Assembly: GCA_004283055.1 (NCBI GenBank) | Contig: SHLP01000010.1 | Span: 1 to 55,039 of the forward strand | Reading direction: 5' to 3' | DNA: 55,039 nucleotides | Source: Deltaproteobacteria bacterium | Lineage (GTDB): Bacteria; Myxococcota_A; Polyangia; Polyangiales; Houyiibacteriaceae | Shown: positions 1-55,039 of the stretch, one piece after another | How positions within the stretch are numbered: the stretch's first letter is position 1 | Layout of the letters: every line of letters starts with the position of its first letter | Notes under the pieces: generated by a model | Told to the model about the DNA's origin: nothing | The model's database searches: none | Seen by the model: the letters and a program-made list of their open reading frames with translations, nothing else | Program-made: the position numbers and the translations under genes

Positions 1-1
1 C

Positions 2-1309
2 ACCGGTCAACAACTCGAAGCGTTTTCCACGACGTTCGGGCTCGTGGCATCCCTCGCGGCTCACCTCCTCGCCTTCGCCTACATCACTAGCGCCACAGCG
101 CAGTATGCCTTCGACTTCGCGCTCACACTCCCTGCGGAGGTCGAGTTCGGATTCACCGGTGAAATCGAGATGGCCGCCGACGCCGCGCCACCCCGAGCGA
201 CGGGCGCTCCCGACCCACGATGGGCAGGCAAGGCCGAAGCCCCGGAAGCACAGCCGATAGACGCTGGCGTACCGATGGTGGACGCTGGCGCTGACGCTGG
301 CGCTGACGCTGACACTGGCGCTGACACTGACGCTGGCACTGACACTGGCGCTGGCACTGACCCTGACTCTTCTCCGGTCGCCTCCCCCACCCTCAGCGGC
401 CCGTCCCGCATTCCCCCCGGCGCGCAGCTGGCTCTCCGGGTCGACCTGCGTCGGGTGCGCGAATCGCCGCTGGGCCCGGATGTCACCGCGTTCCTGCGAG
501 GCGTGCCCGATTGGCAGCTTCTTCTCGACGGGTCGGGGATCGATCCCGTCGCGGACCTCGACCGGCTGCTCGTCGCAACGCCGAATCTCCAGCGATCGAA
601 GCTCGTCCTGGCGGGACGGCATCGTCGCGGCGAGGGGTTCGCCCGCAAGAGCGTGAAGCGTCTCGCGCGTTCGCGTGGAAGGTCTCCGCGCTGGCGGCGA
701 CGTTTCGGAATTCCAACGGCCGCCTGGCACAACCTCGACCAGACGCCGCGAACCATCGCGCTTCTGAGCACCAAACACTTCAGTATCACGCGGCGACAGG
801 ACCTCGAGAGGGTACTCGCGATTGCGAATGCACGTGAGCTTCGAGATGCGAACAGCGAAGGACTGGTCGAAGCGAGCGGGCCCGATGCGCTCTTGTCCAT
901 GGGACCGGAGGAAGCGGTTTCTTTGGAGATCGAAGGCGTCCATCGCTTCGTCATCGGAAGCGTCCGGCACCTGCCGATCCGCCTCCGAGTGGCCGTGCGT
1001 GAGACGGGAGCGGATGAAGCGACGGTGAGCGTATTGGCGACATACGAGTCGGACGCGCTCGCAGGAGTCGCGGCCGTGTACTGGAAGAAGGTTGCAACGT
1101 TCTACTCGCAGCAGCTCATCATGAGCCTGGCCGGTTTCGGAAAGACCCTCCGCCGCATGGACTTCACCCCCGACGCGAATCGAATCCGCGTTTCCTTCGC
1201 GCTCAACGCCGACCAGATTCGCTTCATCCTGAGCTACGCCGAGGGCCGGCTGCAGGGCTCGAGCGGCGCGTCGCGAACGCGCGTGAAGCCAACAAAAAAG
1301 GGGCCCTGA
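2..1309 (+). CDS. Asp/Ala/Gly-repeat anchored or exported protein, probably 5'-partial
   Basis: I do not recognise this family. The frame is open to the left window edge. A GTG at 44 is the first possible internal start, but no ribosome binding site precedes it and it lies at the edge of a hydrophobic stretch, so the gene probably begins outside the window. From the GTG, a hydrophobic segment (about residues 1-20) is followed by a low-complexity Asp/Ala/Gly/Thr linker (about residues 72-108) and a 300-residue soluble domain with an Arg-rich patch near its middle. The layout suggests a membrane-anchored or exported protein with a flexible spacer, a common design in myxobacterial surface proteins. 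The stop codon TGA at 1307-1309 is also the loop of a terminator hairpin. Function unknown. Confidence 0.7.
   Translation, partial: TGQQLEAFSTTFGLVASLAAHLLAFAYITSATAQYAFDFALTLPAEVEFGFTGEIEMAADAAPPRATGAPDPRWAGKAEAPEAQPIDAGVPMVDAGADAGADADTGADTDAGTDTGAGTDPDSSPVASPTLSGPSRIPPGAQLALRVDLRRVRESPLGPDVTAFLRGVPDWQLLLDGSGIDPVADLDRLLVATPNLQRSKLVLAGRHRRGEGFARKSVKRLARSRGRSPRWRRRFGIPTAAWHNLDQTPRTIALLSTKHFSITRRQDLERVLAIANARELRDANSEGLVEASGPDALLSMGPEEAVSLEIEGVHRFVIGSVRHLPIRLRVAVRETGADEATVSVLATYESDALAGVAAVYWKKVATFYSQQLIMSLAGFGKTLRRMDFTPDANRIRVSFALNADQIRFILSYAEGRLQGSSGASRTRVKPTKKGP
281..365 (+). repeat. Hexanucleotide low-complexity tract coding for Asp-Ala-Gly/Thr-Gly linker
   Basis: Imperfect tandem 6-bp units of the type GACGCT/GGCGCT/GACACT run through this stretch and are translated into the alternating Asp-Ala, Asp-Thr and Gly-Ala linker of the overlapping gene. 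Because the unit is a multiple of three, gain or loss of copies would change linker length without shifting the frame. This is a coding repeat, not a CRISPR or mobile-element repeat. Confidence 0.75.
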
Positions 1310-1321
1310 GGGCCCCTTTTT
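1294..1321. terminator. Bidirectional intrinsic terminator whose loop is a stop codon
   Basis: Seven perfect G/C pairs (GGGGCCC at 1300-1306 with GGGCCCC at 1310-1316) enclose a three-base loop, TGA at 1307-1309. That loop is the stop codon of the upstream gene. Six A residues (1294-1299) precede the stem and five T residues (1317-1321) follow it, so the structure reads as a rho-independent terminator on both strands. It can end the plus-strand gene and the HU gene that converges on it. Confidence 0.88.
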
Positions 1322-1343
1322 CTCGATTCGTGGTCTCAGTGAC

Positions 1344-1658
1344 TCAGAGGACGAGGTCCTTGAGCTTCTTGAGAGGCGTCGCGCGAATCTTCTTCGACGC
1401 AGCCTTGGGCGGAAGCATCATCTCCTCGCCGGTTGCTGGGTTGCGTCCCATCCGAGCAGGTTTCGCTGGGATTTTACGAACCTTGAGCTTGATCATATCT
1501 GGAATGACGAATTCCCCCGGGCCACGGCGACCAAGCTCTTTCTTCACGAGATCTTGCAGTGCACCGAAGACACTCGTGATTTCCTTCTTGGTAAGGCCGC
1601 TCTTGTCGGCCAGCTCGCTCATGATCTGGGCCTTCGTCATTCGCTTGCCCGCTACCAT
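1344..1658 (-). CDS. HU-family DNA-binding protein
   Basis: A 104-residue histone-like protein of the HU/IHF family, which bends and compacts DNA as a dimer. The N-terminal helices (ADKSGLTKKEITSVFGAL, about residues 17-34) and the DNA-binding arm region (RMGRNPATGEEM, about residues 69-80) are typical. The C-terminus is Lys-rich and slightly longer than E. coli HU (90 residues). The ATG at 1658 is preceded by a strong AGGAGG about 5-8 bases upstream, which supports this start over the internal Met7. The gene is transcribed towards the bidirectional terminator at 1294-1321 and has a long leader containing a perfect inverted repeat. Whether it is HU or an IHF-like paralogue cannot be decided here. 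Confidence 0.93.
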   Translation of the reverse strand: MVAGKRMTKAQIMSELADKSGLTKKEITSVFGALQDLVKKELGRRGPGEFVIPDMIKLKVRKIPAKPARMGRNPATGEEMMLPPKAASKKIRATPLKKLKDLVL

Positions 1659-2043
1659 AGTTCCCTCCTAACTCTGTGACCTGCCCCTTTTGTTCAAAAA
1701 GGCCCCCAAAAGAAAGCCCCAGGCAGGAACGGGCCATCTATGCCTGGGGTTTTCCTTGCTGACAAGGGTCTTTGTGCGGTTTCGTAAACAAATTTCTTGG
1801 GGTTAAGCGATCCCGCTGCGCGCGGGACCGGACCCGGGAGACCGCGTCGCTTTCAGCGGCCACGCTTTCCCACAGCGCGTCCACAGGGAAAGCAGAACTG
1901 AGGCCGCCCTTCCTCGAAAGCTTCACCGCAGGGCAAAATCTATCTAAGTTTCAGGTGCTTGGCGGCCAAAACGAAGGCTTCACGCGAAGAATTCGGAGCA
2001 CGATTGATAGCTTGAGCAACCGGTTTTCCACAGACATCAGGGG
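1659..2043. other. 385-bp gene-free stretch upstream of the HU gene
   Basis: No open frame here has a credible start and ribosome site. On the minus strand TTGTCA (1763-1758) lies 17-18 bases before a CATAGA/ATAGAT sequence, a weak candidate promoter for the HU gene. A 9-bp perfect inverted repeat sits at 1717-1749. Two DnaA-box-like words occur: TTTTCCACA at 2024-2032, which fits TTWTNCACA, and TTTCCCACA at 1866-1874, which has one mismatch. The stretch is somewhat more AT-rich than its surroundings near 1750-1800 and 1930-2000. No RNA gene is recognised. Confidence 0.5.
1717..1749. repeat. Perfect 9-bp inverted repeat in the HU upstream region
   Basis: CCCCAGGCA (1717-1725) is repeated in inverted form as TGCCTGGGG (1741-1749) with a 15-base spacer. 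Read on the plus strand, four T residues follow (1750-1753), giving a terminator-like shape, but no plus-strand gene leads into it. Read on the minus strand, it lies just upstream of the HU coding sequence and would surround the candidate -10 element. It could be an operator, a leader hairpin or a backup terminator; the sequence does not decide. Confidence 0.6.
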
Positions 2044-2487
2044 TTAACGCGCGGCCTCGACAGCGGCCATGAGAGCCTCGGTTCGCGTGGTCATTTCTCG
2101 CTCTTGTCGCGCGGTGGCGTGATCGTGACCTAGGAGGTGCAGGAGGCCGTGCGCCAGCAGAAACGTCACCTCCTCCACGATCGGGCGATCGCGCGCGGCC
2201 GCCTGGCGGCGCGCCGTCGGCAGGGAGATCACCACATCGCCGAGGAGCCCCCGGTCGAATTGCGGACCGGGCCCTTCCTGCATCGGGAATGCCAGCACGT
2301 CGGTTGCACGGTTCTTCTTGCGATATCGGCGGTTGAGCTCGCGGATGGTCGAATCGTCGCAGAGCAGAATCGATAGCTCCGAATCCCCTAACCCAAGGGC
2401 TGCGAGCATGGCTTCGGCGCGCCAGCGAAGGTCGGCGGGCCGGACCGGGCGTCGGTCCAAACCACTGGTGCGGAGCCGTACAGTCAT
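2044..2487 (-). CDS. ybeY: Endoribonuclease YbeY (16S rRNA maturation / ribosome quality control)
   Basis: YbeY is a metal-dependent endoribonuclease that acts in 16S rRNA 3'-end maturation and 70S ribosome quality control in the cytoplasm. The zinc-binding signature HGLLHLLGHDH (HxxxHxxGxDH) is intact in the C-terminal half, and the RELNRRYRKKNRATDVLAFP segment is the usual central motif. I chose the ATG at 2487 because AGGAG lies 7 bases upstream. An in-frame ATG at 2523 would add 12 residues without family similarity and would overlap the divergent neighbour's region. The resulting 147 residues match the family's usual length. In many bacteria ybeY sits next to phoH and a CBS-domain gene; that context is absent here. 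Confidence 0.93.
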   Translation of the reverse strand: MTVRLRTSGLDRRPVRPADLRWRAEAMLAALGLGDSELSILLCDDSTIRELNRRYRKKNRATDVLAFPMQEGPGPQFDRGLLGDVVISLPTARRQAAARDRPIVEEVTFLLAHGLLHLLGHDHATARQEREMTTRTEALMAAVEAAR

Positions 2488-2570
2488 CGCATGGCTCCTG
2501 TCTCCGGCTCTCTGTGGGGTCAAGCCGGAACGAGGGGTGCCCGGGTCCGACCCCTTGCTATGCTCCGTCG

Positions 2571-3713
2571 GTGTTCAACAAAGTACTGATCCTCCGCCGC
2601 GGAGAAGCTGCGACCCGCGTTGCGCGGACCTGTCGTCGACTGGGCGTCGAATCGATCGTCGTCGCGCCAAAGGATGAGCAGGCCAGCCGTCACATCGAAG
2701 CCGCGGATGGGAGCATCGAAGTCGACTTCGACGAGGCCCAGGGAATTCCAACGGAGCAGCTACCGACGATCCTCGAGCAGGCAGGCGCCGACGCGGCGCA
2801 CCTCGGCTATCAGGGCCAGCCCGAGATGTTCGAGCTGGCGAGTGCCGCCGAGAAAGCGGATGTGGCCGTCGTGGGCACCGACCTCGACGTCCTCGGGGCG
2901 CTTGCCGATCAAGCCACCATCCAGGCAGCGGCTGAACGGGCTCAGGTGCGCACGCTGCGCGACCGCGAGGCCCCCTCTCGACCGCGGGAGGTCGGCGTCA
3001 TGGTTGCCGCTGACTCGCAGGGGGCCGCGGTGGCGATCGTCGAATATGACCGCAGCCTTTCAGTCTCCGAGCAGACCCTCATCCATGAAACCCCCTCGCC
3101 CGACCTGCTCTTCCGCATGGACGGCGAGGCGTTTCGGATGTCCCTCTTCGAGAGCGCGAGGCGTCTGGCCTCCGAGCTGCGCTACGCTGGGCTGTTGGAG
3201 GTGCGCTTTCACATCGATGCATCGGGCCTGTCCTGGGTGTCGGACGTGACCATCGGCCTGCCCCGGCACCATACGCTGATCGAAATGGTTACCGGCGTGG
3301 ACTTGGTCGCCCTGCAGCTTCAAATCGCATCCGGTGACCCCATCCCGGACGAGCTCGAAAACCTCACGCCTCGTGGCCATGCGCTGGATGCGTCGATCCT
3401 CGCACTCGATCGAGAGGACGCGGTGGTTTCCTCGTATTCGGTTTCGCCGGCGCCGCAGGGTCGGGTTCGCGCGACCTCTTCCGCTACGGTCGGCCTTCCC
3501 CTGCCCGCGGACGACCGCCCGCTGATCGCGAAGCTCAGCACCCATGCGCCTGTACGTCACAGCGCGCTCCTCTCGATGGACCGTGTGCTGGCCGAGCTGC
3601 GCGTCGAACCGTTTACCACGAACGTCGATGCCCTGCGGCGCGTGCTCGGGGACTACGCGTTCCGCGCGGGCCAGTACGACACCGAGTCCGCCCTACGATT
3701 CGCGGCGGGCTGA
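2571..3713 (+). CDS. Degenerate biotin carboxylase-like protein (probable pseudoenzyme)
   Basis: A 380-residue relative of the biotin carboxylase subunit (AccC/PccA type) that appears to have lost catalysis. The start FNKVLILRRGEAATRVARTC parallels the family's N-terminal ANRGE motif. The segment around EMVTGVDLVALQLQIASGDP and the HALDASILA motif parallel the C-terminal part. Between them, the family's glycine-rich ATP-grasp loop and its flanks are missing, the ERDCSxQRRxQK motif is replaced by EYDRSLSVSEQT, and the catalytic NxRxQVEH motif is replaced by a segment ending in LPRHH. Active enzymes have about 450 residues. The GTG at 2571 aligns with the family start. The gene stands alone between divergent ybeY and convergent eno. 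A regulatory or structural role is inference. Confidence 0.72.
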   Translation: MFNKVLILRRGEAATRVARTCRRLGVESIVVAPKDEQASRHIEAADGSIEVDFDEAQGIPTEQLPTILEQAGADAAHLGYQGQPEMFELASAAEKADVAVVGTDLDVLGALADQATIQAAAERAQVRTLRDREAPSRPREVGVMVAADSQGAAVAIVEYDRSLSVSEQTLIHETPSPDLLFRMDGEAFRMSLFESARRLASELRYAGLLEVRFHIDASGLSWVSDVTIGLPRHHTLIEMVTGVDLVALQLQIASGDPIPDELENLTPRGHALDASILALDREDAVVSSYSVSPAPQGRVRATSSATVGLPLPADDRPLIAKLSTHAPVRHSALLSMDRVLAELRVEPFTTNVDALRRVLGDYAFRAGQYDTESALRFAAG

Positions 3714-3735
3714 TGTCGCAACATGAAACCGGCTC

Positions 3736-5070
<1,335 letters not shown>

Positions 5071-5085
5071 CTAGGCTCGCCGGCC

Positions 5086-5946
5086 ATGCACGCTATGCTG
5101 TTCATTCCTTGGTTTCGCCTGGAGTCCTGGGACATCCCGCTTCCGTTCTCCGTTCCCATCCTCGGGGAGACCCTTTCGATTCAGCCGTTTGGCGTCCTCG
5201 TCGCGACCGGCGTCCTTCTTGGCGCGTGGGTCGCCGGCCGCTTCGCGCTCCGGAACGACCTCGACCCCGTGGCCACCGGCGATCTGGTGACGTATGCCGT
5301 CGTAACCGGATTCGTCCTGGGCTATTTCTTGAACGGCCTGTTCTACGAACGCGAGACGTTCATGCAGATCCTGCGTGAACCGTCTCTGCTCTTCTCGACC
5401 TGGCTCGGCTTGTCTTCGTACGGGGGTTTCTTCGGCGGCATCCTCGGCTGCTTCATATGGAAGTACCGCAAGAAGATGGATCTGCTGCCCTACGCCAACG
5501 CGGTTTGCTTTGGCTTGCCGGTTGGCTGGCTCTTCGGCCGCACCGGCTGCTTCGTCGTCCACGACCATCCAGGCAAGGTGACCGACTTCGCGTTGGCCGT
5601 CTCCGACTACCGTTTTGGCGCCCCGCCCTTTGAGCCTCGTCACGACCTCGGCCTGTACGAGGTGTTTTTTTCGCTCTCGATCATCGGGCTGTTCGTGTGG
5701 CTCGAACATCGAAAGCGCAGGCCGGTCGGCTTTTACTGCGTGCTCCTACCCCTGGTCTACGCGCCGGTACGCTTCTTTCTCGACTTTCTGCGAGCCGCGC
5801 CGCTCGAGGGCGGAGACGTGCGCTACGCCGGGCTTACCCCAGCCCAATGGTCCTCGATCGCCATGGTTTGCGTCGGCCTTGCGGTCTGGCGCTTCGCCGT
5901 GAAGCCTCGAATGGGCGAAGGCGAACCGACGACTGCAAACGCATGA
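5086..5946 (+). CDS. lgt: Prolipoprotein diacylglyceryl transferase family protein (Lgt), divergent
   Basis: A multi-pass inner-membrane protein of the Lgt family, which transfers diacylglycerol from phosphatidylglycerol to the lipobox cysteine of prolipoproteins. Recognisable parts are the N-terminal IQPFGVLVATGVLLG helix, GLSSYGGFFGG (family: SFHGG), GRTGCFVVHDHPG (family: GRxGNFxNxE), RHDLGLYE (family: HPxQLYE) and RFFLDFLR (family: RFxxEFxR). Compared with E. coli Lgt, the essential His103 is Tyr and Asn146 is Cys, although Arg143 and the later Arg are kept. Other starts at 5062 and 5095 are possible because none has a strong ribosome site. The many lipobox proteins in this window show that the cell needs an Lgt. 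This copy may be a variant form or a second paralogue. Confidence 0.82.
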   Translation: MHAMLFIPWFRLESWDIPLPFSVPILGETLSIQPFGVLVATGVLLGAWVAGRFALRNDLDPVATGDLVTYAVVTGFVLGYFLNGLFYERETFMQILREPSLLFSTWLGLSSYGGFFGGILGCFIWKYRKKMDLLPYANAVCFGLPVGWLFGRTGCFVVHDHPGKVTDFALAVSDYRFGAPPFEPRHDLGLYEVFFSLSIIGLFVWLEHRKRRPVGFYCVLLPLVYAPVRFFLDFLRAAPLEGGDVRYAGLTPAQWSSIAMVCVGLAVWRFAVKPRMGEGEPTTANA

Positions 5947-5949
5947 GCG

Positions 5950-8337
5950 CTACTTGAGCGAGACGACCGTCACCTGCGGCCCGCCTTCGTCTTGGGTCGC
6001 CAGCCGGAACCCTTCGACGTAGGCCGCATCGCGGGCAAGGTGCTCGTGGATCGCCGCTCGGAGAGCGCCGCTGCCAACGCCGTGCACGATGAAGGCGTTG
6101 GGCTCTGCCGCTCCGTACATGCGGTCGAGAAACGCCTCGGCAAGCGAGACTGCCTCATCGGGGCGGAGGCCGCGCACGTCGAGCGTATTATCGCCCGTTC
6201 GAACGCTGCGCTGCGCTTTTGGCTGCGTTCCGGTTGCAGGAGCGGTCTCCTTGGACGTTCGCTCTGCGCTCTGCCTGAGCCCGCGGAGATCGCCGAGGTC
6301 GACCCAGAGCTTCATCATCCCTGCAGCGACGCGAACCTTGCCGCGAGCCGGCCCTTCTAAGACCTCGGCCGGGCTCCGAAGCCGCGCGACCCAGACGCGA
6401 TCCCCAACGCGAACCGCGTCGAGGTCGAGCTCTGCGGTTTGCACCGGCTCGGGCTCGAGCGATGTACGGTGGCGGTCGATCTCGCCCAGGAGCTCAGCGG
6501 CGTCGCTAGACGCTGCCGAGGCCGCCGCGAGCGATTCTGCCTCGGCGCGGTCGCGAAGCGATTTCTTGGCCTCGTCGAGCTGGCGATGAATGTCTTTGAG
6601 CCGATCGACGAGCCGCTGAGCTTCTTTGCCGAGCCCCTTCGCTTCTCGCGCGGCAAGCTTTTGGCGACGCGCGTCGAGCTTCGCGACCTCCTCGCCGATC
6701 TTCGCGCGCTCGTCTCGAAGGGCCGCCTGCTCCTCCATGGCCGCCTTGGTTGCGGCGTCGAGCTTGGCAACGAGCGTCTCGAAGCTCCTCGAATGCTCCG
6801 GGAGCGTGCTTCGCGCAGCATCGACCACCTCCGAAGGAATACCGAAACGCCGCGCCACCTCGAGCGCGTTCGACCCGCCCGGCACGCCCATCCTCAAACG
6901 GAACGTCGGCGCCATCTCGTCGAAGTCGAAGCCTACCGCGGCGTTGTGCATCTCGTCACGCTCGGCCGCGAGCGCCTTTAGGGCTTCGTAGTGGGTCGTG
7001 ACGGCAACCGCCGCGCCGCGTTCGACGAGCCTCGATACAATCGCGCAAGCCAGGGCTGCCCCGGCCTCCGGATCGGTTGCACCCGCGAGCTCATCGAGAA
7101 GAACGAGAACCCGTTCGTTTGCCTGTTCGAGCACGGCCTTGAGCGTCACCAGATGCGCCGAAAACGTCGAAAGGCTCCGCGCAAGACTCTGCTCGTCGCC
7201 TACCGCTGCGAGAACCGGCGCGAAGAAGCCGCAAACGCTCCCTTCTGCCACCGGGATCGGAAGACCGGCTCGGGTCAAGAGCGCCGCCAGGCCCAGCATC
7301 TTGAGCGCGACCGTCTTACCGCCAGCGTTGGGCCCGGAGATCACCAGGGCCTGTCCCCCTTCGAGCTCGATGTCGTTTGGAACGACCTCGATGCCCCGCA
7401 AAACGAGGAGCGGATGGCGAGCCTCGCGCAGGGAGATCCGCGGCTCGGCGGAAAGCTCGACGAACTCTGCCCCTAGGTCGACGGCCAGCTTGGCGCTCGC
7501 GCCCCGGAGGTCCGCATGATCGAGCGCTTGCGCGGCGACGCGCATTTGCGGAACGTATTGGCGTACCAAGTCGGCGAGCGCCGCGAGGATTCTCCGCTCT
7601 TCACGCTCGAGCTCAGCCTGCGCCATCTTGAGCCGGTTGCCGCGTTCGACTAGCTCGCGGGGCTCGACGAAGATCGTTGCGCCGCTGGCGCTCGAGCCGT
7701 GCACAATTCCGTGGAAGCGCTCGTGAGCGTCGGCGCGAACCGGAAGCACGTAGCGCCCCTCCCGGATGGTGTGAAACGAATCCTGGAGGATCGCGCTTCG
7801 CTTCTGGATCAGGTCTTCGAGCTTTCGAATGATGCGAGCGCGCAGATTTCCAGCCTCTTCGCGTAGACGCGCCAGCTCTGGGCTCGCCGAGTCGAGGATC
7901 GTCCCGTCGTCGCCGATCGACATCCCGATCTCCTCTTCGAGACCATCGAGCGTGGGATCGATCGCGCAGGCGTGATGCAAACGCGGAGCGCTGTCTTTGC
8001 GCTGGCCTAGAAAGCGTCGCAGCACCCCTGCCGCACGCAGGGTCATGCGGAGGTTTTTGAGCGAGCCTGCGTCGAGCACTCCGTCGCGCTCCAGATGCTG
8101 CAAGGAGGTTTCGATCTCGCAGATGCCGTCGAGCGGAAGCGGCTCGTTCCGAAGCAGCATTCTCCAGGCTTCCTTGGCTTCGGCGATGGCGCATTCGGTC
8201 TCGTCGAAGCTATCCGCAAGCTCGAGGGACAGCCCTTCGCCGAGCGGACCGCGGCAGCGTTGCGCGACGGCCTGCTCCACCTGGTCCCATTCGAGGTCGG
8301 CTAGCGTCTTTTGCTCGGCCTCATTCACTGAGCCCAC
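5950..8337 (-). CDS. mutS2: MutS2 ATPase with C-terminal Smr endonuclease domain
   Basis: MutS2 lacks the mismatch-recognition domain of MutS. In other bacteria it is linked to suppression of homologous recombination and to rescue of collided ribosomes. The order is an N-terminal clamp/lever region (1-270), the ATPase core with Walker A SGPNAGGKT and Walker B LLDELAGATDP, a long coiled coil rich in Lys, Glu and Ala (about 500-620), a KOW-like linker around VRVGDRVWVARL, and a C-terminal Smr domain with LDVRG and HGVGSG nuclease motifs. Its length, 795 residues, is typical. The start is a GTG at 8337; a GTG at 8328 forms a GTGA overlap with the kinase stop and is equally plausible. Either way translation is probably coupled to the kinase. 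Confidence 0.95.
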   Translation of the reverse strand: MGSVNEAEQKTLADLEWDQVEQAVAQRCRGPLGEGLSLELADSFDETECAIAEAKEAWRMLLRNEPLPLDGICEIETSLQHLERDGVLDAGSLKNLRMTLRAAGVLRRFLGQRKDSAPRLHHACAIDPTLDGLEEEIGMSIGDDGTILDSASPELARLREEAGNLRARIIRKLEDLIQKRSAILQDSFHTIREGRYVLPVRADAHERFHGIVHGSSASGATIFVEPRELVERGNRLKMAQAELEREERRILAALADLVRQYVPQMRVAAQALDHADLRGASAKLAVDLGAEFVELSAEPRISLREARHPLLVLRGIEVVPNDIELEGGQALVISGPNAGGKTVALKMLGLAALLTRAGLPIPVAEGSVCGFFAPVLAAVGDEQSLARSLSTFSAHLVTLKAVLEQANERVLVLLDELAGATDPEAGAALACAIVSRLVERGAAVAVTTHYEALKALAAERDEMHNAAVGFDFDEMAPTFRLRMGVPGGSNALEVARRFGIPSEVVDAARSTLPEHSRSFETLVAKLDAATKAAMEEQAALRDERAKIGEEVAKLDARRQKLAAREAKGLGKEAQRLVDRLKDIHRQLDEAKKSLRDRAEAESLAAASAASSDAAELLGEIDRHRTSLEPEPVQTAELDLDAVRVGDRVWVARLRSPAEVLEGPARGKVRVAAGMMKLWVDLGDLRGLRQSAERTSKETAPATGTQPKAQRSVRTGDNTLDVRGLRPDEAVSLAEAFLDRMYGAAEPNAFIVHGVGSGALRAAIHEHLARDAAYVEGFRLATQDEGGPQVTVVSLK

Positions 8338-9902
8338 TCGGGAACCTTGAGGTCCGAGGAGCGAGCGGGCGGCTGACGCCTCGGCTTGGGAACCTGGGCG
8401 CTACGAGGCTTGGGCGTGAGTCGCTTGGGGGCCTGGAGCTCGATCAAGACGGTTTCCTCTTCGTTGGGGGTAATCGCGGTGCGCCCCCTACGCTTACCAA
8501 GCTTTGCGTGAAGCACCAGTGTCGCGCCCCGCGTGACCTCGAGCGTGCATGGCGTCGAGGCACAGGCCTCCGAGCCGCTTTCGTATGAAATCTTGGCGCC
8601 CGGCGGGTCGCTCGCCACGTGAACCTCGACCTCCGTCGGCGCCGGCTCCGGAAGCGGATCCGCAATCGGCGGCGGCGGCTCGACGGTCTCCAGGGTCTGC
8701 GTCAGAGGCGGCGGTCCGAGCGGAGCTGCGCTTGCTTCAGCCTCACTAGGCGGGGCGGCGAGTGAACCGAGAGTGGACCAGGCAACGAGGCCGGCCGCCC
8801 CGATTACCGCCGCGGCCCAAACCCAAGGTGAAGTCTTTCGCCGAGGCATCGAGTCGAGCGGACTTGCGAGCGGCGAGGCAAGCACGGAAGCTGGGGTTCG
8901 CCGCGTCGCGCGGCTCACGCGGCCATCGAGGGCGCAGACAATCGCCTCGGCGAGCTCCTCGGTGTCCTGGTAGCGATCCTCCGGGCTTTTGGCCAGCGCT
9001 TTGCGGATCACCAGCTCGAGCTCCTGGCTGACCTCTGCGTGCGGGTTGACCTCGTCGATGGCAGGCGCCTCCGCGGTCAGGTGCTGGGTCAGGATTCCCA
9101 TGAACGTATCGCCTTCGAACGGCACGCGCCCTGCTAGGCATTCGTAGACGATGACGCCGAGGGCGTACACGTCGACCCGGTGGTCCAGGTCTCTCCCGGC
9201 TGCTTGTTCGGGCGACATGTATTCGGGGGTCCCGAAGATCATGCCCGTCTTGGTGAGCTTTCGCCCGGGCGCCCCTTCGGTCTCGATGTCGCTCATTTTG
9301 GCGATGCCGAAGTCGACGATTTTGACGAAGTCGTCGATGCCGTCGCGTGTCGTGAGAAAGATGTTCTCGGGCTTGATGTCTCGGTGGACGATGCCTTTAC
9401 CGTGCGTAGCCGACAGCGCCCGACAGCACTGCAGGACGATTTCGCAGGCGCGCTCCGCTTCGATCGTGGCCTTCTTACCAAGGACATTGCCGAGGTCTTC
9501 GCCTTCCAAAAACTCCATCACGAAATAGCTGGAGCCATGCCGCGTTTCACCGAAGTCGAAGATGTCGACGATGTTCTCGTGCCCGATGCGAGATGCGCTC
9601 TTGGCCTCCTGGCGAAAGCGCGCGACGACCTCGGGGCGACGGGACAGGTCGTCGCGGAGGACTTTGATCGCCACGCGCTTGTCGATGTCACGGTGGACGC
9701 CTTCATAGACCAGGCCCATCCCGCCCTCGCCGATTCGGCTCTTCACCAGATAGCGGCCCGCAAGCACGGTGCCGATGATCGGATCGTTCGGGTCGAGTGG
9801 ACTCGCGCTCATCTGCGAAGTGGTGACTAGACGCGTCGCGTCTACCGGACAGAACACCTCTCCGCCGCCGTAGTCAGCTCTGCAGGCGGGACATACCTTC
9901 AT
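8325..9902 (-). CDS. Membrane Ser/Thr protein kinase with zinc ribbon and PEGA domain
   Basis: A Hanks-type kinase. An N-terminal CPAC...CPVD zinc ribbon (residues 4-20) precedes the kinase domain (about 50-315), which has an intact glycine loop GEGGMG, VAIK lysine, HRDIKPEN catalytic loop, DFG and the GTPEYMSPEQ activation segment. A Pro-rich juxtamembrane stretch follows, then one transmembrane helix (about 357-380) and a Pro/Glu-rich spacer. A PEGA-like domain (VEVHVASDPPGAKISYESG) and a basic Pro/Arg tail end the protein. The kinase is therefore cytoplasmic with a periplasmic sensor or anchor region. Such kinases are abundant in myxobacteria. It is co-transcribed with mutS2 and lies divergent to mutL across a 124-bp gap; its substrates cannot be inferred. 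Confidence 0.93.
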   Translation of the reverse strand: MKVCPACRADYGGGEVFCPVDATRLVTTSQMSASPLDPNDPIIGTVLAGRYLVKSRIGEGGMGLVYEGVHRDIDKRVAIKVLRDDLSRRPEVVARFRQEAKSASRIGHENIVDIFDFGETRHGSSYFVMEFLEGEDLGNVLGKKATIEAERACEIVLQCCRALSATHGKGIVHRDIKPENIFLTTRDGIDDFVKIVDFGIAKMSDIETEGAPGRKLTKTGMIFGTPEYMSPEQAAGRDLDHRVDVYALGVIVYECLAGRVPFEGDTFMGILTQHLTAEAPAIDEVNPHAEVSQELELVIRKALAKSPEDRYQDTEELAEAIVCALDGRVSRATRRTPASVLASPLASPLDSMPRRKTSPWVWAAAVIGAAGLVAWSTLGSLAAPPSEAEASAAPLGPPPLTQTLETVEPPPPIADPLPEPAPTEVEVHVASDPPGAKISYESGSEACASTPCTLEVTRGATLVLHAKLGKRRGRTAITPNEEETVLIELQAPKRLTPKPRSAQVPKPRRQPPARSSDLKVPEWAQ

Positions 9903-10026
9903 CTTGGTGAATTCCCTCTTAACTCCCCATAAAACACGGTAGCATCGCGCTTAACGAGGGGTCAACGAAGGGGCGGGATTCGCAGGCCGCGTTGCCAACC
10001 CAAACCAGCTTTGATAGGCGCAGGCC

Positions 10027-11700
10027 GTGGCCTCGACGGTACGATTGCTCGACGAGACGCTGATCGACCAAATCGCCGCTGGCGAGGTCATCGAGCGGCC
10101 CGCCAACCTCGTGAAAGAGCTTCTCGAGAACGCGATCGACGCCAAGGCAAGCTCGATTACCGTGTCAGTGGAAGACGGAGGACGCGCGCAGGTTCGCGTG
10201 ACCGACGATGGGATTGGGATGTCCGCCGAGGATGTGACCCTCAGTGTCCAACGACACGCCACCAGCAAGATCGCGTCCTTCGACGACCTGACTCGGGTCT
10301 CGACGCTCGGTTTTCGAGGGGAGGCCCTTCCCTCGATCGGGTCCGTTTCGCGGATGACCATCCGGAGTCGTCTGAAGGACGCGCTCGACGGGACTCGGGT
10401 CCTGGTCGAGGGCGGCGAGCTGCGCGACGTGTCGCCGGCTGGATGCCCCGCGGGCACGACGGTCGTGGTCAACGATCTCTTTTACAACGTACCAGCTCGA
10501 AAGAAGTTTCTTCGGGCACGCCAGACCGAAAGCTCACGCATTTTCGAAGTTTGTCAGAGGCTTGCACTGAGCCATCCGGGTCTCCGCCTGCTCGTGACCT
10601 CCGAAGGCCGGACCGCTCGCCGCTACCTTCCCGCGAGCGACCTCGCCGAGCGCGCCTACCAGGTCTTCGGTGATCTCGCGCTCAAAGAGATCCACGCCCA
10701 ACGGGACGGCCTGATCCTCGACGCAGTCCTCGCGGCCGACGAACATGCCCGCCCCGGGGCACGCCACCTTTTTCTTTTCGTCAACGGGCGCCCGGTAAAC
10801 GACCGCCGCATCGCCCGTGCGATCGCGTTCGCCTATGGCGATCGGCTCCCGCCCGGCCACTATCCGCGCGGAGTGGTTTCACTGCGACTCGATCCCGAAG
10901 ACGTCGACGTCAATGCGCATCCGCAGAAAACCGAAGTGCGCTTCAAGCAAGCCGCCCAGATAGTCGACCTGGTGACCCGCATGATCGCGGCTCGACTTCC
11001 CGAAGCTCCGGCCGGCGACGCCTACTGGGAAGCGCGATTAGGCGCATCGGGACGCCTACGCGACGAGGAGGCAAGAGCAGCCGTCGCGATCGAGTCGCCG
11101 GTTGAAGCCCGCGTCGCAGAGCCGCTCGGCGAGTACGTATCGGCGAACCCCAACGGGCTTCGACTCGTCGCTCAGGTTCGCGATCGCGTTCTGATTTGTG
11201 AGTCTCGGGACGAAATTCTGCTCGTCGACCGTGAGCGTGCAGAACGACTCGTTCGCTACGACGCCCTTCGCGAAGCGGCCGATTCGGGCTCCATCGCTCG
11301 ACAAAACCTACTGTTTCCCGACCGGCTCGAGCTCACGGAGTCGGCGGTCGCCGCGATCGCGCGCCATGAGACTCTCCTTCGCTCCCTCGGCTTCGATTGG
11401 TCGGAGCTTGGCAAGGGTTCGTACGTCGTTCGTGCGGTGCCCGCTTTGCTGGCCGACGCACGCGCAACCCTGCTCTTCGAGGATGCTGTCACCGCGGTGC
11501 AGGCCAGCGGCCAAGAGCCACTGAGCGCGGCTCTTCGCGCGCTGGCGGATCGAGCGGCGACCGCGAACGGACTGCCGCTCGACCAGGCGTCGGTCGAGAG
11601 GATCGTCGCCGAGGTTTGGCCGATCCGTGAGGCGCATCGCTGCTGCATTCTCGGCCGGGTGCCGCTCCCGGCAGGTGGCGCGGAGGCCACGATTGACTGA
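10027..11700 (+). CDS. mutL: DNA mismatch repair protein MutL, endonuclease motif degenerate
   Basis: MutL couples mismatch recognition by MutS to strand incision and excision. The GHKL ATPase domain is complete: IAAGEVIERPANLVKELLENAIDA, DDGIGM, QRHATSKI and GFRGEALPSI. The transducer domain follows, with FVNGRPVNDR and DVNAHPQKTEVRF. The C-terminal dimerisation domain is short, and the usual endonuclease signature DQHAxxHExxxYE reads DRERAERLVRYD. The CPHGRP motif near the end reads CCILGRVP. Both metal-binding motifs are therefore lost, as in the nuclease-free MutL of E. coli. The GTG at 10027 is the only start that keeps the full N-terminus. Eight bases overlap miaA. Confidence 0.94.
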   Translation: MASTVRLLDETLIDQIAAGEVIERPANLVKELLENAIDAKASSITVSVEDGGRAQVRVTDDGIGMSAEDVTLSVQRHATSKIASFDDLTRVSTLGFRGEALPSIGSVSRMTIRSRLKDALDGTRVLVEGGELRDVSPAGCPAGTTVVVNDLFYNVPARKKFLRARQTESSRIFEVCQRLALSHPGLRLLVTSEGRTARRYLPASDLAERAYQVFGDLALKEIHAQRDGLILDAVLAADEHARPGARHLFLFVNGRPVNDRRIARAIAFAYGDRLPPGHYPRGVVSLRLDPEDVDVNAHPQKTEVRFKQAAQIVDLVTRMIAARLPEAPAGDAYWEARLGASGRLRDEEARAAVAIESPVEARVAEPLGEYVSANPNGLRLVAQVRDRVLICESRDEILLVDRERAERLVRYDALREAADSGSIARQNLLFPDRLELTESAVAAIARHETLLRSLGFDWSELGKGSYVVRAVPALLADARATLLFEDAVTAVQASGQEPLSAALRALADRAATANGLPLDQASVERIVAEVWPIREAHRCCILGRVPLPAGGAEATID

Positions 11701-12625
11701 GAGCCTGTCCACGATTCTCGTGATCGCGGGCGCAACGGCCACGGGCAAGACGGGCGCAGCCATCGAGCTTGCGCGCCGATTCGACGGCGAGCTCGTGGGC
11801 GCCGACAGCGTACAGGTGTACCGCGGATTCGACATCGGGTCGGCCAAGCCGACTGCACAGGAGCTCGAAGGCGTCCAACATCACCTCATCGACGTCTTCG
11901 ATCCCGACCAAGACGTCGACGCGGCCGCCTACGCCGATCGCGCCGACCTTGCGATTCGAGAAATCCGAGGTCGCGGACATCTGCCGATCGTCGTCGGCGG
12001 GACCGGGCTTTGGATTCGCGCGCTCGTCCGAGGCCTGGTCGACGTTCCGGCGGTCGATCCCGCGATCCGCAGGCGCTTGGAAGCCGACGCGTTGAGAAAT
12101 GGCCCGCCCAGCCTGCATGCCCGGCTCGCCGAGGTCGATCCGCTCTCCGCCGAGGCGATTCATCCAAACGACGCGCTTCGCATCGTGCGCGCGCTCGAGG
12201 TCTACGAACAAACGGGCACACCCCTCGGCAAGCTCCGCGCGGAGCACGCGCTCGGCGATCCTCGGTATCGCGCCGTCTTCGTGGTCCTCGACGTGAGTCA
12301 CGAACGACACGGCATCATGATCGAGGACCGGGTCAAGCAGATGATCGCAGCCGGCTGGATCGACGAGGTGCGTTCGCTCCGCGCACGATGGGGAGACGAG
12401 GTCCGTCCGTTCGGAAGCGTCGGCTACCGTGAGATCCTCCAGCATCTGCGCGACGGTGTTTCCGTCGAACAAACGCTTCGCATGATCCGGAAGTCGACCC
12501 GTGTCTACGCGCGCCGGCAGCGAACATGGTTCAAAAGCGAGCCCGGTGTACGCTGGAGAGGCGAACGCGCCGAGCTTGGCGAGCAGCGCAACCTCGACCG
12601 GATCGCAGAGGAGCTGAGGCTTTGA
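11693..12625 (+). CDS. miaA: tRNA dimethylallyltransferase MiaA
   Basis: MiaA transfers the dimethylallyl group to N6 of adenosine 37 in tRNAs that read UNN codons. The P-loop GATATGKT, DSVQVYRGFDIGSAKP, HHLIDVFDP, VGGTGLWIRAL, GWIDEV, SVGYREI and the C-terminal YARRQRTWFK are all present. I chose TTG 11693 because GGAGG lies 6-7 bases upstream and because the residues upstream of it have no family similarity. The gene overlaps mutL by 8 bp, and its stop overlaps the next gene in a TTGA arrangement, so this is a translationally coupled operon. The mutL-miaA neighbourhood is widespread in bacteria (in E. coli, mutL-miaA-hfq). Here hfq is replaced by an AcpH-like gene. Confidence 0.96.
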   Translation: MTESLSTILVIAGATATGKTGAAIELARRFDGELVGADSVQVYRGFDIGSAKPTAQELEGVQHHLIDVFDPDQDVDAAAYADRADLAIREIRGRGHLPIVVGGTGLWIRALVRGLVDVPAVDPAIRRRLEADALRNGPPSLHARLAEVDPLSAEAIHPNDALRIVRALEVYEQTGTPLGKLRAEHALGDPRYRAVFVVLDVSHERHGIMIEDRVKQMIAAGWIDEVRSLRARWGDEVRPFGSVGYREILQHLRDGVSVEQTLRMIRKSTRVYARRQRTWFKSEPGVRWRGERAELGEQRNLDRIAEELRL

Positions 12626-13248
12626 ATTTCTTCGGACATGCTGTCGTTGCGAGTTGGAGCGACTCCGGCGCGGGGCACCTGCTCGGGAGCATGTTGCCCG
12701 ACTTCGAAGCCATGGTCGGCGTATCTTTGTCACTGGTCCGCGATCCTGACATCCAGCGCGGGATCGAGCTGCACCATCGAACCGATGACGCGTTTCATCG
12801 GGCACCCGCCTTCCTCGCGTCGTGCGCTGAGGCTCTCGAGGCCTTGATGGGCTCAGGTGTCCGGCGTGGCACTGCGCGCGCCGTGGGCCACATTGGAACC
12901 GAGCTGTTTCTCGACGGCTGGCTCGCGCGGGAGCAGCGCCACGTCGACGACTACCTCCACGCACTCGACCTCGAAACCAACGCGCTGCTGGAGTGGAGCG
13001 ATCGTGGAGCGGCGTTCTCCAGGCTCCGGGCTCGCCTCTCGGTCTGGGGAGCGCCTCTCGATTACTCCGAACCGGCGTTCGTGCTTGCCAGGCTCCGCGA
13101 CGCGCTTCGAGCCCGTCCCTCGCTGGCCCTGCTCGAGGAACAGTCCGAACAGGTGTCGGACTACCTCCCTTCGCTTCAGCGGCTCGTGGAGCGGCGTGCC
13201 CCAGAACTGCTCCAAGGGCTCCGGGACGCGCTAGGCTGCTGGGACTGA
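12622..13248 (+). CDS. AcpH-like (ACP phosphodiesterase family) protein
   Basis: The N-terminus NFFGHAVVASWSDSGAGHLL followed by MLPDFEAM and the GIELHHRTDDAFH motif match the layout of acyl carrier protein phosphodiesterase, an HD-like metal hydrolase that removes phosphopantetheine from holo-ACP. The later conserved segment GHIGTELFLDGWL supplies further His and Asp residues, as in the family. The length is 208 residues against 193 in E. coli AcpH. The start is TTG at 12622, overlapping the miaA stop as TTGA, with GAGG just upstream; longer forms would run inside miaA. Similarity to AcpH is clear in motif order, but the substrate is not proven. Confidence 0.75.
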   Translation: MNFFGHAVVASWSDSGAGHLLGSMLPDFEAMVGVSLSLVRDPDIQRGIELHHRTDDAFHRAPAFLASCAEALEALMGSGVRRGTARAVGHIGTELFLDGWLAREQRHVDDYLHALDLETNALLEWSDRGAAFSRLRARLSVWGAPLDYSEPAFVLARLRDALRARPSLALLEEQSEQVSDYLPSLQRLVERRAPELLQGLRDALGCWD

Positions 13249-13249
13249 G

Positions 13250-14224
13250 ATGCTCGATCGAGGGGGATCACGCAGCGCGGGCGGCGAGACGCGCCGCCGC
13301 TACCTGAAGTGGGGCCGAATTGCGGTCACCATCGCGGCGGTCGCGTACCTCGCGAGCCGGGTAGAGCCCAGGGAGGTCCTCGAGGGGTTTCAGAGGCTAT
13401 CACTGGGCGCCGCGCTGACCGCGATCGCCGTCGTCATGCTCGGTCTGTTCTGCGGCATGGTTCGCTGGCGGCTCCTCTTGAAGGCGTACGGCGCGATCGA
13501 CATCCCGTCCTGGCCTCGCACCGCGCACCTCTACTTGGTCGGCCACTTCTACAACACCTACGCGCCGGGCGGGGTTGGCGGAGACCTCATTCGAGGAGTA
13601 GCTGGCCGGAAAGCGTTTGGAGACCTCGACCTGGCAAGCGCCACGAGCGGCGTCGCGGTGGTCTTCATCGAACGTGTCATCGGGGTCTCTGCGCTTCTCG
13701 TTCTCGCGACCAGCGCCTATCTGATTCGACCGATTCCCGGAATCGACAACGTCGGCGCATGGGCTGCGCTCGGTCTCGGAGCAGCGGCCGCGGCGTTGGT
13801 CGGCATCGCGGTCGCACCCCGGCTTGCCCCCTCGCTGCCCGAGGGGCTCGGCAAGCACCTGCGTGCGCTCCCTCGCCTATTTTCGATCGCCCCTTTCCTT
13901 GCCGCTGTTTTTCTTTCGCTGATCATTCACTTCGTCAACATCGTCGCAGGGCATGCGATCATGCACTCGCTCGAGCCGTCCGTGACTTTCGCGCAATCGG
14001 CGGTCGCGATGCCGCTGATCGGCGCGGCCGCGTTCTTCCCGTTCACGGTCGGCGGGGCAGGCGTTCGGGAGGCTGCCTTTGCAGCGCTCTATGGAACCGT
14101 CGGCGTTCCCGAAGCGAGCGCATACGCCGCGTCGATCAGCTTCTGGGCGATTCAACTTCTCACCGCCGGGGTCGGCGGCATCATCAACCTCCTCGTTCCG
14201 CTTTCGGGGAGAGACCGTGGCTAA
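13250..14224 (+). CDS. Flippase-like multi-pass membrane protein (LPG synthase TM / AglD family)
   Basis: A 324-residue integral membrane protein with about eight hydrophobic helices. It carries the hallmark of the lysylphosphatidylglycerol-synthase transmembrane family (UPF0104, formerly DUF95): GHFYNTYAPGGVGGDLIRG early in the protein and PFTVGGAGVREAAFA near the end. Members include the membrane half of MprF and archaeal AglD, and many sit with glycan genes as putative lipid or glycolipid flippases. A basic N-terminus precedes the first helix. It begins 1 bp after the AcpH-like gene and overlaps the next gene by 8 bp, so it belongs to the same transcript. Its position before a DUF2723 protein, an acyltransferase and a glycosyltransferase supports a role in envelope glycolipid handling, by inference. 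Confidence 0.85.
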   Translation: MLDRGGSRSAGGETRRRYLKWGRIAVTIAAVAYLASRVEPREVLEGFQRLSLGAALTAIAVVMLGLFCGMVRWRLLLKAYGAIDIPSWPRTAHLYLVGHFYNTYAPGGVGGDLIRGVAGRKAFGDLDLASATSGVAVVFIERVIGVSALLVLATSAYLIRPIPGIDNVGAWAALGLGAAAAALVGIAVAPRLAPSLPEGLGKHLRALPRLFSIAPFLAAVFLSLIIHFVNIVAGHAIMHSLEPSVTFAQSAVAMPLIGAAAFFPFTVGGAGVREAAFAALYGTVGVPEASAYAASISFWAIQLLTAGVGGIINLLVPLSGRDRG

Positions 14225-16187
14225 GCGACTGCTCGGCCTGCCGGTGCACTCGAGACGAATTACCGCGGCGTCGACTTTCGCGCTGTTGGTCTATTACGTT
14301 TCGACGATGTGCAGAAGCCTGTCGATGTACGACAGCCCCGAGCTCGCGATAGTCGCCGAACAGCTCGGGCTAGGACATCCATTTGGTCAGCCTCTTCACA
14401 CCATCCTCGGCGCGCTCGCCAGCCGACTGCCGGGCGTCGATCCGCTCGTCGCCCTGAACGGTCTATCCGCGCTCTTTGGAGCCCTGACCGTCATCCCCGC
14501 CACCAGCTTCGCGGAGACCCTGGTCCGACCGGACCCGAATTGCCCGGACGGCGACCCGCGCTACGTCGCTCCGTGCATCGCGCTTCTTGGAATGCACGCT
14601 GCGCTCTGGGAGCCGGCTACCCGCATCGAGGTCTATCCCCTGGCGGTCTTCTTTTCACTCTGGGCCGCCGCGCGGTTCGCAAGCGCGGTGCTCGACGAAG
14701 ACCAGCGCCCTGGACCGTATTTCGCGAGCGGCCTCGGCTTGGGTCTCGCCGCGAGCGCCAATGTCGTTTGCGCGTTTGGCGTCGCCTTGGCGATGACGCC
14801 CCGGCTCCTGATGGGAGTCGCCCGCCAGGAGGTTCCGCGGCGCGCGCTCGGCATATGCATCGGCGGCGGGCTGCTCGGCCTGAGTCTGCATCTTTACGTC
14901 TTCGCAGTCGCCGGCCGAACCGACGTCGTCGTCTGGGGCGCGCCGACGAGCGTGGAATCGATCGTGCACTACTTCACCGCGGCCGACTTTGCGTCGAAAG
15001 GGGTCGAATCCTGGACCGAATGGTGGGCGCACGTCGGCGAGCTGTTCTTTTGGTCTCTGCGCGACGGACTGCTGGCGCTGCTGCTCGCCGGTTTTGGCGG
15101 ATACGCGCTCTATGCACGCAGGCGGGGTCTCGGCCGATTCTTCTTCAACGCGACCTGGATCTTCTTCGTGGCGTTCATCGCACGCAACGGGGTCTTCGCG
15201 CCCGACGTGCTCGACTACAACGGCTACCTCGCGGCTCCCGCCTGGCTGGCGGCTTCGGGCGTAGGGCTCTTGGTGGCCTACTTGGGTTCCCAGCGCGCAT
15301 CGTGGGCCCCCGTGGCGCTCGCCGCGCTTCTGCTCTTCGTGATGGTCGCGCCGCCGGCTCCATATCAGCGCAGCCGAAACCGCGACACGTTTACATCCAA
15401 GATCGGGCTCGAGGCGCTACGCGCGGCGCCGCCCAATGCGATTCTGATTGTGGAACGCGACCATTGGGTGGGTCCGATCTGGTACCTCCAAGAACGACGC
15501 GACGTTCGTCCGGATGTAACAATGCTGGCCCACGGCCTCGCCTCTTCCGAATGGTTCTGGGACCACCTCTATCGGCGCCATCCGGATCTCCAGCCCTTCG
15601 AGCTGCGCGGCCCGGGTGGCCGAGACGCAAGGGTGCGGCGTTTCCTTCGCGCGAATCCGGACCGGCCGCTTCAGGTTTCGCGGGCGGCCCTTGCCGATCG
15701 GCTCGGCGTCCCGACTTGCCCGAGCGAGTGGATGCTCGACGTCCGCCGGAGGTGTGGCGGCAGCGCACATGAGCCGGAGCTTGCGCGGTACGCCAGCGTC
15801 GCGCTCGCCGAGCTCCGGGGAGGCTCTCCCGGCACCGACGGTTTGATCGCTCTGGTGACCCTCGACCGCGGTCACGATCTATACAGCCAAGGCTTCCCCC
15901 GGGCCGCGATCTCGGCACTCTTGGCCGGGGTGCCTCGGCTGGATGGATTCACCGAAGACAGCTTCGCCACCGTGCCAGCTCGCATCCAACGCATGGTCCG
16001 GCCCACGCCTCAGTACGACCCGCCGGCGGCCCTCGGACACCCCGCGCAAAACCTTCACTATGCTTCCACAATTGCTGAGGCCACGGGCGCGAAGGGGCTT
16101 GCGCGTTACCTCGCCGACTTGTCGAACGCGATGGGCCCCGTCGAGCCGAAGTTTGCAACCTTGCCGGCCTCTCCTGCTAATCTCTGA
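14217..16187 (+). CDS. DUF2723-type polytopic membrane protein (possible glycosyltransferase C fold)
   Basis: A 656-residue protein with about ten membrane helices in the first 400 residues and a soluble C-terminal domain. The N-terminal motif YDSPELAIVAEQLGLGHPFG with a following VALNGLSALFGAL matches DUF2723. In that family an acidic residue in the first loop and the HPxG motif resemble GT-C enzymes that use polyprenyl-phosphate sugars. The C-terminal part contains AILIVERDHWVGPIWYLQE, also typical of the family. GTG 14217 is chosen: GGAGAG lies immediately upstream and the start overlaps the preceding stop by 8 bp. It is probably an envelope glycosyltransferase; donor and acceptor are unknown. 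Confidence 0.82.
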   Translation: MAKRLLGLPVHSRRITAASTFALLVYYVSTMCRSLSMYDSPELAIVAEQLGLGHPFGQPLHTILGALASRLPGVDPLVALNGLSALFGALTVIPATSFAETLVRPDPNCPDGDPRYVAPCIALLGMHAALWEPATRIEVYPLAVFFSLWAAARFASAVLDEDQRPGPYFASGLGLGLAASANVVCAFGVALAMTPRLLMGVARQEVPRRALGICIGGGLLGLSLHLYVFAVAGRTDVVVWGAPTSVESIVHYFTAADFASKGVESWTEWWAHVGELFFWSLRDGLLALLLAGFGGYALYARRRGLGRFFFNATWIFFVAFIARNGVFAPDVLDYNGYLAAPAWLAASGVGLLVAYLGSQRASWAPVALAALLLFVMVAPPAPYQRSRNRDTFTSKIGLEALRAAPPNAILIVERDHWVGPIWYLQERRDVRPDVTMLAHGLASSEWFWDHLYRRHPDLQPFELRGPGGRDARVRRFLRANPDRPLQVSRAALADRLGVPTCPSEWMLDVRRRCGGSAHEPELARYASVALAELRGGSPGTDGLIALVTLDRGHDLYSQGFPRAAISALLAGVPRLDGFTEDSFATVPARIQRMVRPTPQYDPPAALGHPAQNLHYASTIAEATGAKGLARYLADLSNAMGPVEPKFATLPASPANL

Positions 16188-16190
16188 GCG

Positions 16191-16709
16191 ATGCGGCACC
16201 GCAGTCACGGCGACGGTTCCTTTCGCGTCGACCAGTTCGCACGCTGCGGTCCCGACTGCGTCTTCGAAGCGGGCGTTCTCGTCTTCCACCCCGAGAACAT
16301 CGAGCTCGGCACCAACGTCTACGTCGGACACGGGGCCATTCTCAAGGGCTACCACAAGAATACGATGCGTATTGGCGACGAGACCTGGATCGGACAGCAA
16401 GCGTTCTTCCACAGCGCTGGCGGAATCGACATTGGCGCCCGCGTGGGGATCGGCCCGGGCGTTCGGATCCTCACCTCGTTTCACGGTGAGGCGGGCCGCG
16501 ACGTTCCGATCCTGAGCTCGCCGATCGAGCTCGGGCCGGTGGTCATCGAAGACGATTGTGACCTCGGCGTCGGCTCGATCGTCCTCCCGGGCGTTCGCAT
16601 TGGCAAGGGCGCGCAGATTGGAGCCGGCGCCGTAGTCGTCGAAGACGTGCCCCCTTACAGCATTGCCGTCGGCGTGCCTGCGAGGGTCACGCGGGAGCGG
16701 TCCAAGTGA
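16191..16709 (+). CDS. Hexapeptide-repeat (left-handed beta-helix) acyltransferase
   Basis: A 172-residue protein composed of isoleucine/valine-patterned hexapeptide repeats, for example IELGTNVYVGHGAILKG, IGARVGIGPGVRI and LGVGSIVLPGVRIGKGAQIG, ending in the usual AVGVPARV motif. Such LbH trimers transfer acetyl or other acyl groups to sugars from acyl-CoA. The His in TSFHGEAG is a candidate catalytic base. The gene starts 3 bp after the DUF2723 gene and its stop overlaps the next start as GTGA. The context points to O- or N-acetylation of an envelope glycan, but the acceptor is not known. Confidence 0.88.
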   Translation: MRHRSHGDGSFRVDQFARCGPDCVFEAGVLVFHPENIELGTNVYVGHGAILKGYHKNTMRIGDETWIGQQAFFHSAGGIDIGARVGIGPGVRILTSFHGEAGRDVPILSSPIELGPVVIEDDCDLGVGSIVLPGVRIGKGAQIGAGAVVVEDVPPYSIAVGVPARVTRERSK

Positions 16710-17419
16710 GCGGGCCGGAGCTGAGCGTCATCCTCTTTGCGTTCAACGAGGAGGAGAACATCGCGCCGGTCCTCCTCGAGCTCCGAGAGTGGCTGTCCAA
16801 GCACGAGCCTTCGTCAGAGATCGTCTTCGTCGATGACGGCTCATCGGACGGCACCTCCACCGAAGCGTCTCAGGCGCTCGCTGGTGCGTCCCATCAGCTC
16901 CTTCGCCATGAGGGCAATCGAGGAATCGGCGCCGCGCTCAAGACTGGCGTCCGCTCCGCCAAAGGCGAATGGGTCACATTCCTGCCGGCGGACGGGCAAA
17001 TCGCGCCGGATGCCATCGGGAGCCTGCGCGATGCGGCGGCTAGAGATCGGAGCGAGGTCGTCTTCAGTGTTTATGACCACCGGGACGACGGCCTGCACCG
17101 TAAGGTTCTCTCGGCCGGCGTGCGCGCGCTCATCTTCCTGGTGCACGGCGTCCGGATGAAGAGCGACGGCCCGTACCTCTTCCGGAAGTCGCTGTTCGAC
17201 GCCGACCAGTTGGTGCCCGACACCTTCTTTTTGAACTTCGAGTTCCCGATTCGAATCCTCGGCGCCGCCGTCCCCACGACCGTGGTCACGATCGCGTGCA
17301 GGCCCCGCCGTTCAGGAGTATCGAAGTCGACGGGTCTAAAGCGAATCTACGGAGTGGCTCAAGACCTGTTCGAGCTTCGCATTCGGCGCATGAAAGAATC
17401 GCGCGGTCGAGCGGCTTAG
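16706..17419 (+). CDS. Glycosyltransferase family 2
   Basis: A GT-A fold glycosyltransferase of 237 residues without transmembrane helices long enough to anchor it. The nucleotide-binding start LSVILFAFNEEENIAPVL, the acidic DDGSSDGT motif (about residues 45-52) and the PADGQ metal-site region are typical of the DPM1/GtrB branch. That branch makes polyprenyl-phosphate sugars or extends glycans. The GTG start overlaps the acyltransferase stop as GTGA. If it makes a polyprenyl-phosphate sugar, the DUF2723 protein upstream could use it, which would unite the module; this is inference. The gene ends with a 4-base convergent overlap with the sigma-54 activator. Confidence 0.9.
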   Translation: MSGPELSVILFAFNEEENIAPVLLELREWLSKHEPSSEIVFVDDGSSDGTSTEASQALAGASHQLLRHEGNRGIGAALKTGVRSAKGEWVTFLPADGQIAPDAIGSLRDAAARDRSEVVFSVYDHRDDGLHRKVLSAGVRALIFLVHGVRMKSDGPYLFRKSLFDADQLVPDTFFLNFEFPIRILGAAVPTTVVTIACRPRRSGVSKSTGLKRIYGVAQDLFELRIRRMKESRGRAA

Positions 17420-18981
17420 CTGTCGGGTTCGGACGGACCCTGGAGCCTGTCGCGAAGCGTCGACCTCGGAATGCCCAAGGCCCGAGCCGCGGCGGACAGG
17501 TTGCCGCCGTACTGCTGCAGAGTTTCGCGGAGCGAGCCGGCGGATGAACGCTCAGCCGAAGGCTCGACGCTTCGACGCAGCGCGCGTTCGACGGAAGCCA
17601 GGTCGATGAGGGCGCCATCGCAGTCGACTGCTGCGAGCTCGAGGAGGTTTCGCAGCTCGCGCACGTTGCCGGGCCACGTGTACCTTCGAAGGCGTTCGAG
17701 GGCCTCGGGCGCAATTCGACGCTCGCCGACCTCCGGCTCCATCAGGCGGATGAAGTGCGCGGCCAAGGGTGCGATGTCGTCCGGGCGGGCGCGGAGAGCA
17801 GGAACCTCCACCAGCAACCGATGGATTCGGTAGTAGAGGTCGGATCGAAAACGCCCCGCACGCACCATCGCCCGAAGGTCTCGATGGGTGGCGCATAGCA
17901 ATCGAACGTCGACGCGGCGAGCCGACTCGCTGCCCACCCGCCGGACTTCCCAGGTTTCGAGGACACGAAGGAGACGCGTTTGAAGCTCTGGCGCCAGCTC
18001 GGCAACCTCGTCGAGGAAAAGCGTGCCCCCGTGCGCCTGCTCGAAGGCGCCACGATGCGTTTGGACCGCGCCGGTGAACGCGCCGCGTTCGTGCCCAAAG
18101 AGCTCGCTCTCGATCAGCTCGCGCGGAAGCCCTCCTCCATTGATCGGCACGAACGGACCCGCTCGCCGCACGCCCCGTTCGTGCAGAGCCCGCGCGACGT
18201 GCTCTTTCCCGACTCCCGTCTCGCCGTGGATCAGTACGGGCCATGGCAGGGTCGCGAATCGATCGACATCGGCCATGGCCGCCAGCATCGGAGTCGATTC
18301 GACGACGAGCTCCGAAGAGGAGCTGCCATCGCGGCATCGGCGAACGACCCGAAGCTCAGTCCGCCCCATCCGGAGCACCGCCCCCGGCCGAAGCTGGTGA
18401 CGGCGTATTCGAAGACCGTCGACCCAGGTGCCGTTGGTGCTTCCGAGATCCCGGACGCAAACCCCCTGCGCCGAGGGCTCGATCCGGCAGTGGTATCGAC
18501 TGACCGCTCGGTCCGATAAGGTCATCGCGTTATCCGAGGCCCCGCCGAGCGAAATCGGTTCGTCTCCGAGATGGAAGGCACGCGCAGCTGCGCCGTGGCC
18601 GCCGATGAGCGAGAGCCGAGCTGGCTCGCGACACTGCGCGTGAAGAAGCTCGGTGCCCCCCTGCGCGGGCGAAACGGCTTCTGCTTTGAGGCGAGTCACC
18701 GCGTAGCTGGCACCCACGGCGAGCGCCCGCCCGATCGGCAACACCGAACGAGCCCCGAGGCCGGGTCGCGCCTCGAGGTCATAGACGAAAACAGTGCCCC
18801 CGTGGGGTTGAAACAACTTCGAGCGACGGGGCACCGCGGCCGCATGGATCACGATATCGCAGTCCGGGTCGGACCCGAGCTCGAGCGCGGAAGCCCCGAG
18901 CGGAAACGACCGAATGTGCCGCCCCGCACGGCTGAGACAAAGCGTATCACCCATGGCCACAGAGCAGATATCGACCGGCAT
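17416..18981 (-). CDS. Sigma-54 activator with FHA sensory region
   Basis: A 521-residue bacterial enhancer-binding protein. Residues 10-95 look like a degenerate FHA domain (LGSDPDCDIVI but no Asn-Gly loop). Residues 130-200 form a canonical FHA domain with SRYHCRI and LGSTNGTWVDG, which would bind phosphothreonine. The AAA+ domain (about 210-430) has Walker A GETGVGKE, the sigma-54 contact motif GAFTGA and Walker B GTLFLDEV. A Fis-type helix-turn-helix ends the protein (NLSAAARALGIPRSTLRDRL). Activity is probably gated by a Ser/Thr kinase signal instead of by a receiver domain, a layout common in myxobacteria. It is divergent to gcvT over only 46 bp. Its target promoters are unknown. Confidence 0.94.
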   Translation of the reverse strand: MPVDICSVAMGDTLCLSRAGRHIRSFPLGASALELGSDPDCDIVIHAAAVPRRSKLFQPHGGTVFVYDLEARPGLGARSVLPIGRALAVGASYAVTRLKAEAVSPAQGGTELLHAQCREPARLSLIGGHGAAARAFHLGDEPISLGGASDNAMTLSDRAVSRYHCRIEPSAQGVCVRDLGSTNGTWVDGLRIRRHQLRPGAVLRMGRTELRVVRRCRDGSSSSELVVESTPMLAAMADVDRFATLPWPVLIHGETGVGKEHVARALHERGVRRAGPFVPINGGGLPRELIESELFGHERGAFTGAVQTHRGAFEQAHGGTLFLDEVAELAPELQTRLLRVLETWEVRRVGSESARRVDVRLLCATHRDLRAMVRAGRFRSDLYYRIHRLLVEVPALRARPDDIAPLAAHFIRLMEPEVGERRIAPEALERLRRYTWPGNVRELRNLLELAAVDCDGALIDLASVERALRRSVEPSAERSSAGSLRETLQQYGGNLSAAARALGIPRSTLRDRLQGPSEPDS

Positions 18982-19027
18982 CGCCGGCGGTTGCGTAGAT
19001 CCGGGCCGACCCTAAGCTCACCCCATC

Positions 19028-20122
19028 GTGCCCAACGCACTTCGTGAAACCGCGCTCGCCGACGAACACAGAGCCCGGGGAGCCCGTTTGGTTCCCTTCG
19101 CCGGCTGGCTGATGCCCGTCCAATACGCGGGCATCAAGAAGGAACACGAGGCGGTTCGCAGCCGGGCGGGCCTCTTCGACGTGTCCCACATGGGCGAGAT
19201 CTTGGTCGAAGGACCCGAGGCCGTCGCTGCGGTGGACTATCTAGTCACCAACGATGTTTCGAAGCTCGAGGTTGGCCGCGCGCTCTACACCACCTGCTGC
19301 AACGAGGCCGGCCGCATCCTCGACGACCTCATCGTCTACCGCTTGGAGGACGAGAAGGTCCTGGTCGTGTGCAACGCATCGAACCGAGAGAACATCGTCG
19401 CCCACTTCGCGAAGAATCTGTCTCTTGGGACGCCGTGGAACGACGTGTCGGATGCCTGGGCGCTCCTGGCTCTTCAGGGTCCGAAGGCGGTCGAAGTGAT
19501 GAAGGCCCTCGGCGCGCCCCAGGACGTCCTGCACCTGCCGTACTTCCACGTCATTCGCACGAGCTTGGCGGGCGTCGAGCTCTGGGTCGCCCGGACGGGA
19601 TACACCGGCGAGGATGGCTTCGAGCTTTTTTGTGCGAGTGATGACGCCGTACGCCTCTGGCGCGCTCTGCTCGAGACCGGGGCGTCCCACGGGCTTGAGC
19701 CGGTCGGGCTCGGCGCACGCGATACGCTCCGGCTCGAAGCGAGGCTCGCGCTTTATGGCAACGACATCAGCGAGCAGACCCACCCCTTCGAAGCGGGCCT
19801 CGGCTGGGTGGTGAAGCTCGACGCCGGCGACTTCATCGGCCGTGACGCCCTCCGCGCGACGAAAGCCGCGGGGCTAGAGCGAAAGCTCGTCGGGTTCGAG
19901 ATGACCGGACGCGGAATTGCCCGCCACGGATACCCGATCGTGGCCGATGGAAAGCAGGTCGGAGAAGTCACGAGCGGCTCCCCAGGGCCGACGGTTGGAC
20001 GGAACATCGGTCTCGGCTATGTGCCCCTGGCACTTGCCAAGGTGGGGACCGGCCTGGGGATCGAGATCCGTGGCAAGGTTGTCGACGCCGTGGTAGTGAG
20101 CACCCCATTTTACAAGAGGTGA
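19028..20122 (+). CDS. gcvT: Aminomethyltransferase (glycine cleavage T-protein)
   Basis: GcvT takes the aminomethyl group from lipoyl-GcvH, releases ammonia and forms 5,10-methylene-tetrahydrofolate. The N-terminal [40 protein letters not shown] and [12 protein letters not shown] segments are all typical, as is the C-terminal [21 protein letters not shown]. The length of 364 residues is normal. The start is GTG at 19028; no other start gives the full N-terminus. The stop shares a base with the next ATG (TGATG), so gcvH is translationally coupled. No glycine riboswitch fits in the 46-bp upstream gap. Confidence 0.97.
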
Positions 20123-20517
20123 TGACAGTGACGTACCCGAGGAACCTCCAGTACACCCGCGACCACGAATGGGCGCGAATCGAGGGCGACGTGATTCGCG
20201 TCGGAATCACGTCGTACGCGGTTGAACAGCTGGGCGATGTGACCTTGGTCGACATGCCGGCTCCTGGGGAAGACGTCCAGGCACACGAGCGGTTCGGCGA
20301 TATCGAGTCGGTCAAGACCGTTAGCGAGCTCTTCGCGCCGGTCAGCGGCGAGGTCGTCGACGTCAACGCCGCGCTCGAATCGAGCCCAGAGCTCGTCAAC
20401 GAGAATCCCTACGAAGATGGCTGGCTGATCACGATCCGCCCCTCCGACCAAGTCGAGCTCGAGGGCCTCATGGATGCGGCCAAGTACGAGGAGTACCTCG
20501 GAACGCTGGACGGCTGA
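20122..20517 (+). CDS. gcvH: Glycine cleavage H-protein (lipoyl carrier)
   Basis: GcvH carries the lipoyl arm that shuttles the aminomethyl group between the P-, T- and L-proteins. The lipoylated lysine lies in GDIESVKTVSELFAPVSGEV, at residue 65 from the ATG at 20122. The RDHEWARIEGDVIRVGIT start and the NENPYEDGWLI segment are family hallmarks. Starts at GTG 20119 and GTG 20128 are also possible; an AAGAGGTG sequence at the gcvT end could serve any of them. The length (131 residues) is normal. It lies between gcvT and gcvPA in one operon. Confidence 0.97.
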   Translation: MTVTYPRNLQYTRDHEWARIEGDVIRVGITSYAVEQLGDVTLVDMPAPGEDVQAHERFGDIESVKTVSELFAPVSGEVVDVNAALESSPELVNENPYEDGWLITIRPSDQVELEGLMDAAKYEEYLGTLDG

Positions 20518-20540
20518 GGAAACGGCACGATACAGCGAAG

Positions 20541-21887
20541 ATGAGATACCTGCCCCACACCCCGCAAGAGATCCGAACGATGCTCGCTCGAGTGGGCGTC
20601 GAGGGAATGGACGACCTCTTCGAGGCGATCCCGGGGCCCGTTCGCTTGAATCGGCCGCTCGACCTAGAGCCTGCCCTCGACGAACCCCGGCTCATGGATC
20701 ACCTGACCGCCCTGTCGGACGCGAGCGCGGGCCCCAACATGCTCTCCTTTCTAGGCGGCGGCATGTACCGGCACCACGTCCCGCCGGCCGTCGACCAGCT
20801 CCTGCAGCGAAGCGAGTTCTACACCGCGTACACGCCGTATCAGGCAGAACTGTCACAGGGAACGCTTCAGGCAATTTTCGAGTTCCAGACGATCGTTTGC
20901 GAGCTCTTGGGCACGGATGTCGCCAATGCGTCGATGTACGATGGCGCGAGCGGCGTGGCCGAGGCCGCCCTGATGGCTCGACGAATCAAGCGGCGGACGC
21001 ACCTGCTGCTGAGCGAGGGGCTGCATCCCGAGTACATCGAGACCATTCGCACCTACCTCTCGGGCCTGGACAGCGAGGTTACGATCCAGCTCGTTCCTCT
21101 CGCCGCCGACGGTCGGACCGATTGGCAGGCCGCCAAAGACCTGGCGACGGGAAAGACCGCAGCTGTCGTCGTGGGCTACCCGAATTTCCTCGGCTGCGTC
21201 GAGGATCTGAATGCCGCGCGCGCGCTGGCCGACAGCGAAGACGCGCTCCTCATCACCGCGACGGCCGAGCCGTACGCGCTTTCGGTCCTACAAGCGCCGG
21301 GGGCATGCGGCGCCGACATCTGCGTGGGCGAAGGACAAGCCCTTGCGGTCCCCCCTCAGTACGGTGGCCCCGGCGTTGGTCTCTTCGGCGCCTCGCAGGC
21401 TTTCGTTCGGCAGATGCCGGGCCGGCTCGTTGGGCGCACGGTCGATCAGGAAGGTCAGCCCGGGTACGTCTTGACCCTCTCCACCCGGGAACAGCACATT
21501 CGCCGCGAGAAGGCGACGTCCAATATCTGCACCAACCACGGCCTGATCGCGCTCGCAATGGGGATCCGGACCGCCATGCTCGGCCGCCAGGGCTTCCAAC
21601 AGGCCGGCCGCCGATGCCTGAACGCCGCAAGCTACATCCGAGCGGGCGTCGAAAAGCTCGATGCCTTCGAGGTTCCTTACGCTGCGCCAACATTTAACGA
21701 GCTGGCGATACGGAGCAAAGGCCCTGATGCGAGCGAGGTGCTCGCCCGCCTCGCAGACCGCGGCATCATCGGCGGCATCGACCTTGGACGCTTCCGGGAC
21801 GACTGGCGCAAGGACCTCTTGGTCGCGGTGACCGAGCTCCACACCCGCGAGAACCTCGATCAGCTCCTCGCCGCCCTGGCGGCCTGA
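20541..21887 (+). CDS. gcvPA: Glycine dehydrogenase (decarboxylating) subunit 1 (P-protein alpha)
   Basis: GcvPA is the N-terminal half of the split P-protein. Evidence includes RYLPHTPQEIRTML at the start, FLGGGMYRHHVPPAVDQL, SEFYTAYTPYQAELSQGTLQ, YDGASGVAEAALMA and, towards the end, REKATSNICTNHGL. The length of 448 residues matches the subunit. The PLP lysine of the P-protein is on the partner subunit GcvPB, which is not found downstream; the operon ends after this gene with 262 bp of non-coding sequence. The partner must be encoded elsewhere for glycine decarboxylation to work. Confidence 0.96.
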   Translation: MRYLPHTPQEIRTMLARVGVEGMDDLFEAIPGPVRLNRPLDLEPALDEPRLMDHLTALSDASAGPNMLSFLGGGMYRHHVPPAVDQLLQRSEFYTAYTPYQAELSQGTLQAIFEFQTIVCELLGTDVANASMYDGASGVAEAALMARRIKRRTHLLLSEGLHPEYIETIRTYLSGLDSEVTIQLVPLAADGRTDWQAAKDLATGKTAAVVVGYPNFLGCVEDLNAARALADSEDALLITATAEPYALSVLQAPGACGADICVGEGQALAVPPQYGGPGVGLFGASQAFVRQMPGRLVGRTVDQEGQPGYVLTLSTREQHIRREKATSNICTNHGLIALAMGIRTAMLGRQGFQQAGRRCLNAASYIRAGVEKLDAFEVPYAAPTFNELAIRSKGPDASEVLARLADRGIIGGIDLGRFRDDWRKDLLVAVTELHTRENLDQLLAALAA

Positions 21888-21921
21888 GCGGGAGAGACAT
21901 CCGATCGCGCTTGCGCCAGCG

Positions 21922-21941
21922 CCAGCGCGCTGGAAATTTCC
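21922..21941. repeat. Two overlapping perfect palindromes after gcvPA
   Basis: CCAGCGCGCTGG (21922-21933) and GGAAATTTCC (21932-21941) are each self-complementary and share two G residues. They lie 35 bp after the gcvPA stop. No T-tract follows, so they are not a standard intrinsic terminator. A protein-binding site or an RNA structure at the 3' end of the gcv transcript is possible. Chance occurrence in GC-rich DNA cannot be excluded. Confidence 0.4.
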
Positions 21942-22149
21942 GCCACGCACGCACTTACATCACTCTGCTTCCCGGCTCGATGTCCGCCTAAGTGTCTGAT
22001 CTCATTGATTTTTTGACCTTAGTCCTTGACCTTCGACGCCCCGATACCCATTACGCTGTTTCAGCTTGCACGTCCCGTAGAGGCGATGGAAACTCGCCCG
22101 ACTTCGAGAGATCTGGTGCGAATGCAGTGGGTCCTCCGGAGGCAGCAAC

Positions 22150-22431
22150 ATGACTGACCAGAGACGAAGCTCCTTTATCAACTTCCGAGGCCTGGAGGAT
22201 TCCGATCCCGAAACCGATCCGGTCGCTTGGGCGGACATCTGCGGCGACACGACCTGGGAGGGTCGTTGGGTCGCCCTCGATAGCTGCACGTACAACGACG
22301 CCGGCGAAGCAACCGCAGGGCTCGTCGTGGACTACGACGACAATCTCGCCGAGCTCTGCGCCCGCCTCAGCGCCGAACGACGCAAGAGCTGCTCCGTCGT
22401 CTTCTGCGCCCCGGCCGAATCGGCTGCTTAG
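22150..22431 (+). CDS. Small acidic five-cysteine protein of unknown function
   Basis: A 93-residue protein preceded by a strong GGAGG 7 bases before the ATG, so it is very likely translated. It is acidic in the first half and holds five cysteines (C31, C46, C70, C81, C86). The central stretch WEGRWVALDSCTYND and the following VVDYDDNLAELCARL look like the compact 'GkWVA ... L..L' pattern of small uncharacterised domains such as DUF5678; this resemblance is weak. No signal peptide or membrane segment is seen. A GC-rich hairpin follows the stop directly. It sits between gcvPA and a convergent lipoprotein gene, with 262 bp in front that could hold its own promoter. Confidence 0.75.
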   Translation: MTDQRRSSFINFRGLEDSDPETDPVAWADICGDTTWEGRWVALDSCTYNDAGEATAGLVVDYDDNLAELCARLSAERRKSCSVVFCAPAESAA

Positions 22432-22446
22432 CGGCGCTTTCGCCGC
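22431..22446. terminator. GC hairpin at the end of the small Cys protein gene
   Basis: A perfect 6-bp stem, GCGGCG (22431-22436) with CGCCGC (22441-22446), closes a CTTT loop. It begins on the last base of the stop codon. No T-tract follows on either strand, so it is at best a weak or factor-assisted terminator between two convergent genes. Confidence 0.35.
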
Positions 22447-22479
22447 CCCGGACGACGTCGCGGAGGAGGCACGGCCAGG

Positions 22480-22977
22480 CTACTCGTCCTCGTCCGCATC
22501 CCAGGGATGGGTCGTCTCTTCGAGGGAAATCGGCTCGTCGACTCCCGTGCAGCGGTCCGGCTGGCCCTTGCGAAGCTTCACCGCGTTCCAGGGTCCTCCG
22601 CCCGACAGCTCTTCGTCCATGCCCCATTCGCCCTTGAGGTACTGGTCGCCATCCTCACCGAACTCGATTCGGAAGTAGCCGCGGCCCCGCCGAACCTGCG
22701 GCTTGCCGATGACCAGCTCTCGGCGGTCCTCCCATTGAAACAGCAGCAGGTCGCCCTCGATGTCACCCTGAATTCGGCCGGCTCGCTCGTTCTTGACGTA
22801 GTCGCCGACGACCTGCCGGCCGCTCTGACACAGGTGCATATTGCCGTACTGGGGCGACTGCCAGACCCCGTAGAAGGTCGCTCCGTCCGGCAGCGGACCG
22901 GCTTTCGGCTTCTGAGCGCCCCCGCAGCCGAGGATCACCCCACACACCAGGGCCAGCGTGATCTGCTTTGCCTTCAT
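22480..22977 (-). CDS. Small lipoprotein of unknown function
   Basis: A 165-residue protein with a short basic N-terminus, a hydrophobic stretch and a lipobox ending at Cys18 (VILGC), so it should be lipid-modified and anchored in the outer or inner membrane. The mature part is acidic, with a Tyr/Trp/Gly-rich region (FYGVWQSPQYGNMHLC, GDYVKNERAGRIQGDIEGD). This pattern resembles small beta-barrel or lipocalin-like domains that describe 'GxWxS..G......G..VxGxY....G.I.G...G'. It has no partner genes beyond sppA downstream on the same strand. A GGGAGGG ribosome site 5 bases upstream supports the ATG at 22977. Function unknown. Confidence 0.82.
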   Translation of the reverse strand: MKAKQITLALVCGVILGCGGAQKPKAGPLPDGATFYGVWQSPQYGNMHLCQSGRQVVGDYVKNERAGRIQGDIEGDLLLFQWEDRRELVIGKPQVRRGRGYFRIEFGEDGDQYLKGEWGMDEELSGGGPWNAVKLRKGQPDRCTGVDEPISLEETTHPWDADEDE

Positions 22978-23035
22978 CGGTCCCTCCCCGCTCCCACGAT
23001 AAACGACCCTCGGCCGAAAGCGTAATTTCGGCGGC

Positions 23036-24733
23036 TCAGCGTATCCGGGGGACGGAAATCGCGTGGTAGAGAACCGCTGGGCTCTCCGACAGCAGGAAGG
23101 CTAGGTCTCGCAGGCCCTCGAACACCGAGCCATCGAGCCGAAGCATAGCGGCCGGCGGCGGCGGTTCGAGACGGTAGCTGCCAAGGACCATCGGGCGCAG
23201 CCGCTCCCGGAGCCGCGGAGGCACGTCGATGGTCTCTTTGAGGAGCTCGAGCGCCTGATCCATGCCGCCAAGCCTGTCGACCAGGCCGTGACGATAGGCA
23301 TCGGCGGCCAGCCAGACGCGGCCGCGGGCCAGTGGCTCGATCTCGTCGACCGTACGCCCGCGCCCGTCTGCAACGAGGGCCACGAAGGAGTCGTAAAAAG
23401 CGTCGAGCTCTCGATTCATGAGACCACGCTCCTCGTCCGTCAGCGGGCGATGCGGCGAGTACAGGTCGGCATGGGGCCCCGTTCGAAGGACTTCGGTCCG
23501 GATCCCGACGCGGTCGAGAAGCTGGGAGGCGAGCACACGCGCCGAGACGACGCCGATCGAGCCCGTCAAGCCGAGCGGCTGAGCTACGATGGCGTTGGCG
23601 TGCGCCGCGACGTAGTAACCTCCGCTAGCGGCGACCTCCCCGAAGTATGCGACGACCGGCTTCTTCTCGCGGAGCCGGACGACCTCACGGTGGATCAGGT
23701 CGGAGGCCTCGGCGGAGCCGCCCGGCGAATCGACCCAGAGAAGGACCCCGAGCGCCCTGCGATCCTGCCGCGCCTGGCGAAGAGCTGCCACGATGGAAGC
23801 TCGCCGGCCCATCGGCGCTCCGGACTCCGAAATCGCGCCCTTGATCGTAACTACGGCGATGTACGGCTCGCGTCGCAAAGGGCGGAACAGCTTGGCTCTC
23901 TTGAAGGCGAGGTATCGGCCGCCCTCGATCAGCTGGGTCTTCTTCTCGTCACCGATGCCGAGCTCGTGGGGCAGCTCGTCTTCGTACGCGAGAGCATCGA
24001 CCAATCGCGCGTCGATCGCGCTTTGACCGCGGAACACGCCGGCCTCGAAGAGCGCGCCTGTTTGCTCTGGCGTCGTACCTATCCGCTGGGAGAGCGCGTC
24101 CAGAAGCGCCGCGGTGTGTCCGTCGATGAGCGCCTGCACCTGCTCGCGCTGCGGCTCGCTCATCGATTCGCGGCTCATCCTCTCGGCGGCGGTTTTGTAT
24201 TCCTTGCGGGCGAACGGCTCGACCTCGACGCCGATGCGTTCGAGCATGGGCTTCAGGTAGTGCGACTGTGCGGAAAGCCCGAGAAGCGTGATGGTCGCCT
24301 GCGGCGCTAGATAGATCCGGTCAGCGGCCGACGCGATGTACAGCTCGCGGTGCCCTCCACCCCGAGGCAGGAGCACCGAGGTTTGCTTGCCGCCATCTCG
24401 TAGTCGAAGAATCTGTTCGCGAAGGCCGGAGCAGACCGACCAGCCGCCTTGGAGCGGGGGCAAGACCAGTGCGACTCCCTCGATTCGCGGATCCCTGATC
24501 GCATAGTCAGCGAGAGCCCGGACGCCGGCGAGCGACGAAGTGCGCCGGAGCCTGTCCGCGTCGAGGAGGCGGCGAAGCCAGGGTAAGGGCTGATGCGTCT
24601 CCACGAGCCGTGGTTTGAGGCGAACGACGATCCACCTGCCTTTGGGTCGAGAGAGCCACCGGGCGATCGCCCAGAGCGGTAGGAGCGGCACGCACAGGAG
24701 ATTCCTGAACAAGCGATAGAGGAAACGAAGCAT
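23036..24733 (-). CDS. sppA: Signal peptide peptidase SppA, 67K long type
   Basis: SppA is a membrane-bound Ser/Lys protease that degrades signal peptides left after secretion. The protein has a hydrophobic N-terminus (about residues 5-25), two tandem SppA domains and 565 residues, as in the long E. coli form. The general base Lys is in KEYKTAAE at residue 180, and the nucleophile Ser is in EVAASGGYYVA at residue 370. A further VKG-like motif, AVVTIKGAISESG, opens the second domain. No good ribosome site precedes the ATG at 24733. The gene is divergent to mglB across 123 bp. Confidence 0.95.
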   Translation of the reverse strand: MLRFLYRLFRNLLCVPLLPLWAIARWLSRPKGRWIVVRLKPRLVETHQPLPWLRRLLDADRLRRTSSLAGVRALADYAIRDPRIEGVALVLPPLQGGWSVCSGLREQILRLRDGGKQTSVLLPRGGGHRELYIASAADRIYLAPQATITLLGLSAQSHYLKPMLERIGVEVEPFARKEYKTAAERMSRESMSEPQREQVQALIDGHTAALLDALSQRIGTTPEQTGALFEAGVFRGQSAIDARLVDALAYEDELPHELGIGDEKKTQLIEGGRYLAFKRAKLFRPLRREPYIAVVTIKGAISESGAPMGRRASIVAALRQARQDRRALGVLLWVDSPGGSAEASDLIHREVVRLREKKPVVAYFGEVAASGGYYVAAHANAIVAQPLGLTGSIGVVSARVLASQLLDRVGIRTEVLRTGPHADLYSPHRPLTDEERGLMNRELDAFYDSFVALVADGRGRTVDEIEPLARGRVWLAADAYRHGLVDRLGGMDQALELLKETIDVPPRLRERLRPMVLGSYRLEPPPPAAMLRLDGSVFEGLRDLAFLLSESPAVLYHAISVPRIR

Positions 24734-24856
24734 CGATTTTGCCTATAGTGACGGCCTGTTATGCTGGGAGTGGTGGGGCCGGAAATCTTTACCGGTGACT
24801 AGCGCTCTGCTAGGAACTCATAGCACTGAAGAAGGCGAAGGAGCACGGCTCAGAAC

Positions 24857-25339
24857 ATGGCAAGCCCCCAGATGGTGATGTACGAGGAGGAGTTTGCCCA
24901 GGTCCAGGCCGTGACCAATCGGCTCGTCCAGGATTCAAACGCTCGGGTCGTCTTCGTCATCGACAAGAACGGTCAACTGATCAGCGCATCAGGTGATACC
25001 GGTGATCTCGATACGACTTCCCTCGCCTCGCTTACTGCGGGTACTATCGCCGCGACGGGAGGCATCGCGGAGCTGCTGCGTGAGCAGGAGTTTGCGACGC
25101 AATACCACGAGGGGGTGCGGCAGAACGTTCATATCCAGGTGGTCAGCGGTCGCGCGATTCTTGTCGTCATCTTCGACAATCGAACGAGCCTAGGGCTGGT
25201 GCGGCTCCGCGTGAAGCGCGCCACCGAGCACCTGACCCGGATTTTCGAGATAGTGGTAGCCAAGGCGCAGGACCCTTTTCAGAGCTCACCGTTTGCTGAG
25301 ATAACCGATGATGACATCGACAATTTGTTCAACGACTGA
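24857..25339 (+). CDS. mglB: MglB, Roadblock/LC7 GTPase-activating protein
   Basis: MglB is the GAP for MglA and, in Myxococcus, marks the lagging pole during gliding motility. The 160-residue protein contains VMYEEEFAQVQAV, FVIDKNGQLISASG, DTTSLASLTAGTIAA and VVIFDNRTSLGLVRLRVKRA, all of which I recognise from Myxococcus MglB. The acidic tail AEITDDDIDNLF also matches. The first ATG at 24857 gives an N-terminus of similar length to the known protein, but a start at an internal Met (residue 6 or 8) cannot be excluded. It is followed after 19 bp by mglA. The gene pair strongly suggests a myxobacterium. Confidence 0.97.
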   Translation: MASPQMVMYEEEFAQVQAVTNRLVQDSNARVVFVIDKNGQLISASGDTGDLDTTSLASLTAGTIAATGGIAELLREQEFATQYHEGVRQNVHIQVVSGRAILVVIFDNRTSLGLVRLRVKRATEHLTRIFEIVVAKAQDPFQSSPFAEITDDDIDNLFND

Positions 25340-25358
25340 CTAGGAGAGGCTTAGGGGG

Positions 25359-25952
25359 ATGTCTTTCATCAACTACTTGTCGCGCGAGATCAACTGCAAG
25401 ATCGTTTACTACGGGCCCGGCCTCTGCGGGAAAACGACCAACCTGCAGTACATCTACAATCGCACCAACCCGGATGCGAAAGGCAAGATGATTTCGCTCG
25501 CGACCGAAACGGAGCGAACCCTCTTTTTCGATTTCCTGCCGCTCGAAATCGGCGAAATCCGTGGCTTCAAGACGCGCTTTCATCTCTACACGGTCCCCGG
25601 TCAGGTGTTCTACGATGCGAGCCGGAAACTGATTTTGAAAGGCGTTGACGGCGTCGTCTTCGTGGCGGACTCTCAGATGCTCCGCTCCGAGGCGAACATC
25701 GAGTCGATGGACAATCTCCGCACCAACCTCGCAGAACAGGGCTACAACCTCGACGCCCTTCCCTACGTAATTCAGTACAACAAGCGCGACATGCCGAACA
25801 TCTCGCCGGTCGAAGAGCTCCGCCGATTGCTCAACACCGGCAACGTGCCCGACTTCGACGCCATCGCCACGACCGGCGAAGGCGTCTTCGAAACGCTCAA
25901 GTCCGTCGCCAAGCTGGTCCTCACCGAGCTCAAGCGCGGCGCAGCCCGTTAG
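25359..25952 (+). CDS. mglA: MglA, Ras-like polarity GTPase
   Basis: MglA is a small cytoplasmic GTPase that localises to the leading cell pole and drives both motility systems in Myxococcus xanthus. The P-loop GPGLCGKTT spans residues 19-27. The conserved Asp of the usual DxxG motif is replaced by Thr78 (TVPGQ), which is the MglA hallmark. The catalytic residues Arg53 and Gln82 described for M. xanthus MglA are both present. The base-recognition motif is QYNKRD. The length (197 residues) is normal and the ATG has a GGAG/GGGG-rich upstream sequence. It converges on leuS with a 7-bp gap. Presence of the pair does not prove that the cell glides. Confidence 0.98.
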
Positions 25953-25959
25953 TCGGGCC

Positions 25960-28413
<2,454 letters not shown>

Positions 28414-28438
28414 AGCATGCCGGCGACAGGCCCGCGAT

Positions 28439-29536
28439 CTACGGACAGCTCGGGAGGCCGGCGATCCAATCGCGGAGCAGCGCGGCGCCGAATGGATCGA
28501 CGACCGAGGTTCCGATCGACGGCATTCGCTGCGCGTCTTCGAGGATGAATCGCTGGACGACGCCGGAGCCTGCTGGGTTTCCGGGAGCGACGCGCGGCAT
28601 GCCGGCCCAGGCCGGGAAGTAGCGCATCGGCTCGCACAGTCCGCTCTCATGGAGGGGCACCTCGTAGCGCAGGTCGAGCCCGTGGAGGGCCGTGTCCGCG
28701 TAAACCCCGGGCCGGTGGCAATGGGCGCAGTTCGCGTCGAGATACGCGCGGGCCCGCTGTTCGAGGTTTCCCTCCCCGGCACGCGGATTGACCATCTGCG
28801 GCTGGGCGCTGGGTTCGATCATTCCGTCTGCCCCTAGGTCGAGCAGGTCGATTTCCGCCATCGCAACGAGCTGGTTGGCAACCACCCCCCCGTAGTCGTG
28901 CGATCGGTTGAGCTGCGAGGTCTTGGGGCCGAGCACCTCGTGAATCGATTCGAAGTGGCAGGTCGTGCAGTCGTCGGGCTGCGGGAACAGGTACTCGATC
29001 ACCTCGGTGCCTGCGCTTCCTGCGATGGTGTAAGCAACCGTCTTCCGCGAGTCGAGCAGCGCGCCGTCGCTGCCCTCGTCGTTCCATTCATAGGTGAAGT
29101 AGTCCCACTGCCCATCGTTTCGAACCATGAACCGCGTCTCGACCGGACGGCGGCTTTCGGGATCTCCGGCATCGAACTCGAAGCCGAAGACTTTGATCAG
29201 CACGCTGCCATCCGGAAAGCCCCACGAGCCGTCTTCGGCGATCTTGATTCGCTCTGCGCTCGGGACGACCATGTACCGTGGTTTGAAGGCACCGTCGGTC
29301 CACAGTGCCGAGCTCACCTCGTATGGGATCAGGTCTGGTCCCGGTGTGAGCGGATCGAGCTTGGTGAAGCAGCCGGTGTCGGAAAGACGCGCAGGCATCG
29401 GCTGCGACGGATCTGGCAAACAGGTCTGCTTTTCCGGGCGCGGTTGCAGGGCGGGTCCGAAGCGCCCCTGGCCCTCTTCTCCGCAGCCGATCACGCAGAG
29501 CAGCAGCACGCCGCCCACGGTTCGCCCAAACCTCAT
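28439..29536 (-). CDS. Diheme cytochrome c lipoprotein (SO2930/HNE_0200-like family)
   Basis: A 365-residue exported lipoprotein. The lipobox VIGC ends at Cys18, which gives the ATG at 29536 as start. Two CxxCH haem sites are present: CTTCH in the middle and CAHCH in the C-terminal third. The N-terminal part has [39 protein letters not shown] and [20 protein letters not shown], which I recognise from a family annotated as SO2930 or HNE_0200-like diheme cytochromes. It is probably a periplasmic or surface electron carrier of unknown partner. The only other cytochrome gene nearby is the single-haem one at 32512. Confidence 0.85.
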
Positions 29537-29585
29537 CCCTGTTCTGTAGCGGAAAACGCAGAGTCGCCCAAACTCGCGGACGCCG

Positions 29586-30503
29586 CTACTTGCTGCGAGC
29601 GCTCGCTTCAATCTTTTTCCAGCGAAAAGGAGACAGCAGCTGGGCCCAGTAGCCGCCGGGGAAGTTCGGCAAGGACTCGATGCCGATTTCGGTCGGCGGC
29701 TGGCGGTCGCGTGGCAAAAAACGGGAACGAAAAACGATATCCCAAAAGATGAGATTGGCGCCGTAGTTCGTATTGGCCTCCGCGAGGTGCTTGGAGTGAT
29801 GCCAGCGATGCAGCTCGGCCATGCTGAAGAACCAGTTGAGGGGGCCGAGCTTGATGTCCACGTTGGCGTGTTGGAACATTCCATGGACCGCTGTGAAGAG
29901 CGTGTGAAGCGCGATGACCCGCATGTCAGCGCCTAGCAGAACCAAGGGAGTCACCCCCAAGAACTGCTGTGCGAACAAGTCCAGTGGGTGGAAGCGCCCT
30001 GCGTTGAGCCAGTAGAGCCGTGGCGCACTGTGGTGCGCCGCGTGAAAGCGCCAAAGCAGCGGGTGCTCGTGCATCACGCGATGAATCCAATACGTGCCGA
30101 GCTCCGCGATCACCAGGGCGAGCAGCAGCTGCGCGAGCAGCGGCCACGACCTCGGCCAGAGATCGACCCCTAGCGCATTCGACAGCCAAGCCGCTGCCAC
30201 CGTGAACGCACCCACGAATGCAACCGTGTACACCTCGGGGATCCAGAAGTTCACCAGGTTGTGGAAGAGATCGGTTCGGAGGTCTCCGTGACTGTGCAGC
30301 CACTCTTTTTGGTAAGGGTGGACGCGCTCGAGGACGAGCAGCAGCACCACAACCGCAGCAGTGAGCCCCATCGCAGTGAAGACCGGGTCTGAGCCCCGCG
30401 CGACAGCGTACAGCGCGAGCCCCATCACGCCGCCGAATACCAGCGGAAAGGTCCCGTAGGTGAGCGCGGCAGCGATGAGCGTGGGCTTGGGACTCGAGTT
30501 CAA
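29586..30503 (-). CDS. Fatty acid hydroxylase / sterol desaturase family membrane protein
   Basis: A 305-residue integral membrane di-iron enzyme with at least four hydrophobic helices. The eight-histidine pattern of the family is clear: HRVMHEH, HAAHHS, the later FHPLD and MFQHANVD, and HRWHHSKH. Such enzymes hydroxylate or desaturate lipids, for example sphingolipid or fatty acid chains, using oxygen and an electron donor. The tail is basic. A cytochrome c gene follows 49 bp downstream on the same strand, but that protein is exported and is unlikely to be its cytoplasmic donor. Substrate unknown. It is divergent to the TPP riboswitch and thiC. Confidence 0.9.
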   Translation of the reverse strand: MNSSPKPTLIAAALTYGTFPLVFGGVMGLALYAVARGSDPVFTAMGLTAAVVVLLLVLERVHPYQKEWLHSHGDLRTDLFHNLVNFWIPEVYTVAFVGAFTVAAAWLSNALGVDLWPRSWPLLAQLLLALVIAELGTYWIHRVMHEHPLLWRFHAAHHSAPRLYWLNAGRFHPLDLFAQQFLGVTPLVLLGADMRVIALHTLFTAVHGMFQHANVDIKLGPLNWFFSMAELHRWHHSKHLAEANTNYGANLIFWDIVFRSRFLPRDRQPPTEIGIESLPNFPGGYWAQLLSPFRWKKIEASARSK

Positions 30504-30605
30504 CGTGTTGCCTCCGCGCCTTGGACGAGCTCGGTCATTTGGCTTCCGATCCGGCGGGCGCGAGGGAGAATAGCTGCGGGCTGGGGCCCGTGCTAGGGTC
30601 GATGC

Positions 30606-30679
30606 TCGCTCGGGGCGCCCTGTTGAGCTGAGAAGAACCCGTCGAACCTGATCCGGGTCAAACCGGCGTAGGGAAGCGA
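30606..30679 (+). promoter_or_regulatory. TPP riboswitch aptamer (THI element)
   Basis: The conserved pieces are all present: GGGGCGCC (30612-30619), CTGAGA (30628-30633), ACCC (30637-30640), GAACCTGATCC (30644-30654) and the 3' block GCGTAGGGAAGC (30666-30677). Stem P1 can be drawn between TCGCT (30606-30610) and AGCGA (30675-30679). It binds thiamine pyrophosphate and lies 30 bp before thiC, its usual target. Confidence 0.95.
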
Positions 30680-30707
30680 AACATCGTCTTCTTCCCTACA
30701 GGAGAAG
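30668..30707 (+). promoter_or_regulatory. Translational expression platform of the TPP riboswitch
   Basis: GTAGGGAAG (30668-30676), part of the aptamer's 3' half, is perfectly complementary to CTTCCCTAC (30691-30699). Alternatively CTTC (30688-30691) and TCC (30693-30695) pair with GGAGAAG (30701-30707), which is the thiC ribosome binding site, with a one-base bulge. The two pairings are mutually exclusive. TPP binding would lock the first segment in the aptamer, freeing the second to hide the ribosome site. This reads as control of translation, not of termination, since no T-tract is present. Confidence 0.82.
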
Positions 30708-30708
30708 C

Positions 30709-32487
30709 ATGATGACCGATTTCAAGATTCCTCTTCGTGGAGCTCACAATCCGTCGAGCGGACGCGCAGGCACGACGCCTGGTTCGTTTGCAAACGCGCC
30801 GGACATCGGCGGCCCCCGAGCGTTTTCCTCTCCAGACACCCCGGGCATGCCGCAGCCAAGCGATAAGACCGCCTGGAACTTCATGCCCGAGGACTGGCGC
30901 TTCGAGGAAGGTCAATGGCGGCCGCCTGCCGGATTCGTCCCGGTGACTCAGCTCGAGCATGCACGCCTTGGGACCATCACGCCTGAAATGGAACGAGTTG
31001 CCCAACGAGAAGCGCACCTCAGCGCCGAGCAGGTCAGGGACGAAGTCGCAGCGGGACGAATGATCATTCCGGCGAACAAGGTGCACCTCGGCTACGAGCT
31101 CGACCCGATGTGCATCGGTCGGGCCGGGCTCACGAAGGTCAACGCCAACATGGGCGCGTCACCGGTCTCGTCGGGCACCGACGAAGAGCTGGAGAAGCTC
31201 CGTTGGTCAGAGCGATGGGGTGCGGACACGGTGATGGACCTCTCGACCGGCGGCGACCTCGATGCGACCCGCGACGCAATCATCCGTCACGCGCGGGTAC
31301 CCATCGGCACGGTGCCCATCTACTCGATGATCATCGGCCGCAGCATCGAGGAGCTGACGCTCGACGTCATTCTCGAGAGCCTGCGACATCAGGCCGCGCA
31401 AGGAGTCGACTACTTCACGATTCACGCGGGCGTTGCGCGGGAACACCTGCCTTTCATTCGCAGGCGGCTGATTGGCATCGTTTCACGAGGCGGCTCTTTG
31501 CTTGCAAAGTGGATGCTGCACCACGCTCAAGAGAACCCGATGTACACGCACTTCGAGGCAATCTGTGACCTGATGAGAGAGTACGATGTGTCGTTCTCAC
31601 TGGGCGACGGCCTGCGCCCAGGCGGCCTTGCCGACGCAACCGACGCGGCGCAGCTCGGAGAGCTCGATCGCTTGGGTGAGCTGACGGAACGTGCGTGGCG
31701 ACGAGGCTGCCAGGTCATGGTCGAAGGCCCGGGCCACGTCCCGTTCGATCAAATCGAGTACAACATGAAGCTTCAACGGCAACGCTGCCACGGAGCCCCG
31801 TTCTACGTGCTCGGCCCCTTAGTAACGGACGTGTTCCCCGGCTACGACCACATCACGAGCGCCATCGGTGCAACCTCGGCCGGCTACCACGGCGCGGCGA
31901 TGCTTTGCTACGTAACTCCGAAAGAGCACCTCGGCCTGCCCAAGCGCGACGACGTCAAGCAGGGCTGCATCGCCTACAAGATCGCGGCCCACGCCTCGGA
32001 CGTCGCCCTCGGGATTCCGGGTTCGCGGGACTGGGACGACGATCTCACCCGCGCGCGCGCCGCCCTGAACTGGGAGAAGCACTTCGACCTCGCATTCGAC
32101 AGCGATACGGCCCGCGCGTTTCACGACGAGGACCTCGACGTGGATACGGACTTCTGCGCCATGTGTGGACACGATTGGTGCTCGGTTCGCATCTCCAAGG
32201 AGATCGTAGAGTTCGAGTCCGGCAAGGCGGACGGCTTCGAACGGGAAAGAGTGATGAAGTCCCCTGCGCTCACGCCCGAACAGCAGCAGATTCTCCGCAC
32301 GCGCGGCCACCTCTCCCCTGGGGAAATCCACCGGCTCGCGGGCAAGACCAAGAATGCCGTGGGCGCGGCTGAAAAAGCTGCGTGTCACAGCGACGTTGAG
32401 AAGGACGAAGCGGAGGCTTTTCGGGCTCAGGGCGAAAAACTGCTACAGTTGCGACGCAAGGGGAATGAGGGGGCGCCGCGCGCATAG
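30709..32487 (+). CDS. thiC: Phosphomethylpyrimidine synthase ThiC
   Basis: ThiC is a radical SAM enzyme that rearranges aminoimidazole ribotide into HMP-P, the pyrimidine part of thiamine. The N-terminal part has [25 protein letters not shown]-like sequence, the core [20 protein letters not shown], and the C-terminal iron-sulfur site CAMCGHDWC with C483, C486 and C491 (CX2CX4C). The length of 592 residues is normal. Two ATGs stand side by side at 30709 and 30712; AGGAG at 30700-30704 fits either. The upstream TPP riboswitch controls its translation. Other thiamine genes are not in the window. Confidence 0.98.
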
Positions 32488-32511
32488 CAGCGTCAGAGGA
32501 GAGGTAGAAAG

Positions 32512-32871
32512 ATGGGGAAGAATCTGTTCGCGGTCTTGATGATCGGCCTGTTGGCGTTCGCGTTCGCTTGTTCGAAAGAGTCCGGAGGCACGACGGCGCT
32601 GTCGGTGGCGAGCTTCGAATTCCCGCTCGAGTCGACGGACGTTGCGACCGGCGCCGAGGTCTACGCGGAGTTCTGCGAAGGCTGCCATCCGGGCGGAGAG
32701 GCAGGCGATGGCCCAAGGATCGCCGGCGACATGGAAACACCCGCTGAGTTGCGTTGGAGGGTTCGCGCCGGCGGCGACGACATGCCCGCCTTCGGACCCA
32801 ACAAGATCAGCGACACCGACCTCGAAGCCCTTCTGGCCTTCACCGAGACCTTCGGCGCCGTCCGACGCTAG
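32512..32871 (+). CDS. Small single-haem cytochrome c lipoprotein
   Basis: A 119-residue exported protein. The hydrophobic N-terminus ends in a cysteine at residue 20 in AFAC, a slightly unusual lipobox, suggesting a lipid-anchored form. The haem site CEGCH covers residues 55-59, and the axial Met is probably Met91 in GDDMPAFG. This is a class I cytochrome c fold of minimal size. It starts 24 bp after thiC with an AGAGGAG ribosome site upstream and is probably co-transcribed, although no functional link to thiamine synthesis is known. Its electron partner is unknown. Confidence 0.9.
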   Translation: MGKNLFAVLMIGLLAFAFACSKESGGTTALSVASFEFPLESTDVATGAEVYAEFCEGCHPGGEAGDGPRIAGDMETPAELRWRVRAGGDDMPAFGPNKISDTDLEALLAFTETFGAVRR

Positions 32872-32903
32872 CTCGTCGCACCCGCCGCGGCTGAGCGCAG
32901 TCT

Positions 32904-36197
<3,294 letters not shown>

Positions 36198-36242
36198 TCA
36201 AGCCTAGCAATCCCGATCCCAATCTCAGGCTCGGCCGCCGCC

Positions 36243-36710
36243 CTAGCCGCGGCTCAGCCGATAGACCTTGATGTTGCGGTCGGTCTTCGTCACATACGTC
36301 TTCATCTGCGGGATGGTGAGCGCGATTTTGGGCCAGAGTATCGCCTTTTCTGAATCGGTCAGTCGCGTCGCGATGACGTTCCTGTCCTCCGCTCCAAGGC
36401 GGATCTTCGCAGATGGATTCGCGTCGAGGTTGTACGACCAGGCTGGGTGGTTCGTTCCTCCGAAATTGCTTGCGACAACCAGCACGTCATCGCCGTTCGG
36501 AGTGTAGCCGAGTTGAACGGTGCGCTCCTTGCCCGACTTCCTGCCGATCGTGGTCAAGGTGAGCTGCGGGATCGTGAGCGGGCCCGAGCTGGTATATCGC
36601 CCGCCGGTCAGCCTGTAGATCAAAGGGTCCACGCGCGCCGAGAAGGTCTTGACGAGCCAGACCCCAAAAGGGGTGACCGACAAATTGTTGATGAAGTCCC
36701 GATAGCTCAT
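36243..36710 (-). CDS. Deazaflavin (F420)-dependent nitroreductase-like protein (Ddn family)
   Basis: A 155-residue protein of the split-barrel flavin/deazaflavin oxidoreductase family. The pattern LTLTTIGRKSGKERTVQLGYTPNGDDVLVVASNFGGTNHPAWSYNL is characteristic: TxGRKSGxxR binds the cofactor phosphate and GGxxxHPxWxxNL is the core signature of the Ddn group described in actinobacteria. There such enzymes use F420H2 to reduce nitroaromatics, quinones or enones. No F420 synthesis gene is in the window, so cofactor use is inferred from the family. It lies 78 bp upstream of the beta-galactosidase gene on the same strand, with no evident functional link. Confidence 0.86.
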   Translation of the reverse strand: MSYRDFINNLSVTPFGVWLVKTFSARVDPLIYRLTGGRYTSSGPLTIPQLTLTTIGRKSGKERTVQLGYTPNGDDVLVVASNFGGTNHPAWSYNLDANPSAKIRLGAEDRNVIATRLTDSEKAILWPKIALTIPQMKTYVTKTDRNIKVYRLSRG

Positions 36711-36749
36711 GACGCCTCCGCTAGCGGGGAGCCTAGCATGCGCGCAGCG

Positions 36750-37742
36750 CTACAAGCCGAGCCAACTCCGGGCATCCAGCGGCCGCGTTCCCCTTCGAAC
36801 CTCGAAGAAGAGAATCGCATCCGGCCCCCCGCCTTCGAGGGTCGCGATCCGGGTGCTCATGCCGACCCAGTCGCCGACTTCGACGTCAGTTGATCCGAGA
36901 CCGCCGTACACCGTGTAGAAGCTGCTTCCGTGGTCGATGATGACCATCAGACCGTAGGCGCCGTAGATGCGAGCAAAGGCCACTCGACCGTCTGCCGCGG
37001 CGCGGACTGGGCCGCCCGGCCGCCCGTAAAACTCCAAGCCCGGTGCCCCTTCGCGGGAGCTCTCGCCAATCCGCATCGAGCCCTGGACCGGCAGAGCGAG
37101 CTGTCCGCGCATCTGCGCAAAACCATCGCCTAGGTCGTCCATGTCGCCGGAGACTCGAATACGGCCGTAGCTCATGCTCGCGTCCTCGCGCCGAGCATCA
37201 TGCCGCTGCCCTCGGAGCGTGTCTTGGAACAGCGATGCGCTCCGGCTGCTGTGCTCGAGCTCCACCTTCTTGGCTTCGAGCTGGTGCACGGCCAGTTGGG
37301 CTTCCTGAAGCGCCTCGGCAAGCTCGTCCTTTTCGATGCGGAGGGCCGAGCCACGCTCTCCCAAGAAGTCCATCGTTTCGAGGTCGCTTTTCACCATGCG
37401 CGAGAGCCGCTGCACCCGCGCAAGGTGGCCCATCAAGGCATCGAAACCACCTGCGACCGGCAGCATGCCGGCGCGTCGAATCCGATAGAGTGCCCGTGCG
37501 CGTTCATGTAGACGCCCCTGGGCTTCCTCCCGCTTGGCGGCTAGCCCAGAGATCTCGGTGTCGATCTGCGCTCGACGCGTCTGCGCGTGCTCCACGCGGG
37601 CGAGGTTCTCTGCGATCTTTCCCTCGACCGCGGCCACATCGGTCAGGCCGCCGATGCCGAGGTCCTGCTCCGCCGCGGCACCCGCGACCACGACCAGAAG
37701 CCCACCTGCAAGCCAAACCCAGAATCTGCTTTTGGTTTTCAT
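36750..37742 (-). CDS. envC: EnvC-like murein hydrolase activator (coiled coil + degenerate LytM)
   Basis: An exported 330-residue protein. A signal peptide or signal anchor (residues 8-25) is followed by a long coiled coil (about 35-180, Glu/Ala/Arg/Lys rich) and a C-terminal LytM/M23-like domain (about 215-330). The LytM domain keeps the fold signatures GPVRAAADGRVAFARIYGAYGLMVIIDHG but lacks the full zinc set: the usual HxH near YxHL reads YGGL. It should therefore not cut peptidoglycan itself. This is the EnvC design, in which the protein is recruited by FtsX and activates cell-wall amidases during division. Its position directly after ftsX supports this; orthology to E. coli EnvC is functional inference. 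Confidence 0.87.
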   Translation of the reverse strand: MKTKSRFWVWLAGGLLVVVAGAAAEQDLGIGGLTDVAAVEGKIAENLARVEHAQTRRAQIDTEISGLAAKREEAQGRLHERARALYRIRRAGMLPVAGGFDALMGHLARVQRLSRMVKSDLETMDFLGERGSALRIEKDELAEALQEAQLAVHQLEAKKVELEHSSRSASLFQDTLRGQRHDARREDASMSYGRIRVSGDMDDLGDGFAQMRGQLALPVQGSMRIGESSREGAPGLEFYGRPGGPVRAAADGRVAFARIYGAYGLMVIIDHGSSFYTVYGGLGSTDVEVGDWVGMSTRIATLEGGGPDAILFFEVRRGTRPLDARSWLGL

Positions 37743-37743
37743 G

Positions 37744-38625
37744 TCACACCGAGAGGTAGCGGCGCACCGAGACGGCGCTGCCGATTGCGCCGATCAGAGC
37801 GCCGCCCACTAGGAGCGCTACCAGCGTCCAAGCACCTAGGAACACCACTCGACTTCCGGTAAGGGCAGCCAAGGTCGAATCCACCGGTTCGTGAAGCACG
37901 AGGTAGCCAACCAAGAGCGCAAGCACGGCAAGAAGCGCCGAGGCGAAGCCCTGAAACATCCCTTCCAACACGAATGGCCCACGAACGAAGCCATTTGTGG
38001 CGCCGCAGAGCTTCATGACCTCGATCTCCTGCCGGCGCCGGGCCACCGCCAAGCGAATCGTGTTGCCAATGACCGCCACCACACAGAACATGACCAGTAG
38101 CGCGAGACTGACCGCCAGCATGCGTGCACCCCAAAGCAGTTGATCCAGTTTTTGGAACCAGGCCCCGTAGCTTTCCACATCGCTGACCGCCCGGAACTCT
38201 GCGAGCCGCGACGCGATCGATTCGCTCCGTTCTCTCGTGACGCCGCTGACCAGCGTGATCTCGAGCGACGCCGGAAACACGTCGGGAGGAAGCGCGCTCA
38301 GGTCGGCGCCGACGTCGGCCTCCTCGAGGAACGAATTGCGCGCCTGCGACGGCGTGATGTGAGTGACCTCTTGGACGTCAGCCAGACCTTCGAGCACCAC
38401 CCCGAGCTGAGCGACATCCTGTGCATCGGCTCCGTCCTTCAAAAAGACCGTGATGCGTCCGCTCTGCCCCCAACGCGTTGCGGCTGCGTCGAGGTTCGTC
38501 ACGCCGAGCAGCGTTGCGCCGAGACAAATGAAGGCCACGGCCAAGCTCGTCACCGCCACCACGTAGAGTCGCCGTTCCTCGCGGAGCCCTCGCCTCGCCC
38601 GCACGATTGCGTTCTTCAAGTCCAT
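37744..38625 (-). CDS. ftsX: Cell division protein FtsX
   Basis: FtsX is the membrane partner of FtsE; together they relay ATP hydrolysis to periplasmic peptidoglycan hydrolase activators. The 293-residue protein has four predicted membrane segments: one near residues 22-45 and three in the C-terminal 140 residues (MLAVSLALLVMFCVVAVIG, SALLAVLALLVGYLVL, FLGAWTLVALLVGGALIG). A large extracytoplasmic loop separates the first and second segments. The family motif AVARRRQEIEVMKLCGATNGFVRGPFVLEG is very clear. It starts 4 bp after ftsE and ends 1 bp before envC, so the three form one operon. Confidence 0.96.
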   Translation of the reverse strand: MDLKNAIVRARRGLREERRLYVVAVTSLAVAFICLGATLLGVTNLDAAATRWGQSGRITVFLKDGADAQDVAQLGVVLEGLADVQEVTHITPSQARNSFLEEADVGADLSALPPDVFPASLEITLVSGVTRERSESIASRLAEFRAVSDVESYGAWFQKLDQLLWGARMLAVSLALLVMFCVVAVIGNTIRLAVARRRQEIEVMKLCGATNGFVRGPFVLEGMFQGFASALLAVLALLVGYLVLHEPVDSTLAALTGSRVVFLGAWTLVALLVGGALIGAIGSAVSVRRYLSV

Positions 38626-38629
38626 CGTT

Positions 38630-39418
38630 TCACCCCGTCATCGTGTGAATGCCGCTGCCGGGCCAATGCTTGAGACCTTGCTGAGACTCCAAGACGCGGC
38701 CTTCATCGATCGAAATCAAGCGGTGGTCCCGCTTCGAGATGAGAGAGTGGTCGTGCGTTGCGAAGAGCACGGTGGTCCCGGTCGCGTTGATCTCTTCGAA
38801 GAGAGTCAGAATGTCGATGGCGAGGTGCGGGTCGAGGTTGCCTGTGGGCTCGTCGGCTAGAATGAGCGCTGGCTCCGGCACGATCGCCCTCGCCACAGCT
38901 ACGCGCTGCTGCTCTCCTCCCGAGAGGTTCGTGATCAGCTCCGGGCCACGGCCGGCGAGGCCAACACGCTCGAGCGCTTCTGCAACCCGCGACCGGATGA
39001 GCCGTTTGGGCATCGAGACGATCTCGAGCGCTACGGCGACGTTCTCGTAGACGGTCCAGTGGTCGATGATCCGAAAGTCTTGGAAGACGACGCCGAGGTT
39101 GCGTCGTAAAAACGGAATCGACTTGTCGGTCAGCCTGCAAATGTCGCGTCCACAGAAGAGCACCCGACCCTCGTCCACCGTGAGCTCCCGGTACACGAGC
39201 TTCAGCAGCGTGCTCTTTCCGGCGCCGCTTGGTCCGGTGATGAACACGAATTCGCCACGCTCGACCTTGAGGTCGACACCGCGAAGTGTCGGCTGGTCGG
39301 GTCTGAAGAACTTGTAGACATCTTCCAACACCAGAATCGGCTTCGACAGCTGGGGCTGACTCGCGCGTGCGCCCGCCCGAAAAAACGGAAACGGCCGAAC
39401 AACCTTGGTTTCCTGCAT
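38630..39418 (-). CDS. ftsE: Cell division ATP-binding protein FtsE
   Basis: FtsE is the ABC ATPase of the FtsEX complex. Walker A GPSGAGKST, the Q-loop VFQDFRI, the signature LSGGEQQR, Walker B ALILADEPTGNLD and the switch His in ATHDHSLI are all present. The protein has an N-terminal extension of about 28 residues (Phe/Arg/Gln rich) compared with typical FtsE; no later Met or strong alternative start removes it, so it may be real. It heads the operon ftsE-ftsX-envC and diverges from the crotonase gene over 95 bp. Confidence 0.96.
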   Translation of the reverse strand: MQETKVVRPFPFFRAGARASQPQLSKPILVLEDVYKFFRPDQPTLRGVDLKVERGEFVFITGPSGAGKSTLLKLVYRELTVDEGRVLFCGRDICRLTDKSIPFLRRNLGVVFQDFRIIDHWTVYENVAVALEIVSMPKRLIRSRVAEALERVGLAGRGPELITNLSGGEQQRVAVARAIVPEPALILADEPTGNLDPHLAIDILTLFEEINATGTTVLFATHDHSLISKRDHRLISIDEGRVLESQQGLKHWPGSGIHTMTG

Positions 39419-39513
39419 AGAGTCCCGCTAACCCGTTCAGCGTCCGCGGGGCAAGAAATCGGCCAAGAACCCGCGGTTGCCGAGGGCCCTAGGCCGACTA
39501 GAGTTGCGTCAGC

Positions 39514-40299
39514 ATGAGCGAGCGAGCGGTCTTGTATGAGGCGGGGGACCGGATCGGGCTGATCACCCTGAATCGCCCCGATCAGCGGAATGCGATGACT
39601 CCGGAGCTCTTGGACTCGTTTTCCGAGGCGATCGACGAGGCGCTCGCTGACCGGGCTATCCGCTGTCTCGTCATCACGGGCAAGGGCCGCTGCTTCAGCG
39701 CGGGTGCCGATCTTCGCTCCTCTCTTCAGCGAAGCGATCTCGGCAAGCCGTCGAAAGACGCCTCGTTTGCCATGTACGAGCCATTCCTGCGCGTGCTCGA
39801 TGTCGAGGTTCCGGTGATTGCCGCCATGAACGGGCACACCGTGGGGGGCGGTTTCGGGCTCACCCTGCTGGCCGACGTCCGAGTCGCAAACCTCGATGCA
39901 AAATACGGTGCAAATTTCGCACGTTTAGGCATCCATTCTGGACTCGGCATCAGTTACGTCCTGCCGCGGCTGGTGGGTCTCGCCCACGCATCCGAGCTTC
40001 TCTTCACGGGCAAGCTCATTCTCGGTGCCGACGCCCTGCAAATCGGCCTTGCAACGCACGCGGTGCCGCCCGAGGACGTTTTGCCGCATTCCATGGAGCT
40101 GGCGCGCGCGATTGCAGCCTCCGGGCCGATGGCCGTCCAGCAGATGAAGGCCTCGATTCGCCGTGGGCTTGGATGGAAGATCCGAGAGGCGGCGCTCGAG
40201 GAGGCCGGCCTGCAGGCAGCAAGCCTCGACACAGCGGATGCCGCCGAAGGTATCGCCGCGATCTTGCATAAGCGGGAGCCCGAGTTTACCGGTCGATAG
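39514..40299 (+). CDS. Crotonase-family (enoyl-CoA hydratase/isomerase) protein lacking both catalytic Glu
   Basis: A 261-residue crotonase fold protein. IGLITLNRPDQRNAM at the start, FSAGADL (oxyanion hole) and GHTVGGGFGLTLLAD are typical. Compared with rat mitochondrial hydratase, Glu144 (GGCELA) is Gly and Glu164 is replaced by Phe in the segment GANFARLG. It therefore lacks the usual hydratase pair, as many other family members do, and may act as an isomerase, thioesterase-like or decarboxylase-like enzyme. It is followed after 4 bp by an uncharacterised gene and a TPR gene on the same strand. Substrate not predictable. Confidence 0.9.
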   Translation: MSERAVLYEAGDRIGLITLNRPDQRNAMTPELLDSFSEAIDEALADRAIRCLVITGKGRCFSAGADLRSSLQRSDLGKPSKDASFAMYEPFLRVLDVEVPVIAAMNGHTVGGGFGLTLLADVRVANLDAKYGANFARLGIHSGLGISYVLPRLVGLAHASELLFTGKLILGADALQIGLATHAVPPEDVLPHSMELARAIAASGPMAVQQMKASIRRGLGWKIREAALEEAGLQAASLDTADAAEGIAAILHKREPEFTGR

Positions 40300-40303
40300 T
40301 CCG

Positions 40304-41413
40304 ATGATGGCGATCCCTGAATTACCACTGCCCCCCGAAGCCGTGCCCGAGCGGCTGCGCCGCTTCGCGGACCCCAAGGCGCCGACCCCGGCGAAAATGA
40401 TGGCGGCGCGCGGAATGGTCCCGGTCAAAGGCGGCGACCTCGTGATGCTGCTCGCACAGCTCAGCGCCGACCCCGACTCGACCGTCTCGAAATCAGCGAG
40501 TGACACCCTGGAGGGCTTACCGGAGAACGTTCTGCATCCGGCCTGTCAGCAAGACCTGCATCCAGCGGTATTGCACGAGATCGCCATTCGGTTTCCGAGC
40601 GATGAAGAGGTTTTGGCCCGCTTGGCGTCGAACCACGCAGCGGCCGACGCGACGATCGCGAAGATCTCCGCGCACTGCCCTGAACGCATCACCGAGATCA
40701 TCTCGGTGAATCAGCAGCGACTCCTCGGAGCACCTGCAATCATCGAAGCGCTCTACAAGAACCGCAACACCCGGATGTCGACGGCCGACCGGCTCATCGA
40801 GCTGGCCGCCCGGCGCGGGGTCGAGCTCACCGGCATTCCGATGTTCGAGGAGCTCAAGAAAGCGATCCAGGGCAAGCTGATGCCGGAGCCCAGTGAGTCG
40901 CCTCTTCCGTCGGATGAGGTCTTTTCGAGCGCGCTGGCCGAGGATGAAGAAAGAGACGCAGTCGAGCGCGACAAGTTCGACGGAACAGAAGAGACCAAGG
41001 AGGAGTTCATCCCGCTTCAAACCAAGCTTCGTGGAATGAGCGTTGGAGAGAAGATCCGAATGGCGCTCCTGGGCAACGCGGCCGCGCGCTCGATTCTCGT
41101 GCGAGACCCGAATCGGGTGGTTTCCATGGCCGCCATCGCCTCTCCGGCAATGAGCGAGAGCGAGGCCAAGAACGCCGCTCAAAGTCGCGAGGTCTCCGAG
41201 GATGTGCTCCGTTACATCGGCCGAAAGCGCGAGTGGCTCAAGAGCTATGAAATCAAGCGCCACCTCTGCAACAATCCGAAAACGCCGATCGCAATCTCGA
41301 TGACGTTTCTGAATCACCTTCGGCGAAACGACCTGCAGACCTTGTCGCGAAGCCGCGGGATTCCCGGGCCTCTCAAGCAGGCCGCAAAGCGAAGATCCAA
41401 GCAATTCCAGTAG
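40304..41413 (+). CDS. Uncharacterised HEAT-like helical protein
   Basis: A 369-residue protein without signal peptide or membrane segments. I do not recognise a named family. The sequence is rich in alpha-helical repeats (for example LHPAVLHEIAIRFPSDEEVLARLASNHAAADATIAKISAHCPERI), which look like HEAT or DUF2336-type repeats. An acidic linker (about 205-240) precedes a second helical half with RKREWLKSYEIKRHLCNNPKTPIAISMTFLNHL, which ends in a very basic tail. The start ATG ATG at 40304/40307 lies 4 bp after the crotonase stop; a longer form from 40163 would overlap that gene and is not supported. The following TPR gene starts 3 bp after its stop. A scaffolding role is only inference. Confidence 0.8.
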   Translation: MMAIPELPLPPEAVPERLRRFADPKAPTPAKMMAARGMVPVKGGDLVMLLAQLSADPDSTVSKSASDTLEGLPENVLHPACQQDLHPAVLHEIAIRFPSDEEVLARLASNHAAADATIAKISAHCPERITEIISVNQQRLLGAPAIIEALYKNRNTRMSTADRLIELAARRGVELTGIPMFEELKKAIQGKLMPEPSESPLPSDEVFSSALAEDEERDAVERDKFDGTEETKEEFIPLQTKLRGMSVGEKIRMALLGNAAARSILVRDPNRVVSMAAIASPAMSESEAKNAAQSREVSEDVLRYIGRKREWLKSYEIKRHLCNNPKTPIAISMTFLNHLRRNDLQTLSRSRGIPGPLKQAAKRRSKQFQ

Positions 41414-41416
41414 CTC

Positions 41417-42661
41417 ATGAGTTTACTCAAGAAATTGTTTTCCGCTGACCCGGAGGCGCTCGAGAAGAAGGCTGACGCTCTCTACGCGTCCGGGGACTTC
41501 GGTCCGGCCAAGCTTGCCTACGAAAAGGCCATGGCCGCGTCTCCAAAAAACGCGAAGGAAGCATTTGCAGAAAAGGTACGACGCTGCGCCGATGGCATCG
41601 CGCGGCGCCGAATCGAGGAGGCGCGCGCGTATCTCGCGCAGGGCTCGATCGAGCTGGCTGAGCAGGAGCTCGACGGTGCGTTGGAGGTCGTGAGCGATCC
41701 GTCGCTCCGCGAGCAGGCCCAGGCGATGTTGGATGGGCTCGAGGCACAGGAAGCGCAGGAGCAGGCGGCGTCGCCCGAAATGACCGATGAAGAGCGGATC
41801 GCCTTGCTGATGGGTCAGTGGGAGGAAGCTCAGGCCAATGAATACGAGAGCTACGGCGATGGATTCCTCGAGGCGCTCCTGGCCATTCAGCGAGAAGAGT
41901 TTGACGAGGCGCGGGTTCAGCTGGAGGCGCTGCTAGCTGAGGCGCCGAGCCCGAGATACCTATGGCTCGAAGTCGGGCGCGCCCGCCTCCTCGGCGACGA
42001 TGTCTCCGGCGGCAAAGCAGCCTTACAGAGCTTTCTCGATGCGCTCCCGGAAGAAGAAGGCGGCGAGACGAAGCTGGCCGCAAATCTCGCCCTCGCCCGT
42101 CTAGCCGACGAAGCCGAGCAGTTCGAAGAGGCGATGCACTACTTCGAAGGAGCCGTTCATGCGCTCCCCGAGGACTACCGCCCATACCTCGCGATGGGAG
42201 CTTTCCTTCGGAGCAAGGCGCATGGTCAAGAGGCCCTCGATGTGCTTCAGACCTCACTCGAGCTGAGCAAGACAGCCGGGACGGACTGGCGACTGCTCGA
42301 GGAGCTCGGCCTGGCTTCAGAGCTCGTCGGTAAACCTGACGATGCGCGGAGCTTCTTCAATCAAGTGATTGAGTTCTTTACTCAACGCCAGGTCACTGAT
42401 TTCCCCCCGAGCACGGCGACGCCCCTGGCCAAGCTCTACGAAGCGGAGGGGCGCCTCGATCGGGCGGCCGACCTGTACCGAGCGCTGAGCAAAGGAAGCG
42501 ACAAAGACCAACATGCTCTCTACCACTACGAAGCAGGACGTCTTTTGCGGTCGCTCGGCCTCGACCAAGAAGCACGGCGGATGCTGACGCGTGCCGAGGC
42601 ATTGCTTGGCGAAAGCGATGGAGAGCTGGGCGAAAAGGTCGCCGCACTGCTGAACGCCTAA
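41417..42661 (+). CDS. Tetratricopeptide-repeat protein
   Basis: A 414-residue cytoplasmic protein built from TPR-like helix pairs. Clear units include DALYASGDFGPAKLAYEKAM, ARAYLAQGSIELAEQELDGAL, ALLAIQREEFDEARVQLEALL and LAKLYEAEGRLDRAADLYRAL. No catalytic motif or signal peptide is evident. The middle is acidic. The gene is 3 bp downstream of the HEAT-like gene and follows the crotonase gene, forming a likely operon. TPR proteins usually mediate protein-protein contacts; the partner could be the HEAT-like product, but this is not shown. Confidence 0.92.
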   Translation: MSLLKKLFSADPEALEKKADALYASGDFGPAKLAYEKAMAASPKNAKEAFAEKVRRCADGIARRRIEEARAYLAQGSIELAEQELDGALEVVSDPSLREQAQAMLDGLEAQEAQEQAASPEMTDEERIALLMGQWEEAQANEYESYGDGFLEALLAIQREEFDEARVQLEALLAEAPSPRYLWLEVGRARLLGDDVSGGKAALQSFLDALPEEEGGETKLAANLALARLADEAEQFEEAMHYFEGAVHALPEDYRPYLAMGAFLRSKAHGQEALDVLQTSLELSKTAGTDWRLLEELGLASELVGKPDDARSFFNQVIEFFTQRQVTDFPPSTATPLAKLYEAEGRLDRAADLYRALSKGSDKDQHALYHYEAGRLLRSLGLDQEARRMLTRAEALLGESDGELGEKVAALLNA

Positions 42662-42788
42662 ATCGCCAGCCTGCTGATTTCACGACCCTTTTGGGCCCGA
42701 TGACGCTCTTGAAATCGGTGCTATCTTTATCGGGCGCAGCGGCGTGGACCGGGAATCGACCTGGCCGCGACCAAAGCGAAGCAAATCC

Positions 42789-43691
42789 ATGACCCGAGGA
42801 CACGCCCCCGACGAGCGGCCCGTGACGGTGCCCCGGCTTCGCCGAATGAAGCGTGACCGCACCCGGATCACCATGGTGACCGCATACGATGCCACCTTCG
42901 CGCGCTTGTTCGAGGAGGCCGGAGTCGACGTCCTCCTCGTCGGCGACTCGCTTGGAATGGTCGTCCAAGGGCTCGACTCCACGCTCCCGGTGACGGTCGA
43001 CGAGGTCATCTACCATTGCCGAGCAGTCGCACGCGGCACGCGACGCGCGCACGTCGTTGGGGACATGCCCTTTCTCAGTTGGCAGCTCGGCTCCGAGCAA
43101 GCGCTTCGCAACGCCGGACGCTTCCTCTCCGAGGGGGGCGCTCAGGCCGTCAAGCTCGAGGGCGGTGTCGACGCCGCGCCGACGATCGAGCGTATCGTTC
43201 GGGCGGGCATCCCGGTGATGGCGCATGTTGGCCTGACGCCGCAGAGCGTTCATGCGATGGGTGGGTTTCGAGTACAGGGCAAGACCGAAGAGACCGCGGC
43301 CCGAGTTTTGGCCGATGCACGAGCGGTGGCGGAGGCGGGCGCGTACAGCGTGGTGCTCGAAGGCATTCCAAGCGACCTCGCCCAGCAAATCACCGATGCC
43401 CTCGAAATCCCAACCATTGGGATCGGCGCAGGCCCCGACTGCGACGGTCAGGTCCTGGTCTGCTACGACCTGCTCGGCTTGACGCCTGATCTGAAGCCCA
43501 AATTCGTGAAACGATACGCCGAGTTCTTCGAACAAGGCGTGGCCGCTGCGCGCCGCTACTGCGATGAAGTTCGCGACGGCGTCTTTCCGAGCGAAGAGTT
43601 CAGCTTCGGGAAGGTCAAAAAGGATGAGGCGACCGCGTCGGGGCTCAGCCTGGTGCAGCACGTTCGACCTGGCTACGGGCCGAAGGGATGA
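42789..43691 (+). CDS. panB: 3-methyl-2-oxobutanoate hydroxymethyltransferase
   Basis: PanB makes ketopantoate from 2-oxoisovalerate and 5,10-methylene-tetrahydrofolate, the first step of pantothenate synthesis. VTAYDATFARLFEEAGVDVLLVGDSLGMVVQG, AVKLEGG, PVMAHVGLTPQSVHAMGGFRVQGKT and IPTIGIGAGPDCDGQVLV are the family's conserved blocks. The ATG at 42789 is chosen; an upstream GTG at 42744 would add 15 unconserved residues. The stop overlaps the panC start as ATGA, so the pair is translationally coupled. Upstream lies 127 bp of gene-free sequence that could carry a promoter. Confidence 0.97.
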   Translation: MTRGHAPDERPVTVPRLRRMKRDRTRITMVTAYDATFARLFEEAGVDVLLVGDSLGMVVQGLDSTLPVTVDEVIYHCRAVARGTRRAHVVGDMPFLSWQLGSEQALRNAGRFLSEGGAQAVKLEGGVDAAPTIERIVRAGIPVMAHVGLTPQSVHAMGGFRVQGKTEETAARVLADARAVAEAGAYSVVLEGIPSDLAQQITDALEIPTIGIGAGPDCDGQVLVCYDLLGLTPDLKPKFVKRYAEFFEQGVAAARRYCDEVRDGVFPSEEFSFGKVKKDEATASGLSLVQHVRPGYGPKG

Positions 43692-44545
43692 GCAAAGTGC
43701 TCCGCAAGCCTGCCGAATTCCGGCAGGCCTGCGAAGACGCTCGGGCGGCACAGCGACACGTAGGGCTGGTACCGACCATGGGCGCGCTGCATGACGGCCA
43801 TTTTTCGTTGATTGATGAGGCCAAGTCGCGCGCGGACTTCATTGCCCTGACGCTTTTCGTCAATCCGCTGCAGTTCGCGCCCGGAGAAGACCTGACGCGC
43901 TACCCGCGAACGTTCGAGAGCGACCTCGCCGGCTGTCGTGAACGAGGAGTAGATGTCGTCTTCGCCCCCGAGCCCGGTGCGATGTATTCACCGGAGTTCC
44001 AGACCGGGGTCTCGGTCAAAGGAATCAGCGAGCCCCTCGAGGGTGGATTTCGCCCCTCGCATTTCGACGGTGTGACCACGGTGGTGACGAAGCTTTTCAA
44101 TCTCGCCGGTCCCTGCATCGCGATGTTCGGCCGCAAGGACTACCAGCAATGGAAAGTCCTCTCGCGAATGGCTCTCGACCTCGACATGCCGATCGAGGTG
44201 GTCGGCTGCCCCATCATTCGCGAAGACGATGGCCTCGCCCTCTCCTCCCGCAACCGCTATCTGAGCACCTCGGACCGCACGCGAGCGCTCGGCATCGTTG
44301 CCGGGCTTCGTCAGGCTTTCGACGCATGGGAGCACGGTGAGCGTGAGCCCGATGTGCTTCGGTCTTTGGCCGAAGAACCCGTGCGTGGGGCGTTCGATCG
44401 GCTCGACTATGTGGCCGCCGTCGATCCCGAAACACTGGCAGCCCCCTCGCCTTCCCCGCGCCGCATACTGATCGCGGTGGCCGCGCACCTTGGAACGACC
44501 CGCCTGATCGACAATGTGGTGCTCGGCGAAGACGCCCGCCCCTAG
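43688..44545 (+). CDS. panC: Pantothenate synthetase
   Basis: PanC condenses pantoate and beta-alanine with ATP to give pantothenate. The HIGH-like nucleotide motif is VPTMGALHDGHFSLI. The second signature FGRKDYQQWKVL and the KMSKS-like region IIREDDGLALSSRNRYLS are intact. The length of 285 residues is typical. The start ATG overlaps the panB stop (ATGA). The aspartate decarboxylase gene panD is not in the window. Confidence 0.97.
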   Translation: MSKVLRKPAEFRQACEDARAAQRHVGLVPTMGALHDGHFSLIDEAKSRADFIALTLFVNPLQFAPGEDLTRYPRTFESDLAGCRERGVDVVFAPEPGAMYSPEFQTGVSVKGISEPLEGGFRPSHFDGVTTVVTKLFNLAGPCIAMFGRKDYQQWKVLSRMALDLDMPIEVVGCPIIREDDGLALSSRNRYLSTSDRTRALGIVAGLRQAFDAWEHGEREPDVLRSLAEEPVRGAFDRLDYVAAVDPETLAAPSPSPRRILIAVAAHLGTTRLIDNVVLGEDARP

Positions 44546-44592
44546 TTCGCCGCGATCATGACTCGGTGGACCGCTTCGCGTATGCTTGAAGC

Positions 44593-45102
44593 ATGAGTCG
44601 ACCACCAACGCCCAAGCTCAATTCGGAACACCTGGCCGACATCGGTCTCTTTGGGGGCCTGAGCAGGGAGACCCTCGAGGTCTTGGCATCGTCACTGCCA
44701 ACGACCCGCGTCGAAGCCGGTGAGATCGTCGTCGAAGAGGGCGACATGTCGACGAAGATGTTCGTCGTCATCGCTGGCGAGCTCGAGGTCATCAAAAAGG
44801 GCGAGTCAGGCGGGGACGTGCGCGTGGCCGTCCTCGGTCCGAGCGACTGGTTCGGCGAGATGTCGATCATCGACGTGCAGCCGCGGTCGGCAAGCGTTCG
44901 CGCCGTCGCGCCGACCCTGGTCGTTTCGGTGACGGCCGACCACGTGGAAAACCTGCTCTACCGGCGCGACGTCAAAGACTACGCGCTGTTCATCATGAAC
45001 ATTGCGCGTGAGCTCAGCCGCCGCCTCCGAGTCGCGGACGGAATCCTCGCGCAGTTCTACGCCGCGCTCTCGCATCAATACGGCCCGACACCAAAAGGCT
45101 GA
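44593..45102 (+). CDS. Stand-alone cyclic nucleotide-binding domain protein
   Basis: A 169-residue protein consisting almost wholly of one cNMP-binding domain (about residues 15-130). The phosphate-binding cassette reads WFGEMSIIDVQPRSASV, with the conserved Glu and Arg that contact the cyclic nucleotide. No helix-turn-helix, kinase or channel segment follows; a helical C-terminal part of about 40 residues ends the protein. It may work as a soluble sensor that binds a partner. It lies 47 bp after panC on the same strand, but a functional link to pantothenate synthesis is not suggested. It converges on the next gene with a 19-bp gap. Confidence 0.92.
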   Translation: MSRPPTPKLNSEHLADIGLFGGLSRETLEVLASSLPTTRVEAGEIVVEEGDMSTKMFVVIAGELEVIKKGESGGDVRVAVLGPSDWFGEMSIIDVQPRSASVRAVAPTLVVSVTADHVENLLYRRDVKDYALFIMNIARELSRRLRVADGILAQFYAALSHQYGPTPKG

Positions 45103-45121
45103 GGTCTGCAGGCAGGCTCGC

Positions 45122-45970
45122 CTAATAGACGCCAGGAGGCGGCGAGCTCAGCGCCCTGATCCCGTCGTGATTCTTGAGTGCCTCGAGAATGATCGTCGCA
45201 GTCTCCTCGATGGCGCAGTTGGTCACGTCAACCACCATCCACTCGGGGTTGCTCCGCAAAATGCCGTGCGCGTATTCGAGCTCGGCTTTGACGTGGTCGC
45301 GCAGGCCGTAGTTCGCGTCGGTCGGCATGCCGAGCTGCTGCAGGCGCTGTTTGCGGATGTACATCAACTGATCGACGTCGATAGTGAGGCCCACGACCCG
45401 AAAGCCTGGGAGCTGGTAGAGTTCTTCGGGAGGCTCGACGCCTAGCACGAGCGGCACGTTCGCGACTCTGAGTCCACGCCCAGCCAAATACGTCGACAGC
45501 GGCGTCTTGCTCGTCCGGCTGACGCCCACCAAGACGAGGTCGGCCTTGTGGAGGTTGCGCGGCTCTTTGCCGTCGTCGCTCTTGACCGCAAACTCGATTG
45601 CCTCGACTCGTCGAAAATACTCCTGTGACAGGGGCATTTCGGCCGTCGGAATGTTGACCGGGTCGGCTTCGAGGTAGTGACCGATCTGGGAGATTAGCGA
45701 ACCGATCACGTCGACGTGACGGACATTGAGCCGAGTCGCCTGCTCGTTGAAATGGTCGCGTAGCTCTGGGCGAACCAAGGTGAAAACGACCATCGCCTGG
45801 TCCGCGGCGGCGCTCTCTAGAACGGCCGTCAGCGCACGTCGATCTCGGAGGCGGCGTTCAATCCTCAGTCGAACGCCATGATCGGGGAATTGCAGAAGTG
45901 TGGCTCGGGTCACCCGCTCGGCGGTTTCGCCGGTCGAGTCGCTGACCACGTAGATGACCTTCGCATCCAT
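45122..45970 (-). CDS. Pyruvate phosphate dikinase / PEP synthase regulatory protein (DUF299)
   Basis: A bifunctional kinase and pyrophosphorylase that inactivates PEP synthase or pyruvate phosphate dikinase by ADP-dependent threonine phosphorylation and reactivates it by phosphorolysis. VYVVSDSTGETAERVTRA at the start, the P-loop-like VGVSRTSKTPLSTYLA and the later LTIDVDQLMYIRKQR are family hallmarks. The length of 282 residues is normal. The ATG at 45970 follows the stop of a 44-residue basic protein gene by 11 bp, so the two are probably co-transcribed. Which enzyme is the target (PpsA or PPDK) is not visible here. Confidence 0.95.
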   Translation of the reverse strand: MDAKVIYVVSDSTGETAERVTRATLLQFPDHGVRLRIERRLRDRRALTAVLESAAADQAMVVFTLVRPELRDHFNEQATRLNVRHVDVIGSLISQIGHYLEADPVNIPTAEMPLSQEYFRRVEAIEFAVKSDDGKEPRNLHKADLVLVGVSRTSKTPLSTYLAGRGLRVANVPLVLGVEPPEELYQLPGFRVVGLTIDVDQLMYIRKQRLQQLGMPTDANYGLRDHVKAELEYAHGILRSNPEWMVVDVTNCAIEETATIILEALKNHDGIRALSSPPPGVY

Positions 45971-45981
45971 GGAGGCCTCGC

Positions 45982-46116
45982 TCAGAGGCGACGGCCTAGC
46001 TTCCGCCCGTGCATTCGATTGACGCGACGACGGTTCTTTGCCTTACGCTTGGCGTTTCGGCGCGCCGCTTTGTTGCGCTTGCGAGACCGGTCGCTGTTCA
46101 CGATGTTCAAGTACAT
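45982..46116 (-). CDS. 44-residue very basic protein, probable nucleic-acid or ribosome binder
   Basis: A very short gene. AGGAG lies 7 bases before the ATG at 46116, and the stop TGA is at 45982-45984. The product starts MYLNIVNSDRSRKRN, continues as KAARRNAKRKAKNRRRVNR and ends in GRKLGRRL. I count 19 Arg or Lys residues in 44, no Cys and almost no acidic residues (one Asp). There is no membrane segment. Such sequences occur in small ribosomal proteins, nucleoid proteins and RNA-binding peptides, but I do not recognise a family. The gene precedes the PPDK/PEP synthase regulator by 11 bp on the same strand. An alternative reading is that the basic run is a by-product of GC-rich DNA; the ribosome site and clean boundaries argue against this. 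Confidence 0.72.
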   Translation of the reverse strand: MYLNIVNSDRSRKRNKAARRNAKRKAKNRRRVNRMHGRKLGRRL

Positions 46117-46169
46117 GGCTCACTCCTGAGGAGCCGCTTGTAAGGGATGCCCGGGAGCAACGCAAGCAG

Positions 46170-47243
46170 TCAGCGACTTCGTCGCGGGACGAGCAGCCAA
46201 TAGTCGAGGTCGAGGACGACATCCTGGTGATAAACGTCCCGGCCGTCTTTGGAGACCTTCAGAGGAAACCCAGCGTTGGTCGGCTGGATGTCTCGAAGCG
46301 CCACCAATCTCACCCGCAGGGCCCCACAGTCGCTGCGGCCTGGAATGTCGGCTTTATCGAGGATTTCGCTGTAGGCATAGACGGTGTCGCCCGCGAAAGT
46401 CGGGTTTGCATGGGCGCCCCCGTTCCAGGCGAGGATGCCCAGGACTTTCTCCATCCCGTTGAAGGACAGCGAGCGCGCCACGCTGATGACATGGCCGCCG
46501 TACATCAAACGACGACCGAAGCGTGTGTCTTTCGTTTGGATCGCGTCGAAGTGGACCTTGGCCGTGTTCTGATACAAGCGGGTCGCGGTCGCGTGCTCCG
46601 CCTCTTCGATCGTCATCCCATCGACGTGGTCGATTTTCTCGCCCCGCTCATAGTCTTCGAAGTACGCACTGCCCCCCGCCGGCCAGTCCTCGTACGCGCT
46701 GAGATCGAGAACAGCGGGCACCACCAGATCCCCGGGCGCCACTTCCTTGGGCATCGACGGTCGGTCGGCCGCACCGGTCGGCGTCGACGGGTCTCGCTTG
46801 TGGACCATCACCCATCGGTAGTATTCGAGCACCGCCTCGCCGCGCTGATTGGTACCTTCCGTTTTGACCCAGACCACGCCGGTTTTGCCATTGCTGTTTT
46901 CCTTCTTGCCGATGACCTCGGAGACGGAGCGCAAGGTGTCGCCGGGATAGACCGGCGCTAGAAACCTCACCCCGGCGTAACCGAGGTTCGCGACCGCGTT
47001 GAGGGAGACGTCATTGACGGTTTTCCCAAACACGATGTGGAAGGTCAGCATGTCGTTGATCGTCTCGCGAGGATGACCCAGGGACCTCGCAAACTCCGCG
47101 GAGCAATGCAGCGGATAGCGGGATCCCGTCAGGCCGATGTACAGCGCCGCCTCGCCCTCGGTGATCGTGCGCGGCACGGCGTGAACGAGCTCCGCACCCA
47201 CTTCGAAATCCTCGAAAAAATTGCCTGGATTGGTCTTGGCCAT
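46170..47243 (-). CDS. MaoC-family dehydratase, mesaconyl-CoA hydratase-like
   Basis: A 357-residue double hotdog-fold protein. The N-terminal half has NFFEDFEVGAELVHAVPRTITEGE, TGSRYPLHCSAEFA, FHIVFGKTVNDVSLNAVANLGYAG and VYPGDTLRSVSEVIGKKENSNGKTGVVWV. These resemble beta-methylmalyl-CoA dehydratase/mesaconyl-CoA hydratase (Mch) of the ethylmalonyl-CoA and 3-hydroxypropionate pathways. The second half carries a further MaoC-type domain with MTIEEAEHATATRLYQNTAKVHFD and MYGGHVISVARSLSFNG. GAGGA 6-7 bases upstream supports the ATG at 47243. No other gene of these pathways is nearby, so the substrate is inferred from similarity only. Confidence 0.85.
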   Translation of the reverse strand: MAKTNPGNFFEDFEVGAELVHAVPRTITEGEAALYIGLTGSRYPLHCSAEFARSLGHPRETINDMLTFHIVFGKTVNDVSLNAVANLGYAGVRFLAPVYPGDTLRSVSEVIGKKENSNGKTGVVWVKTEGTNQRGEAVLEYYRWVMVHKRDPSTPTGAADRPSMPKEVAPGDLVVPAVLDLSAYEDWPAGGSAYFEDYERGEKIDHVDGMTIEEAEHATATRLYQNTAKVHFDAIQTKDTRFGRRLMYGGHVISVARSLSFNGMEKVLGILAWNGGAHANPTFAGDTVYAYSEILDKADIPGRSDCGALRVRLVALRDIQPTNAGFPLKVSKDGRDVYHQDVVLDLDYWLLVPRRSR

Positions 47244-47329
47244 GTCGTTTCCTCGTCTGGGACGGCGCGACTCTAGCCCGCAAAGCCCATGCTGTCGCGC
47301 CGCGGGCTTGGATGCTATCTAGGGGCGCA

Positions 47330-47959
47330 GTGGACACGGGAAAAGAGCGCGCCGCCATGGTGGAGCATCAGCTTCGGCGCCGGGGGATCGGCAACACCCG
47401 GGTGCTCGCGGCAATGAGCGAGGTGCCGCGCGAGGCCTTCGTCCCAGAAGCGCTGAAGGCGAGCGCATACGCGGACAGCGCTCTACCACTCTCCCACGGG
47501 CAGACGATCTCGCAGCCATTGATGGTCGCGATGTCGGTCGAGGCGCTCGAGCTCCAGGGGCACGAAACCGTCCTCGAGATCGGCGCGGGTTCCGGCTACC
47601 AGGCGGCGGTACTTTCCAGGCTGGCCAAGAAGGTGTACGCGATCGAGATCATCCCCGAGCTGGTCGACCATGCGCGCGGTGTGCTGGACTCCTTGGGCGT
47701 GGACAACGTCGAGCTTCTCTGTGCGGACGGGCGAAAAGGGTGGCCCGAAGGTGCCCCCTACGACGGAATCGTAGTCGCCGCGGCAGCCGAAGAAGTTCCA
47801 CCGGCTCTGATCGAGCAGCTGCGAGAGGGCGGCCGTCTCGTCGTTCCGGTGGGCGGGAAATGGGGCCAATCCCTTCAGACCTTGCGAAAGCGAGGCGACA
47901 GGCTCGAGACGGAAGACCTTTGTCGATGCGTCTTTGTGCCGCTGGTCTATGGCAGCTAG
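47330..47959 (+). CDS. pcm: Protein-L-isoaspartate O-methyltransferase
   Basis: PCMT methylates isoaspartyl residues with SAM so that damaged proteins can be repaired. The sequence has MVEHQLRRRGI, VPREAFVP, the family block ADSALPLSHGQTISQPLMVA, motif I VLEIGAGSGYQAAVL, motif II PYDGIVVAAAAEEVPPALIEQL and motif III EGGRLVVPVG. AGGGG at 47321-47325 is 4 bases before the GTG at 47330, which I prefer over ATG 47312. The product has 209 residues, the usual size. It is divergent to the MaoC gene and is followed by a small membrane protein gene. Confidence 0.95.
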   Translation: MDTGKERAAMVEHQLRRRGIGNTRVLAAMSEVPREAFVPEALKASAYADSALPLSHGQTISQPLMVAMSVEALELQGHETVLEIGAGSGYQAAVLSRLAKKVYAIEIIPELVDHARGVLDSLGVDNVELLCADGRKGWPEGAPYDGIVVAAAAEEVPPALIEQLREGGRLVVPVGGKWGQSLQTLRKRGDRLETEDLCRCVFVPLVYGS

Positions 47960-47984
47960 ACTCCGGCCCGCGGAGGAGCACGCA

Positions 47985-48404
47985 ATGAGCATCATCGTCT
48001 TTCGGTACCTTCATTTCTTGGGTATTACGTTCTGGATCGGAAGCGCCGTCGCGATTGCGATCGCGGCATCCACGCCAGGTCCATCGGACAGCGGCATCGC
48101 TCAATCGCTTCGAAAAATTTCGCTACGCGTGACGACCCCCGCGATGCTCGTTGCCTTTGCCGGCGGCTTCGGAATGTTGATTCCCAACTTCGCAGAGCTG
48201 TACTCAAAGCAAGGGTGGATGCACGCGAAGCTCACTCTCTTGCTCGTGCTGGCCGGCGCGACCGGTGTGCTCAGCGGCAAGCTGCGACGCTGGGCCGAGG
48301 GCCAAGACGTCTCGCCAAAAGCCTTCAGAAGGCTCGCCTGGACGGTATCCGTTCTCGCCGTGCTCATCGTCACGTTTGCCGTCTTTCGACCCTTCTCGGC
48401 CTAG
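47985..48404 (+). CDS. Small CopD/HemJ-like membrane protein
   Basis: A 139-residue protein with four predicted membrane helices (residues about 7-30, 50-70, 80-100 and 115-135). The His in RYLHFLGITFWIG on helix 1 and the GWMHAKLTLLLVLAGATGV motif in the middle resemble the CopD/HemJ superfamily, in which paired His residues may bind haem or copper. GGAGGA lies 7 bases before the ATG, a strong start signal. It follows pcm by 25 bp and converges on the next gene. The assignment to HemJ or CopD is not certain; size fits HemJ (about 140 residues). Confidence 0.78.
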   Translation: MSIIVFRYLHFLGITFWIGSAVAIAIAASTPGPSDSGIAQSLRKISLRVTTPAMLVAFAGGFGMLIPNFAELYSKQGWMHAKLTLLLVLAGATGVLSGKLRRWAEGQDVSPKAFRRLAWTVSVLAVLIVTFAVFRPFSA

Positions 48405-48420
48405 CCACCGAACTACGACG

Positions 48421-49317
48421 CTAGCCGAGACGCTCGATCCGTGGCGGCAACAAGTACGGGTACGGTTTTCGCAAGATGTTGCGATACAACCAGCGGTCGG
48501 CGCGTCGCGCAGCTTGCATCAGCTCCCAGGTCCGAGCGTCGCTTTTGTAGTGCGCACGCACCTCCTTTTCGGTGATCTCCGGAGTCAGACCGAACACGGC
48601 ATTGGCAACTGAAATTAGGGGCGGGAAAATGTCTCCCAGGCCTTCCTTGATGAGGTTGCCGAGGAAGTCCACCGCTTGTCCGCGGGTCGAGTGATAGGCG
48701 CTGAGAATCTCGCGAAGCATGAAGCGGTCTACGATCACGCGCACGGGTGCAGGCAAAGCTCGTGTCTGTTCGGTGAAATCGACGAGTTGCCTGCCTCGTT
48801 CGTCGCGAAGAAATGGTGTGCCAACGTCGAGGTAGCGGAGGCGCTCACCTTGAAACGCCCAATTGCTGAGCTGCCCGTCTGGAGCAAGGGTCGGCGACAC
48901 CGACGCCTGAATCTTCTCGAAGATCCTCTGCACGTAGGGAGCGGCCTCTTCTGCAGTCTTGCCACGAAGGAAATCAGGACCCAGCGTGCCTGGAGCGAGA
49001 AGGGGTTGCACGCAGTAGAGCACGTGGCCCTGTAACCGCTCCAAGATGCGTGTTTGCGTCTCGACGACATCGACGCCGCGAGCCCCGAGCTGCTCGACAT
49101 AAGAACCGATGAGAGCAGCGTATCGTTCGGCGGCCTGGCGCGAGGAGAAGGGCACGAGCCGCTTGCATGCGAACTGGCCATGCGGTGTCGAGAGTTTCAC
49201 GGCGATGGTGATCTCGCCATAGCCGATGACGTCGAGGTCGTCGGCGTGGCCCGTTCGCACGGCTTCGTCGAGTTTTCGCTCGAAAGCTTCGATTTCCGTG
49301 CGGGTGACCAGCGCCAC
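48421..49317 (-). CDS. Uncharacterised protein with kinase-fold-like motifs (possible DUF6206)
   Basis: A 298-residue soluble protein. Its N-terminal part shows a glycine loop VIGYGEITIAVKL (residues 30-42) and a Lys52 in CKRL that mimic the N-lobe of APH or HipA-like kinases. Later DGQLSNW (147-153) and YLDVGTPF (162-169) resemble a catalytic-loop Asn plus metal-binding Asp pair. The last 100 residues are helical and conserved-looking (EVRAHYKSDARTWELMQAARRADRWLY). I recall similar proteins labelled DUF6206 but cannot verify it. The GTG start shares one base with the aminotransferase stop (TAGTG), so the two genes are translationally coupled. A small-molecule kinase acting in the aminotransferase pathway is speculation. 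Confidence 0.75.
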   Translation of the reverse strand: MALVTRTEIEAFERKLDEAVRTGHADDLDVIGYGEITIAVKLSTPHGQFACKRLVPFSSRQAAERYAALIGSYVEQLGARGVDVVETQTRILERLQGHVLYCVQPLLAPGTLGPDFLRGKTAEEAAPYVQRIFEKIQASVSPTLAPDGQLSNWAFQGERLRYLDVGTPFLRDERGRQLVDFTEQTRALPAPVRVIVDRFMLREILSAYHSTRGQAVDFLGNLIKEGLGDIFPPLISVANAVFGLTPEITEKEVRAHYKSDARTWELMQAARRADRWLYRNILRKPYPYLLPPRIERLG

Positions 49318-50555
49318 TACGCAAACGCTTTCATCATCCGTGCGATCAAGTCTTCCGCTTGATCGTCCGTCAGAATCAAGGGCGGCAAGAACTGAAGCAC
49401 GGTACGGTCATTGCCCGCAGGAAAGCAGAAGACCCCTTGCTGCATGATCCGGAGCAGCGCGCCGAGCGCCTCCCTTTCACTGGAGAAACGAAGTCCCATG
49501 AAGAGACCCCGGCGCCGGAGCTCGAAAGGCAGAGGATCGAACGCCTCGGCGAATCGATTCGACAGGGCACGAACACGGTCGAAAAAGCCCGGCTCGCCGA
49601 CGATGTCCAGCACGGCCTGTGCCGCTACGCAGCCGAGCTCAGACCCCCCAAAGGTCGAAATGTGAACGAAGGGATTGGCTTCGGAGTCGAGAACCTCGTG
49701 CATGTCGCGCGTCATCAGTGTCGCCGTGATCGGATAGATGCCGCCCGAGAGCCCTTTGCCCGTGACGAGCGCGTCCGGAACTACGTCTTCGTGTTGGACC
49801 CCCCACCAACGCCCCGTGCGTCCGAGCCCCGTCTGGACCTCATCGACGATCAAGAGAGCGCCTCGATCGCTGCACAGCTGCCGAACGGTGCTGAAGTAAC
49901 CGGGCGCCGGAATCGGCATGCCCAAAGTGGCGGGTATGGCCTCGAGGATCACCGCTGCCGTGTCATCGTCGATGGCCGCTTCCATCGCGCCCGGGTCGTT
50001 GAACGGAACCTGGGCGAAACCGGGAAGGTTTGGACCAAACGGGTCGCGGAACTGGGCGTCGCCAGCAGCCAGCGAGAGCCCGGTGTGTCCGTGATAGCCA
50101 CCCCGCACCGAGAGGATCTCTCCTCTCCCCGTCGCGCCTCGCGCCGCCTTGATGGCCACGTCGATGGCCTCGCCTCCTGAAACGCCGAACACGACGCGGG
50201 GAAGCGCATGGTCGAAGGTCGCCGAAAGCCGCGCGGCGAGCGTTGCGCGCTGGCCAGAGACGAAATGGTGATTGCCGATATCGAGCTTGCCCAGGGCATC
50301 GGTTAGCGCTGCCGTGACCCGGGGGTTGCAGTGCCCGAGCCCGAAGACCCCGCCGTTGCAGTGGCAGTTGATGAGACGAAGTCCGGTGTACGCATCTTCG
50401 AACCAGATGCCCTCCCGTTTTCCCATGACCATCTGAAGGCCCATTTTCTGGTAGTAGGCGAGCTTGTTCGGCGCGACGTGCGTTCGAAAAACCTCGAGCA
50501 GATCTTCGATCTTGCCAAAAGGCTCTTGGGCTGAAGGCTGAGACATCGTCGGCAT
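49317..50555 (-). CDS. Class III PLP-dependent aminotransferase
   Basis: A 412-residue fold-type I aminotransferase (ornithine/GABA/acetylornithine group). The FEDAYTGLRLINCHCNGGVFGLGHCNP start, the phosphate contact GGEAIDVAIKAAR, the motif LLIVDEVQTGLGRTGRWWGVQHE and the PLP Lys in ALVTGKGLSGGIYPI are clear. Typical partner genes for arginine, GABA or polyamine use are absent, so the amino donor and acceptor are unknown. It is translated just before a kinase-fold-like unknown, with a TAGTG overlap. The downstream coupling suggests the two products act together. Confidence 0.92.
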   Translation of the reverse strand: MPTMSQPSAQEPFGKIEDLLEVFRTHVAPNKLAYYQKMGLQMVMGKREGIWFEDAYTGLRLINCHCNGGVFGLGHCNPRVTAALTDALGKLDIGNHHFVSGQRATLAARLSATFDHALPRVVFGVSGGEAIDVAIKAARGATGRGEILSVRGGYHGHTGLSLAAGDAQFRDPFGPNLPGFAQVPFNDPGAMEAAIDDDTAAVILEAIPATLGMPIPAPGYFSTVRQLCSDRGALLIVDEVQTGLGRTGRWWGVQHEDVVPDALVTGKGLSGGIYPITATLMTRDMHEVLDSEANPFVHISTFGGSELGCVAAQAVLDIVGEPGFFDRVRALSNRFAEAFDPLPFELRRRGLFMGLRFSSEREALGALLRIMQQGVFCFPAGNDRTVLQFLPPLILTDDQAEDLIARMMKAFA

Positions 50556-50735
50556 ACTACCCGAGCTTGCTCCTCATGGTGGCAACGCCCGAACCGAACC
50601 GCGCAACGGCTGCACGGAAGTCACGCAGTCGCGCAGGTTCTGCGCGCGAAGCCGTGGGAACTCCGTCAATTGCTGGTGTGAACGGCCGGCTTCGCGGCGC
50701 GGCACGCCGGTTGCAAGCGAGGACGGTCGGAGAAC

Positions 50736-51971
50736 ATGCAGGTACTCGGATATACCCACCCGGATTTCCGTTCCCTCCGGGACACGGTTCGCTGGTGCAC
50801 CCCTGCTCGCGGTGCGGGCGGCGTCGCGATCGCCGTGTACCACCGCGGAGAGCTCGTCGTAGATGTCGCCTGCGGTACGCGCGATAGGAACGGAACCCCC
50901 TTCGAGCCGGGGACGCTCGCCCTGAGCATGTCGACCGGCAAGGGCGTCATGGCGACCCTCCTCCATCAAATGGTCGACCGTGGCGTGCTGGACCTCGATG
51001 CGCCGGTCGCGAAGTACTGGCCCGAGTTCGGCAAGAACGGCAAGGGCGCCATCACGCTGCGGCAAGCCGCGTCGCACCGTGCGGGCCTGTATTCGATCGC
51101 CCGCGTCATCGATTCGTCCGAAGAGATGTTCGACTGGGACCACATGGTTCGCGTCATCGAAGACATGTGGCCCGTACACCAACCGGACACAGACTTTGGC
51201 TACCACGCCTGGACGGGAGGCTGGATCATCGGCGAGGTCCTCCAGCGCCAGACCGGCAAGACCTTCCCGCAGCTGATCAAGGAGAACCTCGCTGACCCGC
51301 TTGAGCTCGACGGGCTCTACATGGGGCTCCCCGAAAGCGAGCTGCCTCGAGTGGCCGAGTTCCTCATCCCGAAGCTCCCGCGCAAGGTCCTTCGCGGGCG
51401 CCCCCGGAGCGTTCGCGCGCGCGTTCGCCAGACCGCGTCCACCACGCTGCGATGGCACTCGGCGGTCGGGCAGTTTGTCGATGCGATGATCCCACCGGGG
51501 CTCGGCGACGTCCTGGGCGACCCGCGCTGGCTGACTTCGGTCATTCCATCGGGCAACGGTGTGTTTAACGCCCGCTCGCTGGCCCGGCTCTATGGCGCCC
51601 TCAGTCGCGGGGGCGCACTCAATGGAGTCCGCCTCCTGTCGGCTGCCGCCCTCGCTGAGGCTGCCGAAGATCAGAACCGACGCATTGGCCGGGTGATCCC
51701 TTTTCCTCTGCGCTTCAAGGTCGGCTACATGCGCCCTGTCTCGCTCGGCCTGCGCTTCTCCGTCGCAAGGCGTCACTTCGACGTCGGTCTCCCGAACCCC
51801 CACGCTTTTGGTCACTTTGGTTTTGGCGGCTCGGGTGCATGGGCCGATCCCGAACGCGAGCTCGGGGTTGGCATCGTCACCAATTGCTTTGGTGGTCGCA
51901 TTCCGGGCGACCTGAGACCCGTTGCCGTGGCGACTGCAACGGCTCGCTGCGCCGAGCGGCGCGGAGCCTAG
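50736..51971 (+). CDS. Serine hydrolase of the beta-lactamase/EstB fold
   Basis: A 411-residue penicillin-binding-protein-type hydrolase without a clear signal peptide, so probably cytoplasmic. The nucleophile motif SxxK is STGK in LALSMSTGKGVMAT; the second motif is the Tyr in FGYHAWTGGWIIGEVLQR, the usual pattern of the esterase-like (EstB, LACTB) branch. A later FGFGGSGAWADPERELGVGIVTN holds the third, glycine-rich motif region. Such proteins are esterases or peptidases; antibiotic hydrolysis should not be inferred. The 180-bp gap before it, to the divergent aminotransferase gene, contains no supported gene. Confidence 0.9.
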   Translation: MQVLGYTHPDFRSLRDTVRWCTPARGAGGVAIAVYHRGELVVDVACGTRDRNGTPFEPGTLALSMSTGKGVMATLLHQMVDRGVLDLDAPVAKYWPEFGKNGKGAITLRQAASHRAGLYSIARVIDSSEEMFDWDHMVRVIEDMWPVHQPDTDFGYHAWTGGWIIGEVLQRQTGKTFPQLIKENLADPLELDGLYMGLPESELPRVAEFLIPKLPRKVLRGRPRSVRARVRQTASTTLRWHSAVGQFVDAMIPPGLGDVLGDPRWLTSVIPSGNGVFNARSLARLYGALSRGGALNGVRLLSAAALAEAAEDQNRRIGRVIPFPLRFKVGYMRPVSLGLRFSVARRHFDVGLPNPHAFGHFGFGGSGAWADPERELGVGIVTNCFGGRIPGDLRPVAVATATARCAERRGA

Positions 51972-52016
51972 CTTCGACGTTGCAAGGGATCGCGGCCTGA
52001 CGTATCCAGCGCCTGC

Positions 52017-52772
52017 ATGCTCATCCTCGCCCTCCTCTTCCTTGTATCTGCGGCGCTGTACGCGTCGGTCGGTCTGGGCGGAGGCTCTACGTACAATGCG
52101 CTCTTGGTCCTCGCGGACACGGACTACCGCCTTCTTCCGTCCATCGCGCTGGCCTGCAACTTGATCGTGGTGGCAGGTGGCGTGTGGCAGTACCGGCGCT
52201 CGGGCGCGTTGAGCCTCGGCTTCGCGTTTCGCTTCGTAGCCCTTTCGATTCCGATGGCCTGGTTCGGGGGCAGGGTTCCGATTCAACGGGACACCTTCGT
52301 GCTCCTGCTGGGACTTTGCTTACTCGCAGCCGGCCTGGCGATGTGGTTTCAGCCCACCCGAACGAAGGCGCCGCGAGATCGCAGCGCTTTGCTCACCTGG
52401 CTCCTAGGGCTGCCTCTGGGCGGCGCGATTGGTTTCGTGTCGGGAATGGTGGGAATCGGCGGTGGGATCTTTTTGGCTCCTGCACTGCACCTGACCCGGC
52501 TCGCCGATCCAAAGCGCGTCGCCGCGACCGCTAGCTTCTTCATCATGGTGAACTCGATCGCGGGGCTCGTCGGCCAGACCATGAAGCAAGGGACGACTGC
52601 ACATCTGCTCGAGCTCGCCGACTACGTCTGGCTTGGCGTCGCGGTATTCGTCGGCGGCCAGATTGGAAGCCGACTCAGCGCCCGCGTTCTTTCGGGCCAC
52701 GTCGTGAAAAGGCTCACCGGCCTGCTGGTCCTCTACGTCGCCGGCCGCCTGCTGTACATCAGCTTCGTTTGA
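52017..52772 (+). CDS. TSUP-family (TauE/SafE) membrane transporter
   Basis: A 251-residue protein with about eight membrane helices and the duplicated family motif: LYASVGLGGGSTYNALLVL near the N-terminus and GFVSGMVGIGGGIFLAPAL in the second half. TauE/SafE proteins export or import small organic or sulfur anions such as sulfite, sulfoacetate or sulfonates. The start ATG lies 45 bp after the hydrolase gene. No sulfur or taurine gene is near, so the substrate cannot be named. It converges on the amidase gene with a 7-bp gap. Confidence 0.92.
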   Translation: MLILALLFLVSAALYASVGLGGGSTYNALLVLADTDYRLLPSIALACNLIVVAGGVWQYRRSGALSLGFAFRFVALSIPMAWFGGRVPIQRDTFVLLLGLCLLAAGLAMWFQPTRTKAPRDRSALLTWLLGLPLGGAIGFVSGMVGIGGGIFLAPALHLTRLADPKRVAATASFFIMVNSIAGLVGQTMKQGTTAHLLELADYVWLGVAVFVGGQIGSRLSARVLSGHVVKRLTGLLVLYVAGRLLYISFV

Positions 52773-52779
52773 GCGACCT

Positions 52780-54267
52780 TCACCGACAAAGCGGCCAGGG
52801 CTTGGCCTGCTCGAGCTGGGCGGCGAGCCTCAGCATGCGTGCCTCGTCTCCGAAGGGCCCGAGCAGCTGCACGCCCACGGGCAAGTCCTCGTTGGTTCGA
52901 TGGAGCGGCACCGACATCGCGGGTACGCCCGTCAAGTTGGCGACCATCGTCCGATGGAGCACCTGCCGCGAGAACGCCTCCATTTGGGCCTCCATCACGC
53001 GCTCCCGGAGCGGGCGAACGCCCAATAGACCCGAGGCCGGAGCGGAGACCAGGAAACGAAGCAGCCGCCGCTCCTGCGCGGTCGGCACCGCCTCGTCGAG
53101 AGGCACCGGGACCCGTCCCATCGTCGGGATCAGCAGCATGTCGTAGCGGGTGAAGAACTCGGCCAGCGCGAGACCCACACGCCGCCCCATCCACCGAGAG
53201 GCGCCCACCTGCTCGGCCGGAAGGGCGTTGCCCACCGCCGCAAGCAGCCTGACGACCTCTTCGAGAGAGCCCTGGACCTTTCGGCGGCCGTATCTCGCCT
53301 CCAACTCGGAGACAACGGCGGCCGTATTGGTTGCGCCGAGAACGATGGACGCCCGGAGGACCTCCCACTCGTCGAACGGGAGCGCGACCTCCTCGACGAC
53401 ATGACCCAAGTCCTGCAAAAGACGGCCCGTCGTGAGAACGGCCTCGACGCAGGGGCGTTCCATGGGCACACCGAACACCTCGGTGGCTGTCGACATACCG
53501 ACACGCAATTGGCCCAGATCGGCCTCTAGGCCGGCTCGAAATCGGGTCGGTCCGGGCGCTACGTAGGGCGAGCCAAGCTCTGGGCCCGCGGTGGCGTCGA
53601 GCATCGCGGCGCTATCACGGACCGTCCGGCTGACGATGTGGGAGGTCGACTGCCCCTCGTACTCCCAGCCGAAGTCGGGCCCGATCGGATTGCGTCCGCG
53701 ACTCGGCTTGAGGCCAAAGACCCCGCACGCGGAGGCCGGCATCCGGATGGAGCCTCCTTCATCGGTCGCGGAGGCCATCGGCACGATCGCTGCCGCCACG
53801 GCCGCCGCCGAGCCTCCGCTGGAGCCTCCCGCCGAGCGACTGAGGTCCCAGGGATTTCGGGTGGCGCCCCAGGCCTTCGGCATGGTGAAGACCGAGAGCT
53901 TGTACTCCGGCGTGTTCGTTTTGCCAAAGACGACCACCCCTGCCTCGACAAAGCGCCGCACGATCTCCGCGGTGAACGAAGACCGCTCCCCCTGGTGAAG
54001 CCGGCTCCCATTGCTCATCGGCGTGCCCTCGAGCGCATGGTGCGCGTCCTTGAGGAGAAAAGGCACACCCGCAAATGGCCCGGACAGCTCGGTTCGTGCA
54101 TGCGCGCGCGCATGGTCGTAGAGCGGGGTCACGATTGCGTTGAGCTTCGGATTCAGCTTCTCGGCACGATCGATGGCGGCTTCCAAAATCTCGCTCGGAT
54201 GGACTTCTCGATTCGCGACGAGCGCCGCGAGGCCTAGCCCGTCGTAGTCAACGTAGTCTTCGAACAC
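52780..54267 (-). CDS. Amidase (amidase signature family)
   Basis: A Ser-cisSer-Lys amidase of 495 residues. The Lys is in GVPFLLKDAHHALEG, the cis-Ser lies in RSAGGSSGGSAAAVAAA, and the nucleophilic Ser is in ASATDEGGSIRMPASACG. Family members include GatA, fatty acid amide hydrolase and nylon-oligomer hydrolases; GatB and GatC are absent, so this is not the tRNA amidotransferase in its usual context. I chose the GTG at 54267, with AAGGA 8 bases upstream; a GTG at 54297 would overlap the upstream gene by 29 bp. The stop of the preceding gene lies 1 bp upstream of the start, so the two are probably co-transcribed. Confidence 0.92.
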   Translation of the reverse strand: MFEDYVDYDGLGLAALVANREVHPSEILEAAIDRAEKLNPKLNAIVTPLYDHARAHARTELSGPFAGVPFLLKDAHHALEGTPMSNGSRLHQGERSSFTAEIVRRFVEAGVVVFGKTNTPEYKLSVFTMPKAWGATRNPWDLSRSAGGSSGGSAAAVAAAIVPMASATDEGGSIRMPASACGVFGLKPSRGRNPIGPDFGWEYEGQSTSHIVSRTVRDSAAMLDATAGPELGSPYVAPGPTRFRAGLEADLGQLRVGMSTATEVFGVPMERPCVEAVLTTGRLLQDLGHVVEEVALPFDEWEVLRASIVLGATNTAAVVSELEARYGRRKVQGSLEEVVRLLAAVGNALPAEQVGASRWMGRRVGLALAEFFTRYDMLLIPTMGRVPVPLDEAVPTAQERRLLRFLVSAPASGLLGVRPLRERVMEAQMEAFSRQVLHRTMVANLTGVPAMSVPLHRTNEDLPVGVQLLGPFGDEARMLRLAAQLEQAKPWPLCR

Positions 54268-54268
54268 G

Positions 54269-55039
54269 TCAAGATTCCTTTCGGGGACGCCGGGCACGGA
54301 CGCGCGAGTTCAAGATGGCGAGGAACGAACCGGCGGTCACGGCAGCGATCACATAGGCGCCGCCACGGCTCAAAATGTGGTCATGCACGTGGTAGAGGCC
54401 AAGGCTCGCGCCGATGCCAACGCCGTACGCAAACCAGGGTTGCTCGCGCCAGTCGATCGTTTGACGCTTGGTGATGACCGCGACGAACGGCCAGAACGAC
54501 GTCGACGCAACATAGGCGCGGTAGGGCTCGCCGAGCTCGGCGATGAGCCTGCGGTCCTGGTGCATGCCTCCCACGAACGAGAAGACGAGCGTGCCGATGA
54601 AGAAGACGAAGGTCACCCTCGACGGCGCAAGCAGGGCATGGGAGGCGGCCCAAATCGCGATACCCGAGAAAAACGGGTGCCGGGTGAGCTGCTGAATCCC
54701 GCGCGCAGGCATGACGCGATGTCGAAAGGTCGCCATCGGAAGCCGGGGGTAAACCAAGACCCCCGCAATGAACAGTGAAAAACCAACAACCGAAAGCGCG
54801 ATCAGCGCGCCGCGCACGGGGGGAATCGTCACCAGAAGAGAGGCCTGAGGCTCTGCGAATCGATGCTGCGCAACATAGTGCACCAGCGCGGCGAAGGTTC
54901 CGATGGCCACGAGCGAGTAGACGGCAATGAAACCCGCTCCACCGAGTCGCGCGACGATGCGCGTGCGAATCGACCGGATCGAAAGCACGACATGGCTGCC
55001 GCCAAACAAGAGCCACAAGAGCGCGGTGACCAATCCTTC
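54269..55039 (-). CDS. NnrU/isoprenylcysteine methyltransferase-like membrane protein, 5' end at window edge
   Basis: At least 254 residues with about six membrane helices. The conserved block TRHPFFSGIAIWAASHALL and the following HQDRRLIAELGEPYRAYVA match the NnrU and isoprenylcysteine carboxyl methyltransferase/phospholipid methyltransferase superfamily, in which the RHP motif binds SAM or haem-like ligands. The first possible start in the window is a TTG at 55033 with a GAAGGA directly against it, an unsuitable spacing, and the frame is open to the edge. The gene may therefore begin just outside. It lies 1 bp upstream of the amidase start. Substrate unknown. Confidence 0.85.
   Translation of the reverse strand, partial: EGLVTALLWLLFGGSHVVLSIRSIRTRIVARLGGAGFIAVYSLVAIGTFAALVHYVAQHRFAEPQASLLVTIPPVRGALIALSVVGFSLFIAGVLVYPRLPMATFRHRVMPARGIQQLTRHPFFSGIAIWAASHALLAPSRVTFVFFIGTLVFSFVGGMHQDRRLIAELGEPYRAYVASTSFWPFVAVITKRQTIDWREQPWFAYGVGIGASLGLYHVHDHILSRGGAYVIAAVTAGSFLAILNSRVRARRPRKES

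Follow-up and report, generated by a model that had tools for sequence, protein, structure and literature searches.

The window analysed here, a 55,039-nt stretch of DNA, contains a short reverse-strand open reading frame that is rich in arginine and lysine and lies directly in front of a gene for a PPDK/PEP-synthase regulator (Table 1). This arrangement raises two questions: whether so short a frame encodes a protein, and, if it does, whether that protein serves the neighbouring carbon-flux switch, as its position had suggested, or has a function of its own.

Evidence that the frame is coding

Translation of the reverse-strand ORF 46116-45982 gives MYLNIVNSDRSRKRNKAARRNAKRKAKNRRRVNRMHGRKLGRRL, a protein of 44 residues comprising 13 arginines and 6 lysines (19/44, 43%). 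It is alone among the 331 window ORFs of 36-90 aa in reaching an arginine plus lysine content of ≥ 43%, and alone among them in containing that much lysine. The regulator gene starts 11 nt past the stop codon of the peptide. The frame, the composition, the AGGAG with its start and stop, and the spacing described in the original prediction were therefore all confirmed. Forty-four codons is not under the length limit of every gene caller.

Arginine-rich false frames arise in high-GC genomes, and a spurious ORF had to be considered for this reason. However, pN/pS calculated across 16 congeners was 0.12 in the peptide frame, the lowest of the six frames, and 0.31-4.7 in the other five. Between the window and one congener (locus L003), the peptide gene differs by 13 synonymous and no nonsynonymous changes. 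Both the start and the length are constant in the genus members that were found, the start is kept in nearly all matches in the order, and the congeners have AGGAG or GGAG as Shine-Dalgarno sequence at this start. Because pN/pS is this low and the start is kept order-wide, a spurious ORF is refuted; the order-wide matches and a conserved promoter-like element (both described below) likewise reduce its probability to a negligible level. On these sequence comparisons, the 44-aa ORF is a real coding gene under purifying selection. A 307-codon open frame on the forward strand (46038-46961) is antisense to both the peptide gene and the MaoC hydratase gene, and is probably a non-coding mirror of a high-GC gene.

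Table 1. Features at the peptide locus, in window coordinates.
Feature	Position	Strand	Basis
PPDK/PEP-synthase regulator (kinase/pyrophosphorylase), downstream neighbour	45122..45970	-	PF03618, E 4e-88; PRK05339, E 2e-85
CDS of the 44-aa basic protein	45982..46116, stop included	-	pN/pS 0.12; profile matches in 129/133 genomes of the order
Predicted single basic helix, codons 14-36	46009..46077	-	AlphaFold2 model m47ffba227e3d; conserved columns
Shine-Dalgarno AGGAG	46123..46127	-	6 nt from the ATG; sequence
-10-like TACAAG	46137..46142	-	TTGC[AG]NN-N17-TANANN in 14/15 congeners
-35-like TTGCGT, 17 nt spacer	46160..46165	-	same congener alignment
MaoC-type hydratase (mesaconyl-CoA hydratase-like), upstream neighbour	46170..47243	-	PF19315, PF01575

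A conserved promoter-like element

A consensus promoter scan upstream of the peptide gene, based on the E. coli consensus, found nothing. Comparison of the upstream regions of the congeners identified a TTGCG-N17-TANA element, which the scan missed because it departs from the E. coli consensus. In the upstream alignment, 14 out of 15 congeners have TTGC[AG]NN-N17-TANANN, the end of which is 17-20 nt from the ATG, compared with 0.01 expected in shuffles. In the window, the element lies between the MaoC stop and the peptide ATG. Among the wider first subfamily, to which the window's peptide belongs, TTG-N16..18-TA was detected in 17 of 44 members against 1.4 expected in shuffles; it was detected upstream of none of 17 members of the second subfamily (see below). 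Judged by its conservation, the peptide gene has its own promoter-like element, which would act as a promoter.

Distribution across the Myxococcota

A search with the single sequence found the peptide in 44 of 58 relatives, and matches within the genus always begin at residue 1. With a profile built from 36 sequences, we detected matches in 129 of the 133 genomes of the order that were ≥ 90% complete, representing 71 of 72 genera. There is essentially one match per genome, and any second match (E 0.006-0.09) is no better than chance. Two more families of the class also have start-anchored forms. No convincing profile match came from families f13-f16, f19 and f57-f61 of the class, or from part of the phylum; where no match was found, the gene has been lost or has diverged past detection.

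With a broader profile, the search extended beyond the class to a second subfamily that is represented in many more families of the Myxococcota and has the consensus MKKxxxxRNRNKSSRHRAKLKAKHRRxRxR...GxRxxxR. It has matches in about 69 genomes at E ≤ 1e-3, of which about half a dozen are partial and of moderate strength. Alignment of the two subfamily profiles with hhalign gave a probability of 97%, an E-value of 1e-11 and a score of 49, compared with ≤ 16.6 in 120 column-shuffled controls, and by this profile comparison the two subfamilies are clearly homologous. Members of the family are 34-50 aa long, rich in arginine and lysine, and contain very few acidic residues. Beyond the Myxococcota, the distribution was sampled in a single scan covering 84,980 species, for which a narrow pattern was derived from the window's own subfamily. 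The scan returned 28 loci which, where the group was named, carry a Myxococcota label or that of a Deltaproteobacteria/Proteobacteria MAG. Taken together, the matches identify the peptide gene as a near-universal single-copy core gene of the order with relatives across the Myxococcota.

Two near-equal matches to the second subfamily occur in a single genome bin (G211:C114:2762-2878 and G211:C455:2724-2840), which also has two PF08213 hits. The double matches represent either a duplication or two strains sharing one bin.

Predicted structure and conserved core

The AlphaFold2 model has a mean pLDDT of 75.9, rising to about 91 over residues 21-30, and its ends are flexible. The family core, R-x-K-S/A-x-R-x-x-A-K-x-K-A-K-N-R-R-R, falls inside the predicted helix, and its spacing is fixed (R14, R19, A22-K23, K25-K27, R29-R31). 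A basic helix of this kind would also be compatible with an RNA chaperone or with DNA binding. The 43% Arg/Lys content and the helical prediction could be read as those of a nucleoid-associated or DNA-binding peptide resembling a short histone-H1-like tail. Although this reading accommodates the composition, the family has a specific core with fixed spacing and not a low-complexity KA/PAK repeat, and we regard it as unlikely.

Gene neighbourhood

The original prediction was to be abandoned if the short frame lacked conservation in related genomes whose flanking genes were conserved. We found the opposite: conservation of the peptide exceeds that of its neighbourhood. Within the window's genus, peptide and regulator stand in a fixed order, with a gap of 9-13 nt in 15 congeners, and the two genes are probably co-transcribed there, which is a statement about position and not about the function of the peptide. 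The upstream MaoC gene is present at 10 of the 15 congener loci and is not conserved even in the genus. The regulator lies near the peptide in 14 other genomes (on the same strand in 13) and in two more from a further neighbourhood set. In other genera of families f1, f2, f3 and f5, it remains close by, in most cases downstream and on the peptide's strand. The gaps there are wider, reaching about 200 nt and, in L053, about 2 kb; at one locus (L056), the regulator is on the strand opposite to the peptide.

Other neighbours vary by clade. They are mglA/mglB, queD or a PilZ-RNase E/G gene in f12, with the PilZ-RNase E/G gene near the peptide in f5 as well as in part of f12; guaB in f7; malQ in f38; and tgt, in places with pyrF or ychF, in f20, f25, f29, f33, f37 and f40. 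Next to second-subfamily members, tgt is often the closest gene in the same direction. We searched for a PF03618 gene in 22 peptide-carrying genomes, a set that left out the genomes with known linkage except that of the window. Nine had none. In the remaining 13, the gene was on another contig in 12, and was linked to the peptide only in the window's genome.

These data bear on the possibility that the product is a partner or leader peptide controlling the translation or activity of the PPDK/PEP-synthase regulator. Although the short gap and conserved order in the genus, and the downstream regulator in many genera of the order, are what such a role would predict, the constraint acts on the amino-acid sequence and not merely on codons or RNA, the gaps widen in other genera, and many of the tested genomes carry the peptide with the regulator absent or on another contig. 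We consider this role highly improbable; among the 22 genomes examined, co-occurrence and conserved linkage with PF03618 were not found, and a functional partnership is disfavoured. The adjacency of the regulator appears to be incidental, and the link to a carbon-flux switch that had been proposed is not supported, given neighbours that change from clade to clade and the nine genomes with no PF03618 gene. That the peptide outlives its surroundings is itself evidence for an independent function.

No ribosomal-protein operon was present at any peptide locus seen, and no tRNA linkage of the peptide gene was found. At four second-subfamily loci (L151, L155, L159 and L160), tgt follows the peptide on the same strand after 10-95 nt, and ychF, which encodes a ribosome-binding ATPase, is near the peptide in L154 and L160. 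In f12 (for example L085), the neighbour queD is, like tgt, a queuosine gene. The tgt, ychF and queD neighbours make a link of the peptide to translation possible, if unproven.

A non-ribosomal RNA-binding accessory, such as an RNA chaperone or a partner of RNase E/G or of tRNA modification, whose basic helix would bind structured RNA, would fit the PilZ-RNase E/G genes (f5, part of f12), the queD genes (part of f12) and tgt beside the second subfamily, as well as the composition and predicted helix. However, none of these genes is a constant neighbour of a peptide that is nearly universal in the order, and we view this alternative as a minority possibility.

Two other sets of genes were noted around the peptide. 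The window encodes a pair that resembles MglB and MglA in sequence (a roadblock protein and a small GTPase) at 24857-25952, about 20 kb from the peptide gene; f12 homologues of this pair are directly beside the peptide at L087, L090, L091, L093, L094, L127 and L128. A conserved secreted or lipoprotein-like gene with an acidic low-complexity start (L050:1439-2899) also lies near the peptide, and has homologues in L049, L053, L054, L056, L057, L059, L101, L103 and L138, spanning many genera of the order.

Comparison with known protein families

Searches of Pfam and NCBIfam with the peptide and its profiles returned no match, and comparison to PDB chain sequences gave no match that survived the broader profile, in agreement with the earlier impression that the product belongs to no recognised family. 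The PDB hits of the first profile, USP16 (E 0.037) and plant uL22 (E 3.4), were gone with the broader profile and are attributed to chance. We found no report in the literature on the peptide or on the structure of a myxobacterial ribosome.

The size and composition resemble those of bS22/mS38 (COX24) and bL34, and the second-subfamily profile gave a weak full-length PDB hit to bL34 (E 0.025), as might be expected if the peptide were a diverged member of either family. However, the peptide has no match to PF08213, the bS22 family. Of the 285 Myxococcota genomes sampled, 60 contain PF08213; no genome of the window's class is among these 60, and a search of the window's own genome gave 0 hits, also at E 10. 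In 46 genomes, a PF08213 gene and the peptide gene are both present at different places. Canonical bL34 exists as a separate gene in 20 out of 20 genomes, the bL34 search (PF00468) did not list the peptide's place even at E 10, and the hhalign score of the peptide profile against bL34 was within the column-shuffle range. We rejected homology to both, and a diverged bS22/mS38 or bL34 is very improbable. Homology to bL37 was also rejected, with no signal from the profiles against the PDB or from hhalign. The distribution of bS22/COX24_C in the Myxococcota is patchy.

Proposed function and significance

The family is new, and the protein is most likely of a known kind, that of small lineage-specific ribosomal proteins such as bS22 and bL37. 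It has the properties of this kind in being single-copy, near-universal in its lineage, small and basic, with scarce acidic residues, a conserved spacing of Arg and Lys, and no dependence on its neighbours. By this analogy, we lean towards an unrecognised single-copy core protein of the Myxococcota that serves as a lineage-specific structural ribosomal protein. We infer RNA binding because of the composition and the predicted helix, and the ribosome as the target because of the universality, single copy, size and basicity of the peptide and the analogy with bS22 and bL37. The original guess of a ribosomal or RNA-binding product holds up to the extent that the peptide is a conserved small basic protein of that character.

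As a lineage-specific ribosomal protein, the peptide would place its Arg/Lys-rich helix of about 23 residues, flanked by an unstructured N-terminus (M[YF][LI]..) and a basic tail, in an rRNA pocket, in the manner of bS22 and bL37. A more specific version, which we put forward tentatively, is that it may be a phylum-specific ribosomal protein absent from solved ribosomes; in several families it would bind rRNA at a site of its own, alongside bS22, and of the two it is the one detected in the Polyangia. The patchy detection within the class and the phylum counts against a ribosomal role, as do the lack of a ribosomal-protein operon around the loci seen and the other binding roles that a basic helix could serve. 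Loss, or divergence past detection, would be unusual for a ribosomal protein, though not unknown, and bS22 is patchy too.

A ribosomal role would mean that ribosomes in a large phylum of antibiotic producers include a component found in no family library or structure searched, and that this new component coexists with bS22 in related families. Even if it is not ribosomal, the gene is single-copy and nearly universal in a whole order and yet lacking in Pfam and NCBIfam, so that the peptide is probably missed in gene catalogues, in essentiality screens and in search files for proteomics. The profile (alignments A3 and A4) makes the gene findable.

Likeness to known systems

Among known systems, the PPDK/PEP-synthase regulator (PF03618) is a neighbour of the peptide in several families of the order and is no partner of it by co-occurrence. 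bL34 is like the peptide in length (about 44) and in its richness in arginine and lysine, and differs in being present as a separate canonical gene. bL37, a mycobacterial large-subunit peptide of 24 aa (PDB 5o60 chain 3), is like the peptide in form and unlike it in sequence; it is tiny, basic, lineage-specific and helical, and sits in a pocket of the rRNA close to the peptidyl transferase centre (PMC10618245). bS22, the homologue of mitochondrial mS38/AURKAIP1 (PF08213, COX24_C), resembles the peptide in being small, K/R-rich and essentially one helix, although the peptide lies outside PF08213 and bS22 was not found in the sampled Polyangia genomes. Proteins of the bS22 family are about 30-45 aa long, 40-60% K/R, lineage-restricted and often missed by annotation, and the previously unannotated bS22 of Borrelia is 61% K/R, helical and located in a 16S rRNA pocket (PMC10618245). 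That the ribosomes of different species contain lineage-specific proteins is established (PMC10764239), and the Myxococcota peptide would be a further protein of this kind.
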